This document shows, in pieces, positions 1 through 64,000 of a DNA stretch of 64,000 nt. The stretch is from positions 558,001 to 622,000 of the forward strand of contig NZ_JACNMQ010000001.1 of the NCBI RefSeq assembly GCF_020622265.1, in the 5' to 3' direction. Position numbers and translations under genes: made by a program. The notes below the pieces were generated by a model. The model saw nothing but the letters and a program-made list of their open reading frames with translations. It made no database searches and was not told the origin of the DNA. This stretch comes from Halomonas sp. M20. Lineage in GTDB: Bacteria > Pseudomonadota > Gammaproteobacteria > Pseudomonadales > Halomonadaceae. How positions within the stretch are numbered: the stretch's first letter is position 1; each line of letters opens with the position of its first letter.

Positions 1-2
1 AC

Positions 3-971
3 TCGTTACAGGCAGGGATCATCATAGGGGCCGGTATTGCTGCCATCACTGGCGAGATTCAGGAAGGGGGGCGACTGGCGGAAACGCCGATTTCACTGAT
101 CATTGGCATGCTGGTCGCGGTCTTCATGCTGTTCTCCGCGGCATTTCGAGGCTGGGTTCAGAGTCACGCCATGATTCGCAGAATTTCCAACTATGGCATG
201 GTACCGGGCATGGTCATCGCCATCCTGGTGGCCTGGGCGATTGGCGAATACCCGCTTCCGAACATCGAGTGGGGCATCACTCAACCCAATTTCGGTGACA
301 TGTGGACTTACCTGCCGTTCATGGTGGGCTTCCCAAGCCTGGATGTCTTTCTGCTGGCGGTGCCTACCGCGGTGATCGCCTATGTCATTGCCTTCGGTGA
401 CATTGTGGTGGGTCGCACCCTGATGGCACGGGTCGATCATCTACGCACTGATGAGAAGATCGACTACAGTACCGATCGAATTCACCATGTCACCGCCATT
501 CGCAACCTCATGCATGCCTTCCTGGCGCCTTACCCAGGTCTGGCCGGGCCAATCTGGACCGCCGTGACCGCGACCATGGCCGAGCGCTACAAGTATGGCC
601 GCAACGCCATGGAATCCATCTACAGTGGTGGGGGGACTTTCTGGATCACTGGCTTTATCGCCCTGTTCGCTTTACCACTGGTCAGCATGTTTCAGCCTGT
701 GCTGCCCATCGCGCTCTCCTTGACCTTGCTGCTGACTGGTTACATCTGCCTGATGGTGGGCATCGAGCAGACCAAAACCACCGCCGAGCGCGGGGTGGCG
801 GGTACGATGGCTGTGGTACTGGCAGTATATGGCGCCGGTTGGGGCTTGACTGCTGGAGTGGTGCTCTATTTTCTCGTGGAGAAGCAAAACCTGTTCGGCC
901 GAGAGGCGAAGCGCTCTATACCCGATGAAGCAGTGGACGAAAACAAGGCATTCAAGGACGCAAAGCAGTAA
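3..971 (+). CDS. DUF3360 family membrane protein (5' end outside window)
   Basis: The reading frame is open from the first bases of the window, so the start lies upstream and only the C-terminal 322 or so residues are present. The protein is very hydrophobic with several membrane segments. It contains the stretch YPLPNIEWGITQPNFGDMW and the segment AFFxPYPGLAGPxWTAVTATMAERY-like (here AFLAPYPGLAGPIWTAV), which I recognise as typical of the DUF3360 family, distant relatives of xanthine/uracil and SulP-type permeases. The tail is charged and cytoplasmic (FKDAKQ). Substrate unknown. The stop is followed within a few bases by an insertion-sequence remnant, so the native downstream context is lost. 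Confidence 0.75.
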   Translation, partial: SLQAGIIIGAGIAAITGEIQEGGRLAETPISLIIGMLVAVFMLFSAAFRGWVQSHAMIRRISNYGMVPGMVIAILVAWAIGEYPLPNIEWGITQPNFGDMWTYLPFMVGFPSLDVFLLAVPTAVIAYVIAFGDIVVGRTLMARVDHLRTDEKIDYSTDRIHHVTAIRNLMHAFLAPYPGLAGPIWTAVTATMAERYKYGRNAMESIYSGGGTFWITGFIALFALPLVSMFQPVLPIALSLTLLLTGYICLMVGIEQTKTTAERGVAGTMAVVLAVYGAGWGLTAGVVLYFLVEKQNLFGREAKRSIPDEAVDENKAFKDAKQ

Positions 972-976
972 GCGCA

Positions 977-1087
977 TAACAGGGTCAAATCTGCGCCATG
1001 GCGCTCGGCGTTGTCTTGGAAGCAGTCATCATCCGATAGACAAGGCATCACGATCTTGAGCTGGAATGGTTTACTGTGCTTGCTCAT
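977..1087 (-). pseudogene. IS3-family OrfA transposase remnant (N-terminal fragment)
   Basis: Read on the minus strand from the ATG at 1087, the first 37 codons (beginning MSKHSKPFQLKIV and continuing through SDDD and ERHG to TLL) look like the helix-turn-helix start of an IS3/IS150-group OrfA. The similarity then stops at the end of the DUF3360 gene. OrfB and the rest of OrfA are absent. A matching IS end lies just upstream (1114-1138). This is a decayed fragment, not a functional transposase. Confidence 0.55.
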
Positions 1088-1113
1088 GAAAACACCTCAA
1101 ACGTTGCAACGGA

Positions 1114-1138
1114 TGTCCAACGTTTGGGGTGTGGTTCA
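1114..1138 (-). mobile_element. IS3/IS150-group left-end remnant
   Basis: On the minus strand this reads TGAACCACACCCCAAACG followed by TTGGACA. It starts with the TG dinucleotide and the CACCCCAAA..TTGGACA core common at ends of IS150-group elements. It sits 26 bp before the truncated OrfA start, the spacing expected in an intact element. The opposite end is not present. Confidence 0.5.
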
Positions 1139-1193
1139 TTTCAGAGCGTTTTTCTAGGCAACAACTACCATTAGTAGAGCCTGGGGCGCTGCC

Positions 1194-1607
1194 CTAGCTG
1201 CCACGGTAGGTGGAGTAGCCGTAAGGGCTCAGCAGCAGTGGAATATGGTAGTGCTGGCTGGTGTCTTCTACCGTGAAAGGTACCGGGATTTCCGGGAAGA
1301 AAGTCTCGGCGCCCTGGGCGTCGAAGTAGTCGCCGGTCTCGAAAGTCACGCGGTAGACGCCGGACTCGAATTCCTGGTCTTCCGGGAACAAGGCACTGAT
1401 ACGTCCAGAATCCTCTTCGGTTGTTGCCTGGTTGAGTGTTTCCCAGCCCGAGTTGGTCTGTTTCTCTAGCATCACTTTGACACCGCCAGATGGTTTGCCG
1501 TCCTGAATGTTGAGCACATGCACACTCAAGGGGTTGTCCGCGGCCTGGGCCAGTGTGGCTGCGCCACATAGTGCTATACCGGCAACTACGGAAGATAGTG
1601 CTTTCAT
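1194..1607 (-). CDS. hiuH: Periplasmic 5-hydroxyisourate hydrolase (transthyretin-like)
   Basis: A 137-residue protein with a cleavable signal peptide (about residues 1-22, ending AQAA). The mature part starts LSVHVLN and ends with the family C-terminal signature YSTYRGS. A conserved HYHIPLLLSPYGY segment carries active-site residues. The family hydrolyses 5-hydroxyisourate from urate oxidation to OHCU; the signal peptide puts this copy in the periplasm, as for E. coli HiuH/YedX. It is the second gene of a minus-strand operon, 27 bp after the HbpS-like gene, and diverges from a two-component system as the E. coli hiuH does. Alternative: a transthyretin-like protein of other function, unlikely given the intact YRGS motif. 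Confidence 0.88.
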   Translation of the reverse strand: MKALSSVVAGIALCGAATLAQAADNPLSVHVLNIQDGKPSGGVKVMLEKQTNSGWETLNQATTEEDSGRISALFPEDQEFESGVYRVTFETGDYFDAQGAETFFPEIPVPFTVEDTSQHYHIPLLLSPYGYSTYRGS

Positions 1608-1634
1608 TTTTTCTCCTAAAATAAGTGTTTGCTA

Positions 1635-2138
1635 CTATTGCTTCTGGTTGGGTAGTACGTTATCGATGGCCTGTATGGCGCAGCCTTCATCGATGGCGGA
1701 ACCGCTTGCGCCAGCGACACCAATGGCGCCGATGACCTCGTTTTCTACACGAACCGGTACGCCGCCGCCGAGTAGCAGCAATTCATCGATGGTGGTCAAA
1801 TTGGCCGAAGAAGCGTCGTTTTGTGCAATCTCGGCCATCTTGCGACTGGTCGACTTGGTCGAAATGGACGTATATGCCTTGCGCTGAGCAGCCAAGGTAT
1901 TGTGCGGCCCGATATTATCGTCACGCTGCAAGGCAACCAGGTTGCCGCCGCGATCCAGAACGGCTACCACGGCCGTGCGATCATCGCCATGACAGGCTTC
2001 AAGCGTAGCATCTACCAGCCGATTGGCTAGCTTCAGGGACATGTCCCTGTGCTGAAGGCCCGGCATCGAATCCGCCATGGCAGTTCCGGCCAGAAGGGTG
2101 GCGCCTAGCAAGGATAGGCTGGCAAGTCGTAGGGTCAT
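1635..2138 (-). CDS. Secreted GlcG/HbpS-like (DUF336) protein
   Basis: A 167-residue protein with a signal peptide (about 1-22, ending AMA). It belongs to the GlcG/HbpS (DUF336) family, shown by [18 protein letters not shown], the [10 protein letters not shown] segment and the glycine-rich [16 protein letters not shown] strand-turn. In Streptomyces, HbpS binds haem outside the cell and modulates a redox-sensing two-component system. Whether this one binds haem is not visible from sequence. A good Shine-Dalgarno (GGGAGG) precedes the ATG. It is first in an operon with hiuH and diverges from the response regulator gene across a palindromic operator. Confidence 0.8.
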
Positions 2139-2203
2139 GGATACCTCCCGGTTGATGACTGCGCCATCATGCCACCAGGCCTTCGTCAGTCTCCTTACGC
2201 GAA

Positions 2204-2221
2204 CATTACAACTTTGTAATG
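2204..2221. promoter_or_regulatory. HprR/CusR-type operator palindrome
   Basis: The sequence CATTACAACTTTGTAATG is a perfect 8+8 inverted repeat with a 2-bp centre. It lies in the 184-bp gap between the divergent HbpS-hiuH operon and the two-component genes. It matches the CATTACAA-NN-TTGTAATG box described for E. coli HprR/CusR at hiuH and cus promoters. The position, 65 bp upstream of the minus-strand start and 102 bp upstream of the plus-strand start, would let one regulator control both directions. Confidence 0.75.
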
Positions 2222-2322
2222 GGCAAGAAACGTCAATCCGGCTAGCCTTGCCTCTGCAAAATAAAGCTCCTGCTAAGCAAACAAAGCCCTTTCAACCAAG
2301 CCCTTTCCGAAGAGCCGATCAT

Positions 2323-2994
2323 ATGCGCATTCTAGTGGTGGAAGATGAGGTCAAGACTGCCGACTATCTGCGTAAAGGGTTGGGTGAGTCCGGCTATGTA
2401 GTAGACGTGGCGCGAAACGGCCACGACGGCCAACACCTCATTGAAGAGTTCGAATTCGATCTGATCATTCTCGATGTGATGCTCCCGGGGCTCGACGGTT
2501 GGCAGCTTCTTCAGCTCATTCGCCGCCGACATCAGACACCGGTGCTGTTCCTCACGGCCCGGGATGAGGTCGAGTATCGCGTCAAGGGACTGGAACTTGG
2601 CGCGGACGATTACTTGATCAAACCCTTTTCTTTCGTCGAACTGTTGGCCCGAGTGCGTACTTTGCTGCGTCGTGTGCCGCCCCGGCAGTCGGAGCATTTC
2701 CAGGTGGCGGATCTGCACATGGACGTGCTGCGCCGGCGGGTGGTGCGAAAAGAAGAGCGCTTGACGTTGACCAACAAGGAGTTTGCGCTGCTGCATCTGC
2801 TGCTGGAACGGGAGGGCGAGGTGTTGTCGCGTACCTATATCGCCTCTCAGGTGTGGCAGATGAATTTCGACAGCGATACCAATGTGGTCGAGGTGGCGGT
2901 ACGGCGGCTGCGGGCCAAGGTCGACGATCCCTACGACATCAAGCTGATTCATACGGTGCGCGGCATGGGCTATGTGTTGGAGGCCCAGAATTGA
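2323..2994 (+). CDS. OmpR-family response regulator (HprR/CusR-like)
   Basis: A 223-residue regulator with a receiver domain (about 1-115; phospho-acceptor Asp51 in [10 protein letters not shown], Thr78, Lys100) and a winged-helix DNA-binding domain (about 125-220, with [11 protein letters not shown] and [10 protein letters not shown]). The receiver starts MRILVVEDE at this ATG, which sets the start; upstream in-frame codons do not fit the family. It overlaps the sensor kinase start by one base (ATGA-type junction). The closest match by pattern is the heavy-metal/oxidative-stress regulators CusR, CopR and HprR. The divergent hiuH and the matching palindrome favour the HprR role. Confidence 0.88.
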
Positions 2995-4364
2995 TGCGCT
3001 GGCCGCGTTCGTTGAGTGTTCGCCTGGCCCTGATGTTCGCCCTCGTCAGCATGGTGCTGTTGGGCAGCATCGGCTTTTATCTCTATCAGTCCCTGACCCG
3101 GGAGATCGCCTGGCGGGACGACCAGATGCTGCTGGGGCGGCTGGAACGCATGGAAGTCCTGCTTGAGGACGGTGAAAGCGTGGCAGCGCTGCGTCGTCGT
3201 CCGCAGCTTTATGCCAATATGCTGGGCAATCGCGAGAGCTTGCTGTGGATTCTCGATGCCCGGGGGAATGTGCTGATCGAGGTTAATCCCGCCGGTCTTG
3301 CGGTGCCCGATATGCCAGAATCGGCTGAAGTACGACTCGGTGATTACCCTAAGGCGCATCGCGCGCGCCTGGCGTGGCAGAGCGTCGAGCAGGATGGCAA
3401 GGGGCTCACCATGGTGGCGGGCAAACTGCTTCATGAACGGGATCAGATGTTGGCGGCTTATCGCTACAAGCTCTGGTCGTCCTTGGGCGTAGGGGCCTTG
3501 TTGGCGTTCCTGTCGGGATGGGGGATCAGTCGCCGGGGGTTGCGCCCGGTGAGAAGACTTGCCAGACGGGCTGCAACTATCGATGTTCAGCATCTTAACC
3601 TGCGTCTGGAGAGCGACAGCGAAGTCGAGGAACTGCGTTATTTGAGTGCTGCCCTGAATCAGATGCTGGCTCGCTTGGAGGAAGGATTTGCCCAGCTGTC
3701 ACGATTCTCCGAGGATCTTGCCCACGAGATGCGCACGCCACTGAACAATTTGCTAGGGCATACCCAGCAGGTGCTGCGCCAGGAGCGACCCCCAGAAGAG
3801 TATCAATATCTGCTGGCGTCCCATATCGAGGAGTATGAGCGGCTGTCTCGTATGATCAATAGCATGCTGTTTCTGGCCCGCACCGAAAGCCCTTCGGTGA
3901 AGATGATCCAGGAAAGCGTCGATCTTGGCCAACTCGTCGAACAGCTGTGCGAGTATTTCGAAGGAATGGCGGCGGATGACGACCGCGCGCTCATCAATCA
4001 GACCAGCGGTGCCGTGCGGGCGAATCCTGACCTGCTGCGTCGGGCGCTGGCCAATCTGCTCGCCAACGCCTTGCGCTATGGCCATGAAGGAACGCCCATT
4101 CGTATCGCCAGTGATGCAGTAGACGACAAGGTGGCAATCAAGGTGCACAACGAGGGGAAGCCCATTGATCCAGCGGATCAAGCCCGTATCTTCGATCGTT
4201 TTTATCGCTGCGATCCGGCACGCACCGGTGCGGGAGATTCAGGCGGGCTAGGGTTGGCGATCGTACGCTCGATCGCCCAGTGGCATGGTGGCAGTGTTCA
4301 TGTCGAGAGCGAGGCGGAAGGCACGTCATTCATAATGATGTTTCCAAAAGACGAGAATTTATAA
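2994..4364 (+). CDS. Heavy-metal/oxidant sensor histidine kinase (HprS/CusS-like)
   Basis: A 456-residue inner-membrane kinase. Transmembrane helices at about 10-31 and 161-178 enclose a periplasmic sensor of about 125 residues. A HAMP segment follows, then the dimerisation/phospho-acceptor helix with His244 in DLAHEMRTPL. The ATPase domain has an N-box (RRALANLLANALRYG) and a G-box (GGLGLAIVRS). Length and layout match the CusS/CopS/HprS heavy-metal sensor group. The start codon overlaps the response-regulator stop, so the two are translationally coupled. The ligand (copper, H2O2 or HOCl-type stress) cannot be told from sequence; the hiuH neighbour hints at oxidant sensing. Confidence 0.88.
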   Translation: MRWPRSLSVRLALMFALVSMVLLGSIGFYLYQSLTREIAWRDDQMLLGRLERMEVLLEDGESVAALRRRPQLYANMLGNRESLLWILDARGNVLIEVNPAGLAVPDMPESAEVRLGDYPKAHRARLAWQSVEQDGKGLTMVAGKLLHERDQMLAAYRYKLWSSLGVGALLAFLSGWGISRRGLRPVRRLARRAATIDVQHLNLRLESDSEVEELRYLSAALNQMLARLEEGFAQLSRFSEDLAHEMRTPLNNLLGHTQQVLRQERPPEEYQYLLASHIEEYERLSRMINSMLFLARTESPSVKMIQESVDLGQLVEQLCEYFEGMAADDDRALINQTSGAVRANPDLLRRALANLLANALRYGHEGTPIRIASDAVDDKVAIKVHNEGKPIDPADQARIFDRFYRCDPARTGAGDSGGLGLAIVRSIAQWHGGSVHVESEAEGTSFIMMFPKDENL

Positions 4365-4395
4365 ATGCTGCAAAAAGGATGTCTGAAAGAGCGCC

Positions 4396-5622
4396 ATGAA
4401 TTATCACAGCAACATGGATTCAACTAAACAGGATGGCGCGTCATCGTCTTTTGATCTGGTAGGTGGCCTGGCGCTGCTAGTAATGCTGGGGCTCAACCTG
4501 CGGCCGCTGATTGCCTCCATCAGCCCGTTGCAAGGGGCTATCAGAGCCGATACCGGTATGAGCTTCCAGTCTGTTGGCTTGCTCACCACGCTGCCTTTTA
4601 TGTGCATGGGATTGGTGGCATTGATGAGCGCCAGACTGGCTGCCCGACTTGGCGAGGGGCGGGGCGTATCGCTCGGGTTGATGCTTATCTTGTTCGGCTG
4701 CCTGATCCGCATCGTCAACCCCAGCGCGGCAACCTTGCTGGGGACGGCACTGATAGGCGGTGTGGGTATAGCCATCATTCAGACGCTGTTGCCGGGTCGT
4801 ATCAAGCGCGATTTTCCCGGGCGTGTTCCCCTGGCCATGGGCATCTATTCTGCGTCCTTGATGAGCGGGGGCGGCCTGGCCGCCTGGCTTAGCCCGCGTA
4901 TTGCGACACAGATGGATTCCTGGTCCCTGGGAGTAGGGTTCTGGTTCATCCCCGCACTGATTGCCCTGGCAGGCTGGCTGTGGAAAGTGGCTCAGCCGCG
5001 CGGCAGTCGCTCCCCCGTGGCCGCTAACCGGCTCTGGCGGTTTCCTCGTGCCTGGGTGCTGGCGCTCTATTTCGGCATTATCAATGCTGGGTATTCCAGC
5101 GTGATTGCCTGGCTTCCAGCTTATTACCAGCAGTTGGGGTGGAACACCTCCAACAGTGGTTTACTATTGGCCTGGATGACGATATTCCAGGTGGCAGCAG
5201 CGTTGACGATGCCTATGCTTGCTCAACGCCAGCGTGGCATTGATCGCCGAGGGTTATTGATCGTTAGCCTATTGGCGCAATTGATTGGTTATCTGGGGTT
5301 GATCCTGCTGCCGGGCCCCGGTGCGTTGATCTGGGTCGCGGTTGCCGGTTTCGGTCTGGGGGCCTGCTTTGGATTAGGCTTGATACTGGCTCTGGATCAC
5401 CACCCGGCGCCGCACATCGCAGGGCAGCTTGCTGCCTTCATGCAGGGTATCGGCTTCATGGTCAACGCGATGTCGCCCTGGGTGAGCGGCGCCCTGCGCC
5501 AAACCACCGGCAATTTTGTTGCGGTCTGGATAATGCTGGCCTTGGGCGCTGCCACCATGATGGCGCTGACCCTGGTTTTCAGGCCGTCACAGTACGAAAG
5601 TCTTGGGTTAGGTCAGGCCTGA
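4396..5622 (+). CDS. MFS transporter, CynX/NimT (YycB-like) family
   Basis: A 408-residue protein with about 12 hydrophobic helices. It shows the LGLNLRPLIASISPLQ motif in helix 1 and an MFS loop (SARLAARLGEGRGV) between helices 2 and 3. These features are typical of the cyanate/2-nitroimidazole (CynX/NimT) branch of the major facilitator superfamily. Substrate unknown. It follows the sensor kinase by 31 bp on the same strand and could be co-transcribed with it. The predicted ribosome site is weak; an alternative ATG lies at 4414. Confidence 0.75.
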   Translation: MNYHSNMDSTKQDGASSSFDLVGGLALLVMLGLNLRPLIASISPLQGAIRADTGMSFQSVGLLTTLPFMCMGLVALMSARLAARLGEGRGVSLGLMLILFGCLIRIVNPSAATLLGTALIGGVGIAIIQTLLPGRIKRDFPGRVPLAMGIYSASLMSGGGLAAWLSPRIATQMDSWSLGVGFWFIPALIALAGWLWKVAQPRGSRSPVAANRLWRFPRAWVLALYFGIINAGYSSVIAWLPAYYQQLGWNTSNSGLLLAWMTIFQVAAALTMPMLAQRQRGIDRRGLLIVSLLAQLIGYLGLILLPGPGALIWVAVAGFGLGACFGLGLILALDHHPAPHIAGQLAAFMQGIGFMVNAMSPWVSGALRQTTGNFVAVWIMLALGAATMMALTLVFRPSQYESLGLGQA

Positions 5623-5783
5623 CTCCGAGGTGAGCGCACAATACTTGCGTCGCGTATCGGCGGACAATCATACTGCAAGCTAGACAATAATCAGCTGTAT
5701 TCCCTGCTTCGCAAGGCCAGGCTCCTGTCAGGAGTGTGACAAACGGCGCTTGTACAATATGACACTTCAATGGATTGAGAAGA

Positions 5784-6398
5784 ATGGCAAAACGTGCTCT
5801 GCCCAACCATGTAGGCTTCATCCCGGACGGCAATCGGCGCTGGGCTGTCCAGCGGGGGCTTTCCAAGGAGGAGGGGTATCGATTCGGCATCGAGCCGGGG
5901 CTCGCCCTGTTCGAGCAGTGCAAGAAACTGGGTATTCCCGAAGTCTCCGTGTATGGCTTTACCCAGGACAACACCAAGAGAGCCTCACCCCAGATACAGG
6001 CTTTCCGCTCTGCCTGCGTTGAGTTCGCGCTAGAGATCGCCCGGCGCGGCGCGGCCCTACTGGTGGTGGGTAAATATGGCTCGAAGCAGTTGCCGGATGA
6101 GCTGCGGGAGTTCCAGACTCGCCAAGGCGAGGGCATCAAGGTCAATTTTCTGGCGAACTATCATTGGGAGTGGGATCTGGATGGGCTAAAGGAAGGAGAG
6201 ATTCGTTCCCGGGATGTATCTCAACTGGATCTGATCGTGCGCTGGGGAGGCGGGCGGCGGCTCAGCGGCTTCTTGCCGGTGCAATCCGTGTATGCCGATT
6301 TCTTCGTCGTCGATGATTACTGGCCGGACTTCGAGCCTGGGCACCTCGATCAGGCCCTGGCCTGGTTCAAACATCAGGACCAGACCCTGGGCGGGTAG
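5784..6398 (+). CDS. Short cis-prenyltransferase (UPP synthase family paralogue)
   Basis: A 204-residue protein with the cis-prenyltransferase fold signatures. The N-terminal HVGFIPDGNRRWA has the catalytic Asp15. A YGFTQDNTKRAS segment stands in for the usual FSxENWxRP. The C-terminal DLIVRWGGGRRLSGF..QSVYADFF..YWPDF replaces the usual IRTSGExRLSNFL..YxExYF. It is about 40 residues shorter than housekeeping UppS and several substrate-loop residues differ, so it is probably a specialised paralogue. The start is the ATG at 5784; a TTG three codons earlier is less likely. It stands alone, about 160 bp after the MFS gene. Confidence 0.75.
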   Translation: MAKRALPNHVGFIPDGNRRWAVQRGLSKEEGYRFGIEPGLALFEQCKKLGIPEVSVYGFTQDNTKRASPQIQAFRSACVEFALEIARRGAALLVVGKYGSKQLPDELREFQTRQGEGIKVNFLANYHWEWDLDGLKEGEIRSRDVSQLDLIVRWGGGRRLSGFLPVQSVYADFFVVDDYWPDFEPGHLDQALAWFKHQDQTLGG

Positions 6399-6528
6399 GT
6401 TATTTGCTAAACCCCTTCGCTAGGGACGAGCTTCCCGAGAGCCGTGGCTGGGGTTACCAGTTCCAGCAAAGCACCACTGAAACCACTACTGTTTAGGCGC
6501 CGGTTGCAATAGGTGCCCAAGGAATTGC

Positions 6529-7768
6529 TTGCATTTTGCCAGCAGCAGCCTCGATCTTAACGGTCTCGAGATCATTCAGACTTCGGGTGGCACCGGCAAC
6601 CTGCTCAGCGGGCGTCTGCTCGTCGCTAACGGCGGCAACACCAATGCTGGAGCACCTTCCAACAACTTTGCTGGCCAGCAGGAGACCGCTTACACGGTGG
6701 CGCGATCCTCGAGGTCGACCTGGATCATCTCAAGGCCCTGCCGGTACAGACCGATGTCAACTCGGGGCGGCAGTATATTTGCAATGTTCCCACCCTGGCC
6801 GCCGGCGGCGCCCCGCTAGAATTGGCCTCCATCGGCGACGATATCACCCCTTTCGGGGCTAGATGGCCTTCCAGGGTTCGGTATGGGCGGCAATCTTCAA
6901 GCAAAACGGGCCCTTCATCGAGATCTGTCAGCTCAACAATGGTACGGTCCCCCTGGCGGACAGCGAGGCGACGAACCTCACGGACCAGGATCTGGATGGC
7001 GTCGACTATCTCCACGACCCCTTCGAGTTCAGCGCCGAAAATGACTTCCCACTCGAGGCTGGCGGTCAGACTCTGCTCGAGTTCAACCCTATCCAGAGCC
7101 CCTATCCGGGCACGATTCTCGACACCGGCCTGATGGGCGCGGCATTGGATGGCGTCATCCCCAACCAGGATGCTCGAACCGCCGAAGAGGACTTCGTCCC
7201 GGACCAGCAGCGTGACGGTCTCTATGATCTGGGCGGCAACGTGATTCCCGGAGGGAACGCGCCGATCTTCCAGATCAAGAAGGTTGCCGGCGGCACCGTG
7301 GTGGGTAACGCTAGTATCGCGCGAGACGCCATGCACGTGGGTATCCGCCCGCGGGCTAGCGTGCAGACGCTGGTCGCTAGCGATGCCACCCTCGCCCTGG
7401 CCTTCAACCACATCGATCAGAACCCCAAGATCAGTGCCATCGAGATCGTAGAAATCGGTTCGCCATCGGACACCCAGACGCCGTTGGTCGAATCGATCAC
7501 GGTGGAAAACCCATCGGATAATGATAGACCAATACAGGCCACGCCCGAGGCGACGCTACTCGACGGTAGCGATGTCGCAATTGGGGGGCTGCGTGCCGCC
7601 GCTACCCCCGGCTTCGTCACTGCCGGTGCGGAACCACTTCCTGCGGCGGTGCTGACGAATCTGACCGACCCGGCGACGCCGACTGCGGTCGGAGTGACCT
7701 CGAACGACTATCTGACGATGGCCTCCTTCGAGGCACGCTGGGAGTGTCTCAACGTCACATCGGTTTGA
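6529..7768 (+). pseudogene. Frameshifted secreted-type protein gene, function unknown
   Basis: Continuous protein-like sequence is spread over three frames. From about 6540 to 6700 frame 1 gives LLSGRLLVANGGNTNAGAPS-like sequence. From about 6700 to 6860 frame 3 gives ILEVDLDHLKALPVQTDVN and ELASIGDDITPFG. From 6863 frame 2 runs open to the stop at 7768 (301 codons). Two indels would join them. No signal peptide or start is visible at the 5' end, so the gene is also truncated or its start lost. The readable part is acidic and low in cysteine and lysine, like an exported protein. I do not recognise the family. Sequencing error is possible for either frameshift. Confidence 0.5.
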
Positions 7769-7817
7769 GTAAGTCACGTAGACGCGAGGGAATAAGCGGT
7801 TCTTGGTAGAGGAGGCG

Positions 7818-8510
7818 TTAGCGTGCCGGATCGATTAGACCCTCCATGGAGGTGTTGCGACGAAACCATCCGGCGATGCTGGCGCGGGGATGGCGAGTCG
7901 GCAGCACCGCATGGGGTACTTGATCGGAAAGAAAACAGACGAAGGTGCCGGCCTCGGGCGGAACTCGGGTCAGTTCGCGCTGTTCGTCGTCACTTGAGTA
8001 GATGGCCATTTCGCCGCCACCCTCCGCGGGCCAGTCGGGGTTGAGGTAGAGTACCGTGGAGACGATGCGATTGGCGCGACCCTGGAAACTATCGAAGTGC
8101 GTCTTGTAGAAGGCGCCCGGCGGGTAGTGGGCGAAATGGGCCTCGAACTCGAACAATCCCAGATAGAGCGCCCGGTTGATCTGCTGTTGTAGATCGTCCA
8201 TCAATGCCAGATAGTGGCGCTGAGCCTGGCTTTTCAGGTCCAGCCAGTGAATGGCATCGCCACGAATGTCGTGTCGTAACTGATGCTGGCCGCCGCGTCC
8301 GATGCCAGCGTCGCTGAGCGCTTCGTGGGCGGCCAGCGTATGCAATTCGTCATGGAGTGCCTGGCAAAGTTTGCTGGAGATGAAGCGCTCCCCGACGAAC
8401 CAGCCTTGATCGACAAGGTCGTCGACCAATCGGGCCAGGGCGTGGTCATCCAGCGTCCAATGCATGTCGGGAGTCTGGGGCATCTTGTCAGGCATTCGTG
8501 CCATCGCCAA
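7818..8510 (-). CDS. 2OG-Fe(II) oxygenase (prolyl hydroxylase-like)
   Basis: A 230-residue protein of the SM-20/prolyl-4-hydroxylase type. The iron ligands are visible as His138 and Asp140 (KTHFDSF) and His200 (DQVPHAV), with Arg209 as the 2-oxoglutarate anchor ahead of ASIAGWFRRN. The double-stranded beta-helix core spans about 125-220. The predicted reaction is oxidative hydroxylation of a protein or small molecule; the substrate is unknown. Internal ATGs at 8504 and 8495 are possible starts. The 5' end overlaps the end of the NudL-like gene by up to 23 bp, indicating an operon. Confidence 0.85.
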   Translation of the reverse strand: MAMARMPDKMPQTPDMHWTLDDHALARLVDDLVDQGWFVGERFISSKLCQALHDELHTLAAHEALSDAGIGRGGQHQLRHDIRGDAIHWLDLKSQAQRHYLALMDDLQQQINRALYLGLFEFEAHFAHYPPGAFYKTHFDSFQGRANRIVSTVLYLNPDWPAEGGGEMAIYSSDDEQRELTRVPPEAGTFVCFLSDQVPHAVLPTRHPRASIAGWFRRNTSMEGLIDPAR

Positions 8511-9150
8511 ACACCGGTTGCCGGGCTTCCAGCCGGTAGTTCAAACGGCTGTCCGGGGGCGGTCGGTCGAGGCTGATGCTCTGACCGAAACCCACCGCCA
8601 GCAGCTCCACCAGCATCATTGCCGAAAGCCCCCAGATCACATGCTCACCTTCCTGATAGCTGGGGACATAGAGTAATCGTTCGCCGACGCTGATGACATC
8701 GGTGTGGTTGCGGCGATCCTCGAGGAACATTGCCAACGGCGCTTCGAAGATGACGTCCAGTTCGCCGAACTCCGGACGCAGCGGCAGATCCGCCGGAATC
8801 AGCCCGACGAAGGGCGTTACGCGAATGCCATGCAGTGAAATCAGATCGCTTAGACGCCCAAACAGCCTTACCTGTTTAGAAGCCAGGGCAATTTCTTCTT
8901 CGGCCTCGCGTAACGCGGTAGTCAATAGATCGGGATCGTCGGGTTCGCGCTTGCCCCCGGGGAAGGCGACCTGGCCGCCATGTTGCTTGAGATGCGCTGC
9001 CCGGCGAGTGAAGAGCAGCGTTGGCTCCGGGCGGTCGACAATAGGAATGAGCACGGCAGCCTGAGGCAGAGCCAAACCCAGTTTGCGCGGTGTGTGTGCT
9101 TGCAGGCGTTCGTAGAGTTTCTCTAACATGGGGCTTCCATCGAGTTTCAT
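8488..9150 (-). CDS. Nudix hydrolase, CoA pyrophosphatase (NudL/YeaB-like)
   Basis: A 220-residue Nudix enzyme. The GGQVAFPGGKREPDD lead-in and the LREAEEEI helix give an intact Nudix box. The additional UPF0035-type motif LLFTRRAAHLKQHGGQV in front of it marks the CoA pyrophosphatase subfamily, which cleaves CoA and acyl-CoA to 3',5'-ADP and phosphopantetheine. MLEKLYERL at 9129 is an equally plausible start, since the first seven residues lack features. Upstream partner of the oxygenase on the minus strand, and divergent from a second Nudix gene 50 bp away. Confidence 0.82.
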   Translation of the reverse strand: MKLDGSPMLEKLYERLQAHTPRKLGLALPQAAVLIPIVDRPEPTLLFTRRAAHLKQHGGQVAFPGGKREPDDPDLLTTALREAEEEIALASKQVRLFGRLSDLISLHGIRVTPFVGLIPADLPLRPEFGELDVIFEAPLAMFLEDRRNHTDVISVGERLLYVPSYQEGEHVIWGLSAMMLVELLAVGFGQSISLDRPPPDSRLNYRLEARQPVFGDGTNA

Positions 9151-9201
9151 TACTTGTACTCAGCCCCCCGAAAAGCGTCAAGTGACGCGCGTGAGGTATT
9201 G

Positions 9202-9759
9202 ATGAACTTCTGTAGTCATTGCGGGCATGCGGTACGTTTTGCCATTCCTGAAGAAGACGATCGTCCTCGCTACCTGTGCGATGCCTGCGGCACCATTCAC
9301 TATCAGAATCCACGCATCGTTGCGGGTACGCTGCCGGTGCGTGACGGCCAGGTGCTCCTGTGCCGCCGGGCCATTTCCCCGCGCAAGGGGTACTGGACGC
9401 TACCCGCGGGCTACATGGAAAACGCCGAGACCACCGTCGAGGCGGCGGCACGCGAAACCCTCGAGGAAGCCTGCGCCGAGGTCAGGATTCATGATCTCTA
9501 CACCTTGATCAACCTGCCGCATATCAACCAGGTCTATATGATCTTTCGTGCCGACCTGACCAGTGATTTTGCCTCAGGTCCGGAAAGTCTCGAGGTTGCG
9601 CTGTTCGACGAGCAAGACATTCCCTGGAACGAACTGGCTTTTCCTACCATCGAGCGCACCCTGCATCACTACTTCGGGGATCGTAATGAGGGTGTTTTCC
9701 CGTTGCATATCAGCGATATCGGTCGTGACGACCGCGAGCGCTACTTCGGCAGTGCCTGA
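9202..9759 (+). CDS. Nudix hydrolase with N-terminal zinc ribbon
   Basis: A 185-residue protein. The first 30 residues form a zinc ribbon (Cys4-x2-Cys7 and Cys26-x2-Cys29). A Nudix domain follows, with the box beginning GYMENAETTVEAAARETLEEA. This zinc-ribbon/Nudix layout is common in ADP-ribose or nucleotide pyrophosphatases related to NudC, but the C-terminal NudC substrate motif is not obvious. The start is the ATG at 9202, preceded by GTGAGG; an upstream in-frame TTG-type start would add residues before the ribbon. It ends at a strong hairpin terminator. Confidence 0.8.
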   Translation: MNFCSHCGHAVRFAIPEEDDRPRYLCDACGTIHYQNPRIVAGTLPVRDGQVLLCRRAISPRKGYWTLPAGYMENAETTVEAAARETLEEACAEVRIHDLYTLINLPHINQVYMIFRADLTSDFASGPESLEVALFDEQDIPWNELAFPTIERTLHHYFGDRNEGVFPLHISDIGRDDRERYFGSA

Positions 9760-9788
9760 GAGGGCAAGCATGGGTGCCCGCTGTATCG

Positions 9789-9825
9789 CCGCCTCCCCGA
9801 ATTGTTTCAGGGAGGCGGTTTTCTT
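9789..9825 (+). terminator. Rho-independent terminator after the Nudix gene
   Basis: CCGCCTCCC (9789-9797) pairs perfectly with GGGAGGCGG (9810-9818) across a 12-nt loop and is followed by TTTTCTT. It separates the plus-strand Nudix gene from the convergent YqfO-like gene. Confidence 0.85.
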
Positions 9826-9831
9826 GTAGCG

Positions 9832-10143
9832 TCAAAAATCCGCCAGCTTCCATACGTCATAGGCCGGTTCCTCGTAGGGGTGCGCAGCCTTGAGCTTGGC
9901 AACGGCATCCGCTATCACATCGTCGCTGCATACCAGTTCCACTTTGAGCTCCTCCACATGTTCCAGTTCGCCGACGTTGCCGATATGCGGTTCAGCGCCC
10001 TTGGTAGGACGAAACTGTCCGCTGCCACGGGTCTGGAAGCAGCAGGCTTCATAATTACCAATGCAGCCCGCGCCACTCAAGAAGACCGCCTCCTTGACGG
10101 CTTCAGCGACGTCAAGAGGAACGAAAAAAGCCAATTTATACAT
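9832..10143 (-). CDS. NIF3/CutA-like YqfO domain protein
   Basis: A 103-residue single-domain protein starting MYKLAFFVP and ending HPYEEPAYDVWKLADF. It includes GAGCIGNYEACCFQTRGSGQFRP and matches the standalone version of the CutA-like insert domain of NIF3/YqfO proteins. The HPYEEPAYD motif is a hallmark of the family. The biochemical role is not established. It is monocistronic on the minus strand and convergent with the zinc-ribbon Nudix gene. Confidence 0.8.
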   Translation of the reverse strand: MYKLAFFVPLDVAEAVKEAVFLSGAGCIGNYEACCFQTRGSGQFRPTKGAEPHIGNVGELEHVEELKVELVCSDDVIADAVAKLKAAHPYEEPAYDVWKLADF

Positions 10144-10311
10144 GAGTCGCTCCCAATATTGAGGTTTTTTGAGACACTGTCGAGAAAGGACTGCGATGAT
10201 TTTTATGCGCTAATTGGCCTGCGCAGTGTTAGGGATGATGGCATAATGGCCGCCGATATTTTAGGCAATGCGCCTGCAATTTTTCTTTCCGCGAACGAAC
10301 GGGATATTACG

Positions 10312-10626
10312 ATGCTCAAGTGGCTCGCAATCGTACTGATGGGTCTGTTCGTCTTGCTGCAGTATAGCCTGTGGTTTGGCGAGGGAGGTCTACGGGAATT
10401 GGCGCATATTCGTGGCCGAACCGATGCGCTGGCCGCGGAGAATGCCATATCGCTTGCCAACAATCAGCGTCTGGCGGCAGAGGTCGTCGATCTCAAGAAC
10501 GGGCTCGATGCCATTGATGAGCGAGCGCGCAGCGATATCGGCATGGTTCGCGAGGATGAACAGTTCTTCTGGGTGCCGGATGTAGAAACCCGGGACGGCT
10601 CATCTTCCGCCGGAGGAGTACAGTGA
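10312..10626 (+). CDS. ftsB: Cell division protein FtsB
   Basis: A 104-residue bitopic protein with an N-terminal transmembrane helix (about residues 3-20, MLKWLAIVLMGLFVLLQY) followed by LWFGEGG, a coiled coil (about 28-70) and a short periplasmic tail (ERARSDIGMVREDEQFFWV). This matches FtsB, which joins FtsL and FtsQ in the divisome. The same frame stays open far upstream, but only the ATG at 10312 gives the family N-terminus. The stop overlaps ispD by 4 bp (GTGA), the usual order in gammaproteobacteria. Confidence 0.93.
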   Translation: MLKWLAIVLMGLFVLLQYSLWFGEGGLRELAHIRGRTDALAAENAISLANNQRLAAEVVDLKNGLDAIDERARSDIGMVREDEQFFWVPDVETRDGSSSAGGVQ

Positions 10627-11354
10627 CGGTCGAAAGATTATGGTTGATCGTGCCCGCCGCCGGTCAAGGGCGACGCATGGGCGCCGATCGCCCGAAGCAA
10701 TATCTTTCCATCGGTGAAAAGCCCGTTCTGGCCCGTACCTTGTCACGTTTGCATCAGGCTTATCCCCAGGCGTCGCTGCGTTTGTGTCTGGATGAAGACG
10801 ATGCCTGGTTTGATCCATGCTGGGTGCCCTTTGGTGATTGGCAACGCGTCGCCGGTGGGGTCGAGCGAGTGGATTCTGTGCTGCAGGCGCTTGACGATCT
10901 AGCCCCGGAGGCTGCTGAAAACGATCTGGTGCTCGTGCATGATGTGGCGCGCCCCTGCGTGCACCCCGACGACTTGCAGCATCTTCTTGAAACGCTCGTT
11001 GATGAGCCCGTCGGTGGGCTTCTGGCTGTACCCGTAGCGGACACCATGAAGCGTGCCGACGAAGCGGGCAGGGTGACCGTCACCGAATCCCGGGACGGAC
11101 TCTGGCATGCGTTGACGCCCCAGGGGTTTCGCTATGGAGTGTTGCGAGAGGCGCTTCATGGCGCCCTCGATAAAGGCATTCGGGTCACCGACGAGGCATC
11201 GGCGATCGAAGCTCAAGGCCTGGCGCCTCGTCTGATTGCCGGCCGACGCGACAACCTGAAGATCACGCATCCTGAAGACCTGCTGCTGGCGACGCATATT
11301 CTGGCGGCCCAGGCAGAAGCGATGACCGGGGCTGTGGTAGATGAGGCTGAATAG
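10623..11354 (+). CDS. ispD: 2-C-methyl-D-erythritol 4-phosphate cytidylyltransferase
   Basis: A 243-residue MEP-pathway enzyme that makes CDP-ME from MEP and CTP. It shows the nucleotide-binding start PAAGQGRRMGADRPKQY, the LVHDVARPCV motif and a C-terminal NLKITHPEDL. It starts with GTG, translationally coupled to ftsB. ispF follows 26 bp later, giving the standard ispDF pair. Confidence 0.95.
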   Translation: MTVERLWLIVPAAGQGRRMGADRPKQYLSIGEKPVLARTLSRLHQAYPQASLRLCLDEDDAWFDPCWVPFGDWQRVAGGVERVDSVLQALDDLAPEAAENDLVLVHDVARPCVHPDDLQHLLETLVDEPVGGLLAVPVADTMKRADEAGRVTVTESRDGLWHALTPQGFRYGVLREALHGALDKGIRVTDEASAIEAQGLAPRLIAGRRDNLKITHPEDLLLATHILAAQAEAMTGAVVDEAE

Positions 11355-11380
11355 ATGATTGCTATGAATAGGAAGCTGAC

Positions 11381-11890
11381 ATGATTCGTATTGGCCATGG
11401 ATTCGATGTACATGCCTTCGGCGAAGGCGATCATCTGGTGATCGGCGGGGTGCGTATCCCTTATCGTCGTGGTTTCATCGCGCATTCCGATGGAGACGTG
11501 CTAATTCACGCGGTATGTGATGCGCTGCTCGGTGCCTGCGCCCTGGGTGATATCGGGCGGCATTTTCCCGATACGGACCCGCGCTGGGCCGGCGCCGACA
11601 GCCGTGCCTTGCTGCGCCATGTGCTGAGCCTGGTGAACGAGGCGGGTTATCGACTGGGTAACCTGGATGCCACGGTCATTGCCCAGGCGCCCAAGCTGGC
11701 GCCCCATATCGGTGCCATGAATGCCACCCTGGCAGCGGATCTCGAAGTGACGCTGGATGCGGTCAATGTCAAGGCGACCACCAGTGAGCGGCTGGGATTT
11801 ACCGGCCGGGAAGAAGGGATGGCGGCAAATGCGGTGGTAGTGCTGTTCAAGTGTGATGCCAAGGATGAAAGCTCAGGGACGATGCGGTGA
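11381..11890 (+). CDS. ispF: 2-C-methyl-D-erythritol 2,4-cyclodiphosphate synthase
   Basis: A 169-residue MEP-pathway enzyme converting CDP-ME 2-phosphate to MEcPP with loss of CMP. The zinc ligands are visible in GHGFDVHAF (Asp9, His11) and the [18 protein letters not shown] segment. The C-terminal [19 protein letters not shown] is also diagnostic. It follows ispD in the operon and overlaps truD by 4 bp. Confidence 0.96.
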
Positions 11891-12939
11891 CTGAGACGGG
11901 CGACGCGATCTGGCCACCTGCCTGGCCTTGCGTTCATGGTGGGCCGCTTGCAGCAGGGGATTATCGCCGAGTGCCGGAGGACTTTCTCGTCGAGGAATGC
12001 CTCGGGTTCGAACCGGAAGGCCACGGCGAGCATCTTTGGTTATGGGTGGAAAAGCGTGACCTGACGACTCTGGAACTGGCCCGGCGTCTGGCCAGGGTCT
12101 GCGAAGTGACGCCGCGCCAGATCGGGTTCTCGGGAATGAAGGATCGAGTGGCGGTGACGCGCCAGTGGCTGTCAGTACATCTTCCCGGGAGTGAGGCGCC
12201 GACGGATCTCATCGAGCGCCTGAGCGATACGCCGGTACGGATTCTCGAGCGGCATCGTCATCCGCGCAAGCTCAAGCGGGGCGTCCATCGGGCCAATCGC
12301 TTCACCCTGCGGTTGAGCGGAGCCATCGTCGATCATCCCTATCTTCCGTCGCACTGGCAGGTGCTTTGCGAACGGGGGGTTCCCAACTATTTTGGGCCCC
12401 AGCGTTTTGGGCCCGATGGGCGCAATCTATTTCGCGCCAGGGACATCCTGCGCCGTGGCTGGCGCAAACGTGACGATCGGGAAGGCATGATGCTCTCGAG
12501 CGCTCGCAGTTATCTGTTCAACGAACTGCTTGCCCTGCGGGTAGGCCAGGGAGATTGGGCTACGCCCCTTGCCGGCGATGTGCTGATGCTCGACGGCAGC
12601 GCCAGTCAATTCGTTGCGGAGGAGAGCGACGAAGCGCTAATTGAGCGAGCCTCGCGGCTTGATCTGCATCCTGCCGGGGTGCTTTGGGGTACGGGCGAGT
12701 CTCTAGCACAGCATCAAGCCGCCCGCTACGAGCAGCACTTGAGCAATGAGCATGCTGATTTGTGCAAAGGGCTCGAAGAGGCCGGCGTACGATTGGCTCG
12801 GCGGGCACTGCGAATAGCCCCCGGGGCGCCGACCATGGCGCGAGACAAGGACAATCTGACCCTGTGTTTCGAGCTGCCTCGTGGGGCCTTTGCCACCGCA
12901 GTGCTACGGGAGCTTATTCGCCACCCGACGCTCATTTGA
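11887..12939 (+). CDS. truD: tRNA pseudouridine(13) synthase TruD
   Basis: A 350-residue enzyme that makes pseudouridine 13 in tRNA-Glu. The catalytic Asp86 sits in [16 protein letters not shown] second family block is [11 protein letters not shown]. The GTG start overlaps the ispF stop (GTGA), so it is in the ispDF operon. The order ispF-truD-surE is the same as in E. coli. Confidence 0.95.
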
Positions 12940-12952
12940 CGGCCGGGTGGCG
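12919..12952 (+). other. Hairpin spanning the truD stop codon
   Basis: CGCCACCCG (12919-12927) is complementary to CGGGTGGCG (12944-12952) with a 16-nt loop containing the truD stop. No T-tract follows. It may stabilise the transcript or attenuate between truD and surE; the function is not shown. Confidence 0.35.
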
Positions 12953-13033
12953 ATAAATGGGTCGTCTATGAGCTATTTATGAACCACGAAAGCCGTTGCG
13001 GCGATAGACGTCGCGACAACTTCAGGAGGAGCG

Positions 13034-13789
13034 ATGCGCAAGCTATTGCTATCCAATGACGATGGGGTGCACGCCCCAGGCCTGCGGGCGCTTTACGATG
13101 CCTTGAGTGCCCACGCGCGACTGCGAGTGGTGGCACCGGATCGGAACAAGAGCGGCGCCAGCAATTCACTTACGCTGTCTCGTCCCTTGGCGCTGACGCC
13201 GTTGGACAACGGTTTCTATAGTGTCGACGGGACGCCGGCGGACTGCGTGTATCTCGGGGTGAACGGGGTCTGGGACGAGAAGCCGGATCTGGTCATCTCG
13301 GGCATCAATCACGGCAGCAACCTGGGAGACGACGTGCTCTATTCAGGTACCGTGGCAGCGGCCATGGAAGGGCGTAACCTGGGCATGCCGGCCATTGCCA
13401 TGTCCTTGGTAGGTTCGCGTCATTTCAAGACCGCGGGCCGGGTTGCCGCGAGCCTGGTGGGGGCAGCCGGGTCGCTTTCATTACCGCCGCGCAGCCTGCT
13501 CAATGTCAATGTGCCGGATGTACCCTGGGAAGAACTGCAGGGATTTCGCGTGACCCGGATGGGCTATCGTGGGCCGGCGACCCGACCATTGGAGGTCAAG
13601 GACCCGCGGGGGCGAGTGCGCTACTGGATTGCCGCTGCCGGCGACAATGCTGATGACGGCCCAGATACTGATTTCGCGGCCATTGAAGCAGGCTATGTGT
13701 CGATCACGCCGTTGCAAACCGATTTGACTCGACACACGGCGCTTGAAGATGTGCAAGGATGGCTGGATGCGTTGTCACGAACCGGGTGA
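13034..13789 (+). CDS. surE: 5'/3'-nucleotidase SurE
   Basis: A 251-residue metal-dependent nucleotidase/exopolyphosphatase linked to stationary-phase survival. The metal-binding [13 protein letters not shown] (Asp9, Asp10) and [12 protein letters not shown] motifs are intact, as is the substrate loop [12 protein letters not shown] strong ribosome site (AGGAGG) precedes the ATG. It sits between truD and pcm, the classical stationary-phase cluster leading to rpoS. Confidence 0.96.
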
Positions 13790-13805
13790 GCTCAGTGGTA
13801 TCGGC

Positions 13806-14441
13806 ATGACTTCTCAGCGCACCCGGGATCGCATGGTCGCGCGGTTGGTCGGTGCCGGTATCAAGAATCAGCGGGTCTTGGAGGTCATGGCCCGGGAGCC
13901 GCGTCATTTGTTTCTGGATGAGGCCTTATCCCATCGTGCCTACGAAGATACCTCGCTGCCCATCGGTCATGGTCAGACGCTGTCGCAACCCTGGATGGTG
14001 GCGCGCATGAGTGAACTGGCGCTGAAGGAGGAGCCGGTCCAGGTACTGGAAATCGGAACCGGTTCGGGCTATCAAACCCTGATACTGTCACGGTTGGTAA
14101 ACAAGGTCTGGTCTCTTGAGCGCATCCGAGTGCATCACGTCCGCGCACGTTCTCGCCTGGCTCGCTTAGGGGCTTATAATGCCCGCTTGCGGTTGAGCGA
14201 TGGCGCTCACGGCTGGCCCGAGGCGGCACCTTTCGATGTGATTTTGCTGACTGCCTGTGCAAGCGAGCTTCCCGAGGCATTATTGGCTCAGTTGAGCGAT
14301 ACCGGCGTCCTTATCACACCGCTGGAGGATAGTGACGGTAGCCAATGGCTGACCCGGGTGCAGCGCCATGGCAGTACCTATGAATATCAGCGGCTCGAGC
14401 AAGTGCGTTTCGTGCCGCTTCTGGAAGGGGTCATACGTTGA
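13806..14441 (+). CDS. pcm: Protein-L-isoaspartate O-methyltransferase
   Basis: A 211-residue SAM-dependent repair enzyme for isoaspartyl residues. The N-terminus MTSQRTRDRM matches the family, which is why I chose this ATG. In-frame ATGs at 13767 and 13743 inside surE are possible; the former has an AAGGA nearby. Key segments are PRHLFLDEALSHRAYEDTSLPIG and the SAM loop VLEIGTGSGYQT. It follows surE and overlaps the DUF368 gene by 4 bp (TTGA). Confidence 0.94.
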   Translation: MTSQRTRDRMVARLVGAGIKNQRVLEVMAREPRHLFLDEALSHRAYEDTSLPIGHGQTLSQPWMVARMSELALKEEPVQVLEIGTGSGYQTLILSRLVNKVWSLERIRVHHVRARSRLARLGAYNARLRLSDGAHGWPEAAPFDVILLTACASELPEALLAQLSDTGVLITPLEDSDGSQWLTRVQRHGSTYEYQRLEQVRFVPLLEGVIR

Positions 14442-15367
14442 AACGAGCGCTGGCGCTATTTTTCAAGGGAGCCGGAATGGGCGCCGCGGATGCGGTGCCG
14501 GGCGTGTCTGGAGGCACCATTGCCTTCGTGACCGGCATCTACGAAGAGCTGATCTTCACCATTCGTCGCTTCGGGCCCGATGCCTTCGGCGCTTGGCGCC
14601 GGCATGGCATGGCAGGATTGGTCGAGCATCTCAATCTGGCGTTTCTGGTACCCTTGGTCGCGGGAATACTGGCGAGCCTGATCAGCGTGGCACATCTGGT
14701 CACTTACCTGCTCGATGCACATGCGGTACTGCTCAATGCCTTCTTCTTCGGCCTGGTGGCGGCTTCGGCAATAGTGGTACGACGCCAGATCGAGAGCTGG
14801 CACTGGTGGTACATACTGCCACTCTTCGTTGGGCTGCTGTTGGCTCAGGCGCTCCCCGCGGTAATGCCGTTGATGGCAGGTTTCGGTGACCTCGTTCTAG
14901 TGGCGGGCGGCGCCATCGCCATCAGCGCCATGTTGCTGCCTGGGGTATCCGGTAGCTTCCTGCTGCTGGCCATGGGGCTCTACGGTACAGTCATGGAAGG
15001 CATCAAGAGTTTCGATATCATGCTGATCCTGCAATTTGGTACAGGCTGTGCCTTGGGCCTGTTCTTTTTCTCGCGCTTGCTGGCCTGGCTTTTTCGACAT
15101 TTTCACGATCTTACGCTACAACTTCTCGTCGGCTTCATCATCGGTTCGCTGCCTTTGCTCTGGCCTTGGCGGGAGTTGGTCAGTTATCGTCTCGGTCCCG
15201 ATGAGCAAATGATACCGCTCGACTATCGCTACCTGTTACCCGGCGACTATGCCTCGCTAACGGGTGATTCGGCTCAATTGCTGCCAGGGCTTTTGCTCAT
15301 GGCGCTGGGGCTGCTGCTGGTATTGATGGTCGGCGAGCGCTACCCGTTATCTTCCGAAAAGGATTGA
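14438..15367 (+). CDS. DUF368 (PopT-like) polyprenyl-phosphate translocase
   Basis: A 309-residue integral membrane protein with about 8-9 helices. It carries the DUF368 hallmarks GAADAVPGVSGGTIAFVTGIYE and, in the second half, LLPGVSGSFLLLAMGLYG (an inverted-repeat arrangement). DUF368 proteins have been reported as undecaprenyl-phosphate translocases (PopT) that recycle the lipid carrier. TTG start coupled to the pcm stop. Its place between pcm and nlpD ties carrier recycling to an envelope/stationary-phase operon. Confidence 0.85.
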   Translation: MKRALALFFKGAGMGAADAVPGVSGGTIAFVTGIYEELIFTIRRFGPDAFGAWRRHGMAGLVEHLNLAFLVPLVAGILASLISVAHLVTYLLDAHAVLLNAFFFGLVAASAIVVRRQIESWHWWYILPLFVGLLLAQALPAVMPLMAGFGDLVLVAGGAIAISAMLLPGVSGSFLLLAMGLYGTVMEGIKSFDIMLILQFGTGCALGLFFFSRLLAWLFRHFHDLTLQLLVGFIIGSLPLLWPWRELVSYRLGPDEQMIPLDYRYLLPGDYASLTGDSAQLLPGLLLMALGLLLVLMVGERYPLSSEKD

Positions 15368-15373
15368 ACCCCT

Positions 15374-16639
15374 ATGCGCAAGGCCTTTCTCGTAACCGCA
15401 TTGGCGCTTGGAGTCGCTGGCTGCGCCGGACCTAATACCACTCCCGACGTGCGCGATCTGTCCGTGTCCCGGGAGGCCCAGAGTGGCGAGAGTGTGACCG
15501 TACAACAGGGTGACACGCTGTACGGTATCGCCTGGCGACAGAACATGGATTTCCGTGAACTGGCCAGAATCAATGGCATCACGCCACCGTATCGCCTGCA
15601 GCCGGGCCAGACGCTGCAGTTGGGTGGCAATGCGCAGGCAGCCCCAGGCGGTACGCCTGCCGCTGTAGCGAATCCCAGTCTGGCGCAGAATGACATGGCT
15701 GCTGGCGCTACCGGAGCGGCAGGAGTAGCCGGCACTCAGGCGCCGGATTGGCTGGCGCCGGACACCGAGGCCATCGAGCGCAACCGGCGCATGACCAGCC
15801 GCCCTCTGGAGTCCTCCTCGGAGGCGTCTTCCCGGCAGGCATCTTCTGACGAACCTTCAAGATCGCCCTCATCGAACGATCAAGCGACTGCCAGGGCCGA
15901 AGAAGGGCAAGACACCAGCGGGCAGGGGCCAATTTATAACTACGGCACCCCCGGCGCCGACGGACAGTTGAGCGCGCAGGATCGGGCTGAGCGCGAGGCA
16001 ATGGCACGTCAGCGTGCGCAGGCTCGATCACAATCCCAGCCTTCGACACAGGAGAATGTCCCCTCAAGGGAAGAGCCTGTCCAAAGCGGCAACCAACAGC
16101 CATCCAGCCAGGACGCTCAACAAAACAACCAGGCAGCGCGACAGCCGGATGATACGGCAGCTCGAGAAGAAGCGACCGTTGCTGGCCCTGCAGCGGATGC
16201 GGGCACGGCAGTGGCCGGCGGAGCGGATGCGCCCACAGCCCAGCAGCGCACTTATACCCCCGTGGAAAACGTGTCGTGGCAGTGGCCCGTGGAGGGGCAA
16301 GTGGTTGGCCGTTTCAGTGATGGCTCTAGTATTACCGCGGGCATTGATATCGCTGGTCAAAAGGGGCAACCTGTCAAGGCGGCGGCGCCCGGCATCGTGG
16401 TCTACGCAGGGGATGGTGTACGTGGTTACGGCAATCTGATTCTACTCAAGCACAACGATAGCTTCCTGAGTGCCTACGCGTACAACGACAGCCTCAGGGT
16501 AAGTGAAAACGATGTTGTCGAAGCCGGAGAGGTAATCGCCACCATGGGTGATACCGATGCCGATGGTGTCAAGCTGCATTTTGAGGTGCGCCAGGATGGC
16601 CAGCCTCAGGACCCCCTCAAGTTTCTACCGCGACGCTAG
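15374..16639 (+). CDS. nlpD: NlpD-type lipoprotein (LysM plus degenerate M23)
   Basis: A 421-residue outer-membrane lipoprotein with signal peptide and lipobox (VAGC, Cys17). A LysM peptidoglycan-binding domain (about 44-87: VQQGDTLYGIAWRQNMDF) is followed by a long Gln/Ser/Pro-rich linker (about 120-290) and a C-terminal M23 domain (about 300-418). The M23 domain lacks the first metal motif (AGIDIAG instead of HxxxD), so it is non-catalytic. That fits NlpD, the activator of the amidase AmiC during septal splitting. It lies directly upstream of rpoS as in most gammaproteobacteria, where it also houses rpoS promoters. Confidence 0.93.
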   Translation: MRKAFLVTALALGVAGCAGPNTTPDVRDLSVSREAQSGESVTVQQGDTLYGIAWRQNMDFRELARINGITPPYRLQPGQTLQLGGNAQAAPGGTPAAVANPSLAQNDMAAGATGAAGVAGTQAPDWLAPDTEAIERNRRMTSRPLESSSEASSRQASSDEPSRSPSSNDQATARAEEGQDTSGQGPIYNYGTPGADGQLSAQDRAEREAMARQRAQARSQSQPSTQENVPSREEPVQSGNQQPSSQDAQQNNQAARQPDDTAAREEATVAGPAADAGTAVAGGADAPTAQQRTYTPVENVSWQWPVEGQVVGRFSDGSSITAGIDIAGQKGQPVKAAAPGIVVYAGDGVRGYGNLILLKHNDSFLSAYAYNDSLRVSENDVVEAGEVIATMGDTDADGVKLHFEVRQDGQPQDPLKFLPRR

Positions 16640-16767
16640 AGGGGGCGTCTCATTGCAGGAAAAGGACGATCGTCGCGCTCTCTGAGTCGGCGATCGCACC
16701 GGGACGGGTCATAAGAACAACAGAGCCGGTCAATGACTCTTTTCCACGCAGATAACGGGGTGGCGAC

Positions 16768-17742
16768 ATGAGCATGATTGAAAGGAATCTTCAGGAAGTT
16801 GATCTCAATGATGTGGATGACGAAGTCGAGGTCATCGTTGATGAAGTGGAGGCCAAGGAGGAGGCGGCATTCGAGAAAGCGCTGAGCCGCGAAGAAAACA
16901 ATTACCATCAAAGTCTCGATGCTACTCAGATCTATCTCAATGAAATCGGTTTTTCTCCCCTACTGACACCGCAAGAAGAGGTTCATTTCGGACGCCTGGC
17001 CCAACGCGGTGACCCGGCAGGGCGTCAACGCATGATCGAGTCCAATCTGCGTCTGGTGGTCAAGATCGCACGGCGCTATCTCAATCGCGGGCTGACATTG
17101 CTCGATCTGATCGAAGAGGGCAATCTTGGGTTGATCCGTGCCGTGGAAAAATTCGATCCCGAACGCGGCTTCCGCTTTTCGACCTACGCGACCTGGTGGA
17201 TTCGACAGACTATCGAGCGGGCACTGATGAACCAGACCCGTACCATTCGTCTGCCCATCCATGTAGTTAAGGAACTCAATATCTATCTGCGCGCCGCACG
17301 GGAGCTGACTCAAAAGCTCGATCACGAGGCGACCGCCGAAGAGATTGCCGATTTCCTCGACAAGCCCGTGGGCACGGTCAAGAAGATGCTGGGCCTCAAT
17401 GAGCGCATATCCTCCGTGGACTATCCGCTAGGAGGCGAGAGCGATAAGCCGCTGATCGAGACCCTTGCAGACGAGAACGAACGTGGACCTGAATCCTCGC
17501 TGGTCAGCGTCGATGTCAAACAGCATGTCGATGATTGGCTCGCGGAGCTGACGGACAAGCAGATGGAAGTGGTGGTGCGGCGCTTTGGTTTGCATGGCCA
17601 CGAGGCTTCGACCCTGGAGGAGGTAGGCGAGGAGATTGGCCTGACTCGAGAGCGGGTGCGTCAGATCCAGGTCGAGGCCCTCAAGAAACTGCGTCGAGTG
17701 CTCGAAAAGCAGAACTTGACCTTGGAAGCCATTTTCGAGTGA
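16768..17742 (+). CDS. rpoS: RNA polymerase sigma factor RpoS
   Basis: A 324-residue group-2 sigma-70 factor. An acidic N-terminus is followed by region 1.2 ([21 protein letters not shown]), region 2 ([19 protein letters not shown] and the core [18 protein letters not shown]) and region 4 helix-turn-helix ([20 protein letters not shown]). It directs general-stress and stationary-phase transcription. The gene sits 128 bp after nlpD and ends at a very strong terminator. Confidence 0.96.
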
Positions 17743-17769
17743 GTATTGGTTCTTCAGTACGCTGGAGAT

Positions 17770-17805
17770 GACGAACGCGGGCCACGAGCCCGCGTTCGTC
17801 GTTTT
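17770..17805 (+). terminator. rpoS terminator
   Basis: GACGAACGCGGG (17770-17781) forms a perfect 12-bp stem with CCCGCGTTCGTC (17789-17800) around a 7-nt loop, followed by GTTTT. Confidence 0.88.
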
Positions 17806-17919
17806 ACATTCATTCAACATGGTGCTTTGCAGGCCAGTTTTGACTGAAAATATTGATTAGCAGGGAAACATGCGTCATCGTATGTATCACTCCGCATAGG
17901 CTCAGAAAGGATAATGTCG

Positions 17920-19470
17920 ATGCCCGCTTCAGGTGCTCCTCCTTCGCACACCCATAGATTTCGATACACGTTGCTGCCTCTGGTAGCGGCAGTCATGTTG
18001 TCTTCCCAAGTACAGGCGGCGGATATTTTGACTATCACCCGCGACGCGCTGGAAAATAGCGCCGATCTGGCCTCGTCGGTCTCGACCTACCGAAGCGTCG
18101 AGGAAGAGCGCAACGTGGAGCGCGGCGATCTCCTGCCGCAGATCGGTGCCAATGCCAATCTCGCACACAATCGAACCTACGAGGAAAGCTCCTTCGCGGG
18201 TGATGTGGCAACCCAGAGCTCAACCGCCGGGAATCAGGGCGGCACCCAGGGAGGAGGGGTCGGTGAAGGGGCAGGGGCTGCGCTTGGCGGTGGCTCAACG
18301 TTTGATAGTGTCAGTGCCGATGATTACAACTCTGCCAGTATCGGTCTGGAAGCCACCCAGACAATTTTCGATGCCAGGAACTGGTTCGAACTGAAGCGCG
18401 CCGAAGAACAGATCGATCAACAAGGCTTTTTACTTCTCAGCGATCGCCAGGAGTTGATCTTTCAGGTATCCCAGGCCTATTTCGAGATTTTGCGGGCCAA
18501 GGATGTACTGGAGTCCCGTATCGCTCAGGAAAAAGCCATTGGACGCCAGCTCGAACAAGCACGGGAACAGTTCGAGGTGGGGTTGATCGCTATTACCGAT
18601 GTACAAGAGGCTCGGGCAGCGGCAGATCTGGCGCGGGCCGAGCGTATCGCGGCTCGTAGCGATCTGCAGATCAGTTTCGAGCAGCTTGAGCGTCTTACCG
18701 GCAAGCGCTACGACAGTATCGAAGGGCTTTCGGAAGACCTGCCGATCAAGACACCGTTGCCGGACACTCGCGCCGCCTGGACGGCGCTGGCCATGGAAAA
18801 CAATCCGACCCTTCTCGCGACCCAGGCGGCAATCGATGTTGCCAATCGCAACGTGGACATAGCGCGCTCGGGGCATTTGCCGACTGTCGATGCTTTTGCC
18901 AGCTACGATTACTCCGAGACCGATATCGACTATCTGGAGGGACACAACTCTCAGAGCCAGATCGGTCTTAGAGCCAACCTGCCCATCTTCACCGGCGGCA
19001 GAACCAGCGCCCAGGTCAATCAGGCTAGCTATCGCTTGGAAGCCTCGCAGTACGATTTCGAGTCTCAGCGGCGCGAAACCGTGCAGCAGGTGCGCTCACT
19101 GCTGACGGAAGTCAACAATGATGTGTCTACCGTCGAGGCTCGACGCCAGGCGATCATCTCCAACCGCAGCGCTCTCGAAGCGACGCGCTCCGGGTATGAA
19201 GTGGGTACGCGTAACATCGTCGACGTACTCGACGCTGAACAGAGCCTTTACAATGCGCTGGCCAACTATGCGGAATCCCGCTACGACTATGTGACGGATC
19301 TAGTGCAGCTGCGTCGTGCCGCCGGGGTACTGGATACCCGCGACATTCGCGCGCTCAATGATTGGCTGCGAGAGGATCTGTCAGTCAGCCTAAGCTATTC
19401 CGAAGACGACATTGATGACGATGCACTCATGAACATCGGCGAGCGACCCACGCCGCCTTCATCGCGCTAA
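17920..19470 (+). CDS. TolC-family outer-membrane efflux/secretion protein
   Basis: About 516 residues with a signal peptide (cut near SQVQAADIL). It has two TolC repeat halves rich in coiled-coil helices and the family motif FEVGLIAITDVQEARAA, echoed by YEVGTRNIVDVLDAEQSLYNA in the second half. It forms the trimeric outer-membrane duct for type I secretion or efflux. The AAAGGA ribosome site suits the ATG at 17920 better than that at 17914. Its stop codon is part of the target duplication of the adjacent MITE. It is not linked to an inner-membrane pump here; a second TolC-like gene serves the type I system at 38.6 kb. Confidence 0.88.
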   Translation: MPASGAPPSHTHRFRYTLLPLVAAVMLSSQVQAADILTITRDALENSADLASSVSTYRSVEEERNVERGDLLPQIGANANLAHNRTYEESSFAGDVATQSSTAGNQGGTQGGGVGEGAGAALGGGSTFDSVSADDYNSASIGLEATQTIFDARNWFELKRAEEQIDQQGFLLLSDRQELIFQVSQAYFEILRAKDVLESRIAQEKAIGRQLEQAREQFEVGLIAITDVQEARAAADLARAERIAARSDLQISFEQLERLTGKRYDSIEGLSEDLPIKTPLPDTRAAWTALAMENNPTLLATQAAIDVANRNVDIARSGHLPTVDAFASYDYSETDIDYLEGHNSQSQIGLRANLPIFTGGRTSAQVNQASYRLEASQYDFESQRRETVQQVRSLLTEVNNDVSTVEARRQAIISNRSALEATRSGYEVGTRNIVDVLDAEQSLYNALANYAESRYDYVTDLVQLRRAAGVLDTRDIRALNDWLREDLSVSLSYSEDDIDDDALMNIGERPTPPSSR

Positions 19471-19621
19471 GGAAGCGCTAAATAAATCAACGAGCGGTTC
19501 AAGCACAAGGCGCCCGGAGCGCAAAAACCGGAGCATATGGGGTATATGTGACGATTTTGAGCACCGCGCAACGCAGTACTTAGGACGCGCAGACATTTAT
19601 ACAGTGTTTCCCTAACGCTAA
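19471..19621. mobile_element. 151-bp MITE with IS5-type ends
   Basis: The element starts GGAAGCGCTAAATAAAT and ends ATTTATACAGTGTTTCC, giving imperfect terminal inverted repeats with 13 of the first 17 positions matching. It is flanked on both sides by CTAA (19467-19470 and 19622-19625), the YTAR-type 4-bp target duplication used by IS5-family elements, whose ends also begin GGAA. No coding potential. It lies between the tolC-like stop and alr. Confidence 0.7.
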
Positions 19622-19639
19622 TTTTCGGAGTCTGAAGCC

Positions 19640-20788
19640 GTGAGCCGCCCCTTGATTGCCGAAATAGATCTAGACGCACTGCGTCATAATTATCGTCTGG
19701 CCCAGGCGCTTGCGCCCCATAGTCAGTCCCTGGCGGTAATAAAGGCGGATGCCTACGGACATGGCGCCGTGGCCTGTGCTCATGCCCTCGACGATCTGAC
19801 GCCGGCGTTTGCAGTCGCCTGTATCGAAGAAGCCCAGGCTCTACGCCAGGGCGGTATCGACAAACCCATCGTGCTATTGGAAGGCTTTTTCCAGCGCGAG
19901 GAGTTGCCGCTGATCGAGTCGCTGGGGCTATGGACGGCAGTCCACAGCGAATGGCAGGTCGAGGCTTTGCTAGCCTATCGCCCCGGCCGGCCGATACCGG
20001 TCTGGGTCAAGATGGATTCCGGCATGCACCGCCTTGGCTTTTCCGAACAGCATATCGAAGGTGTCTGGCAGCGTCTGCTCGATGCGTCGGACCGGGTTTG
20101 TGATCTGCATCTGATGAGCCATTTCGCCACGGCGGATGCGCTGGAACCGCGTTATTTTCAGCGCCAATTGCAGCTGTTGAACGACTGGGCATCAGCGCTG
20201 AACGCCCCCACCTGTCTGGCCAATTCGCCGGCCACCTTGGCCTGGCCCGAGGCTTACGGTGCCTGGAATCGTCCGGGGGTCATGCTTTATGGCAGCGACC
20301 CCCTGGAAGGCGCCAATGATGCCAGTCGCGGCCTCAAGCCGGTGATGACGCTGCGATCCGAGATCATTGCGGTGCAGGAACTGGGCGCTGGAGAACCGGT
20401 AGGATATGGCGGGCGCTGGATAACCCCGGCGCCTTCCAGAATCGGGGTGGTCGCGGCGGGCTATGGCGATGGCTACGACCGCCATGCCCGGGACGGCACG
20501 CCGGTACTGGTCGAGGGCCAGCGCAGCGTGCTGGCGGGCAAAGTCTCCATGGACATGTTGACCGTCGATATCACCGACCTCCCGCAGGCGGGAATCGGCA
20601 CCCGTGTCACCCTGTGGGGCCGCGACGCGAGCGGGGCAGTGCTGTCTGTCGACGAGGTCGCCCGTCATTGCGATACCATCAGCTATACCTTGTTGACTGG
20701 CGTACTGCCGCGCGTACCGCGCCGTTACCATGGGGCTGGGCTGATGCCTGACGCGGGCGCCTCAGCCCGCTACAATGTTCGGCTTTAA
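19640..20788 (+). CDS. alr: Alanine racemase
   Basis: A 382-residue PLP enzyme making D-alanine for peptidoglycan. The PLP lysine is Lys35 in AVIKADAYGHGA. The second-domain segment GVVAAGYGDGYDRHARDGTPV and the SMDMLTVDITD block are diagnostic. GTG start preceded by GGAG. The promoter region is now occupied by the MITE, whose right end carries a TATACA hexamer that could serve as a -10 element. lpxL-like follows 29 bp later. Confidence 0.95.
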   Translation: MSRPLIAEIDLDALRHNYRLAQALAPHSQSLAVIKADAYGHGAVACAHALDDLTPAFAVACIEEAQALRQGGIDKPIVLLEGFFQREELPLIESLGLWTAVHSEWQVEALLAYRPGRPIPVWVKMDSGMHRLGFSEQHIEGVWQRLLDASDRVCDLHLMSHFATADALEPRYFQRQLQLLNDWASALNAPTCLANSPATLAWPEAYGAWNRPGVMLYGSDPLEGANDASRGLKPVMTLRSEIIAVQELGAGEPVGYGGRWITPAPSRIGVVAAGYGDGYDRHARDGTPVLVEGQRSVLAGKVSMDMLTVDITDLPQAGIGTRVTLWGRDASGAVLSVDEVARHCDTISYTLLTGVLPRVPRRYHGAGLMPDAGASARYNVRL

Positions 20789-20817
20789 GACGGGCTTCAG
20801 GATAAGCGACGCGGCGC

Positions 20818-21732
20818 ATGGCAGAAACTCCTTTCAACATTTCCTTCATGGCACCCAGGTACTGGCCTACCTGGCTTTCCATCGGTTTGATGCGATTGGG
20901 CGCCTGGTTGCCTTGGCCCCTCAAGCTTTGGGTAGGCAAGATGATCGGCCTCATGGCCTGGCGCTTTGCCAAGCGTCGGCGTCATATCACGGAGACCAAT
21001 CTTCGCCTGGCATTTCCCGAACTCGACGAGAGGAGTCATGCGAGCCTCGTGCGGGAAACCTTCGTTGCCAACGGTATCGGTATTCTCGAGACTGCCACCG
21101 GCTGGTGCCGCGATCCGGAACATCTACGCCATCGCGTGACTTTCCAAGGTGAGCGGAACATGCAGCAGGCGCTGGCGCAAGGCAAGGGCGCTTTGATCAT
21201 CGGCATTCACTTCTCCACTCTGGATCTGGGGGGCGCCTTGCATTCGCTGTTCTTTCCTGCGGATGTGGTATACCGACCCCATGACAACCCGTTATTCGAG
21301 CGCTTCATGACCCGGGCGCGCCGTCATATTTTTGGCGCGGCCATTGATCGCCGCGACCTGCGAGGGGTGGTGCGCCGTCTCAAGAGTGGGCACGCGGTGT
21401 GGTACTCGCCGGATCAGGACTTTGGCCGCGAAGCCAGCGTGTTTGTACCGTTCTTCGGTGTCGAAGCGGCTACCATTAAACTAACTGGCAAGATCGCTCG
21501 CATGACCGGGGCGCCGGTCATGCCGCTGATCTTTCATCGTAACCCGGACAATCGCACCTATACCCTGGAATACCTGCCGGCTCTGGAAAACTTCCCCAGC
21601 GGTAATGAGATTGAGGACGCTACCCGCATCAACACGGTCATCGAGTCGGCGATTCGGCGTCACCCAGAGCAATATCTGTGGTTGCATCGGCGCTTCAAGA
21701 CCCGCCCGCCCGGCGAGCCGAGCCTATATTGA
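20818..21732 (+). CDS. LpxL-type Kdo2-lipid A acyltransferase
   Basis: A 304-residue inner-membrane acyltransferase of the LpxL/LpxM/HtrB family. It has an N-terminal hydrophobic anchor (about 18-48) and a HxxxxD active site at His131/Asp136 (HFSTLD). The downstream block WYSPDQDFG and the C-terminal YLWLHRRFKTRP are typical of late lipid A acylation. Whether it adds laurate or another chain cannot be seen. It ends at a hairpin shared with the convergent DUF2254 gene. Confidence 0.88.
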   Translation: MAETPFNISFMAPRYWPTWLSIGLMRLGAWLPWPLKLWVGKMIGLMAWRFAKRRRHITETNLRLAFPELDERSHASLVRETFVANGIGILETATGWCRDPEHLRHRVTFQGERNMQQALAQGKGALIIGIHFSTLDLGGALHSLFFPADVVYRPHDNPLFERFMTRARRHIFGAAIDRRDLRGVVRRLKSGHAVWYSPDQDFGREASVFVPFFGVEAATIKLTGKIARMTGAPVMPLIFHRNPDNRTYTLEYLPALENFPSGNEIEDATRINTVIESAIRRHPEQYLWLHRRFKTRPPGEPSLY

Positions 21733-21751
21733 AGGTGAAGGTGAGAAATGA

Positions 21752-21780
21752 AATGAGCCCCGTCCTGAACGGGGCTCATT
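21752..21780. terminator. Hairpin between convergent lpxL-like and DUF2254 genes
   Basis: AATGAGCCCCGT pairs perfectly with ACGGGGCTCATT across a 5-nt loop. T-tracts are weak on both sides, so termination efficiency is uncertain, but the position between convergent genes fits a bidirectional terminator. Confidence 0.6.
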
Positions 21781-21876
21781 GGTTACTGCATCCTGCGACT
21801 ATTCCTTCATGACATCGATCATCTGCTTCCTCTCCTCGATACGGTCTTCGGCCAATGTCGACGGCAACAAAGGTTT

Positions 21877-23214
21877 TCAAGAGAGAGCCGACTCAGGCAG
21901 TAGTGTCGGCAATTCCAGGCGGTGCTCGCCGTTGTTAATGCGCTCATTGATGAACTGCCGATCCAGGCCGTCCTGGGCAAGCCTTTCCAAGGCTGTCATG
22001 ACACGCTGCGCATGAGCCTGGAGCGCATCGAGTTCTACCGTTCTGGCGTACAAGGACAAGGTTTTCAGCGCCTGTAGTAGCGCCAAGTTGATGCTCAGGT
22101 CCTCCTTGCCATAGGTGAAGATGGGCGAGAATACCCGGTAAAGCAGACTATCGAAGCGCTCTTCGTGCCAGGTCACCCGGGTATGGCCTTTTTCATCGGT
22201 GAGCATGTTGCAAGGGGTGAGATTGAGCCGGCGAGTCAATAGCCCAGTCAACTGGTGAATGCACAGCCGCGCGGTACCGGGATCGTTTATGCCTGGCGAT
22301 AGCGCCTTGATAGCGATTTCCATCAGTTGAGTCAGGCCGTCCCGATAAATATCCTTGGGCGATTCCCCCTGAACATAGACCAGCTCGCCCAATAGCGATG
22401 CGCGCCATTTCTCACTAGGCGGCTCAGTGCTTTCGACCTTGAACAGAGGGAAATCTTTGACAGTGTAGTCGCCGAAGGAAAAATTGAGGTGCACGACGCC
22501 ATCGATACGCTCGGCAAGCGTTGCCACCGCCTCGATATCCATCTGCTGGATATAGCCGCTGTAGTTGGAAAGAACGATATGGCTACTCTCGTCGATGATC
22601 GGGGGCGTGCTCATGTAGCGCCAGCGTTCGGAGTCTTCTCGAGATTCGAGTTGTGCAAGCGCACCGCGGGTTTCATCGTAAAGACCCGCGGTAATCGCAT
22701 TGATCTGTACCGACTGAGAGACACGATGAATGAAAAAGACGAACAGACCCAGGCAGTGCATCACCATGATCACACCGAGATAAATACCCAGGGAGCGCCA
22801 AAGGCTTGGAACTTCTCCTTTCAGCGGCACGGTCAGCAGGATGAGAATGAACAGGATGGTGCCAAGATAATGGCCCAGAACCCGCTGGTAAGGGCGCTCG
22901 GAGACCAGACCAAACACCAGCTTGTGGGAGAAGTTGTTGCCGGCCTGGGACAGTACCGTCATGACCATGGAAAAGCTGAATACCATCAGCGAGATCATGC
23001 CGGCGATCAGGGTCGATAGCAGAGCGCTTGCAGTCCCCTGTTCCTTGAACTTGAGCCAGTCGAGAAAATCCGGTAGCGCGGCTGGGTCGACGTAGGGAAC
23101 GACGACACCCAGCGCAAGCGCAAAATAGATCAGCCCCAGCAGGCTGGGTAGGAATGCGATGCTGTAGCGAAAGCTCTTCAGAATCTGCAACGGATTAGCG
23201 CTCTTGGAAGGCAT
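21877..23214 (-). CDS. DUF2254 family membrane protein
   Basis: A 445-residue protein with about four membrane helices in the first 175 residues and a large soluble C-terminal part. The segments TLIAGMISLMVFSFSMVMTVL, SGYIQQMDIEAV and ALSPGINDPGTA are typical of DUF2254. Molecular function unknown. Monocistronic on the minus strand, between ettA and the convergent acyltransferase. About 95 bp between its stop and the hairpin carries no gene that I can support. Confidence 0.85.
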   Translation of the reverse strand: MPSKSANPLQILKSFRYSIAFLPSLLGLIYFALALGVVVPYVDPAALPDFLDWLKFKEQGTASALLSTLIAGMISLMVFSFSMVMTVLSQAGNNFSHKLVFGLVSERPYQRVLGHYLGTILFILILLTVPLKGEVPSLWRSLGIYLGVIMVMHCLGLFVFFIHRVSQSVQINAITAGLYDETRGALAQLESREDSERWRYMSTPPIIDESSHIVLSNYSGYIQQMDIEAVATLAERIDGVVHLNFSFGDYTVKDFPLFKVESTEPPSEKWRASLLGELVYVQGESPKDIYRDGLTQLMEIAIKALSPGINDPGTARLCIHQLTGLLTRRLNLTPCNMLTDEKGHTRVTWHEERFDSLLYRVFSPIFTYGKEDLSINLALLQALKTLSLYARTVELDALQAHAQRVMTALERLAQDGLDRQFINERINNGEHRLELPTLLPESALS

Positions 23215-23267
23215 TGGTTATTCCTTGTACCCGCAATATTGTTGTGATCTCGCCCGCTTCACCGATG

Positions 23268-23302
23268 AAAAAAAGGCTTCTTCCCGATATCGAGAAGAAG
23301 CC
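23268..23302 (-). terminator. ettA terminator
   Basis: On the minus strand GGCTTCTT pairs with AAGAAGCC, with a partially self-complementary loop, and is followed by seven T residues. It lies 72 bp downstream of the ettA stop. Confidence 0.85.
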
Positions 23303-23373
23303 CTATCTGGGTAGATAGTCTGGATGAACGGAATATATAGTTTAGTTAAACAGTTCAGCCAACGTTACTGGCA

Positions 23374-25035
23374 TCAGGCATCGATACGCTTGTACTTCAT
23401 ACGCTTTGGCGTGTCGTTGCCCACGCGCTTCTTATGGTCCGCTTCGTAATCACTGTAGTTGCCCTCGAAGAACACCACCTGGGAGTCCCCTTCATAGGCA
23501 AGAATGTGAGTGGCGATACGATCCAGGAACCAGCGATCGTGGGAAATCACCAGAGTGCAGCCTGGAAAGGCTAGCAGCGCTTCTTCCAGGGCGCGCAGGG
23601 TTTCGATATCCAGATCGTTGGAGGGTTCGTCAAGCAGCAAGACGTTGGCGCCTTGCTTCAAGGTCTGGGCCAGCTGCAAGCGGCCGCGCTCGCCCCCGGA
23701 CAGTTCAGACAGGCGTTTCTGCTGATCGTTGCCCTTGAAGTTGAAGCGCCCCACATAGGCTCGCGAAGATACCTCATAGCCGTTGATGTTGAGTATGTCC
23801 TGGCCTTCGGAAACCGCCTCCCATACGGTCTGCTTGTTATCGAGAGCATCGCGCAGTTGCTCGACGTAGGCGATCTGGACGGTATCGCCGATGACGATTT
23901 CGCCTTCATCCGGCTGCTCGACGCCGTTGATCATGCGGAACAGCGAGGACTTGCCCGCACCATTGCCACCGACGATTCCGACGATGGCGCCCTTGGGCAC
24001 CTGAAACGACAGGTGCTCGAACAGTAGTTTGTCGTCGTAACGCTTGGCCACGTCGTGCAGTTCGATCACCTTGTCACCCAGACGCGGCCCGGGCGGAATA
24101 TAGATCTCGTTGGTCTCGTTGCGCTTCTGATAGTCGCCGGACTGCATCTCCTCGAAGCGATTGAGGCGTGCCTTGCTCTTGGCCTGGCGTCCCTTGGCAT
24201 TACTGCGCACCCAGTCGAGCTCGTCCTTGATGGCCTTCTGCCGGAAGGCTTCCTGCTTGGCTTCCTGTGCCAGGCGTTTCTCCTTGGCCTCGAGCCAGTT
24301 CGAGTAGTTGCCTTCAAAAGGAATGCCCTGGCCGCGGTCGAGTTCGAGAATCCAGCCCGCTACGTTGTCGAGGAAATAACGATCGTGGGTAATGGCCACC
24401 ACGGTGCCTGGGTAGTCGTGCAAGAAGCGCTCGAGCCAGGCCACGGATTCCGCATCCAGGTGGTTGGTGGGCTCATCGAGCAGCAGCATGTCCGGGCTGG
24501 AAAGCAGCAGCCGGCATAGTGCCACACGGCGACGCTCGCCCCCAGAGAGTACGCCAACGTTGGCGTCCCAGGGCGGCAGGCGAAGAGCCTCGGCGGCAAC
24601 CTCGAGCTTGCGCTCCAGGTTGTGGGCATCAGCGGCCTCGATCAGATTTTCCAGACGTGCCTGTTCCGCGGCCAGGGCATCGAAATCTGCATCCGGCTCG
24701 GCGTAAGCAACATAGACGGCATCAAGTTGCTCCTGGGCCTTCTTGATCTCGCCCACGGCTTCCTCGACGGTTTCGCGTACGCTCTTGCTGTCGTCGAGCT
24801 CGGGTTCCTGAGGCAGATAGCCGATGTTGAGGCCCGGCATTGGCCGAGCCTCACCGTTATATTCGGTATCGACCCCTGCCATGATCCGCAGCAGCGTCGA
24901 CTTGCCCGAGCCGTTGAGACCGAGGACGCCGATCTTGGCGCCAGGGAAAAAGGACAACGAGATGTTCTTGAGAATCTCGCGCTTCGGGGGCACGACCTTG
25001 CCCACCCGATTCATGGTGTAGACGTATTGCGCCAT
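23374..25035 (-). CDS. ettA: Energy-dependent translational throttle protein EttA
   Basis: A 553-residue ABC-F protein. The N-terminus MAQYVYTMNRVGKVVPPKREIL is followed by two ATPase domains, each with a Walker A (GLNGSGKST near residue 40; GGNGAGKSS near 360) and an LSGGERxR signature, joined by the arm and linker helices. EttA binds the ribosomal E site and gates the first elongation cycles according to ATP/ADP. Length and the KRMKYKRI-like tail match the family. Monocistronic. Confidence 0.95.
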   Translation of the reverse strand: MAQYVYTMNRVGKVVPPKREILKNISLSFFPGAKIGVLGLNGSGKSTLLRIMAGVDTEYNGEARPMPGLNIGYLPQEPELDDSKSVRETVEEAVGEIKKAQEQLDAVYVAYAEPDADFDALAAEQARLENLIEAADAHNLERKLEVAAEALRLPPWDANVGVLSGGERRRVALCRLLLSSPDMLLLDEPTNHLDAESVAWLERFLHDYPGTVVAITHDRYFLDNVAGWILELDRGQGIPFEGNYSNWLEAKEKRLAQEAKQEAFRQKAIKDELDWVRSNAKGRQAKSKARLNRFEEMQSGDYQKRNETNEIYIPPGPRLGDKVIELHDVAKRYDDKLLFEHLSFQVPKGAIVGIVGGNGAGKSSLFRMINGVEQPDEGEIVIGDTVQIAYVEQLRDALDNKQTVWEAVSEGQDILNINGYEVSSRAYVGRFNFKGNDQQKRLSELSGGERGRLQLAQTLKQGANVLLLDEPSNDLDIETLRALEEALLAFPGCTLVISHDRWFLDRIATHILAYEGDSQVVFFEGNYSDYEADHKKRVGNDTPKRMKYKRIDA

Positions 25036-25230
25036 GGAAATCCATTGCCATCATGTTGGGATTTAGGTGGCTTTGATGATAGTGGTCGCACCAGGGAAAG
25101 GCCAGCCCGTGAAGAGATCGGTCAGGGAAGGAACTTTATGAGAAGCCCAGCATGAAACGCTCGGTCAATGAATTTCGACAGCCGAGATAATCGAGCTGGC
25201 GCAATGCTGAGCATGTCGCGGCGTCAAATG

Positions 25231-25425
25231 TTATTCTTCTTCCAAGTCCCAGTCGTCTTCTATTGCCCGCTTCAACCGACGCTCTTCCAGTAATGCCTCG
25301 ACCTGGCGGCGCAGACGCAATGTATCGTTGCGTGGACTCGGGGAACGATGATGCTGGGCATCGTTGTCAGGTTCATAAACATCTTGATCGTCGAGTTGTT
25401 CGTCACCAAGCGTATCGTCGCTCAT
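25231..25425 (-). CDS. Small acidic PA3496-like protein
   Basis: A 64-residue, highly charged protein: an acidic N-terminal half (Asp/Glu-rich) then a basic helix RLRRQVEALLEERRLKRAIEDDW and an acidic end. The helix resembles the PA3496 family of small proteins tentatively linked to envelope integrity. No signal peptide or membrane segment. The flanking 195 bp towards ettA hold nothing that I can identify. Confidence 0.55.
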   Translation of the reverse strand: MSDDTLGDEQLDDQDVYEPDNDAQHHRSPSPRNDTLRLRRQVEALLEERRLKRAIEDDWDLEEE

Positions 25426-25528
25426 GCTCGACCCTCCGCTAGCGTTCTATATTAGAGATAGCCCCTTTGTTGGCTGTATAGCGCTGGTTGGAGGTAATGA
25501 CAAGCGTTTCACGGAAAAACCCAAAGTT

Positions 25529-25945
25529 TTATGAGCTTTGACTGGCTTGCAGCACCGCGAGTTTTTCCAAAGCATGCATATGCTCGGTGACATCCTTTTG
25601 CACACCGATAAAATAGGTAAGCTGGTCTTGCTCATCGAATACCGGGGTGATCGATAACTCATTCCAGAAAAGGCTGCCATCCTTGCGATAGTTGCGCAGC
25701 ACTTCTCGACAAGGGTGCTGATCGGCGATGGCGCGACGAATATTGTCCAGGCCGGGCTGATCGTGATCGCTCTTTTGCAGGAAACGACAGTCCTGATAGA
25801 GAATCTCGTCAGCGCTATAGCCGGTGAGGCGCTCGAATCCCTGGTTGACGTAGATGAGAATGGTATCGTCGCCCTCCTGCTCGGCGACCACGATGCCATC
25901 CACGGATGCATCGACGATACGCTCCAGCAGTGCGGCGTCGATCAT
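25529..25945 (-). CDS. Short LOV-domain blue-light photoreceptor
   Basis: A 138-residue single-domain PAS/LOV protein. The flavin-adduct motif is YQDCRFLQ with Cys53; the rest of the core (FERLTGYSADEILYQ, RNYRKDGSLFWNELSITPV, TYFIGVQKDVT) is nearly identical in layout to Pseudomonas putida PpSB1/PpSB2-LOV. There is no fused effector, only short N- and C-cap helices. I chose the internal ATG at 25945 because it aligns with the PpSB-LOV start (MIDAALL versus MINAQLL) and has an AAGAG ribosome site; the ATG at 25960 lacks one. Predicted to bind FMN and signal by dimer rearrangement. Confidence 0.88.
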   Translation of the reverse strand: MIDAALLERIVDASVDGIVVAEQEGDDTILIYVNQGFERLTGYSADEILYQDCRFLQKSDHDQPGLDNIRRAIADQHPCREVLRNYRKDGSLFWNELSITPVFDEQDQLTYFIGVQKDVTEHMHALEKLAVLQASQSS

Positions 25946-26056
25946 TGCAGCTCTTTTCATGCGCTGGCGGTCCTGTGGCAGATCATAGGGTGCGGTGAGC
26001 CTTCGAAGAGGCCCTCCCTAACTATCATGGCCAGCCTTAATAATGTTTTCAACGCT

Positions 26057-26074
26057 TTGTCGACACTATTCGAC
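26057..26074. promoter_or_regulatory. Candidate operator upstream of the LOV gene
   Basis: TTGTCGACACTATTCGAC contains the TGTCGACA palindrome and matches, at 15 of 18 positions, the site in front of the neighbouring MFS gene (27399-27416). It lies about 112 bp upstream of the LOV start and overlaps the MFS stop codon. The regulator is unknown. Confidence 0.4.
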
Positions 26075-27379
26075 CCTTGGTAGACGTTGTGCGGTAAATG
26101 CAGCGGCAAAAGCGCACAGGGAAAGTACCAACAATAAACCGGTGCTTCCCAGCCATTGAGCCAACACACCAATTATAGCGCCCACGACAAGCATCAGAAG
26201 TCCGGTCAATGTATTCGATAAAGCGACGTAGAGTGCACGGTCATCGCGACCCGCCATGTCCACCACGTAGGTCTTGCGCCCTAGTCTGACCCCCGCATGG
26301 GCGATGACCAGTACGCCATAGACGAGGGCGAAGGGCCAGACCGATCCAGTCCAGTCTCCGGGTATCCAGGCGATTCCGGCTGCTGCCAGACAGCACACCC
26401 CCGCCATGGCACCGGCATCACGCATTACCTTGTGGCTCGAGATATCTGCGCGCTTGCCCCAGAACGGGCTTGACAGCATGCTGGCAAGCCCCGAGATGAC
26501 GACAAGTACACCGAGGCCGCCCAGATCCTCGTCACTTTGTTGCTGGCCGAGTAGCGCAATATAGGGCAGGGCAAGGGCACTCGAGAGCAGTAGCGCCCGG
26601 GTCAGGTTGAAATGCAGAAAGGTCCGGTCCTGACGCAGTAGCTTTAGGCCTTGGCGAATGCTGGCCCAAGCATTTTCGCCACCTTCCGTGGCGCCTCGGT
26701 CTTCGCGAATGGCGGCGGCGCAAACGGCATTGATCGCCCAGCCTAAAGCGGCGATAGCCAGCAGTATCGCCAGCACGGCCTCACCGTCACTATCGTCGAA
26801 TAGCATCAGTACGCCGCCCGCAAGCAGCGTCATGGCGCCGGCGACACTGCCGCTCCAGCCCATCAGATTGCCGCGACGCTGTTTGGCGATGGTCTTGCCC
26901 AGCACATCCTTGGTGGCAATGGAAGAAAGCCCCCGAGCCAGGGAAAGCACGATCAGCACGATCAGCACCAGGGCGCCCCCCAAGCCGCCACTGCTCGTTA
27001 GTGCCAGTACTGCCAACACCGCTGCACAAAGTGCTTGAAGTGCGCCGCCGGCGACCCACACCCACTTGCGCTGGGGCATGTGGCGAATGAATCCGGCGAT
27101 GAAGATCTGGGGCAGAAGAGAACCGGCTTCGCGAATGGGCACCAGCAGTCCCACCATCCACAGCGGGGCGCCGATCGCTCCCAGTAACCAGGGCAATACT
27201 AGCCGCGCACTGGAGAACTCATCCGCCAGCTTGTTACCCAGAGAGGCGAAAAGATGGCGAAAGAAGTTGCCCGGTTGTTCGTTGCAGGCCTCGTCCGAGA
27301 TGTCCTTGCACAGGCGGCTATCTTCATCGCCGGTCAGCCACTCGTAAAAACGGGACTGAGTAATGGGGGTGCTGGCCAT
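26066..27379 (-). CDS. MFS-type transporter
   Basis: A 437-residue membrane protein with about 12 hydrophobic helices after a 40-residue soluble N-terminus. MFS-like loops include FWGKRADISSHKVMRD and RLGRKTYVVDMAGRDDRALYVALSNT. Substrate unknown. The start at 27379 (MASTPITQ) is set by a GGAGGATATGC ribosome site; the longer frame to 27418 has none. It precedes the LOV gene on the same strand (120 bp gap) and shares an upstream motif with it. Confidence 0.72.
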   Translation of the reverse strand: MASTPITQSRFYEWLTGDEDSRLCKDISDEACNEQPGNFFRHLFASLGNKLADEFSSARLVLPWLLGAIGAPLWMVGLLVPIREAGSLLPQIFIAGFIRHMPQRKWVWVAGGALQALCAAVLAVLALTSSGGLGGALVLIVLIVLSLARGLSSIATKDVLGKTIAKQRRGNLMGWSGSVAGAMTLLAGGVLMLFDDSDGEAVLAILLAIAALGWAINAVCAAAIREDRGATEGGENAWASIRQGLKLLRQDRTFLHFNLTRALLLSSALALPYIALLGQQQSDEDLGGLGVLVVISGLASMLSSPFWGKRADISSHKVMRDAGAMAGVCCLAAAGIAWIPGDWTGSVWPFALVYGVLVIAHAGVRLGRKTYVVDMAGRDDRALYVALSNTLTGLLMLVVGAIIGVLAQWLGSTGLLLVLSLCAFAAAFTAQRLPRVE

Positions 27380-27398
27380 GCATATCCTCCATGATGAA

Positions 27399-27416
27399 TT
27401 GTCGACACCTATCGAC
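27399..27416. promoter_or_regulatory. Candidate operator upstream of the MFS gene
   Basis: TTGTCGACACCTATCGAC, 20 bp before the MFS start, with a third TCGACA at 27428. On the minus strand this gives TGTCGA in three direct copies. It is nearly the same 18-mer as at 26057-26074, which suggests that one regulator acts on both genes. Confidence 0.4.
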
Positions 27417-27477
27417 ACGTTTAATCATCGACAGATTGTTATGATGAGCCACTATTACGTCATGAGAGGAGATTACG

Positions 27478-27747
27478 ATGGCTCGAGTACGGATTCATTA
27501 TTGCACGCAATGCCATTGGCTTCTCCGGGCAGGCTGGTATGCCCAGGAGTTGCTTTCCACCTTCGGCGAAGATCTCGACGAAGTCGCCCTGGCGCCTAGT
27601 CATGGCGGCCACTTTGAGGTGATTTTCGATGACCAGGTGATCTGGGAGCGCAAGCGCGATGGGGGCTTCCCTGATATAAAAGAACTCAAGCGCCGAGTCC
27701 GCGATCAGCTTGATCCAGGTAGAGATCTGGGCCATATTGATCGCTGA
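27478..27747 (+). CDS. SelT/SelW/SelH-like thioredoxin-fold (Rdx) protein
   Basis: An 89-residue protein. The N-terminal beta strand RVRIHYC is followed by a CxxC redox motif (Cys9-x2-Cys12, YCTQCHW), and FPDIKELKRRVRD is the family C-terminal helix. It belongs to the Rdx family, bacterial cysteine relatives of selenoproteins W/T/H. The role is probably thiol redox; the partner is unknown. It diverges from the MFS gene and converges on zntB. Confidence 0.85.
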   Translation: MARVRIHYCTQCHWLLRAGWYAQELLSTFGEDLDEVALAPSHGGHFEVIFDDQVIWERKRDGGFPDIKELKRRVRDQLDPGRDLGHIDR

Positions 27748-27765
27748 TGTCTTTTATTGACGCGC

Positions 27766-28785
27766 TTACCACCAGTGCTTGCGCTTGAGCAACGCCATCA
27801 CCGCCATGCCGACGAGGAGATTGATTACCACGAACATCGCGAAGGCATAAGGGTTGTCGGTGCCGGGCAGGCCGCCGACGTTGACTCCAAGCAGGCCGGT
27901 GAGAAAGCTCAGTGGTAGAAACACCGTGGTGACGACGGCGAGCATGTACATGCGTTGGTTGAGCTGTTCGTTGTGTTCGCTCCAGAACTGCTCCTGAAGG
28001 ATATGGGCGCGCTCCTGCATGGCATTGAAGTCTTCGGTGTAGCGTGAAAGCTGGTTGGCACTCTCCCGGAGCGACACCTTGGTTTCCTCATCGAGCCAAA
28101 GAGGGCCCTGGGCCAGCTGCGCCAGACAGTCTCGCTGAGGGCCCATGAAGCGGCGCAGGTTGATCAAGGAGCGACGAATCCGCGTCAAGTCGTCGTTGTT
28201 CACGTATTCAGGGTCGCTCAGCTGAGCTTCTTCCAGTTCCGCCAAGCGTCCATCGAGCTGATGAGTCACATCGCCCACCTGATCGACGAGCGTTTCCGTC
28301 AGCCAGGCTGTCAGGTCTGGAATCGACTCGGCGCCGTTGCCATCGTCGATACGTTCGCGCACCACACTGACCGCATGCAGAGGGCGCCGGCGCAACGTGA
28401 TTAGGCGCTTGGGGGTCATCCACACCCGCAGCGAGATCAGATCGTCCCTAGCCGCGCCGGGGTTGAAGTTGATGCCGCGCAACGTGGTCACGACACCGCG
28501 TCCGAAACGTGCCACGCGAGGCCGTGTATCTTCCTCGAGCAGCGCCTCGATGACCGCCTCGTCGAGCTCCGCCAGAGAGTGCAGATAGGTCATGACGTCG
28601 TCATGACGAAAATCCAAATGCAGCCATAACGCGGCCTCCTCGCTGTGCCACATTGCGTGCAGCTGTGCGTTGTCGAGCTCGGTGCCTCCGCCAGTACCAT
28701 CCAGCTGATAAGCGGTGACGAAAGCGCCGGCCTGTGGGGGAGGTGTATCGGTCGTCGTCGGCAGGTTGTCGTTGAATGCCGCCAT
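27766..28785 (-). CDS. zntB: Zinc transporter ZntB (CorA superfamily)
   Basis: A 339-residue protein with a large cytoplasmic domain (about 1-275) and two C-terminal helices. The pore loop is GVNVGGLPG, the ZntB variant of the CorA GMN motif, preceded by LTGLL. The family moves Zn2+ across the inner membrane. The ATG at 28785 has an AAGGA site; the frame extends to 28827 without one. Confidence 0.87.
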   Translation of the reverse strand: MAAFNDNLPTTTDTPPPQAGAFVTAYQLDGTGGGTELDNAQLHAMWHSEEAALWLHLDFRHDDVMTYLHSLAELDEAVIEALLEEDTRPRVARFGRGVVTTLRGINFNPGAARDDLISLRVWMTPKRLITLRRRPLHAVSVVRERIDDGNGAESIPDLTAWLTETLVDQVGDVTHQLDGRLAELEEAQLSDPEYVNNDDLTRIRRSLINLRRFMGPQRDCLAQLAQGPLWLDEETKVSLRESANQLSRYTEDFNAMQERAHILQEQFWSEHNEQLNQRMYMLAVVTTVFLPLSFLTGLLGVNVGGLPGTDNPYAFAMFVVINLLVGMAVMALLKRKHWW

Positions 28786-28898
28786 GACGGGATTCCTTAT
28801 TGAAATCAGTGGTTCAGTCATTGCCATGCTCGTCTGAACGATGCAAGGCGGTTAGGCTGGCTACTTTAGCGTAAACCCATGGCAGACAGGGAGTAGGC

Positions 28899-29786
28899 AT
28901 GACACAGGATCGGCAGGCGATGCTATACGGGGTTGCGGCGGTGGCGCTGTGGTCCACGGTGGCGACCGCGTTCAAGCTGGCTTTGGCGAGCATGACGCCG
29001 GTGGAACTGATCTGGATCGCGGCGCTGGTCTCCTGGTTGCTGATCGGCGCGCTGGTCATTCAGCGCGGCCAATTGCGGCTGGCCCTGGGCAGTGGCTGGC
29101 GCACCGCGCTGTGGGCCGGTTTGATGAACCCAGTGGCCTACTATCTGGTGTTGTTCGCCGCCTACGATCGGCTGCCGGGGCAAGAGGCCATGGCGCTGAA
29201 CTACACTTGGGCGCTGGCCATGGGCTTTCTCGCCGTGCCGATTCTCGGCCAGCGTCTTACGCGCATGGATATTCTCGCCGGGTTGATCGCCTACGCCGGC
29301 GTCTGGGTCATCGCCACTCGCGGGGCGGTTTTTGAGGTGGCCTTTGCCGATCCGCTAGGAGTCGGCTTTGCCTTGATCTCGACGCTGCTCTGGGCACTGT
29401 ATTGGCTGTTCAACGCCAAGGATCATCGAGAGCCTTTGGTAGCCCAGTGGCAGAACTTCAGCGTGGGTTTGCCGATTCTGACGCTTCTCGTCCTCATCGG
29501 GCCGGGGTTTACCTGGCATGGCTGGAGCAGTCTGGGAGCGGGCGTTTACGTAGGGCTATTCGAGATGGGCATCGCTTTCGTGCTGTGGCAGATGGCGGTG
29601 CATAAGGTGTCGCGAACCGCCAAGGTTTCCAACTTGATCTTCCTGTCGCCGCCGGTGTCGCTGCTGTTGCTGCATGTCGTCGTTGGCGAGCCGATTCTCG
29701 CTTCGACCCTGATCGGGCTGGTATTGATTCTCGGTGGCCTGGGATTGCAACAGCTGCAGAAGGCATCCGCGCCGGTTCAGGCGTAA
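28899..29786 (+). CDS. EamA/DMT-family transporter
   Basis: A 295-residue protein with about 10 helices in two EamA repeats; the first begins YGVAAVALWSTVATAFKLAL and the second near FALISTLLWALYWLFNAKD. The second ends GVYVGLFEMGIAFVLWQMA..LSPPVSLLLLH. Probably an exporter of small metabolites; substrate unknown. It ends 4 bp from the convergent tesA-like gene. Confidence 0.82.
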   Translation: MTQDRQAMLYGVAAVALWSTVATAFKLALASMTPVELIWIAALVSWLLIGALVIQRGQLRLALGSGWRTALWAGLMNPVAYYLVLFAAYDRLPGQEAMALNYTWALAMGFLAVPILGQRLTRMDILAGLIAYAGVWVIATRGAVFEVAFADPLGVGFALISTLLWALYWLFNAKDHREPLVAQWQNFSVGLPILTLLVLIGPGFTWHGWSSLGAGVYVGLFEMGIAFVLWQMAVHKVSRTAKVSNLIFLSPPVSLLLLHVVVGEPILASTLIGLVLILGGLGLQQLQKASAPVQA

Positions 29787-29790
29787 GTCA

Positions 29791-30456
29791 CTATTCCGCT
29801 GTAGCGGCAACTTGCTTTGGCAGCAGCGCTTTCAACTCGGGCCAGACATTCTCAAGCATGCGTGGTTGGGCTTCGGCGGTAGGGTGGATGCCATCGTCCT
29901 GCATCAGATCATCCTTCAGGGCAATACCATCGAGCAGGAAGGGCACCAGTGGCACCTCGTATTGCTCGGCCAGGTCGCGATAGACCGTCTTAAAAGCCTG
30001 GGTATAGGCTTGTCCATAGTTGGGCGGTATCTCGATGCCCACCAGCAGTACCTCGGCATCGGCCTCTTGGCTGGCCTCGATCATGGTCGAAAGATTACGG
30101 CGCATCTGCTTGGGGGAAAGGCCGCGCAGCCCGTCGTTGCCCCCCAGCTCGATCAGAACGATGTCTGGAGCGTGTTGTCCGAGTAGCTCAGGCAGGCGAG
30201 TCACTCCGCCAGAGGTGGTCTCGCCGCTGATACTGGCATTGACCACCTTGACTTCGTCACCCAGGCGCTGGCTCAGTAGATTGACCCAGCCGGCCTGGCG
30301 CTCGATACCGTAGGCGGCGCTGAGACTATCGCCCATCACCAGTAGCGTCGTAGTGGCGGCATTTGCCATGCTCATCCATAGCAGTAATGGCAACAGCAGC
30401 GCCAACGTCAGGCTTCTGTTCAGGAACCGTGTAACCACAGGGAAAGCGTGCATCAT
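29791..30456 (-). CDS. tesA: Periplasmic multifunctional esterase/thioesterase TesA-like
   Basis: About 221 residues with a signal peptide (cut near SMANAA). SGNH-hydrolase blocks are LLVMGDSLSAAYG (catalytic Ser), the block I Gly (SGETTSGG), the oxyanion Asn in ELGGNDGLRG and the catalytic DGIHP near the C-terminus. It matches TesA/EstA-type lysophospholipase-arylesterases. The start is ATG 30456 or 30453 (GGAG present); the longer frame is spurious. It diverges from an ABC ATPase gene just as E. coli tesA diverges from ybbA. Confidence 0.9.
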   Translation of the reverse strand: MMHAFPVVTRFLNRSLTLALLLPLLLWMSMANAATTTLLVMGDSLSAAYGIERQAGWVNLLSQRLGDEVKVVNASISGETTSGGVTRLPELLGQHAPDIVLIELGGNDGLRGLSPKQMRRNLSTMIEASQEADAEVLLVGIEIPPNYGQAYTQAFKTVYRDLAEQYEVPLVPFLLDGIALKDDLMQDDGIHPTAEAQPRMLENVWPELKALLPKQVAATAE

Positions 30457-31171
30457 GTCCAACTCCCAAACGCGTGAAATGAGTGCAATTCTACATGCCA
30501 AGGGCCTTGGCAAGCAGGTTATCAGCGGCGAACGCCGGCTGGATATTCTAAGTAGCCTCGATCTCGAAGTGTTTCCCGGCGAGAGCGTGGCGATCCTGGG
30601 CAGTTCCGGCGCTGGAAAGTCCACCTTGCTGGGCTTGCTGGCAGGGCTAGATATCCCGACCAGCGGCGAACTCGATCTATTTGGACAGTCGTTGAAGGAT
30701 CTTGATGAAGATGGTCGCGCAGGATTGCGTGCCGGGCGGGTTGGTTTCGTGTTTCAGAACTTCCAGCTGTTGCCGACTTTGACCGCTTTGGAGAACGTAT
30801 TGCTGCCGTTGGAATTGTTGCCGGGCAGCGATCACCAGATCAGAGGTCGGGAGTGGCTGACCCGGGTAGGCTTGGGGGAGCGCATGAACCATCTGCCCAA
30901 GCAGCTTTCTGGCGGCGAGCAGCAGCGAGTTGCAGTGGCCCGTGCCTTTGTCACTGCGCCGGAACTGGTTTTTGCCGATGAGCCCACGGGTAATCTCGAT
31001 CGCGGCACCGGGGGAAAGGTCATCGATCTATTGTTCGAACTCAACCGAGAAGCGGGTACTACGCTGGTGCTGGTCACGCATGATCATCATCTGGCGCGAC
31101 GCTGCGATCGCTGTCTCAAGCTCGATGCTGGCCACCTGGCCGTCCTTCATCGGGACGAGGTGGAGGCATGA
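30455..31171 (+). CDS. ybbA: ABC transporter ATP-binding protein YbbA-like
   Basis: A 238-residue ATPase of the LolD/MacB/YbbA type. Walker A is GSSGAGKST, the signature LSGGEQQRVAVARAF, and Walker B LVFADEPTGNLD. It pairs with the 866-residue permease that follows with a 4-bp overlap. The start at 30455 overlaps the opposite-strand tesA start; an alternative ATG is 30479 (MSAILHAKGLG). The divergent tesA neighbour identifies it as YbbA rather than LolD. Confidence 0.87.
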   Translation: MSNSQTREMSAILHAKGLGKQVISGERRLDILSSLDLEVFPGESVAILGSSGAGKSTLLGLLAGLDIPTSGELDLFGQSLKDLDEDGRAGLRAGRVGFVFQNFQLLPTLTALENVLLPLELLPGSDHQIRGREWLTRVGLGERMNHLPKQLSGGEQQRVAVARAFVTAPELVFADEPTGNLDRGTGGKVIDLLFELNREAGTTLVLVTHDHHLARRCDRCLKLDAGHLAVLHRDEVEA

Positions 31172-33768
31172 GCAAAGAAATGAGCGGAAATGCTGATTCA
31201 GACACGAATGGCGCTGTGAACAAAGAGAAAACGAGCGAGGCTGGTTTACTAGGGCTGTCCTTGAAAGGGTTGAAACGAGACCTGCGCGCAAACGACGTGC
31301 GTGCCTTGTTCGTGGCCTTGGCCCTGGCGGTCGCGGCCTCGACCATGATCGGTTTCTTTCTCGATCGGCTCGATCGGGGACTGACCCGGCAGGCGGGCCA
31401 ACTGATGGGCGGCGATATCAAGCTGGAGCAGAGCAAGCCCTTCGGTGAGGATCTGCGGCGTGAGCTTGAAGCCGCGGGCCTGAGCCTAGCGGACCAGGTC
31501 GATCTAGTGTCGATGGCCAGCCGCGACGACTCGTTTCAACCGGCGAGCCTCAAGGTGGTTGATGAGGCTTATCCACTGTATGGCAAGGTGCTGGTGGATC
31601 TGGGCGACGGTGTCGAAGAATTGGCCCATGGGCCGTCATCAGGGAATGCATGGATCGCGCCACGCCTGGCGCAATTGTTGGATATCACGATTGGTGAGTC
31701 ATTTCAGCTTGGTCAGATGCAGCTCAGGGTGAGCGGACTGATCGAGCGTGAACCCGATCAATCCGCCGGTTTCGGCAGCTTCAATCCACGCTTGATGATG
31801 CACATTGACGATCTCGAGGCCACCGGACTGGTGCGCCCGGGCTCCCGGGTCGAGTATGAACTACTGGCCAAGGGGCCGCCGGAAGCGGTGGCTGGGGTCG
31901 ACAATCTGCTGGCCCGACTCGCGCGGGAAGGCGTTGAAGTCGAGGATGTGCGCGAGGACCGTCCCCAGCTCGGCAACGCCCTGGAACGGGCCGAGAAGTA
32001 TTTGAGCCTGGCGGGATTGGCGGCGGTGCTGCTGGCCGGGGTGGCGGTGGCCATGGCAACGAGGCGCTATGTGGATCGCCATTTGGATACCGCCGCCTTG
32101 CTACGTTGCTTCGGTGCCTCCCAGCGTCAGCTGACCCAGTTATTCGCCATGCAATTGCTGTGGCTGGCGCTTTCCGCCTCGATCCTCGGCGCACTGCTTG
32201 GTCTGGCAGGGCAAGCGGGATTGCTGGCGCTGCTGACACGTTTTCTCCCTCTGGAGCTGCCGCCCCCGGGCATATTGCCGCTGTTGCTTGGCATCTTGAC
32301 CGCGCTTGCGGTGCTGGTGGGCTTCGCCGGTCCGACCTTGCTGCGATTGAAGCGGGTCAGCGCGCTGAAGGTGCTGCGTCGTGAACTTGATCCATTGCCG
32401 GCATCCGCTTGGCTGGTGGTCGGTGTCGCCAGCTTGGTGTTTGGTGGCCTGCTGTGGCTCTATTCCGGCGATTTCATGCTCTCCCTCGGTTTGTTGCTGG
32501 GCGGTCTGGTGGCGCTGGTGCTGCTATGGGGGCTGGGTTGGCTGCTATTGGGACTGGTACTGCGTCTGGCCGGGCGTTTCGGCAACGGCGCAAGCGATGG
32601 TGCCCAGGCCCTTAGATTGGGCGCGCGGCAACTGGCGCGTCGGCGTCAGGCGAGTCTCGGCCAACTGCTGGCCTTTGCGGTGACCTTTGCCGCCATGGCG
32701 ATCATCACCATGGTACGCGGTGACCTGGTGACCACTTGGCAGGCCCAACTACCCGAAGATACCCCAAACTATTTCGCCATCAACATTCAGCCCAGCGAGC
32801 GCGAGGGCTTCATCGATATTCTAGGGGACGCGGCGGATACCCGAAGTGCCCTGTACCCGATGGTGCGAGGGCGCATCGTGGCGATCAACGATCAATCGCC
32901 CCGGGAGGTCGTGCCCCCGGAGAGCCGCGGTGACAACGCTTTGCACCGGGAGCTCAATCTGACCTGGCAGAATGAGGTGCCGGAAGGCAATCGTATTCTC
33001 AAGGGGCAGTGGTTCGCTCGAAACGTTGCGGCTTCTCCCGAGAGCGATCAGCCCGTGCCGATTTCAATGGAGAGCGGCCTCGCGGAGCGCTTCGGGATTG
33101 CGCTCGGCGATACGCTGACCTTCTCCATCGGTGGGTCGGACGTTACCGGTGAAATTACCAGTCTACGGGAGGTCGACTGGGACAGCTTTCGACCCAATTT
33201 CTATGTGGTCTTTCCTCCCGGTACGCTGGAGCGCTTCGGGCACAGCTACATCACCGCCTTTCATGTGGAAGATGGCAGCAATGTGCCGGGCAAGCTGGTA
33301 TCCGCCTATCCAGGGGTGTCGTTGATCAACGTCGAAGCCATTCTCGGCCGGGTTCGGGAGCTGTTGTCCCAAGTGACCCGAGCAGTGGAGTTCGTACTGG
33401 CCTTCGTGCTGCTGGCCGGGGTGAGCGTGCTCTACGCCGCCTTGACTGCCAGCCATACCCTGCGCACTCATGAAAGCGGCCTGCTGCGGGTATTCGGTGC
33501 CGGCGACCGGTTAATTTCCCGGGTGCAGGGGGTCGAGTTCGCGTTGCTGGGGTTCACTAGCGGCTTGATGGGCGCGCTGCTTGCGGAAGCCGCTGCCGCG
33601 GGGGTGTACATTGGCTGGCTTGACCTGGCGCCGCGAATACACTGGTTGATGTGGTTGATTCTGCCTATCGGCGGTGCCCTGCTCATCGGTCTTATCGGTC
33701 ACGCCCTGTCTCGTGGTGTGCGTCGTCAAACACCTATGGCGAGCCTGGGGCTGCTGGGGGAGGCGTGA
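31168..33768 (+). CDS. ybbP: ABC transporter permease YbbP-like
   Basis: An 866-residue type VII ABC permease. It has an N-terminal membrane helix (about 45-65), a periplasmic domain, three helices (about 270-420), then additional helices (about 410-470), a second periplasmic domain and three C-terminal FtsX-like helices. Two FtsX domains and the double-length layout match YbbP. It is thought to act in extruding hydrophobic compounds or lipids with YbbA; the substrate is not established. Coupled to ybbA by ATGA. Confidence 0.86.
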   Translation: MSKEMSGNADSDTNGAVNKEKTSEAGLLGLSLKGLKRDLRANDVRALFVALALAVAASTMIGFFLDRLDRGLTRQAGQLMGGDIKLEQSKPFGEDLRRELEAAGLSLADQVDLVSMASRDDSFQPASLKVVDEAYPLYGKVLVDLGDGVEELAHGPSSGNAWIAPRLAQLLDITIGESFQLGQMQLRVSGLIEREPDQSAGFGSFNPRLMMHIDDLEATGLVRPGSRVEYELLAKGPPEAVAGVDNLLARLAREGVEVEDVREDRPQLGNALERAEKYLSLAGLAAVLLAGVAVAMATRRYVDRHLDTAALLRCFGASQRQLTQLFAMQLLWLALSASILGALLGLAGQAGLLALLTRFLPLELPPPGILPLLLGILTALAVLVGFAGPTLLRLKRVSALKVLRRELDPLPASAWLVVGVASLVFGGLLWLYSGDFMLSLGLLLGGLVALVLLWGLGWLLLGLVLRLAGRFGNGASDGAQALRLGARQLARRRQASLGQLLAFAVTFAAMAIITMVRGDLVTTWQAQLPEDTPNYFAINIQPSEREGFIDILGDAADTRSALYPMVRGRIVAINDQSPREVVPPESRGDNALHRELNLTWQNEVPEGNRILKGQWFARNVAASPESDQPVPISMESGLAERFGIALGDTLTFSIGGSDVTGEITSLREVDWDSFRPNFYVVFPPGTLERFGHSYITAFHVEDGSNVPGKLVSAYPGVSLINVEAILGRVRELLSQVTRAVEFVLAFVLLAGVSVLYAALTASHTLRTHESGLLRVFGAGDRLISRVQGVEFALLGFTSGLMGALLAEAAAAGVYIGWLDLAPRIHWLMWLILPIGGALLIGLIGHALSRGVRRQTPMASLGLLGEA

Positions 33769-33967
33769 ATGGCCCCATCGTTCACTGCAATGAACGCCTG
33801 CCAGACCAGGGTCGCCGGTTAGGGAAGAGGACGATTTATCCGTCGACGAGCGACTCCTGCTTGAGTTTAGTATTTCTCAGGCACAATTGAGAATCTTTCG
33901 CATGAAAGACGCGCGCCGCTGAGCTACCATGAAATTCTTGTTTTTTTCGACTCGAGGATACTAGCCG

Positions 33968-35242
33968 ATGTTCACCCGTGACATGCAGATTGCCGGTTTC
34001 GATGACGCCCTGCTCGATGCGATGGAGAAGGAAGTCGCGCGTCAGGAGGCTCATATCGAGCTGATCGCTTCCGAGAACTACGCCAGCCCCCGGGTCATGG
34101 AAGCCCAAGGCACTCAGCTGACCAACAAGTACGCTGAGGGCTATCCCGGCAAGCGCTACTATGGCGGCTGTGAATACGTGGACGTGGTCGAGGATCTGGC
34201 CATCGATTATGCCAAGAAGCTGTTCGATGCAAGCTACGCCAATGTACAGCCTCATTCCGGTTCCCAGGCCAATGCGGCGGTTTTCCAGGCGCTGGTCAAG
34301 CCCGGCGATACCATTCTTGGCATGAGTCTGGATGCCGGCGGCCACCTGACCCACGGTGCCAAGCCGAATTTTTCCGGCAAGCACTACAACGCCGTGCAGT
34401 ACGGCCTCGATGACAGCGGGCGTATCGACTACGACCAGGTCGCGTCATTGGCCAAAGAGCATAAGCCGAAGATGATAATCGCCGGCTTCTCGGCCTATTC
34501 CCAGATCATCGACTGGAAGCGCTTTCGTGAGATTGCCGATGAGGTAAATGCCTTTTTACTGGTTGACATGGCCCATATTGCCGGGCTGGTCGCTACCGGT
34601 GTCTACCCGAGCCCGTTGCCCCATGCGCACGTGGTCACCACGACCACCCACAAGACGCTGCGGGGCCCCCGGGGCGGTCTGATCCTTTCCGCCGAAGGCG
34701 ATGCGGACATGGAGAAGAAGCTACAATCGGCGGTGTTCCCGGGCAGCCAGGGTGGCCCTCTGATGCATGTCATCGCCGCCAAGGCGGTGTGTTTCAAGGA
34801 AGCCATGAGCCAGGAGTTCAAGGAGTACCAGCAGCAGGTGGTCAAGAATGCCCAGGTCATGGCCAAGGTGTTCATGGAACGCGACTACGATATCGTTTCC
34901 GGCGGCACCGAGGATCATCTCTTCCTGCTGTCGTTGATCAAGCAAGGCATTACCGGCAAGGATGCGGATGCCGCCCTGGGACGGGCTCATATCACGGTCA
35001 ACAAGAACGCCGTGCCGGGTGATCCCCAGAGTCCTTTCGTCACTTCCGGGTTGCGTATCGGTACGCCAGCGGTGACCACCCGAGGTTTCGGTGAAAGCGA
35101 ATGCAAGGAGTTGACCGGCTGGATCTGCGATATCCTCGATGCCTTGGCCAAGGGGGATTCGAGTGCAGCAGAAGCCGAGATAAAAGAGAAGGTCGAGACC
35201 ATCTGTGCCCGCTATCCAGTCTACCGGGGCGAACTAAAATGA
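33968..35242 (+). CDS. glyA: Serine hydroxymethyltransferase
   Basis: A 424-residue PLP enzyme interconverting serine and glycine with tetrahydrofolate. Family blocks are [32 protein letters not shown] and the PLP lysine in [16 protein letters not shown]. It has its own 199-bp leader with a small hairpin (TCTTTC-GCAT-GAAAGA, 33894-33909). I see no glycine riboswitch or PurR-like palindrome there. Confidence 0.97.
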
Positions 35243-35282
35243 TGTCCTTACGCTAATTTTCGTTAGATTTTTAATTTAAAAG

Positions 35283-35328
35283 CCATAAGACGCAAAGGTT
35301 AAATAGCGCGTCTTATGGTGCTATTTTG
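35283..35328 (+). terminator. glyA terminator
   Basis: CCATAAGACGC (35283-35293) pairs with GCGTCTTATGG (35308-35318) across 14 nt, followed by a T-rich TGCTATTTTG. It isolates glyA from the type I secretion operon. Confidence 0.7.
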
Positions 35329-35439
35329 CCTCTCATTTCAATATGGATTATCTGATACTCTTGTCTCCCGCTGGGCCTGTCAGATCCATGTCGCGCCCCA
35401 TGGAACATCCCTAACTCTCACCGATAGCGAGCCGCGCCC

Positions 35440-37227
35440 ATGGCCATCCGCAAAGAAGCCACCGACCTGCAACGTGTGTTGAAAGCCTGCAGAGGCTCTT
35501 TCATGACGGTGGGGTTCTTCAGCATGTTCATCAACCTTCTCATGCTGGTACCTCCTCTCTACATGCTGCAAGTATACGATCGGGTCATCACCTCCCGCAG
35601 CGAAGCAACGCTACTCATGCTTACCCTGGTAGTGGTGTTCTTGTTCGCGGTAATGGGGGGACTCGAGCTGGTGCGTTCACGCATCCTGATCCGGGTCGGC
35701 AACCGGCTCGATACCTCTATCAGCCAGCGCCTTTATACCGCCATGTTCCGGCGTAGTGTGCTGGCCCAGGGTCAGCAGACCGCGCAACCCTTGAATGACC
35801 TGACCAGCGTGCGTCAGTTTCTGACCGGCAATGGACTGTTTGCGTTCTTCGATGCCCCTTGGGTGCCGGTCTATCTGGCGGTGCTGTTTCTCTTTCACCC
35901 CTGGCTTGGCATCTTCGCCACCTGTGCGGGTCTCGTGCTGCTGACGCTGGCGATCGCCAACGAGAAAGCCACCAAGAAACTGCTGGCAGAGGCCAACAGC
36001 GAAAACATTCAGGCCCAGGATCTGGCCAACAGCAACCTGCGCAATTCCGAGGTGCTGCACGCCATGGGCATGCTGCCCGGCATCATGGGGCGCTGGGCCG
36101 GCAAGCACTACGAGTTTCTAACCAAGCAGTCCCAGGCAAGCGACCGGGCTGGTGCCCTGACCAATGCCTCCAAGATACTCAGGCTGCTGTTCCAGTCACT
36201 GATTCTCGGCCTAGGGGCGTATCTAGTGCTGCAGGGCAGCATGACCCCGGGCATGATGATCGCCGGTTCGATTCTGATGGGTCGCGCACTTGCGCCCATC
36301 GATCAGATGATCGGTAGCTGGAAAGGGTTTGTCGCCTCGCGTACCGCCTATCAGCGCTTGAACGAACTGCTTGAGCAGATTCCCGAAGAGAACCGGCGCA
36401 TGTCCCTGCCTGCACCGGTCGGCGACGTGGCCATCGAATCCGTGGCGGCGGCGCCTCCCGGTGTGCGCATGGCGACCATTCGCGGCATCAATTTCAACGT
36501 GGCCAAGGGCGAGCATGTCGGCATCATTGGCCCTAGCGCGGCGGGTAAATCCACCCTGGCCCGGGTGATACTGGGCATCTGGCCTTCCCAGGTGGGCAAG
36601 GTGCGTCTGGACGGTGCGGATATTACACAGTGGAACCGGGACGAACTGGGGCCCTATATCGGCTATCTGCCTCAGGATATCGAACTGTTCGACGGTACCA
36701 TCAGCGAGAACATCGCGCGATTCGCCGAGGTAGATCCGCAGAAGGTGGTCGAGGCGGCGCAGAAGGCCGGCGTGCACGAGATGATCCTGCAGTTGCCCAA
36801 CGGCTACGATACCGTCATTCGTGCCTCCAGTGGTGTGCTCTCAGGAGGGCAGCGCCAGCGCATAGGCCTTGCTCGGGCGCTGTATGGCAATCCGGTGCTG
36901 GTGGTGCTGGATGAACCCAATTCCAATCTCGACGACAGCGGTGAGCGGGCTCTGGCTCGGGCGCTGCAGGCCCTAAAGGCGGAAGGCGTCACACTCTTTG
37001 TCATCAGCCATCGCACCAGCATTTTGAAGAGCATGGATAATCTGCTGGTACTCAAGGATGGGCAGGTCAGCATGTACGGACCACGCGATCAGGTTTTTGC
37101 TCAGTTTGCCAAGCAGCAGAATCCCGCCAAGGCCGGGCAGGTAGGTCAGTCACAGAATGCGCGTCTGGCCAAGGTTCGACCAGCCCAGACAAGCAAGGAT
37201 GCGCAATCCGAGGAGCAGGGGCAATGA
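35440..37227 (+). CDS. Type I secretion ABC transporter (PrtD/RsaD-like)
   Basis: A 595-residue inner-membrane half transporter. An exporter-type membrane domain (about 25-320) is followed by an ATPase domain with Walker A GPSAAGKST, signature SGGQRQRIGLARAL and Walker B VVLDEPNSNLD. It lacks the C39 or C39-like N-terminal domain, as PrtD/RsaD/HasD transporters do. A 35-residue Gln/Ala-rich tail is extra. It is first of a three-gene type I system with overlapping junctions; likely clients are the DUF4214 proteins at 52-58 kb. Confidence 0.92.
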   Translation: MAIRKEATDLQRVLKACRGSFMTVGFFSMFINLLMLVPPLYMLQVYDRVITSRSEATLLMLTLVVVFLFAVMGGLELVRSRILIRVGNRLDTSISQRLYTAMFRRSVLAQGQQTAQPLNDLTSVRQFLTGNGLFAFFDAPWVPVYLAVLFLFHPWLGIFATCAGLVLLTLAIANEKATKKLLAEANSENIQAQDLANSNLRNSEVLHAMGMLPGIMGRWAGKHYEFLTKQSQASDRAGALTNASKILRLLFQSLILGLGAYLVLQGSMTPGMMIAGSILMGRALAPIDQMIGSWKGFVASRTAYQRLNELLEQIPEENRRMSLPAPVGDVAIESVAAAPPGVRMATIRGINFNVAKGEHVGIIGPSAAGKSTLARVILGIWPSQVGKVRLDGADITQWNRDELGPYIGYLPQDIELFDGTISENIARFAEVDPQKVVEAAQKAGVHEMILQLPNGYDTVIRASSGVLSGGQRQRIGLARALYGNPVLVVLDEPNSNLDDSGERALARALQALKAEGVTLFVISHRTSILKSMDNLLVLKDGQVSMYGPRDQVFAQFAKQQNPAKAGQVGQSQNARLAKVRPAQTSKDAQSEEQGQ

Positions 37228-38612
37228 ACGACAAGACCAACGCTTCAGGCGATAGCGACGATCGCAGCGTCGACGTCACACCCAAGCAGGCTCTGCCCGA
37301 CAGCGCCGCGGGGCCCACCGGGAAGCTACCCACTTCGGACAAGCGCTATCGGCGTCTGGGGTATGGCATTCTGCTGGTGGCTTTCGGCGGTTTCGGCGGC
37401 TGGGCGGCCACCGCCGATCTGGCGGTGGCAGTCGTGGCACCCGGCTCCGTGTCCGTCGAATCCTTCAAGAAGACGGTGCAACATTTCGAGGGCGGCATCG
37501 TCAAGAAAATCCTGGTCAGGGACGGCGATCACGTAGAGGCCGGGGAGCCGGTAGTGATATTGAACAATACCCAGGCGCTTTCGCAGCTGCAGATCGCCCG
37601 CTCTCAATATCTGATCAATCGGGCCGCAGAGGTGCGGCTGCTGGCGGAACAGAAGGGAAGCGACTCCCTGGATTTCCCCGATGAGCTGCTCGGCAGCGAC
37701 TCCCAGCGGGTCAATGAAGTGCTGGCGGTACAAAACGCGCTGTTCGCCGCTCGTCGGGATGCGCTGCAAGGCACCCTGGAAGCGCTGGACGAGCAAGTCG
37801 TGCAGATGCGCGAACAGATTCAGGGCTTCGAGTCGATGATCGGCAACAATCGCTCCCGGCTCAACTCCTTGAAAGAAGAGGCTGGCGACTACCGTTCTTT
37901 GTACAAGGAGGGGCTGGGTGACAATCAGCGGGTGCGGGAGCTCGAGCGCCAGATTCTGCAATACGAAGGCGAGATCGCTCAGCACCGATCGGAGATCGCC
38001 CGGCTGAAGTCCCAGATCAGTGAGAACAAGGTACAAAAACAAGTCAAACGGCAAGAGTTTCAAAAAGAGATCGGCGAACGCCTGCGGGAAGCCCAGGTCA
38101 GCATTGCCGATGCGGAAGAGCGCATCACCGCTCTGAGCGATCAGGTCGAGCGCACCACCGTTCTGGCTCCGGTCTCCGGTACCGTGGTGGGCCTGCAGGT
38201 GCATACCCTGGGCGCCGTGGTCAAACCCGGAGACCCGATCATGGAAGTGGTGCCCTCCGGCGATGGATTCGTGGTCGAAGCCCGGGTGCCGGATCGGGAC
38301 GTGGACAACGTCTATCGTGGCCAGGAGGCTGAAATACGCTTCAGCGCTTTCAATCAGCGTCTGAGTAACGTCATCGAAGGCGAAGTCATCCACCTCAGTG
38401 CGGATACCTTCCAGGACGAGGCCACCGGTGCCTACTACTACAAGGCGCGCATCAAGGTGACGGAACAGGGCGCGAAAGACATGACCGAAAACATGCAGCT
38501 TCTGGCGGGGATGCCTGCAGAAGTCATGATTCGCACCGGTGAACGCACGTTCGCCAGTTACATCGCCAAGCCCATCACCGATATGCTGGCACGCGCCATG
38601 CAGGAGGAATAG
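37224..38612 (+). CDS. Type I secretion membrane-fusion protein (HlyD/PrtE-like)
   Basis: A 462-residue adaptor with a 44-residue cytoplasmic N-terminus, one helix (about 45-62) and a split lipoyl/barrel domain around a long coiled-coil hairpin (about 130-300). The family start of the lipoyl part is VQHFEGGIVKKILVRDGDHVEAGE. The C-terminal RTGERTFASYIAKPITD is typical of PrtE/RsaE. It links the ABC transporter to the TolC-like channel; it overlaps the transporter gene by 4 bp. Confidence 0.92.
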   Translation: MNDKTNASGDSDDRSVDVTPKQALPDSAAGPTGKLPTSDKRYRRLGYGILLVAFGGFGGWAATADLAVAVVAPGSVSVESFKKTVQHFEGGIVKKILVRDGDHVEAGEPVVILNNTQALSQLQIARSQYLINRAAEVRLLAEQKGSDSLDFPDELLGSDSQRVNEVLAVQNALFAARRDALQGTLEALDEQVVQMREQIQGFESMIGNNRSRLNSLKEEAGDYRSLYKEGLGDNQRVRELERQILQYEGEIAQHRSEIARLKSQISENKVQKQVKRQEFQKEIGERLREAQVSIADAEERITALSDQVERTTVLAPVSGTVVGLQVHTLGAVVKPGDPIMEVVPSGDGFVVEARVPDRDVDNVYRGQEAEIRFSAFNQRLSNVIEGEVIHLSADTFQDEATGAYYYKARIKVTEQGAKDMTENMQLLAGMPAEVMIRTGERTFASYIAKPITDMLARAMQEE

Positions 38613-38618
38613 TTCGTC

Positions 38619-40157
38619 GTGTCCGCCCCGAAAAAGCCGTATCCGTTGCTACCCCTGGTTGGGGTGACCTTGGGCGCATTGCTGACTCCGTTGGCGAGCG
38701 CTCAAGACGCTTCTTTCTATGAGCAAGCCGAGGTTCGACAAGCTCAGGCTCAAGTGGCTCAAGCTCGAATGCCTCAAGCTCAAGTGCCCCAGGCTCAGGA
38801 GAACGTCGGTACCGGCGCCTTCCCCGTGGAAGGCGAAAATGTCGTTGCTGCCTTGCCTTCGCTTTCGGCGCTGTTCGGTCTCGCGCTGGGTCACGATGCA
38901 CAGCTTGCCAGTCAGCGCTACGACATGCAGGCAACCGCCCAACAAGTGCCCCAGGCCAAGGCGGGATTGAGACCTCAAGTCGATGCCAGCGCCGCTTACA
39001 TCTATCAGGACTCGGATAACTACTACACCGGCAATCCGGATTTCGACCCGGCCAATGAGTTCACCGATCCGGACAATGAAACCCGCTACCTAGGCAGAAC
39101 CGACGACACCACCTGGCAGATACAGGTTACCCAGCCGCTGTTCAGCCTCGAACGCTGGCGTCAGGTCGACAAGGCTGAAGCGCAGGAGAGCGCCGCGGAG
39201 CTTCAAGTGGCGGTTGCCGAGCGGGATCTGGCTCTGGGCGTCGCCGAGGCCTATCTCGACGCCTATCTTGCCTCGCGCAAGCTGGGGCTGCTCGATTCCA
39301 AGCGGGAAGCACTCACCCTTCAGGTAAAGCAGGCCCAGCGCGCCTACGACCTGGGCGTGGGGGATCGCATCAATCTGTTCGAGTCCCAGTCCCGGCGCGA
39401 TCAGGCCGTCGCCGATCAGATTCGTGCGGAGAACGAGCTGGACAACGCTTTGAGCGACCTGCAGCGTCTTACGGGGCAGTTGCCGGAATTTTCCGGGGTG
39501 AAGCTGGGAGATCTCGGAAGCTTGAAGGTGGCCAGCGACTGGGGCGAGGAAAAGGACTGGCTTTCCCGCACCGGTGGCAATGTCGAGGTGCAGCTGGCCA
39601 AACAGCAGCAGCAGGTAGCCCGGGAAGATACCGCAATACGCCGCGCCGGCCACTATCCGGAACTGAATCTCAACCTGGCTTACTCGGATCGCAGTTCCAA
39701 CGACCCCTTTCGCGAGAGCGAAAATACCTCCGCAAACGTCGAGCTCAATGTGCCCATCTATCGGGGAGGGTATACCAGCGCGAGCGTTCGTCAGGGAGAA
39801 CTGACGGCACTTGCAAGCGAAGCGACCTATACGAACACTCTCAACCTGGCGCGCCAGGAAGTGCGTAAACGGCTGCGTAGCCTAAATGGCGACGTGCGAC
39901 AGATCGAGGCGCTCAAACGCTCTATCGAGTCCAGTCGTCTTTTCCTGGAAGCCGCCGAGAAGGGTGAGAAACTGGGTCTGCGCGATCTGGTGGATGTGCT
40001 CGATGCCCGCGCGGAGCTCTATGATCTGCGCATTCAGTTCGTTGAAGTCGTCCGCCAGTATCTGCTTGATAACTTGAATCTGGAAGCAGCCGTGGGGGGC
40101 TTGGATACCCAGGATCTAGTCGAGGTGACATCGCTGCTGTCGCGCATATCGGGATAG
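38619..40157 (+). CDS. Type I secretion outer-membrane channel (TolC/PrtF-like)
   Basis: A 512-residue TolC-family protein with GTG start (AGGAGG 11 nt upstream) and a signal peptide (cut near PLASAQ). The mature N-terminus carries a short degenerate repeat rich in AQA/PQAQ (about residues 38-62), unusual for the family. The TolC core follows with LGVGDRINLFESQSRRDQ and LGLRDLVDVLDARAELYDL as equivalent motifs in the two halves. Third gene of the type I system. Confidence 0.9.
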   Translation: MSAPKKPYPLLPLVGVTLGALLTPLASAQDASFYEQAEVRQAQAQVAQARMPQAQVPQAQENVGTGAFPVEGENVVAALPSLSALFGLALGHDAQLASQRYDMQATAQQVPQAKAGLRPQVDASAAYIYQDSDNYYTGNPDFDPANEFTDPDNETRYLGRTDDTTWQIQVTQPLFSLERWRQVDKAEAQESAAELQVAVAERDLALGVAEAYLDAYLASRKLGLLDSKREALTLQVKQAQRAYDLGVGDRINLFESQSRRDQAVADQIRAENELDNALSDLQRLTGQLPEFSGVKLGDLGSLKVASDWGEEKDWLSRTGGNVEVQLAKQQQQVAREDTAIRRAGHYPELNLNLAYSDRSSNDPFRESENTSANVELNVPIYRGGYTSASVRQGELTALASEATYTNTLNLARQEVRKRLRSLNGDVRQIEALKRSIESSRLFLEAAEKGEKLGLRDLVDVLDARAELYDLRIQFVEVVRQYLLDNLNLEAAVGGLDTQDLVEVTSLLSRISG

Positions 40158-40248
40158 GGCTTGATGCTTCGCCACGCGAACAATGACATGCTATGAATGG
40201 TGATGCGCGGCTTCGATGCCGCCATCGTCGTTATTGTGGACATGTTTT

Positions 40249-40279
40249 TTGGTGTCTTTCGTCTCGAATACTCTACAAT
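40249..40279 (+). promoter_or_regulatory. Possible sigma-70 promoter for the manC operon
   Basis: TTGGTG (40249-40254) and TACAAT (40274-40279) with a 19-bp spacer in the 219-bp gap between the type I genes and manC. The spacing is long and the -35 weak, so this is only a candidate. Confidence 0.25.
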
Positions 40280-40376
40280 CCCGTCGAGTACCCTCTGTCG
40301 AGCATCGCCGACGGCCTGCTTCTGCCCGCAATCGGCGAAACCCTCGGCCCCTATAGGCCTTGACGCTGGAGCATTC

Positions 40377-41849
40377 ATGATACTACCCGTCATATTGTCC
40401 GGCGGTTCCGGTTCCCGTTTGTGGCCGGTGTCCCGGGAGCACTACCCAAAGCAATTTCTCAAGCTCAACTCGGAAACGTTGACGCTGTTGCAGGAAACTA
40501 TTCGCCGCACCGAAAACATCCCCGAGTGCTTGCCCCCGCTGCTGGTGTGCAACGAGCAGCATCGTTTTCTGGTAGCAGAACAGCTGCAGCAGCTTGGCAT
40601 TACCGGCTCACGCATCCTGCTGGAGCCGGATGGGCGCAATACTGCCCCGGCGTTGACTTTGGCGGCCCTGGCGGCCCTCGAAATTGATGAAGAACTGCAA
40701 CTGCTGGTCATGCCCGCGGATCATGTCATCGAGCAGCCCGAAGCCTTTGTCGCGGCGGTTGAGCAAGGCCGCTCCCTGGTAAAAGAGGGGTGTCTGGTGA
40801 CCTTCGGCATCACGCCGCACTCTCCCAATACCGGCTACGGCTATATCAGCAAGGGCGAGGCGCTGGGGGTGGGCTATCGGGTCGATACCTTTGTCGAGAA
40901 ACCCGACCGGGATCGGGCCCAGCAGTATCTGGATAGTGGCGATTACCTTTGGAACAGTGGCATCTTCCTATTCGGCGCCAGGCAGTATCTGACGGAAATC
41001 GCCGAGCACGCGCCGAAAATTCTTGAATGCTGCAACGCCGCCTTCGCCCAGCGCCAGGAAGATCTGGACTTTCTGCGTATCGGTGCCAAGGCTTTCGCGG
41101 AGTGCCCCAGCGATTCCATCGACTATGCGGTCATGGAACACACCCGACGTGCGGCGCTAGTGCCTATGGATCCGGGTTGGAACGACATCGGCGCCTGGGA
41201 CGCCATTCATGCGCTCAGCAGCAACACCAAGGATGATAACGGCAACGCCATCCAAGGCGACGTGCTGCTGCACGATGTCAGCGGCAGCTTCGTGCGCAGC
41301 GATTCGCGCCTGGTCGCGGCGGTAGGGGTTCAGGATCTGATCATCGTCGAGACCGATGACGCGGTGCTGGTGGCGGGCCGCGACCATGTGCAGGACACCA
41401 AGCAGATCGTGAATATCCTGAAGACGCAGCATCGCAGTGAAGGCCAAGTGCATCAATGCGTGTATCGCCCCTGGGGCCATTACCGCACCATGGTCATCAG
41501 CGAGGGCTTTCAGGTGAAGGAGATTGTGGTCAATCCGGGCCAGGCCCTATCCCTACAGATGCATCACCACCGCGCCGAGCATTGGGTCGTTGTACAGGGC
41601 ACCGCCAAGGTGACTCAGGGCCAAGGGCACGGCGACGCCGAGAGCATGAAAAGCTTTCTGCTCTCCGAGGATGAGTCCACCTATATCTCCCTGGGCACGG
41701 TGCATCGGCTCGAGAACCCCGGTGTCATTCCCCTGCGTTTGATCGAAGTGCAGACCGGCAGCTACCTGGGGGAGGACGATATCGTACGGTTCAACGATGT
41801 CTATGGGCGAGTGGCTACCCACGCGGCTTCCGAGGAACAGAATGCCTGA
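40377..41849 (+). CDS. manC: Mannose-1-P guanylyltransferase / mannose-6-P isomerase
   Basis: A 490-residue bifunctional enzyme. The N-terminal nucleotidyltransferase has LSGGSGSRLWPVSREHYPKQF and FVEKPDRDRA. The C-terminal cupin isomerase domain (about 360-480) has RPWGHY, FQVKEIVVNPG and the metal-binding LQMHHHRAEHWVVV. It makes GDP-mannose from mannose-6-P. The start is ATG 40377; the frame extends upstream without family similarity. It opens the polysaccharide operon and overlaps the next gene. Confidence 0.95.
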   Translation: MILPVILSGGSGSRLWPVSREHYPKQFLKLNSETLTLLQETIRRTENIPECLPPLLVCNEQHRFLVAEQLQQLGITGSRILLEPDGRNTAPALTLAALAALEIDEELQLLVMPADHVIEQPEAFVAAVEQGRSLVKEGCLVTFGITPHSPNTGYGYISKGEALGVGYRVDTFVEKPDRDRAQQYLDSGDYLWNSGIFLFGARQYLTEIAEHAPKILECCNAAFAQRQEDLDFLRIGAKAFAECPSDSIDYAVMEHTRRAALVPMDPGWNDIGAWDAIHALSSNTKDDNGNAIQGDVLLHDVSGSFVRSDSRLVAAVGVQDLIIVETDDAVLVAGRDHVQDTKQIVNILKTQHRSEGQVHQCVYRPWGHYRTMVISEGFQVKEIVVNPGQALSLQMHHHRAEHWVVVQGTAKVTQGQGHGDAESMKSFLLSEDESTYISLGTVHRLENPGVIPLRLIEVQTGSYLGEDDIVRFNDVYGRVATHAASEEQNA

Positions 41850-43110
41850 AGGAAGCGACATATCCATGGAAGGGTGCGCAGACACGCCTGAGAAAGCCGC
41901 GCTTCAGGTGGCAACCACCTCGCCCCTAGCGCAGGTGCGCCAGGCAACGTCACCCTGGCGGGTCGCAATCATCCACGATTGGCTGATCACCAATGGCGGT
42001 GCCGAAAAGGTACTCGAGGCGCTTTTGCGGGCATGGCCTCAGGCGGATATCTTTACCCTCGTCGATACTCTTCCGGGACCACAGCGCGGCTGGCTGGAAG
42101 GGCACAGGATCACCACCAGTTTCCTGCAGCGCCTTCCCTTGGCAAAAAAGCACTACCGACACTTTTTGCCTTTGATGCCCTTTGCCATCGAGCAGTTCGA
42201 CGTGGCCGACTATGATTTGGTCATCTCATCGAGTCATGCGGTGGCAAAGGGCGTGGTCTCTCATCCGCAGCAGACCCATATCTGCTATTGCCACACCCCG
42301 ATTCGCTACGCCTGGGACATGAAGGAGCGCTATTTGAAAGATGCGGGTCTGAAGTTCCCGCTCTCCTGGCTGGCCCGTCATGTGCTCCATCGGCTGCGCC
42401 AGTGGGATTACTTCTCGTCGACTCAGGTGGATCACTTCTGGGCCAACTCCGCCAATGTGGCCGGGCGCATCAAAAAGTATTATCGGCGCGACGCCCAAGT
42501 GCTTCATCCACCGGTAGCGGTCAACCGGCTCGAGTGCAATGCCGGCCTGCGAGAGGATTTTTATCTGGCAGCGTCCCGGCTGGTGCCCTACAAACGGCTG
42601 GACCTAATCCTCGAGACCTTTCTGGCGCTACCCGAGCGGCGCCTGGTGATCATTGGCGATGGGCCGGAGCGGAAACGCTTGACCAAGATGGCCCAGGGCG
42701 CGGCCAACATCGAGGTGCTGGGCTACTGCGAGGATGAAGTACTGCAGGATTATCTTTCCCGGGCCCGAGGGTTCATTTTCGCCGCCAACGAAGACTTCGG
42801 CATCCTGCCTCTAGAGGCTCAGGCCTGCGGCACTCCGGTGATCGCTTTTGGTCGGGGCGGTGCACGGGAGACGGTGCGCCCGGCGAGTCACCCGAGCGAC
42901 GAGAATGCCACCGGCGTATTCTTCGAGCATCACACCCCCCAAAGCCTGCGCGAGGCGATTCTTGGATTTGAGGTGCGCCAGTTTTCGCCTCAGGCCTGTC
43001 GGCGCAACGCGGAGCGCTTTTCTGAAGAAAACTTCTGGGAGCGCCTGCATTCTTTATTGGAGACCGCAGGGCTACTGGAAACGGCAGTGTTGCCCCGCGA
43101 ACCATCATGA
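41842..43110 (+). CDS. GT4 glycosyltransferase (WbaZ-like)
   Basis: About 422 residues, GT-B fold. The N-terminal acceptor domain contains VAIIHDWLITNGGAEKVLE, HICYCHTPIRYAWDM. The donor domain has AASRLVPYKRLDLI, VIIGDGPERKRL and the E-x7-E type NEDFGILPLEAQACGTPV. By pattern it resembles mannosyl/rhamnosyl transferases of O-polysaccharide loci. The ATG at 41842 overlaps the manC stop by 8 bp; the ATG at 41866 has a good GAAGGAAG site and is an alternative. Overlaps the next GT by 4 bp. Confidence 0.85.
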   Translation: MPEGSDISMEGCADTPEKAALQVATTSPLAQVRQATSPWRVAIIHDWLITNGGAEKVLEALLRAWPQADIFTLVDTLPGPQRGWLEGHRITTSFLQRLPLAKKHYRHFLPLMPFAIEQFDVADYDLVISSSHAVAKGVVSHPQQTHICYCHTPIRYAWDMKERYLKDAGLKFPLSWLARHVLHRLRQWDYFSSTQVDHFWANSANVAGRIKKYYRRDAQVLHPPVAVNRLECNAGLREDFYLAASRLVPYKRLDLILETFLALPERRLVIIGDGPERKRLTKMAQGAANIEVLGYCEDEVLQDYLSRARGFIFAANEDFGILPLEAQACGTPVIAFGRGGARETVRPASHPSDENATGVFFEHHTPQSLREAILGFEVRQFSPQACRRNAERFSEENFWERLHSLLETAGLLETAVLPREPS

Positions 43111-44339
43111 ATCTGATCATCAATCTGGAACCGCTACTTAAACCCCTCACTGGCATCGGCCACTACACGCGCGAGCTTGCAAGAGAGCTGACAAGAGTGC
43201 CAGTTGCCGGTTCTGGAATGAGCGAGGCTGGCGAAATAGCCGGGCTTCTCGGGCCGCGTATCGTTCACTTGAGCAGTGATCATCCGCTGCTGGGCGGCAA
43301 TATTGATGCCAATAATCCTCCCGCCGCCGAGGCCGAAAGGCCATCGTCGGCACCGGAAGGGCGCCTGTCTCAATGGGCCCGGCGCTATCTGCGTAATGGC
43401 GCCACTCGCTATCTGTATCACAAGGCCACGGGGCTGCAATTGCGCCGCTATGCAACTCGGCAGGCAAGCCCTGAAGAAGCGCTCTACTGGGAGCCCAACT
43501 ATGTGCGCCTGCCCTGGCCTGGCAGGAGCGTGGTCACGGTTCACGATCTTTCCCATCGCCGTTTTCCCGAGTATCACCCAAGCGATCGCATCGCCTTTCT
43601 CGAACGCCATTTACAGGCCAGCCTGGACGGCGCCACCCGCATCAATGTGGTTTCCCAGTTCACCTCAGATGAACTGACCGCACTCTATGACATTGACCCG
43701 GCCCGTATCGATATCGTCTCTCCCGGTGTCGGCGAGCGTTTTTTTGACGTGGATACCCACCAGCGTGAACGAGTGCGCAAGTGTCACGATCTGCCGGCGC
43801 ATTACTGTCTGAGCGTTGGAACACTCGAGCCACGCAAGAATTTGCCGCGCCTGCTCGACGCCTTTCTTGATCAATCGCTAGAGCGCCAGCGGGAATGCCC
43901 ACTACTCTTGGTAGGGCAGCGTGGCTGGGGCAATCAACAGCTGTCTCGAAAGGCGCTGGACGCGCTTGAGGATGGTCGCCTGCGCCAGCTGGGTTACATT
44001 CAGGATGCGGATCTACCGGCGCTGTATGCAAATGCCACATTGTTTGCATATATGTCGCGTTATGAAGGCTTCGGCATGCCGGTCATCGAGGCCATGGCCG
44101 CGGGTGTGCCGGTGGTCACTGCGGATCGTACCGCCACTCGCGAGGTCGCGGCGGAGGCCGCTCTCAAGGTCGATCCAGATGATGCCGGCGCCATTCGCCA
44201 GGCCCTGGAACGATTGCAGGATGACAGCGCCCTGGGGCGGTCATTGCGGGAAGCGGGACGAGTGCGTGCCGGGCATTTTACTTGGCAGCACAGCGCGGCT
44301 AACCTGCGTGCCTCCTTTCGTCATGCCATGAGTCATTGA
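43107..44339 (+). CDS. GT4 glycosyltransferase
   Basis: A 410-residue GT-B enzyme. The N-terminal motif is INLEPLLKPLTGIGHYTREL. It has VVTVHDLSHRRFPEYHP, the donor-site start LSVGTLEPRKNLPRLLDAF, and the EGFGMPVIEAMAAGVPVV signature of GT4 mannosyltransferase-like enzymes. Coupled to both neighbours (ATGA upstream; TTGA junction downstream). Acceptor and linkage unknown; with ManC in the operon, GDP-mannose or a derivative is the likely donor. Confidence 0.87.
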   Translation: MNLIINLEPLLKPLTGIGHYTRELARELTRVPVAGSGMSEAGEIAGLLGPRIVHLSSDHPLLGGNIDANNPPAAEAERPSSAPEGRLSQWARRYLRNGATRYLYHKATGLQLRRYATRQASPEEALYWEPNYVRLPWPGRSVVTVHDLSHRRFPEYHPSDRIAFLERHLQASLDGATRINVVSQFTSDELTALYDIDPARIDIVSPGVGERFFDVDTHQRERVRKCHDLPAHYCLSVGTLEPRKNLPRLLDAFLDQSLERQRECPLLLVGQRGWGNQQLSRKALDALEDGRLRQLGYIQDADLPALYANATLFAYMSRYEGFGMPVIEAMAAGVPVVTADRTATREVAAEAALKVDPDDAGAIRQALERLQDDSALGRSLREAGRVRAGHFTWQHSAANLRASFRHAMSH

Positions 44340-44344
44340 ACGCC

Positions 44345-45148
44345 ATGCGACAGCACCTTCGCGCTCTGCGCGCCAGCATACCGGTGATACTGCATCTGGC
44401 TCGACAGGATCTCATTGACCGCCATTCCGGGTCGCTGCTGGGCGCCACCTGGACCTTCATCGGTCCGCTGGTCAATATTCTGGTCTTTGTGCTGGTGTTC
44501 TCCCGTATCATGGGAGCCAAGCTCGAAGGCTTCGGCGCCGAAATCGATCAGTACTCCTACAGCATCTATCTTATCTGTGGGGTGCTGGCCTGGGCTGCCT
44601 TCGCCAACAGCCTTGCGCGCATCACCAATCTTTTTCGCGACCAGAGCAATCTGGTTACCAAGGTGAACATCTCCCTGCTGGCGCTGCCGCTCGCTGTGCT
44701 GCTGGCGGAAACCATCGTCTATGCCATCAGCATGTGCTTCTTCATTGGCTTTCTAGTGCTGATCGATTTTCCCATCACACTCTACTGGCTGGGCGTGCCG
44801 CTAATTTTTGCCCTGCAGTGCGCAAGCGTCTATGCGGTGGGCCTTGGGCTTGCGATCATGGCGGTGTATTTGAAGGATATCAAGGAAGTGGTCGCCGTGG
44901 TGCTGCAGGTGTGGTTCTGGATCACCCCCATTGTCTATGTGCCTCAGATCATTCCGCCCTGGGCGCTGCCCTGGATGCAGCTCAATCCGTTTTATACCCT
45001 GGTCAATTCCTATCGCGACCTGATCATGTATCAGCGTCTGCCGGATCTGTCCCATATTGCGCTGTTTGCGCTGGTCACCGCCGGGGTGCTGTCGCTCTCC
45101 CTGTGGCTTTTGGGCAGAACCGAACGCGATCTGCGCGATTGTCTGTAA
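44345..45148 (+). CDS. wzm: Polysaccharide ABC transporter permease (Wzm-like)
   Basis: A 267-residue ABC-2 permease with about six helices. It shows LARQDLIDRHSGSLLGATWTF (amphipathic start typical of Wzm/TagG) and a C-terminal WFWITPIVYV..LNPFYTLVNSYRDL. It exports an undecaprenyl-linked polysaccharide with the ATPase encoded next. A TTG at 44336 overlapping the previous stop is an alternative start. Confidence 0.9.
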   Translation: MRQHLRALRASIPVILHLARQDLIDRHSGSLLGATWTFIGPLVNILVFVLVFSRIMGAKLEGFGAEIDQYSYSIYLICGVLAWAAFANSLARITNLFRDQSNLVTKVNISLLALPLAVLLAETIVYAISMCFFIGFLVLIDFPITLYWLGVPLIFALQCASVYAVGLGLAIMAVYLKDIKEVVAVVLQVWFWITPIVYVPQIIPPWALPWMQLNPFYTLVNSYRDLIMYQRLPDLSHIALFALVTAGVLSLSLWLLGRTERDLRDCL

Positions 45149-45159
45149 GTGAGCCTGAC

Positions 45160-46386
45160 ATGATCGAGATTCAAGGCCTCAACAAGTCCTTCAAGCTGTT
45201 TCATCGACCCATCGACCGCTTTCTCGAGGCCGTTACCGGGAAAAACCGCCATACCAGCTACCATGCCCTGAAGGACATCAGCTTCCAGGTTGCTCCTGGC
45301 GAAGTGCTGGGTGTGCTGGGCCGAAACGGCGCCGGCAAATCGACGCTGCTCAAGCTGCTCACCGGGGTACTCTTGCCGGACAGCGGCACCATCGACATCG
45401 ACGGACGCATTACCGGCCTTTTGGAGCTGGGCACCGGCTTCAACGTGGAGCTCACCGGCCGTCAGAACATTAACGCCAACGCCCTGATGCTGGGCATGAC
45501 CCATGATGAAATCGAGGCTAGACGCGATGCCATCATCGAGTTCTCGGAGCTTGGCAGCTACATCGATGAGCCGCTGCGCACCTACTCCTCCGGCATGACC
45601 ATGCGCCTGGCGTTTTCCATTGCCATTCACGCGGATCCGCGCTGCTTTCTGGTAGATGAAGCCTTGTCGGTAGGAGATGGCTATTTCCAGCAGAAGTGCA
45701 TGAAGCGCATTCGTGAGTTCAAGGACAGCGGCGGCTCGATCCTGTTTGTCTCCCATGACCTCAATGCGGTCAAGATGCTCTGCGATCGGGCCCTGGTGCT
45801 GGAAGACGGCCATGTTGTCTTTAACGGTGATGCGGACGATGCGGTCAATCGTTACAACCGCATCATGGCCCGTCAGGCGGAAGAGGAAGAAGGGCGTCAT
45901 CAGGATCGCCATCACGGCGCCTATGGCAGCGGCGAGATTCGCGTCATCCACGGCGAAGTCATAGGGGACGACAGTCATAGCGCCACCATCGCCAGCGGCG
46001 AAATGCTGGACGTGTGCCTGACTTTGAAGGCCAGTACCGACGTTGAGGACGCTACCCTGGGCCTGCTGATACGGGATCGCTTCGGTCAGGACATCTTTGG
46101 CGTCAACACCTTCCAGCTTGACCAGTCCCTGTCGCTGAAACAGGCCCAGTCCCAGCAGGTGCATCTGCGCGTCAAGGCGGATATCGCCCCGGGCAAGTAC
46201 ACCGTCACCGTTGCCCTGCACAGCCGTGAACATCATCTGGAAGACTGCTATTGGTGGTGCGACAGCTATCTGCAGTTCGAAGTGGCCGGCTACAAGCAGC
46301 ACCTGTTCTCCGGTGTCTGCCGCCTGCCCATGGAATTACAGCTGGCCCCGGCGCAAACCCCGGATACTGCCAGCCAGCAGCCTTAG
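45160..46386 (+). CDS. wzt: Polysaccharide ABC transporter ATPase with C-terminal glycan-binding domain (Wzt-like)
   Basis: A 408-residue protein. The ATPase (about 1-250) has Walker A GRNGAGKST, the TGLLELGTGFNVELTGRQN block, signature YSSGMTMRLAFSIA and FLVDEALSVGD. The C-terminal beta-sandwich (about 255-400) resembles the Wzt carbohydrate-binding domain, which recognises the modified chain end in O9a-type export. The start is the ATG at 45160 (MIEIQGLNKSF); the frame extends upstream through wzm only by chance. It precedes the methyltransferase gene, the usual partner that creates the recognised terminus. Confidence 0.9.
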   Translation: MIEIQGLNKSFKLFHRPIDRFLEAVTGKNRHTSYHALKDISFQVAPGEVLGVLGRNGAGKSTLLKLLTGVLLPDSGTIDIDGRITGLLELGTGFNVELTGRQNINANALMLGMTHDEIEARRDAIIEFSELGSYIDEPLRTYSSGMTMRLAFSIAIHADPRCFLVDEALSVGDGYFQQKCMKRIREFKDSGGSILFVSHDLNAVKMLCDRALVLEDGHVVFNGDADDAVNRYNRIMARQAEEEEGRHQDRHHGAYGSGEIRVIHGEVIGDDSHSATIASGEMLDVCLTLKASTDVEDATLGLLIRDRFGQDIFGVNTFQLDQSLSLKQAQSQQVHLRVKADIAPGKYTVTVALHSREHHLEDCYWWCDSYLQFEVAGYKQHLFSGVCRLPMELQLAPAQTPDTASQQP

Positions 46387-46398
46387 GAACGAACGCTC

Positions 46399-48009
46399 AT
46401 GTCCAAGACCTTCAACGACATCGACAGCCTGATCGATCGCCTCAAGAGCGTGGCGCGTCAGCTCGATATCGACGACCCTTCTGCGGAGCCGCCCCCCAGC
46501 GTCGATCGTAAGCAGTTGCTGGAGCGCCTGAACGCGGAACCCGAGATTCCCATCAAGAACCCCTGGCATCCGCGTCTTGAAGAACTCGTCACACCGCTGT
46601 CCAACGATCCCGCCTTCCTGCAGCGCAGTTACCGCCTGCTGATGGGCCGGGATGTCGATCCGGTGGGGCTGCAGAACTATTTGAGCGAGTTGCCCCGCAG
46701 CGGTCGACTCTATGTGCTAGCAGACCTTCTGTGCGCCAGCGAGTGTCGCCAGCATCTGGCCACCAAGGGCATCGTCATTCCCAGGCAGCGGGTGCTCAGA
46801 CTGCCTTTGAGAGTCGCCGGCCGGCTGGGGCCGCTGGGCAAACTTGCGCGCCCACCGCTGCGCCTGGGCTATCGGCTGGTAAACATCATCATGCGGCCGC
46901 AATGGCGCGCCCGGGAACGTCTGGCCCGACTCGAAGCGGAACAGGCACGGCGTAATACTATCTTGCAGGACATTCTGATCGAGCTTGAAAACGACGTGCG
47001 GCGACAGGATGCCGAACTCGAACAAGGGCGTGAGGAGATCAAGGAGCAGATGCAGGATGCGTTTGCCAAAGAAGCGGAACGCATCGACGAGCTGGAGCGC
47101 CATCAGCCCGGTCTATGGAGCGCCCTGCAACATCAGCGCCGTGCCGTGGAGCGTCTGGTGGCAGATCCGGCTCAGCTGCCTGCCAGCCCAAAGCAGGCCG
47201 AGGCGCTGTCCCAGGATCTGATCGATGCCTACTATCTGGCCTTCGAGGACGCCTGTCGCGGCAGCGAAGCCCAGATCGCCGCCCATCTACGCCAGTATCA
47301 ACCCCAGATCGATACTGCCCGCCAAGCCGGTAAAAAAGCCCTGGACGTGGGTTGTGGCCGCGGCGAATGGCTCAAGCTGCTGGCCAGCGAGGGCTTTGCG
47401 GCCCGGGGCGTTGATCTCAACGTTGCCATGGTGGATCACTGCCATACCCTCGGCTTCGATGTGGTTCACGACGACGCCATCGCCGAGCTGCGCCGCCAGC
47501 CGGAGGGTAGCCACGCCTTGATCAGCGCCTTCCACATCGCCGAGCATCTACCCTTTGACGTGCTCTATGCCTTGGTGGATGAAGCCCAGCGGGTGCTGGC
47601 GCCAGGGGGCGTACTGATCCTCGAGACCCCGAATCCCGAGAACATTCTGGTGGGTAGCCACACCTTCTATCATGATCCCACCCATCTCAATCCGCTCACC
47701 CCGACCGCCATGTCGTTCCTGCTGACCTATCACGGTTTCGCAGAAGTGGAAGTGCGCCGCTTCAACCCTTACCCGGAAAAGGCCAAGGTGCCCGGCAACG
47801 ACCCGCTTACGGAGCGCGTCAACGGCCATCTGTGCGGCCCCCAGGATTTCGCCGTGGTTGGACTCAAGACGGCCCCTGCGGAGCTGCCGGGACAAAAGGA
47901 TACAAGTGAAACGTACAGCGACCGTCGGGATGACGAAATCGGGGCGTCCAACGACGAGGTGGCGGGTAACGAGGTAGCCCGGAACACGGGTCAGGAGACG
48001 CGCGCATGA
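46399..48009 (+). CDS. SAM methyltransferase with N-terminal DUF4214-like segment
   Basis: A 536-residue protein. An N-terminal domain (about 55-120: FLQRSYRLLMGRDVDPVGLQ and an NYLSELPRSG segment) resembles DUF4214. A basic/hydrophobic stretch (about 130-175) and a long coiled coil (about 175-250) come next. The class I methyltransferase domain (about 310-460) has the SAM loop ALDVGCGRGEWLKLL and ISAFHIAEHLPFD. It resembles WbdD-type chain-terminating methyltransferases without the kinase; the coiled coil may act as a length ruler. The Ser/Asp-rich tail is poorly conserved. Its stop overlaps the next GT. Confidence 0.82.
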   Translation: MSKTFNDIDSLIDRLKSVARQLDIDDPSAEPPPSVDRKQLLERLNAEPEIPIKNPWHPRLEELVTPLSNDPAFLQRSYRLLMGRDVDPVGLQNYLSELPRSGRLYVLADLLCASECRQHLATKGIVIPRQRVLRLPLRVAGRLGPLGKLARPPLRLGYRLVNIIMRPQWRARERLARLEAEQARRNTILQDILIELENDVRRQDAELEQGREEIKEQMQDAFAKEAERIDELERHQPGLWSALQHQRRAVERLVADPAQLPASPKQAEALSQDLIDAYYLAFEDACRGSEAQIAAHLRQYQPQIDTARQAGKKALDVGCGRGEWLKLLASEGFAARGVDLNVAMVDHCHTLGFDVVHDDAIAELRRQPEGSHALISAFHIAEHLPFDVLYALVDEAQRVLAPGGVLILETPNPENILVGSHTFYHDPTHLNPLTPTAMSFLLTYHGFAEVEVRRFNPYPEKAKVPGNDPLTERVNGHLCGPQDFAVVGLKTAPAELPGQKDTSETYSDRRDDEIGASNDEVAGNEVARNTGQETRA

Positions 48010-49037
48010 GAGTGCTGGTCACCGCCAATCTGGTGCCTTTCTTGCACGGTGGCGCGGATTATCACATCGAGGGCGTGACTCGCGCCCTGAAAGAGCACGG
48101 CCATGAGGCGGAGCTGCTGCGCTTTCCGTTTCGTTTTCAGCCGGAAAGCGATATTCATAGACTGATGGAGTATGTCGAGACCCTGGACTTCACCGCCCCC
48201 AACGGCCAGGCCATCGACAGAACCATCAGCCTGCAGTTTCCCGGCTACGGCGTGAACCACCCGGAACACGTGGTGTGGGTGATGCATCAGCATCGGGCCA
48301 TGTACGAACTGTGGGAAGACGACAACGCGACCAAAGAGCAGCGGGAACTGCGCAAGGCTATTCACGCCTTCGACAAACGCCACCTCGGTCGGGCCAAGGC
48401 GCTGTTCGCCAACTCCCGGCGAGTCGCGGAGCGCATGGCCACCTACAACGACCTGACCGCCAGGCCGCTGTATCATCCGCCCTTCGATGCAGAGCGCTTC
48501 TACTGCGACGAGGACTGGGGCTATGTGTTCTGCCCCAGCCGCCTGGAAAGCCTGAAGCGTCAGGACTTGTTGATCGAGGCAGCACGGCACCTGAAAAGCC
48601 CGGTGCGCATCCTGATCGCCGGCAGCGGCGGGCAGGCAGAGCGCTATCAGCGGCTCATCGAGAAGTACAAGCTTTCTGATCGGGTACGGCTCACCGGGCG
48701 CTTCAGCGAGGCGGAAAAACGCGCCTGGTATGCCCACTCCCTGGCGGTGTTCTTCGGCCCCAAGGACGAGGACTACGGCTACATTACCCTGGAAGCCATG
48801 CTCTCCAGCAAGCCGGTGATCACCTGCGAGGACAGCGGCGGCCCAAAGGAGTTTGTCGAACACGACGAAACCGGCTGGGTGCTGCCCCCGGAGCCTGCCG
48901 CCATCGCCGCCACCATCGATGAGGCCTATGCCAACCGGGAGCGCAGCGCGGAAATGGGCCGGGCCGGGCTTAGTGCCTATCATCGCGCCGGCATCGGCTG
49001 GCCCCAGGTAGTGGAGCACCTGCTGGACAGAACCTGA
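48006..49037 (+). CDS. GT4 glycosyltransferase
   Basis: A 343-residue GT-B enzyme. The N-terminus MRVLVTANLVPFLHGGADYHI is the acceptor domain start. The donor domain contains CPSRLESLKRQDLLIEA, LIAGSGGQAERY and the YGYITLEAMLSSKPVITCEDSGGPKEF signature. Coupled by ATGA to the methyltransferase gene. It is closely similar in motifs to the first half of the 840-residue protein that follows, so the two probably arose by duplication. Confidence 0.85.
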   Translation: MRVLVTANLVPFLHGGADYHIEGVTRALKEHGHEAELLRFPFRFQPESDIHRLMEYVETLDFTAPNGQAIDRTISLQFPGYGVNHPEHVVWVMHQHRAMYELWEDDNATKEQRELRKAIHAFDKRHLGRAKALFANSRRVAERMATYNDLTARPLYHPPFDAERFYCDEDWGYVFCPSRLESLKRQDLLIEAARHLKSPVRILIAGSGGQAERYQRLIEKYKLSDRVRLTGRFSEAEKRAWYAHSLAVFFGPKDEDYGYITLEAMLSSKPVITCEDSGGPKEFVEHDETGWVLPPEPAAIAATIDEAYANRERSAEMGRAGLSAYHRAGIGWPQVVEHLLDRT

Positions 49038-49088
49038 CAAGGAAGGGTTGGGAATGAACAAGATGCAAGGAATGAAAAGGATCAGGGA

Positions 49089-51611
49089 ATGAAGATCGCA
49101 CTTGTTGCCCCAAGCGCCGTACCCTTTACCGTGGGCGGCGCGGAAAAGCTCTGGTGGGGGCTCTTGCACCACGCCAACCAGCTCAGCGATCACCAGATGG
49201 AGCTGATCAAGCTGCCGAGCCCGGAGCGCAACTTTCCGGAGCTGATGACAAGCTATCAGCGCTTTGCCGAGCTGGACCTTTCGCACTTCGATCGGGTGAT
49301 CTCCACCAAGTACCCGGCCTGGATGATCGAACACCCCGAGCATCATGTGTACCTGCAGCACACCCTCCGCGGGCTTTACGACACCTACCCCTGGCCGGAG
49401 CGGGCGAACTTCGATGCCTTCGAACCCGACGCCTGGCCGGTAGAGAAGGGTCGGCGCGGCATCCGCCTTCTGCGTCATCATCCGCGTTTGAAAGGGCTTC
49501 AGCGCTTACTCGAGTCCACCCCGGAGCGTGCCCAGCTGCCGGAACTGTTCGCCCGGGTGCAGGGCTTGATGCACGATCGCACTCTGCCCAAGAGCGTGCG
49601 GGACGGCCTTCTGCATTTCCCCGGTCCGTTGACTCGGGCCATCGTGCATCATCTGGATGCCATCGCGCTTACCCCCAAGGCGATTTCCCGCTACGCCGCC
49701 ATTTCCCGCAATGTCACTCGCCGCGCCGACTACTTCCCGGAAGGCGTGCCGATCCAGATCATTCATCACCCCTCGGATCTACCGGTGTTCGAAGGGCGCC
49801 ACTACGACTACCTTTTCACAGTCAGCCGTCTGGACGGCCCCAAGCGCATCGAACTGCTGCTGCGGGCTTTTCTGCAGACCGACGTGGACTGCGAGCTGCG
49901 CATCGCCGGCACCGGCCCCATGGAAGCCGAGCTTAAAGAGATGGCGAAGGACGACCCGCGAGTGCGCTTTCTCGGCTTCGTGCGGGACAGCGACGTGGTG
50001 GAGCAGTACCAGGACGCCCTGGCAGTACCGTTCTTGCCTTATGACGAAGACTACGGCTTGATCACCGTGGAGGCCATGGGGGCGGCCAAGGCGGTGATTA
50101 CCTGCACGGATACCGGCGGCGTCAATGAGTTCGTCGAACACGGCGTGACCGGCTGGAGCGTGGCCCCAGAGCCGGGCGCCCTGGCGGATGCCATCACCCA
50201 GGCGGTCGAAAATCCCCAGCGCACTGAAAAGATGGGCAAGGCCGCCAAGGCCCGGGTGGCCCACGTCAACTGGGCGGATACGGTACGCGAATTGCTAAGC
50301 GATACCCCGAATGCGGATCAGGCGCCGCCGGCCTTTCCCGTGGTGCCAGGGCTAGGCGCCGCCAGTGCGTCGAACATGACAGCCCCGGGCATCCCCGGTA
50401 CCGTCAAGGGCCATTGGCTGGTGCTCAATACTTATTCCGTCTATCCGCCCATGGGGGGCGGGCAGAGCCGCATGTACCATCTCTATCGGCATATCGCCAA
50501 GGAGCTGGGGGTTCGGGTTACCCTGCTGGTGCTCCTCCCCCAGGATTTCCCGGAAAAATGCACTGAAATCGCGCCAGGGCTTTTCGAGCATGGCATTCCT
50601 TTGAGCCCCACTCAGGCGCGGCAGCAGAAGTCGCTGAGCAAGGCCCTGCGGGCTTCCGTTGATGATATCGCCGCCATTCACGGCTGGGAACACAACCCCG
50701 CCTTCATTCGTGCCCTGAAAGCCCACGCGGCGACCGCCACTCTTGGGGTTTGCGCCCATCCCTATCTGGTGCATGCCCTTAAAGCCCATTTCGAGGGCCC
50801 CTGGCTGTACGAATCCCATAACGTCGAAACGGATTTGAAGCGCGGCATCATTCATGACGCTCTGGAAAAAGACGTGGCCGAAGCGGAAGAGGCCATAACC
50901 CAAGTGGAAGCCGCGGAGCGGCTAGCCTGTCAGGAGAGCGACAACATCCTGGCCTGCGCGGAAGGCGACCTGATGCGCTTTCGCGAGCGTTACGATCTGC
51001 CTGCAGACAAGGGGCTGGTGGTCAACAACTGCGCGGATCTCGAACGGTTACCCTTCGTCGATACCGCCGCTCGCCGGCGCTGGCAGAAGCGATTGCGTCA
51101 GACCCGGCCGGTAGCGCTGTTTCTGGGCAGCTTTCACGGTCCCAACCTGGAAGCCGCGGCGTTCATCTGCCGTCGCCTGGCCCCGGCCTGCCCCAAGGTC
51201 GCCTTCTATCTCGCGGGCAGCCTGTGCCAGCACCCGGACTTTCGCTATCTGCCCCCCAACGTGCGCGCACTCGGCAGGGTAGACGACGCCCAGCTACGGA
51301 TACTGCTGGCAAGTGTGGACGTGGCGCTCAACCCCATGTTCAGCGGATCCGGCAGCAACCTGAAGATGCTGGATTACACCGCCTGTGGCGTACCGGTGTT
51401 GACCACACCGTTTGGCAATCGCGGCCTTGAGTTCTCTGAAGAGGCGGTATGGATTGCCGAAGCAGAACACTTTGCCAAGGCGTTGCAGGAGCTGATCGCA
51501 AGCGGCGATGAAGACCGGGAGACCCGGGTGGAGCATGCCCGGCAGCTCACAGAGCGGCACTTCTCCTGGCCTCAGGCGGTGAAGCATTTGGCTACTGAAT
51601 TACACACGTGA
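49089..51611 (+). CDS. Tandem (two-domain) GT4 glycosyltransferase
   Basis: An 840-residue fusion. The first GT-B unit (about 1-410) starts MKIALVAPSAVPFTVGGAEKL and has FTVSRLDGPKRIELLLRAF and EDYGLITVEAMGAAKAVITC. A linker follows (about 410-438). The second unit (about 440-838) starts GHWLVLNTYSVYPPMGGGQS and has ALFLGSFHGPN and GSGSNLKMLDYTACGVPVL. Such fusions often build a repeating unit with two linkages. Last gene of the polysaccharide operon, ending at a strong terminator. Confidence 0.85.
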   Translation: MKIALVAPSAVPFTVGGAEKLWWGLLHHANQLSDHQMELIKLPSPERNFPELMTSYQRFAELDLSHFDRVISTKYPAWMIEHPEHHVYLQHTLRGLYDTYPWPERANFDAFEPDAWPVEKGRRGIRLLRHHPRLKGLQRLLESTPERAQLPELFARVQGLMHDRTLPKSVRDGLLHFPGPLTRAIVHHLDAIALTPKAISRYAAISRNVTRRADYFPEGVPIQIIHHPSDLPVFEGRHYDYLFTVSRLDGPKRIELLLRAFLQTDVDCELRIAGTGPMEAELKEMAKDDPRVRFLGFVRDSDVVEQYQDALAVPFLPYDEDYGLITVEAMGAAKAVITCTDTGGVNEFVEHGVTGWSVAPEPGALADAITQAVENPQRTEKMGKAAKARVAHVNWADTVRELLSDTPNADQAPPAFPVVPGLGAASASNMTAPGIPGTVKGHWLVLNTYSVYPPMGGGQSRMYHLYRHIAKELGVRVTLLVLLPQDFPEKCTEIAPGLFEHGIPLSPTQARQQKSLSKALRASVDDIAAIHGWEHNPAFIRALKAHAATATLGVCAHPYLVHALKAHFEGPWLYESHNVETDLKRGIIHDALEKDVAEAEEAITQVEAAERLACQESDNILACAEGDLMRFRERYDLPADKGLVVNNCADLERLPFVDTAARRRWQKRLRQTRPVALFLGSFHGPNLEAAAFICRRLAPACPKVAFYLAGSLCQHPDFRYLPPNVRALGRVDDAQLRILLASVDVALNPMFSGSGSNLKMLDYTACGVPVLTTPFGNRGLEFSEEAVWIAEAEHFAKALQELIASGDEDRETRVEHARQLTERHFSWPQAVKHLATELHT

Positions 51612-51642
51612 TGCGAGATTTATCTTCGCCTGAATAGCCCTG

Positions 51643-51672
51643 AAAGCCGATGCTCTTGCATCGGCTTTTTTA
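51643..51672 (+). terminator. Terminator of the polysaccharide operon
   Basis: AAAGCCGATGC (51643-51653) pairs with GCATCGGCTTT (51658-51668) across a TCTT tetraloop and runs into TTTT. Confidence 0.9.
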
Positions 51673-51905
51673 ATCTCGACTGATTATAGAAGTCATTAAT
51701 CTGATTAGCCTGATTTCCTACCGCTTCGAAGCGCTGGATTAACAATACCCATAAATAGAACCATTTTAAGTTACAATGTTTAACAATCGGTAACGTAAGT
51801 GGTATCACCTCTGAAAACGCCAAGAGTCGTTCGTAAAACGGCCTGGAGTAAGAGTTTTCATTAGAGGATCTAGTCAAGGGTCCGCGCACAGGGGTGAAGA
51901 ATATT

Positions 51906-54083
51906 ATGGCAACTCAAGCGAATCTGAATTTCGTACAACAACTCTACGTCGCCTACTATGGCCGCCCGGCGGAAAGCGACGGTCAGCGCTACTGGGCCGA
52001 GCGTGCCGATGCCGCGGGCCAGGGAAGCATCGTTGAAGCCTTCGGCAATTCCAAAGAGTATCAAAACGAGTTCGGCAATCTCGAAAGCGCGGAACTGGTC
52101 AATAACCTTTATCAGCAGCTGTTCGGTCGTGACGGCGATGCAGAAGGTGTCGAATATTACGCCGGTCTGCTGGATAGCGGTGAAAAGAGTCTGGCGCACA
52201 TCGCCCTGACCATCAAGAACGCGGCCCAAGGCAGTGATGCCAAGTTCTTCGATGCCCGAGTCGCGGAAGCCCAGCGCTACACCAATGAAAACAGCGATAG
52301 CTACAGTACGGAAGCGGGTCGCGACGCCATTGCGAATGTCAGCATTCCCAGCGATGCCAGCCTCGATTTCGTTCAGGAAATGTACGTGGCCTACTATGGT
52401 CGCCCTGCGGATGCCGCCGGTCAGCGCTTCTGGGCCGAGATGGCAGATGCTCAGGGGCAGGGTGCCATCGTCAACGCCTTCGGCGACTCCCAGGAGTACC
52501 AGGACAAATTCAGCGGCATGGACAACCGCGAGCTGGTCAACACCCTGTACCAGCAGCTATTCGATCGAGATGGCGACAAAGGCGGCCTTGACTACTACGC
52601 CGGCGTGCTGGATCGCGGTGAAAAGAGCTTGGCGGAAATCGCCTTGACCATCAAGAATGCAGCCTCGGGCAGCGATGCGGAGTTCTTTGACCGCCGTGTT
52701 GAGGCAGCTCAGAAGTATACCGATGGAAACACAGACAATGCCGGTGGTGGTGATACTGATGGCGGTGACACAGGCGGCGGTGATACTGGTGGTGGCGATA
52801 ATAGCGACGATATTGCCGCGCTGGAGCAGCGTATCGAAGAACTTGATGCGACCCTGAACAATCGCGCTGGACTCGAGGAAAGTCTGGAGCAGGCTCGAAA
52901 TGCACTGCAGAGCGATGAGGAAGCGACAGGTGATGCCAATTCATTGCAGCAGGCTCTAAATAACGCGCAACAAGCGATTGAACAGCGCAAGATTCTCGAA
53001 CAGAACATCACTGCCGAGCAGGCAGATGTAAACGCAGCTCAGGATGCTGTCGATAGTGCCTTCAGCGAGACCAGCATTACCGGTGAGAATGCTACTCCCG
53101 AGGAAATTACGGCGGAACGCGAAGCGCTGAAACAAGCTGTTATCGACTCGGGCGGCACGATCATCGACGGCGTTGCTCAGAAACAGGAGAGCGATCAATC
53201 ATCTTCGGAAGCGGCAGCCCAGGCCTATAACGACTTCAAGCTACTGGAACGCGAGTTTCAAGATGCCAACAATGCACTGACCAAAGCCTTCAACGAAGGC
53301 GCCTCTCAGGACGTTTTAGATAGTCTGAAAGCAGACTATGACGTTGCCAAGGCGGACGCCATCGACGCTTTTACCCTGACTGAATACAACCCGAATAATT
53401 CTAGCGGTTTCTATGCCGAACTGACCGGTGAGCTTGAAGCACTAGAAAACCAGGTGGAAGCCACCGGCGGCGACTTTGATAGTGTCAACGGCAACCAAAC
53501 TGCGGTACCGGCTGAAGGTGGCGGCGGCACCAGCTCAGGAGATGTACAGACAATTGATGCCTATAATGAGTTTGCCGGTCTGGTCGGAATGCTCGAAAAG
53601 CAACAGGCCGAACTCAGTGCTGCTCAGGCGGAGTTGCAAACCGATGTAGACGCAGACGGAAGTCTGGAAGCGCTTGACCAAGCGTTGAGTATTGCTCAGC
53701 AGAACTTGAAAGACCGCGCTGATCTCAAAGACGCCGTTACTCAGGCTGAGGCGAAGCTCAATGAGGATATTGAGGCCAACGGTACTACCGACAAGCTCGA
53801 GGCTGATTTGGCCGACGCCAAGCAAACTCTTGCGGAGCTCACTGACGGCGAAGAGGGCGGTCAGCCGTTTTCACTGCAGGGTGACAATGACAGCCTCACC
53901 TATGACGCTTTTGAAACCGCTCCGGCCAGCGATGATCAATCCTTCGAGCTCGACTCGATAGAAAACCTCGCCGATTCAGTTCAAGCTAACGAGCCCGATA
54001 CAGCGGCCCTTACGACAAGCGATGTAGGCGCGGACATCGATGTGACTGGCGTTGCTCACGGCTCGTTCGAGACGATTGCCTGA
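51906..54083 (+). CDS. Putative type I-secreted surface protein with two DUF4214 repeats and coiled coils
   Basis: A 725-residue acidic protein with no cysteine and no Sec signal peptide. Residues 5-127 and 150-272 are two near-identical DUF4214 repeats (core YVAYYGRPA...LYQQLFGRDGD..G..YYAG.LD.GEKSLA). A Gly/Asp linker of GGDTGG type follows (279-300). Residues 301-675 are mostly heptad-like alpha-helix (QRIEELDATLNNRAGLEESL). The C-terminal 60 residues are acidic and end GSFETIA, like uncleaved type I signals. The ATG at 51906 starts the repeat; a GTG 4 codons earlier is less likely. Own terminator. No enzymatic motif seen. Confidence 0.8.
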   Translation: MATQANLNFVQQLYVAYYGRPAESDGQRYWAERADAAGQGSIVEAFGNSKEYQNEFGNLESAELVNNLYQQLFGRDGDAEGVEYYAGLLDSGEKSLAHIALTIKNAAQGSDAKFFDARVAEAQRYTNENSDSYSTEAGRDAIANVSIPSDASLDFVQEMYVAYYGRPADAAGQRFWAEMADAQGQGAIVNAFGDSQEYQDKFSGMDNRELVNTLYQQLFDRDGDKGGLDYYAGVLDRGEKSLAEIALTIKNAASGSDAEFFDRRVEAAQKYTDGNTDNAGGGDTDGGDTGGGDTGGGDNSDDIAALEQRIEELDATLNNRAGLEESLEQARNALQSDEEATGDANSLQQALNNAQQAIEQRKILEQNITAEQADVNAAQDAVDSAFSETSITGENATPEEITAEREALKQAVIDSGGTIIDGVAQKQESDQSSSEAAAQAYNDFKLLEREFQDANNALTKAFNEGASQDVLDSLKADYDVAKADAIDAFTLTEYNPNNSSGFYAELTGELEALENQVEATGGDFDSVNGNQTAVPAEGGGGTSSGDVQTIDAYNEFAGLVGMLEKQQAELSAAQAELQTDVDADGSLEALDQALSIAQQNLKDRADLKDAVTQAEAKLNEDIEANGTTDKLEADLADAKQTLAELTDGEEGGQPFSLQGDNDSLTYDAFETAPASDDQSFELDSIENLADSVQANEPDTAALTTSDVGADIDVTGVAHGSFETIA
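51918..52286 (+). repeat. DUF4214 repeat A (coding tandem duplication)
   Basis: Encodes residues 5-127 of the 725-residue surface protein. It matches repeat B (52353-52721) along its whole length with a period of 435 bp. A third copy begins the 614-residue protein at 54.7 kb. Confidence 0.7.
52353..52721 (+). repeat. DUF4214 repeat B (coding tandem duplication)
   Basis: Encodes residues 150-272. It keeps the same YGRPAD, GQGAIVNAFG, LVNTLYQQLF and GEKSLAEIALTIKNAA blocks as repeat A and the 54.7-kb gene. Confidence 0.7.
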
Positions 54084-54131
54084 TAGCGATAGCTGAACCA
54101 TTACAGGAAAACGAGTGTAGAGCCCTTCACA

Positions 54132-54157
54132 CCGGCGCCATCAGGCGCCGGTTTTTT
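54132..54157 (+). terminator. Terminator after the first DUF4214 gene
   Basis: CCGGCGCC and GGCGCCGG with an ATCA loop followed by TTTTTT. Confidence 0.9.
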
Positions 54158-54736
54158 ATGTGTATAGTTGTAGGATCCAGAATGATCAAATCGCCTATAG
54201 AAGTTATCCTCTGCTAGCAGCTAGGGAGTTTCTTCCGTCAAAGCGATAACGGCGAAGGTGCACTGATGCTGATGGAAAATGTCTTCAGTCCTGACGGTGG
54301 CGGGGTCGGCGACATATTAACTGTTGCTTTGGTGTGAATGCCGATGAGCCGGTCTACGGCGTCGAGGCGATTTCTCGAGGAGAGATAGCCTGAACTAACG
54401 CCGCTTTCTTGCCTTTCTTTGGCCCCTGGCTGTTCTGGTCGGGAGTAGTCAAATTGCAGTCTTTGAGGGAGTCCGGTTCGAAAACGAATGCCGGCGAGCT
54501 CTGGAATGCTGAGGATTACCGGCGGTTCTCGTATGGGTGTTTCTTATCGAAATATTGGAAACAGGAGTGAGGTATCTTCGATCCTGAGTCCTGTCACCGA
54601 TGAACTATTATTTTTTATATTCAAACGCTATGCTGGCACCTGGAGTTTAGCCGAAGGCTCGACTATTACTCATGGCATCCATTGTGTCATGCATGTCGAG
54701 TCTGAACCAAAACATGGAACTAGTTGAGGAAGATTA
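54158..54736. other. 579-bp interval without an intact gene; possible decayed coding sequence
   Basis: No convincing gene. One plus frame from about 54330 to 54570 reads protein-like (VNADEPVYGVEAIS, then LPFFGPWLFWSG, then NAGELWNAEDYRRF) but is cut by a stop at 54391 and lacks a start. A 79-codon frame at 54488-54727 has no ribosome site or recognisable motif. The last 20 bp carry the GAGGAAG ribosome site of the next gene. Probably the promoter of the next gene plus remnant sequence. Confidence 0.4.
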
Positions 54737-56581
54737 ATGGCTACCAAAGCGTCGTTAGATTTCGTACAACGCTCGTATGTCTCTTACTATGGTCGCCCAG
54801 CGGATGCTGCCGGTCTGCAATACTGGGCCAATCGCGCCGATGAGCAAGGCCAAGGCGCAATCATCAACGCGTTCGGGACGTCCAAGGAGTTTACCGGTCA
54901 ATACGGTAATATGGGCAATCCCGCGTTGGTAAATTCACTTTATCAACAGTTGTTCAGCCGTAACGCCGACCCGGAAGGGCAGGCTTATTATGCCGATCAA
55001 CTCGCCCGTGGTGAGAAGACCCTGGCTGAGATTGCCGTCACCATCGCCAATGCCGCACAAGGTAGCGACAGGACGGTCATCGATAACAAGGTGGCGGTAG
55101 CGCAGTCCTATACCGCCAACCGGGCCGGTGACGCCTACAACCGTCAGGAAGCCGAGAATCTGGTGGATGGCATCAATGCCGGCACTACCCCGGCGCAGGT
55201 CAATGGTCTGAAAGGCCAGTACGGCAGTGGCCCGGCATTTACCGTCGAGGGTGCGCCGATCGAGAGCAGTTATTCCGTGGCGGATAGCAAGGGTATCCGC
55301 TTCGAGGGCGTCAACTCCGATCAAACCATCAATCTCAATGGGCTCGATCCAAGCAAGCGCGTCGATGTCGTCAACAGTAACGTGCAGCTCAACCTCGATA
55401 GAGTAGCGCTGGACAAGCTGAACCTCGTTAACTCCAGCGCAACAGTCTTTACCAACGATCAAACCCTGGCCACGGTACTCAAGGCCAGTGCGAATGGTAA
55501 CTCGACGCTGGATATCGGTTCTTCGGCTGCCAACGGGCTGCAGACCTTGATTCTCGATGGCCCAGGCAACCTGAACTTGAAAGGCGCCACCCAAGGGCTC
55601 AACGTCCAAGGCGACGTCAATGTGGATGCTTCGCGCATGAGCGGCAGCATCGACATCGCCGAGCGCTATCTCAATCGCGCTACGGATATCAAGACCGGCA
55701 GCGCGGACGATCGTATCAACATCAATGCCGTGGATGGCAGTTTCATCCTCGACGGCGGCGGTGGTAACGATACCCTGGTCGTTACCGGTAGCAGCAGCAA
55801 TACACCCCTTACCGCGTTCGGCCAGAAGGTCAAAGGCATCGAGACGGTAGAATTCGACAATTACGTCAAGATCAATGCCGCCGAGCTACCCGGGGTAGGT
55901 ACCATCACCCTGGATGGACTGGGCACCGTCAATAATCTGGCAGCGAATCAGCAGGTCGTTGCCAACGCCCAGGTCGATGCCCCCAATGATTCCAGCCTGC
56001 TTCTTAACAATGCAGGCGAGACGGTCAGCGTTTCTTCGCGCTTTTCACCGGATCAGCCGAGAGTTAATCAGGAACTCGAACTCAAGGTGAATGCCTCGGC
56101 TCTAGATGCATTGCAGGGCGGTACCTTGAAGCTGTCAGGCAACGCGCCTGTCGATTATGACGATAGCGGTCGTGGCTTCGATGTCATCGATGCGTCGGCA
56201 ATGAAAGGCACTCTTGAACTCAAAGGCGCCAGCTACCGTGCGGAGACTGTCAAGCTGGGAAGCGGAGCGGATCGTCTGGAGATTCGCGATGCTTCGACCC
56301 GGCGTGACATGGATCGACTGGAGAACTTCGACGTCAACGCCGATGAACTGGTCAATGTCGATGCGATTCCTGCCAATGTAGCCGGTGCTCAGAACCTTGA
56401 CGCAGCGTTTCAAGCGGCCGCCGGTTCTGCAGGCGGTAATACCGTGTACTTCGGTTTTGGAGGCAGCACCTATCTGTATGCCGAAAATGACGCTCAACCG
56501 GGACTCAGCGGTACCGATTTTGCAGTGGAGCTGGTGGGTACGCCTTCGAATTCCGTCGATGGCACCATGCTGACCGGCTGA
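54737..56581 (+). CDS. Putative S-layer-like type I-secreted protein (DUF4214 plus beta-rich body)
   Basis: A 614-residue acidic, cysteine-free protein without a Sec signal. Residues 5-127 form a DUF4214 repeat nearly identical to those of the 725-residue protein. The rest is rich in Asn, Asp, Val and Gly with beta-solenoid-like strands (LNLVNSSATVFTNDQTL). One glycine-rich calcium-type segment occurs near residue 338 (LDGGGGNDTLVV). The C-terminal region (DFAVELVGTPSNSVDGTML) is a plausible type I signal. Composition and N-terminal domain recall S-layer proteins such as RsaA. GAGGAAG ribosome site; own terminator. Confidence 0.78.
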   Translation: MATKASLDFVQRSYVSYYGRPADAAGLQYWANRADEQGQGAIINAFGTSKEFTGQYGNMGNPALVNSLYQQLFSRNADPEGQAYYADQLARGEKTLAEIAVTIANAAQGSDRTVIDNKVAVAQSYTANRAGDAYNRQEAENLVDGINAGTTPAQVNGLKGQYGSGPAFTVEGAPIESSYSVADSKGIRFEGVNSDQTINLNGLDPSKRVDVVNSNVQLNLDRVALDKLNLVNSSATVFTNDQTLATVLKASANGNSTLDIGSSAANGLQTLILDGPGNLNLKGATQGLNVQGDVNVDASRMSGSIDIAERYLNRATDIKTGSADDRININAVDGSFILDGGGGNDTLVVTGSSSNTPLTAFGQKVKGIETVEFDNYVKINAAELPGVGTITLDGLGTVNNLAANQQVVANAQVDAPNDSSLLLNNAGETVSVSSRFSPDQPRVNQELELKVNASALDALQGGTLKLSGNAPVDYDDSGRGFDVIDASAMKGTLELKGASYRAETVKLGSGADRLEIRDASTRRDMDRLENFDVNADELVNVDAIPANVAGAQNLDAAFQAAAGSAGGNTVYFGFGGSTYLYAENDAQPGLSGTDFAVELVGTPSNSVDGTMLTG

Positions 56582-56613
56582 TACTATTCGGCAAGCAACG
56601 GCAGGAACTACCG

Positions 56614-56639
56614 ACGCCCCTTACGAGGGGCGTTTTTTT
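56614..56639 (+). terminator. Terminator after the S-layer-like gene
   Basis: ACGCCCC and GGGGCGT around TTACGA, followed by seven Ts. Confidence 0.88.
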
Positions 56640-56910
56640 AGCTGGGTATTGACTGCAAGCTATTTGAAGGATTCGGCGCGCGATACATGCAGAGTACTAA
56701 GTGCCTAAAACTGGAAGTTGTCGACATCTGTAGATATGTAGTGAGTTTTCACCAGGAAAAACATGCTTTTTTGTGGATTTAACAACGCTTGTTGTAGGTA
56801 AAAACATCTTTGCCCATGCTCTCTGTGGAGCCACTTAAAAAGCAAACAAACGCTTTGCACGATACAAAAACAGACGAGGCTCCCAAATCCCCTAATAAAG
56901 AGAAACAGCA
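56640..56910. other. 271-bp leader of the CHRD/DUF4214 gene
   Basis: AT-rich relative to its surroundings, with a small dyad ACAAC-GCTT-GTTGT and several A-tracts. It probably holds the promoter and a long 5' leader; I could not pick a promoter with confidence. Confidence 0.3.
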
Positions 56911-58029
56911 ATGAACAATGCACAAAAAACTATATCACAGGAACAGCTGGGGTCGCTGAGCGGGGTCTACCAGGACCTAGTTGAGTCGGATACGTTCTTC
57001 AAGGTCGACTATACGGCGTTGAATAGCAGCGGCGTAGCAGGCGGTGCCTTTCTGGCATTAAATTCGGATACCAACGTACTGACGGTAGTGACGACGGGAA
57101 AGGGGGTAGAGTCCGGCGTGCCCCACCCCCAGCATATCCACGGGTTCGCAACGAAAGCGGACGGTAGCGCTCAGAACTCCGTCGCTCCGACGCTGGCTCA
57201 GGATGCCGATGGCGATGGCGTCGTCGAATTGGCAGAAGGGGGCGAAGTATATGGCCCTATTCAGCTTGCCTTGACCGATCCTGCAGGGGGCGCCATTCCC
57301 GACTTCCCCAACGCCTCCGGTAATAGCTTTGTACAAACGGCTTCCTACAATCTGAATGAGTTGGATGCTGGAGCCATGAACAAGGATGGTGAGGGCGCGT
57401 CACTGGATGAGGTGTTGACGGCACAGAACCTGGACCAGCGAGAAATTGTGTTGCACGGCCTGACGCTGAACGGCGGCCAGGGCGAAGGCACCGAAGGAGA
57501 AGCCGATGGGACCGCCGGCTACAAGGCGGTACTGCCCATTGCGGCCGGAGAAATAGAGCGGATCGATGCGCAGCAGGCAATGGCGGATTTAAGCGATGGA
57601 CGCCTTGGTATATCCAATGATGTAGTTGCTTTCGACGCTCAGGGCAGCACCGGTAAGACGTATCGCATCTACGACTCAGTGCTGAATAGAGCCGCAGATC
57701 AGGAAGGATTGAGCTTCTACACCAATCAAATGGACGAAGGGGTAAGCCATACGGATATTGCTAATTCTTTGCTGAATTCCGAGGAGTTTACGGCCAATTT
57801 CGGTGATGTCGACGATCTCGGCAATGACGAATACGTCGATTTACTCTACCAGAACGTTCTTGATCGTGAGGCCGATGGAGGCGGTCGAGAGTATTACGTC
57901 AACCAGCTGGAGCAAGGCGTAAGCCGTGCTGACATCGTGGGTAGTTTCTCCGAAAGCGAGGAACATCAGGCCCTTTTGGTAGGACAATATGACGGAGGCT
58001 TCTTGCTCAACGAAGGCGTTATTGCTTAA
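56911..58029 (+). CDS. Putative secreted CHRD-like protein with C-terminal DUF4214 repeats
   Basis: A 372-residue acidic protein, no signal peptide, no cysteine. The N-terminal half resembles CHRD-type domains: HPQHIHGFAT at about 72-81, then an EF-hand-like loop DADGDGVVELAE and VYGPIQLALT. A second His-containing strand is IVLHGLTLNG. The C-terminal part (about 245-355) holds two DUF4214-type units (YRIYDSVLNRAADQEGLSFY and YVDLLYQNVLDREADGGGRE). The extreme end GGFLLNEGVIA fits a type I signal. Ligand and activity unknown; calcium binding by the DxDGDG loop is likely. Own promoter region and terminator. Confidence 0.75.
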   Translation: MNNAQKTISQEQLGSLSGVYQDLVESDTFFKVDYTALNSSGVAGGAFLALNSDTNVLTVVTTGKGVESGVPHPQHIHGFATKADGSAQNSVAPTLAQDADGDGVVELAEGGEVYGPIQLALTDPAGGAIPDFPNASGNSFVQTASYNLNELDAGAMNKDGEGASLDEVLTAQNLDQREIVLHGLTLNGGQGEGTEGEADGTAGYKAVLPIAAGEIERIDAQQAMADLSDGRLGISNDVVAFDAQGSTGKTYRIYDSVLNRAADQEGLSFYTNQMDEGVSHTDIANSLLNSEEFTANFGDVDDLGNDEYVDLLYQNVLDREADGGGREYYVNQLEQGVSRADIVGSFSESEEHQALLVGQYDGGFLLNEGVIA

Positions 58030-58044
58030 GAAGCTATTCTGCCA

Positions 58045-58069
58045 CCCGCCCGATCCCTGGGCGGGTTTT
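58045..58069 (+). terminator. Terminator after the CHRD/DUF4214 gene
   Basis: CCCGCCC and GGGCGGG around a 7-nt loop followed by TTTT. Confidence 0.85.
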
Positions 58070-58164
58070 GATTCGCGTAAGTTGTTCCTCAAATACTCTT
58101 GATTTCCAGTAGTATGGGCGCCTTGATTTTCTCCAGTAACAGGTGATGCAAGGACGCCACGATC

Positions 58165-59886
58165 ATGCCGGCTTCTTCTCTGTTTTTCTCGACTTCCCGC
58201 ACTGCATCAATAGTGGCTGTTCTTCTTGCCGCTTTATTTGGCGCAAGTCTGGCGTTCTATCTGTATGGCTGGGGGGTCATCGATCCGACCAACGTGCATT
58301 GGCTGTTGACCGAAGGTGATCCGTTTCAGCATTTCATCGGCTGGGACGCTTTTCGGCGGGACGAGTGGCGCTGGCCCTTAGGGGCCATTCCCCAGCTGGG
58401 TACGCTGATCGATTCCAGCATCGTGTTCACCGACTCCATTCCCTTGATTGCACTTCCTTTGAAGTTGTTTCATTCCTGGCTGCCGGACCCGTTCCAGTAT
58501 CAGGGGCTGGTCATGCTGGCCAATCTAACCTTGAATGCAGCCTTGGCCTGTGTGCTAGCCCAACGTCTCGGGGCGCGTCCGCTGAATGCGGTGCTGCTTG
58601 CGGCTCTTGTGGCGATGCTACCCATAGTGACCCTACGTGGCCTGGGCGCCCATGGGCATGAGGCGTTGACTGCGCACTGGTTGATTCTGCTGGTCGTGCT
58701 TTGGTCGCTATCCCTGCGACCAGCGGGAGGGTGGGTGCTGCTACGTTGGCTGTTGCTGCTGGCGGCGGCGGTACTGGTGCATTTCTATCTCTTTTTCATG
58801 GTGGGCACGCTGTGGTTCGCCTGGTGGGCGTGCCAGCTGTGGCGTAAGGGCCGAGCGAGGCAGTGGACGGGGCTATTTTTCCTGTTGGCGGCGGGCTGGA
58901 TTAGCGCCGTCTCGGTGCTTGCGATCATGTGGGGCGCGGGGTATCTGCAGTATGGCCTGGAGGTGGGGCGAAATACCGGTTTCGGCTACTATTCCGCGGA
59001 GTTTTTGACCTATCTGAATCCGCTCTCCGCAGCCTGGTTCTTCGATGGCGATCTGGATGGTGCTTCCCGGCTTATTCCCGGCTGGATTACCCGTATTCAG
59101 GGACAGTACGAAGGGCAGGCCTATGCGGGTGTTGGCGTCCTGGTATTGCTTACTGCAGGGCTGCTGGTAGCAGTGCGCCGGGGCGAGTGGAACGAGCTTA
59201 AAGAGCTACGTCTTGAAACCCGGGTGCTAGGGGTGGCGATGGTGGGGTTGTTCCTGTTTGCCTTGGGGGATCGCCTGGTCATTGGCAAGATGGTAACGGA
59301 CATACCGTACCCTGAATGGACCCGGATATTGACTCAGTACCTGCGCTCCAGCGGTCGACTGGTGTGGCCGCTATTGTATGGCTTGGTGTTGCTGGCGTTG
59401 GTGATTCTTTTGCACAAGACGCGCCGGCGTACAGTGTCAGCGATACTAGGGGTCGCGGTATTGTTGCAGTGGCTGGATCTTGCGGATACCCACGATTTCA
59501 TTCGCGACAATCTGAATCAGCGAGTCGCTGCTGCCGCTTCCGGGCCACCGTTTGCCGTCATTAACGATCCTCAGGTGAAGGCTTGGCTCAAGGATAGTGA
59601 GCGTATTGCTTATCTTCCCGGCGATGATTTGGGTGCTCTCAAACCCTATATGTGGTTGGCTGTGCGCCATGATTTGCCGTTGAATGTCGCCTATTTGGCT
59701 AGGGTGAATACCAAGGCACTGGTAAATGCCACCAGACCCGAGGTAATGACGCTTGAGCAGGGTCGGCTGGAACTCGGCACTCTCTATGCCATTACTGACG
59801 ATGCGTTGGCGCAGCATGCCTGTGAAATAGACAAGGCGAAGTGCTTCGAGATAGATGGCGTCACCCTCGTCGTTCGTGTCAAATAA
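58165..59886 (+). CDS. DUF6311-type polytopic membrane protein (GT-C-like)
   Basis: A 573-residue protein with about 10-12 helices. A periplasmic loop after helix 1 carries HFIGWDAFRRDEWRWPLGAIP, shared in form with the next gene (RDAWRWPLGASP). This marks the DUF6311 group of putative GT-C glycosyltransferases, which use polyprenyl-phosphate sugars. The C-terminal 90 residues form a soluble domain. With GtrB- and GtrA-like genes downstream it probably transfers a sugar to a glycan on the periplasmic side. Acceptor unknown. Confidence 0.72.
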   Translation: MPASSLFFSTSRTASIVAVLLAALFGASLAFYLYGWGVIDPTNVHWLLTEGDPFQHFIGWDAFRRDEWRWPLGAIPQLGTLIDSSIVFTDSIPLIALPLKLFHSWLPDPFQYQGLVMLANLTLNAALACVLAQRLGARPLNAVLLAALVAMLPIVTLRGLGAHGHEALTAHWLILLVVLWSLSLRPAGGWVLLRWLLLLAAAVLVHFYLFFMVGTLWFAWWACQLWRKGRARQWTGLFFLLAAGWISAVSVLAIMWGAGYLQYGLEVGRNTGFGYYSAEFLTYLNPLSAAWFFDGDLDGASRLIPGWITRIQGQYEGQAYAGVGVLVLLTAGLLVAVRRGEWNELKELRLETRVLGVAMVGLFLFALGDRLVIGKMVTDIPYPEWTRILTQYLRSSGRLVWPLLYGLVLLALVILLHKTRRRTVSAILGVAVLLQWLDLADTHDFIRDNLNQRVAAAASGPPFAVINDPQVKAWLKDSERIAYLPGDDLGALKPYMWLAVRHDLPLNVAYLARVNTKALVNATRPEVMTLEQGRLELGTLYAITDDALAQHACEIDKAKCFEIDGVTLVVRVK

Positions 59887-59980
59887 GCCATCCTGGAAAT
59901 GCCAAGGGGTGATTTAAGCCCCGACTGGCAATTGCTTAGAAATAAATTCAAAAAATTGAACCGATAATAAGGACTCCGGC

Positions 59981-61585
59981 TTGACTGAACAGAGCGCCTC
60001 TTCAATGGGGCTGTCGACCTGGCAGGGCATGATGCTGGCATTGCTGCTGGGCATAGTGTGCATTGTGCTGACCATGGGCAACCCGCTGAATGTGATCGCG
60101 GGTGGCCTGATGATCGATACGGATTACCCCAATGCCGCCGCTGCCTTCGAGATTTTTGTGCGAGATGCCTGGCGCTGGCCTCTTGGTGCGAGCCCGAATT
60201 TCGGCGGGGTCAATATCTTCTTCAGCGATGGCGCGCCCTGGTTTGCCTTGCTCTCGAAGACGGTGCTGTCACTCACAGGGGCCTTTCTCGCTTTCCATTG
60301 GCTGATCGTCGTCAATGTACTCTTGTTTGCCGTGATGGCCCGGCGTCTGGCCACGAAGGTGGCGGAGGAGGAGCCGGTTCGCTGGCTGATCACGATACTT
60401 CTGGTATTTACTCTGATCATGCTGGTGCGCATGATCGGTGCTCAGCATATCGCGCTGGGTTCCTATTGGGTGGTGCTGTGGGCGATGTGCTGCGTTCCGG
60501 TACTGAACGACGCGTCGCGGGGTTGGCAGCGTTGGGAGTTTCTGGCAGCCGCGGGCATCGCCATCTTGAGTCATGCTTATCTGGGCGCCATGGCCATCAC
60601 TATTATTCTCGTGATGCTGGCTTTCGAGCGGCGTTGGTTGGCAGCCCTGGCGGCGCTGCTGTGGCCGGCTCTGCTGCTTTATATCGTAGGGGTATTCGCA
60701 GATGGGCACGCGACTACCCTAGGAGCAAAAGCTTATTCTCTGGATCTAGGGGCATACACCAAATCATTGGGGTGGGGCATTGCGGGCAATCTCTACGATA
60801 TTCGGGAGGCCCCTCAAGGTGATGCCATTCTTTATCTGGGTACTGGAACCTGGGGATTGTTGCTTGCCTCGCTATGCATGACGTTAGTTTCCCGGCGGCT
60901 TTCACCCGTGTCGCAGCCGGTCCTGGGTACAGGGTGGCAGCGCCAACGGATTTTCCGGCTATTGGTGGCATGCTTTGCGTTAATGCTTTATGCCATGACG
61001 TTCGAGCTACGAGTGGCAGGTCATGTTCTTTTGTCGCCGGAAATTCCTGGGCTGTTCGATCCGTTGTACGAACGTTTTCGCGTGACCGGTCGTTTTGCTG
61101 CACCCTTTGCATTTCTTCTGATCGTTCTGACCGGTCTGTGGTGGGGCGCTTGGCGAACTGGCGCACGGCGATGGCGTGTGATGGGATGGTGGTTAGTGGC
61201 ATTTGTGGCAGTAGCGCTGCAAACTGCCGACGCGTGGTATGCGGGTACGCGTAGCCTGGCCCCGGATTGGGTGGCTGATGCTGATAGCCAGCGCAGGGCG
61301 GTCGCTTCAGTGCTGGAAGAGCAGGAATGGTCGGGTAGGGTGTACAAGGCGGTGAGTCCTGGAGAACTTGAACATCAGCGCTTGCTTGATTTTTTGCTGG
61401 TGAAGCAGGGCGCTAGGCACTTCGAAGTTGTTCATGGTGCTCGACTGGACGCGGCAGAAGTGGCGCGGCGTTCGGGCTATGCGGAAGCACAGGCAGGCGA
61501 TATGGTCATTCTGGTAAATGACGATCCGAGTCCTGAATGCCAGCGCAGCGCCATGCTTAAAACCTTCAAATTATGCCTGCTGTGA
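59981..61585 (+). CDS. DUF6311-type polytopic membrane protein (GT-C-like), second copy
   Basis: A 534-residue protein with the same plan as its upstream neighbour: AFEIFVRDAWRWPLGASPNFGG after helix 1, about 11 helices, and a soluble C-terminal tail. Motifs shared between the two are limited, so they are diverged paralogues that may act on different sugars or positions. TTG start with AAGGAC 8 nt upstream; the ATG at 60005 has no ribosome site. Followed 33 bp later by the GtrB-like gene. Confidence 0.7.
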   Translation: MTEQSASSMGLSTWQGMMLALLLGIVCIVLTMGNPLNVIAGGLMIDTDYPNAAAAFEIFVRDAWRWPLGASPNFGGVNIFFSDGAPWFALLSKTVLSLTGAFLAFHWLIVVNVLLFAVMARRLATKVAEEEPVRWLITILLVFTLIMLVRMIGAQHIALGSYWVVLWAMCCVPVLNDASRGWQRWEFLAAAGIAILSHAYLGAMAITIILVMLAFERRWLAALAALLWPALLLYIVGVFADGHATTLGAKAYSLDLGAYTKSLGWGIAGNLYDIREAPQGDAILYLGTGTWGLLLASLCMTLVSRRLSPVSQPVLGTGWQRQRIFRLLVACFALMLYAMTFELRVAGHVLLSPEIPGLFDPLYERFRVTGRFAAPFAFLLIVLTGLWWGAWRTGARRWRVMGWWLVAFVAVALQTADAWYAGTRSLAPDWVADADSQRRAVASVLEEQEWSGRVYKAVSPGELEHQRLLDFLLVKQGARHFEVVHGARLDAAEVARRSGYAEAQAGDMVILVNDDPSPECQRSAMLKTFKLCLL

Positions 61586-61618
61586 AGAGAGGACAACCTC
61601 CAGTACAGGCTAATCTCA

Positions 61619-62683
61619 ATGCTAGAGAGAGTAATGGATAAAGATTTCGAGCGGGCGTCCTCGACGCAAGGGTGCGAGGACGTTTCCTGGTTGCTCAGCT
61701 TGGTTGTACCGGTGATGAATGAGGAGGATTCCATCGATCCTTTCATCGAGGCGGTGCTTAACGTTCTTGAGGGTCACATTCCCGAACTGGAAATTCTTTT
61801 CGTCGATGATGGTTCGAAAGACGCCACCTTGCAGAAGCTGCGCGAGGCGTCAACCAGAGACGGGCGCATACGCTATCTTTCCTTCACGCGTAACTTCGGC
61901 AAGGAAATCGCCATGACCGCGGGGCTCGAGCATGCTCGCGGCGAAGCGGTCGTACCCATCGACGTGGATTTGCAACACCCTCCCGAGACGATATTGGAAT
62001 TCGTGCGCCTGTGGCGCGAGCAAGGCTATGACATGGTGTATGGCTTGCGTCATGAGGATAACGAGGAAACCGCAGCCAAACGCCAGACATCAGGATTGTT
62101 CTATCGGGTGTTCAACCGGTTATCGCATACGGAAATTCCACCGAGTGCCGGTGATTTTCGCTTGTTGGACCGGTGCATTGTCGATGCGCTCAAGCAATTG
62201 CCCGAGCGTAATCGCTTCATGAAAGGGCTGTATTCCTGGGTGGGGTTTCGTTCAATTGGTATTCCCTACCAACAACCATCGCGCCAGACCGGCGCGAGCA
62301 AGTTCAACTACTGGAAGCTCTGGAACTTTGCACTGGATGGCCTGGTAAGCTTCTCGACCTGGCCACTGCGCATGTGGAGCTATATTGGCGGCGGTATCGC
62401 GCTCTTGTCGTTCATCTATATCCTGGTGATTGTCGTCAAAGCTCTGCTCTTTGGTCGTGACACCCCAGGCTATGCATCGGTGATGTCGGCTGTGCTGTTT
62501 TTTGGCGGTATGCAGCTGCTGTCTGTTGGCATCCTCGGCGAGTACGTGGCGCGTCTATTTATGGAAACTAAGCAGCGTCCACTTTATTTGGTCGCCGAGA
62601 TCAGTCCTCAAGATAATGTTTCCACCAGCGAGCCACATGAGCCTGTAAATCGCGATGTGGTAGGGAGCAGCATGAACCGATGA
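61619..62683 (+). CDS. Polyprenyl-phosphate glycosyltransferase (GtrB/DPM1-like GT2)
   Basis: A 354-residue GT2 enzyme. The catalytic domain has LVVPVMNEEDSI, LFVDDGSKDAT, the metal-binding PIDVDLQHPPE and the QTGASKFNYWKL block. Two C-terminal helices (about 255-315) anchor it. It makes undecaprenyl-phosphate-linked monosaccharide on the cytoplasmic face. No strong ribosome site for the ATG at 61619; 61634 is an alternative. Overlaps gtrA by 4 bp. Confidence 0.88.
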   Translation: MLERVMDKDFERASSTQGCEDVSWLLSLVVPVMNEEDSIDPFIEAVLNVLEGHIPELEILFVDDGSKDATLQKLREASTRDGRIRYLSFTRNFGKEIAMTAGLEHARGEAVVPIDVDLQHPPETILEFVRLWREQGYDMVYGLRHEDNEETAAKRQTSGLFYRVFNRLSHTEIPPSAGDFRLLDRCIVDALKQLPERNRFMKGLYSWVGFRSIGIPYQQPSRQTGASKFNYWKLWNFALDGLVSFSTWPLRMWSYIGGGIALLSFIYILVIVVKALLFGRDTPGYASVMSAVLFFGGMQLLSVGILGEYVARLFMETKQRPLYLVAEISPQDNVSTSEPHEPVNRDVVGSSMNR

Positions 62684-63057
62684 AATGGCTGATCAATGAA
62701 TCGGGAACCTTATTGCGCTTTGGCGGGGTAGGTGGCCTTGCGACCTTGGTGCATCTTTCTGTAGCTGGTCTGGCGCTCTGGTTGTGGCCGAATACCTCTC
62801 CTTTTTTGGCTAACCTGGTAGCCTTTCTGGTGGCTTTTCAGGTGTCGTTCTGGGGGCATCGGCGATTTACCTTTCGCAAGGCGGGGCGCGGGGATCGCTT
62901 CTTCGTGCTCGCCTTGGCGGGTTTTGCCTTGAACAATGGGGTGCTGGGCGCGTTGATTGCCTCGACGCCCGTCGATGGCTTTCTAGCCATCGTGATTGCG
63001 ACCTTTACGGTGCCATTGTTGATGTATGTGGCCGCACGGTTCTGGGCCTTCGCTTGA
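62680..63057 (+). CDS. GtrA-like flippase
   Basis: A 125-residue protein with four helices and the family start LLRFGGVGGLATLVHLSVAG. It shows the NLVAFLVAFQVSFWGHRRFTF motif in the middle. GtrA-type proteins are thought to flip undecaprenyl-phosphate sugars made by GtrB to the periplasm. Translationally coupled to the GtrB-like gene. Confidence 0.88.
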   Translation: MKWLINESGTLLRFGGVGGLATLVHLSVAGLALWLWPNTSPFLANLVAFLVAFQVSFWGHRRFTFRKAGRGDRFFVLALAGFALNNGVLGALIASTPVDGFLAIVIATFTVPLLMYVAARFWAFA

Positions 63058-63246
63058 GAGTCTGTTTTTTGTGAAGCATTTAAAAACGGATTTCCGATAG
63101 CGTGGACGCTACGCGATTTGTCGAGCATCTGCTCATGGGAATCTGTATGCTGCGTTATTTACCAGGGGCTGGCGTATTGTTATCAAGCCTTCTTGAGTGA
63201 TTAAATGCCGTTCAAACTATACAAAAGAGTCGTGAAGAATTAACCG

Positions 63247-63798
63247 ATGCGCAGGTTACTGCTGTTCTTATTACTGTTGCTACATATCCCAGGGTTATAT
63301 GCTGGTTCCGACGATCAAGCCATCTGGCTGCTAGTGGACGATCAAGCATCGACCTTGCACGTCTATCGCGGTGATCAGGAAATCGAGCGGTTCTCGCCGG
63401 TTTCCCTTGGGCGCGGTGGCGCCAGAAGGTTGCGTTTCAGTGGCGATAGAGCAACCCCGACGGGAGAGTTCCACGTCAACTGGATCAACCTCGATAGTCG
63501 CTTCAATATTTTCCTGGGTCTCGATTATCCTACGCTTGCCCATGCCCGTGAGGCGCGAGAAGCGGACATATTGAGCGATGATGAATTCTATGATTACCTA
63601 TCGTACTATCGGCGCCACGGGGCACCGCCTCAGGATACGGTGCTCGGTGGCAACATCGGTATTCACGGTTTAGGGGAAAGTGATCCAGTTCTTCACCGGC
63701 GTTTTAACTGGACGGATGGCTGCGTTGCAGTGACCAACCAGCAAATAGAACGCCTGACGGACTTGGTGAAACTTGGCACGAAAGTTATCATCCGCTAG
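63247..63798 (+). CDS. L,D-transpeptidase (YkuD family)
   Basis: A 183-residue protein with a signal peptide (about 1-19). The YkuD catalytic region is IGIHGLG...FNWTDGCVAV, with Cys159 as nucleophile and the upstream His. The N-terminal part starts AIWLLVDDQASTLHVYRG, the usual first strands. The family cross-links peptidoglycan through meso-DAP or attaches or removes Lpp. The FNWTDGC variant does not settle which. An Lpp-like gene follows 78 bp downstream. Confidence 0.85.
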   Translation: MRRLLLFLLLLLHIPGLYAGSDDQAIWLLVDDQASTLHVYRGDQEIERFSPVSLGRGGARRLRFSGDRATPTGEFHVNWINLDSRFNIFLGLDYPTLAHAREAREADILSDDEFYDYLSYYRRHGAPPQDTVLGGNIGIHGLGESDPVLHRRFNWTDGCVAVTNQQIERLTDLVKLGTKVIIR

Positions 63799-63876
63799 GT
63801 TGTGAAAGAGAAGTTGCAAGAAAGCCTGCCTACGCAGGAAAAGTAAGTAACCCAAGGAAGATCCAAGGAGAACAGT

Positions 63877-64000
63877 ATGAAAACTACTCGCACTACGCTT
63901 AAGATCGCTGCTGCTGGTTTGGCACTGGCCGTCATGGCAGGCTGCTCGTCCAATGCTAGCGAAGAAAAAAGCGGTCAGATGAGCCAGTCTGAAATGAAGA
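63877..64000 (+). CDS. Lpp/OprI-like outer-membrane lipoprotein (3' end outside window)
   Basis: The first 41 codons are visible: a lipoprotein signal peptide with lipobox VMAGC (lipidated Cys23), then SSNASEEKSG-type hydrophilic sequence entering a Gln/Ser-rich helix. Strong ribosome site AAGGAG. Size and the C-terminal lysine expected for Braun lipoprotein cannot be checked because the window ends. The upstream L,D-transpeptidase supports the call. Confidence 0.65.
   Translation, partial: MKTTRTTLKIAAAGLALAVMAGCSSNASEEKSGQMSQSEMK

Follow-up and report, generated by a model that had tools for sequence, protein, structure and literature searches.

An RsaA-like candidate surface protein of Halomonas sp. 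M20 and the association of its anchor type with the polysaccharide exporter type in Halomonadaceae

Across 275 Halomonadaceae genomes, the type of anchor module is associated with the type of the Wzm polysaccharide exporter, and one homologous protein body is headed by three different N-terminal modules. The analysis centers on one gene of Halomonas sp. M20 (genome size, 3.89 Mb), located in a stretch of 64,000 nucleotides that is referred to as the window. Its product is probably a type-I-secreted surface protein, held non-covalently by an anchor that is matched to the exported glycan and perhaps forming an S-layer. The architecture of the protein, its fold match to RsaA, the type I secretion system (T1SS) and exporter types, and the association between anchor and exporter were all established by computation. 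The unexpected part of the result, as read from sequence comparison, is the modularity, with anchors apparently exchanged on homologous bodies. Genomes and loci are cited below by number (G and L, respectively).

The target gene and its cluster

The initial annotation described a monocistronic gene with a strong ribosome site and a terminator, as expected for a highly expressed surface protein. The gene proved to be real, a single open reading frame on the forward strand that starts with ATG and is preceded by a ribosome-site-like sequence, GAGGAAG, read by eye (Table 1). The terminator was also recovered, with nine pairs and a T-run, while the number of terminator-like sites in the region of the target (eight, against 5.9 in shuffled sequences, sd 2.8) is not clearly above chance. 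The monocistronic arrangement agrees with the terminator-like sites that the neighbors have of their own (54131–54152 and 58044–58066) and with gaps of 653 and 329 bp. The promoter scan found no site on the forward strand immediately 5' of the gene. The claim of high expression fared worse, as codon adaptation is ordinary (CAI 0.679, rank 12 of 43 among the window genes taken as real; 27 ribosomal-protein and elongation-factor genes used as reference average 0.704) and exceptional expression is unsupported by sequence. Such a value is compatible with good expression and gives no evidence of a dominant protein.

Table 1. Features of the target gene, its product, and the surrounding cluster.
Feature	Residues	Position	Strand	Basis or remark
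T1SS permease/ATPase, PrtD type		35440..37227	+	TIGR01842, 786.5 bits, cut-off 510.15
T1SS periplasmic adaptor, HlyD type		37224..38612	+	TIGR01843, 395 bits, cut-off 208.65
T1SS outer-membrane channel, TolC type		38619..40157	+	TIGR01844, 236.5 bits, cut-off 225.15
GDP-mannose pyrophosphorylase/mannose-6-phosphate isomerase (ManC)		40197..41849	+	TIGR01479, PF00483, PF01050; longest ORF, family match begins at residue 62
Wzm-type polysaccharide ABC permease, type A		44336..45148	+	PF01061, family-wide typing
Wzt-type ATPase with Wzt_C domain		45142..46386	+	PF14524, E 5.9e-26; start picked by homologue length, longest ORF starts at 44734
Neighbor, 725 aa from ATG (729-aa ORF), two DUF4214 anchors and acidic body		51906..54083	+	
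Ribosome-binding-site-like GAGGAAG before ATG		54726..54732	+	Read by eye from sequence
CDS, 614 aa, ATG start; RsaA-like candidate surface protein, putatively type-I-secreted		54737..56581	+	
Helical anchor module, DUF4214 (PF13946), phycobilisome-linker-like fold	1–161	54737..55219	+	
Beta-solenoid-like body	170–545	55244..56371	+	DSSP of model, fold matches, body homologues
Sole RTX-like motif found, GGGGNDTL	340–347	55754..55777	+	Pattern count
Segment resembling the RsaA C-terminus, probable T1SS-signal region	570–606	56444..56554	+	hhalign
Intrinsic terminator, nine pairs, T-run		56613..56634	+	
Neighbor, 372 aa, C-terminal DUF4214 in two stretches		56911..58029	+	

Both neighbors of the target also carry DUF4214. 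The upstream product (51906–54083) combines tandem anchors with a very acidic body (pI 4.05), and its CAI of 0.686 is slightly above that of the target, so that it is possibly more abundant at the surface than the target. The N-terminal part of the downstream product (56911–58029) looks CHRD-like by eye, which the Pfam scan did not confirm. None of the window's three DUF4214 proteins was assigned to a family by NCBIfam. Elsewhere in the same genome, at an unlinked locus (L080:10015-11565), DUF4214 is joined to a Peptidase_M14-type domain, and the genomes G004, G006, and G012 have DUF4214 matches in frames of 523–524 aa on other contigs, similar in length to the L080 protein.

A complete PrtD-type T1SS trio is encoded at 35440–40157, 15–19 kb upstream of the target and not adjacent to it. 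It is followed downstream by ManC, glycosyltransferases, and then the Wzm/Wzt pair, and the secretion system and the exporter together lie 8–19 kb upstream of the target. The Wzt_C domain recognizes glycan. By analogy with RsaA in Caulobacter, these genes are the part set expected for a T1SS-secreted, O-antigen-held protein (PMC8828063).

The RsaA-like body and the DUF4214 anchor

A layout related to that of RsaA had been proposed from the sequence, and structural comparison found the similarity. The AlphaFold2 model of the target (mean pLDDT 77, pTM 0.61), built from a 15-row alignment in which two rows bear another N-terminal module across the anchor columns, consists of helices up to residue 161, strands from 169 to 545, and a mixed C-terminal part, i.e., a helical N-terminal domain followed by a beta body. 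Foldseek returned five PDB matches at E<=0.001, all of them RsaA chains (best E 1.3e-5, probability 1.00), and the next matches were serralysin-type proteases, from E 0.03. The TM-scores of the model to RsaA in Foldseek are low (0.24–0.31, rmsd 11–14). In VIA, RsaA occupied the top three rows (Z 11.9, 10.8, and 10.7; 368 aligned in the best row, rmsd 8.9), with CyaA RTX blocks, serralysins, and others at Z 8–10. Near the C-terminus, hhalign aligned the body profile with the end of RsaA over 38 columns at 32% identity (E 4.5e-5, prob 68.7). Sequence searches of the PDB gave nothing useful, either with the whole target protein or with the body profile, which returned four rows at E 0.078–0.95 (two lectins, an acetyltransferase, and a TonB receptor). 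The RsaA-like fold and order of parts, the C-terminal stretch, and the presence of the T1SS and Wzm/Wzt in the cluster thus support the RsaA-layout reading.

The description of the body as beta-rich, with abundant Asn, Asp, and Val and one glycine-rich, calcium-like segment, was likewise confirmed by its composition (9.2, 9.0, and 8.8%, respectively; pI 4.35; no Cys) and by the GGGGNDTL motif at residue 340. The several RTX calcium motifs of RsaA-type proteins were not found, the pattern occurring once in the target protein, and PF00353 was absent from it in the Pfam scan at E<=0.001.

The N-terminal DUF4214 domain, also named in the initial annotation, was recovered by Pfam in two stretches (E 7.6e-17) with 61.6 bits, above the cut-off of 23.2. 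The anchor had further been called nearly identical to that of the neighboring gene, which is too strong, as the two copies in the 729-aa upstream neighbor are only 55% and 59% identical to it (58% and 56% in a second comparison). A model of the anchor alone (pLDDT 88) had no Foldseek match at E<=0.001, and in VIA it retrieved phycobilisome-linker rows with Z up to 5.9 and no RsaA row. With the sequence profile of the anchor, 32 rows of the PDB were matched up to E 10; most are phycobilisome linkers (best E 7.3e-10), and RsaA is not named among them. The modeled fold weakly resembles phycobilisome linker domains, a Z of 5.9 being too low for proof of relation. The RsaA_NTD family (PF19198) was not found in the target, for which the Pfam scan gave DUF4214 alone at E<=0.001, and it was the sole Pfam match up to E 10 in the N-terminal domain of RsaA itself. 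The hhalign comparison of the target anchor with the single RsaA sequence gave a prob of 0.1, and in the control-genome searches, Caulobacter vibrioides was named for ribosomal L2 and not for DUF4214. At the level of sequence, the anchor appears to have no detectable relation to the anchor domain of RsaA. The target thus combines an RsaA-like arrangement of parts with an anchor from a different family. In BFVD, one significant match was unnamed, and the weak DUF4214 matches were proteins of uncultured Caudovirales phages, which would fit a function in phage adhesion through glycan binding.

Anchor modules and exporter types across Halomonadaceae

The target protein query matched 16 of 58 genomes, i.e., its own and relatives. 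Full-length orthologues with DUF4214 are present in G012 (95%), G004 (84%), and G006 (84%), and DUF4214 is also carried by the protein of G008, whose body is 39% identical. The bodies of G001, G011, and G035 (38–41%) are headed instead by a repeat module, with the pattern FDxxYYL...HYxxYGxxEGR by eye, for which Pfam scans of proteins from L043, L044, and L019 gave no match and the PDB no convincing relative (two weak rows, E 0.16 and 0.9). In G210, the body is headed by a third module, which has no Pfam or PDB match and is 35% alike in another protein of that genome. Homologous bodies thus carry DUF4214 in five genomes, the repeat module in three, and the third module in one, and the modules show no detectable relation to one another. 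The body tree joined G001 and G210 with a support of 100/99 despite their different anchors, while most other branches between anchor types were unresolved. At E<=1e-6, the body profile matched 23 of the 275 family genomes, with the whole body in one piece in nine, most of it in two pieces in G007, and partial matches in the rest; the body is therefore whole or nearly whole in 10 of 275. Body relatives with no detected anchor were seen in G007 and, as C-terminal halves, in G001, G002, and G003. Anchored proteins from a single cluster nearly always had the same type of anchor in the clusters examined, G035 and G003 being the exceptions.

The repeat module is also found at C-termini (L043:17454-18578 and L044:11713-13392); in the latter protein, it follows a trypsin domain and RTX repeats, serving an enzyme as its tail anchor. 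In Halomonas sp. McH1-25, a body fragment (L044:8343-8924) and an anchorless half-body (L044:5043-6137) lie beside the full gene and are possibly duplicated or decaying copies and a source for recombination.

Wzm proteins were assigned to type A (at least 41% to the window protein), type B (at least 43% to the G011 protein), or type C (29–36% to both), with limits set after inspection of the lists. Types A, B, and C were found in 24, 30, and 14 of the 275 genomes, G277 having both B and C. The T1SS ATPase is 79–97% identical in ten other genomes in which the gene is covered, usually near an SHMT gene, while Wzm/Wzt are split by type. At E<=1e-12, DUF4214 was detected in 40 genomes and the repeat module in 11. 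DUF4214 is present in all 24 type-A genomes, 10 of 14 type-C genomes, and a single one of the 30 type-B genomes (G277, which counts toward both C and B); the remaining six DUF4214 genomes are without a typed Wzm. The repeat module occurs in none of the type-A or type-C genomes (0/24 and 0/14) and in 11 of the 30 type-B genomes. Of the 17 type-B genomes whose Wzm is at least 51% to that of G011, 11 have a T1SS match at E<=1e-150; the repeat module is present in each of these and in none of the six that lack the T1SS. It was not detected in the other 13 type-B genomes (Wzm 43–49% to G011).

For types A and B against the two anchors, Fisher's test with G277 left out gave 2.4e-9, a value to be read with the genomes not being independent. 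No genome had both anchors together at E<=1e-12, and this mutual exclusion is weak by itself, since only ~1.6 shared genomes are expected by chance. The evidence is the association of the anchor conditional on exporter type, rather than mutual exclusion. The counts depend on the threshold, as E<=1e-12 misses the DUF4214 of the type-C genome G276, found by Pfam at 1.6e-10. Exceptions are G277, which combines type B and C exporters with a DUF4214 anchor; the type-C genome G003, with DUF4214 plus weak repeat-module matches (5.9e-7 and 5.4e-5); and the type-B genome G035, with one DUF4214 match under the Pfam cut-off.

The recurrence of these changes was followed on a T1SS ATPase tree of 46 rows, which holds solely genomes with both a typed exporter and an anchor (G245 was left out, G277 was coded type C though it has type B too, and the branches of G187 and G036 are long). 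Ten changes are required for the anchor label on this tree, with at least seven forced for DUF4214 by well-supported branches, and the label is unclustered (mean of 10.2 after shuffling, with 108 of 200 shuffles as low). Six pairs of rows are independent of each other on supported branches, and all six show a difference in exporter type that goes the same way (p 0.031); G210, with its third module, is not among them. Because the rows were preselected for both traits, a perfect match among them follows from that choice, and the tree shows the number of independent switches (at least six) and not how rare mismatches are; the rarity of anchor–exporter mismatches rests on the genome counts. The contrast is sharpest between G002 (repeat module, type B) and G003 (DUF4214, type C), whose ATPases are sisters with branches of ~0.01. 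G003 may be caught in the change, since its weak repeat-module matches are kept beside DUF4214.

Proposed role, alternatives, and known systems

In the proposed mechanism, the C-terminal tail would be recognized by the PrtD-type T1SS encoded 15–19 kb upstream, and the protein would pass to the outside without a cleaved N-terminal signal. The RsaA-like beta body would fold outside the cell, the helical DUF4214 would dock non-covalently on the polysaccharide from the Wzm/Wzt of the cluster, probably the O-antigen, and the body would then self-assemble into an S-layer or make a non-crystalline coat. We infer secretion by the T1SS of the cluster, glycan binding, and the O-antigen as the ligand. 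The two neighbors and the unlinked M14-peptidase-like protein, which also bear DUF4214, would be attached to that glycan as well. A change of the exported glycan in a lineage would be accompanied by a change of anchor module, with the T1SS retained and the body retained in some genomes. DUF4214, the repeat module, and the third module of G210 would accordingly be interchangeable anchors, each for one class of Wzm/Wzt-exported polysaccharide, and surface proteins would be re-plugged by anchor swap; we give this generalization even chances of being correct.

The association might also arise if anchor and exporter genes were replaced as one island, without functional matching. Anchor and Wzm genes are no more than 20 kb apart in 23 of 24 type-A, 10 of 10 type-C, and 11 of 11 type-B genomes, so that block transfer contributes and may explain part of the co-switching. 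As the whole explanation, however, it is unlikely, as the sister bodies of G001 and G210 differ in anchor, with the change inside the gene at the anchor/body junction, and the T1SS of the same cluster does not follow the anchor/exporter changes. Anchors of the same type also lie on other contigs, with DUF4214 in the target genome (the M14-peptidase-like protein), G012, G006, and G004, and weaker repeat-module matches (E 5e-9 to 3e-5) in G001, G011, and G014. DUF4214 resembles phycobilisome linker domains in sequence and fold, and the known members of that family bind proteins, which speaks for a contact with an outer-membrane protein rather than a glycan. Such a contact would not lead one to expect an anchor type that tracks the Wzm type, and we regard it as improbable.

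Apart from the matching of anchor to glycan, the function of the body itself can be read in two ways. Like RsaA, it may tile the cell surface as a two-dimensional lattice, a possibility that we consider somewhat doubtful. No PDB entry other than RsaA was significant in Foldseek, and RsaA also headed the VIA list; a helical anchor and a beta body are combined with a T1SS in the cluster; full-length orthologues exist at 84–95%; and T1SS-linked S-layers are known in Gammaproteobacteria (PMC11784148). The single RTX-like motif, the ordinary codon adaptation, which is slightly exceeded by that of the 729-aa neighbor, and the small number of family genomes with a whole or nearly whole body argue against a true S-layer. 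An RTX-type adhesin or biofilm-matrix protein, whose body binds outside surfaces and not itself, would be consistent with the matches of other RTX beta-rolls at Z 8–10 and with DUF4214 being joined elsewhere to an M14 peptidase domain, which means that the anchor is not special to S-layers. RsaA outranks such folds (E 1.3e-5 vs. 0.03 for the next), though, and this function is rather unlikely.

If a glycan-matched anchor is the correct reading, DUF4214, whose function is unknown, and the two modules that lack names act family-wide as matched partners of a polysaccharide exporter. This would give DUF4214 a concrete, testable function, predict which strains' polysaccharide each module binds, and offer a route for protein display on Halomonas-type hosts. 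The modules would then be widespread LPS-type-specific anchors of Gram-negative surface proteins, with a role comparable to that of SLH or CWB2 in Gram-positive bacteria.

A surface role for DUF4214 has been considered before. For Halo4214, a 1038-aa DUF4214 protein of a Halomonas that was mutated in seven of eight evolved populations, the authors proposed an outer-surface anchoring domain and reported a SWISS-MODEL alignment of 88 residues (S16-V104) with the S-layer protein of Caulobacter (PMC11970703). Halo4214 differs from the target in the lipase-like C-terminal part proposed for it, and the available sections of that paper make no link to O-antigen type (PMC11970703). In segmented filamentous bacteria, another lineage, DUF4214 is among the likely surface-anchoring domains, and earlier microscopy is reported to have detected no S-layer in them (PMC12780176). 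Among the open-access titles listed, none linked anchor modules to exporter types, and RsaA together with DUF4214 was not found in the open-access literature searched.

The "hauberk" S-layer proteins of Methylotuvimicrobium (MEALZ_0971/EQU24_15540), whose deletion removes the surface pattern, are like the target gammaproteobacterial, distantly RsaA-like, and preceded by T1SS genes, but their genes exceed 5 kb (PMC11784148); the likeness is by description, not sequence. T1SS-linked S-layers of methanotrophs are also treated in PMC13274458. RsaA of Caulobacter crescentus (5n8p, 6p5t, 6t72, and 6z7p), which is secreted by a T1SS and bound to the O-antigen via its N-terminal domain (PMC8828063), shares with the target the helical N-terminal anchor followed by a beta-solenoid body and the 38-column stretch at the C-terminus. 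It differs in its length of 1026 residues against 614, in the single RTX-like motif of the target, and in its anchor, RsaA_NTD instead of DUF4214, with no detectable profile similarity. The nearest precedent for the matching of a surface protein to LPS is SapA/SapB of Campylobacter fetus, where the surface protein type correlates with the O-antigen-based serotype A or B (PMC3887049). The principle is the same, as judged by description and not by sequence, but SapA/SapB vary within one species, whereas the Halomonadaceae case is family-wide, involves modules without detectable relation, and retains the T1SS.
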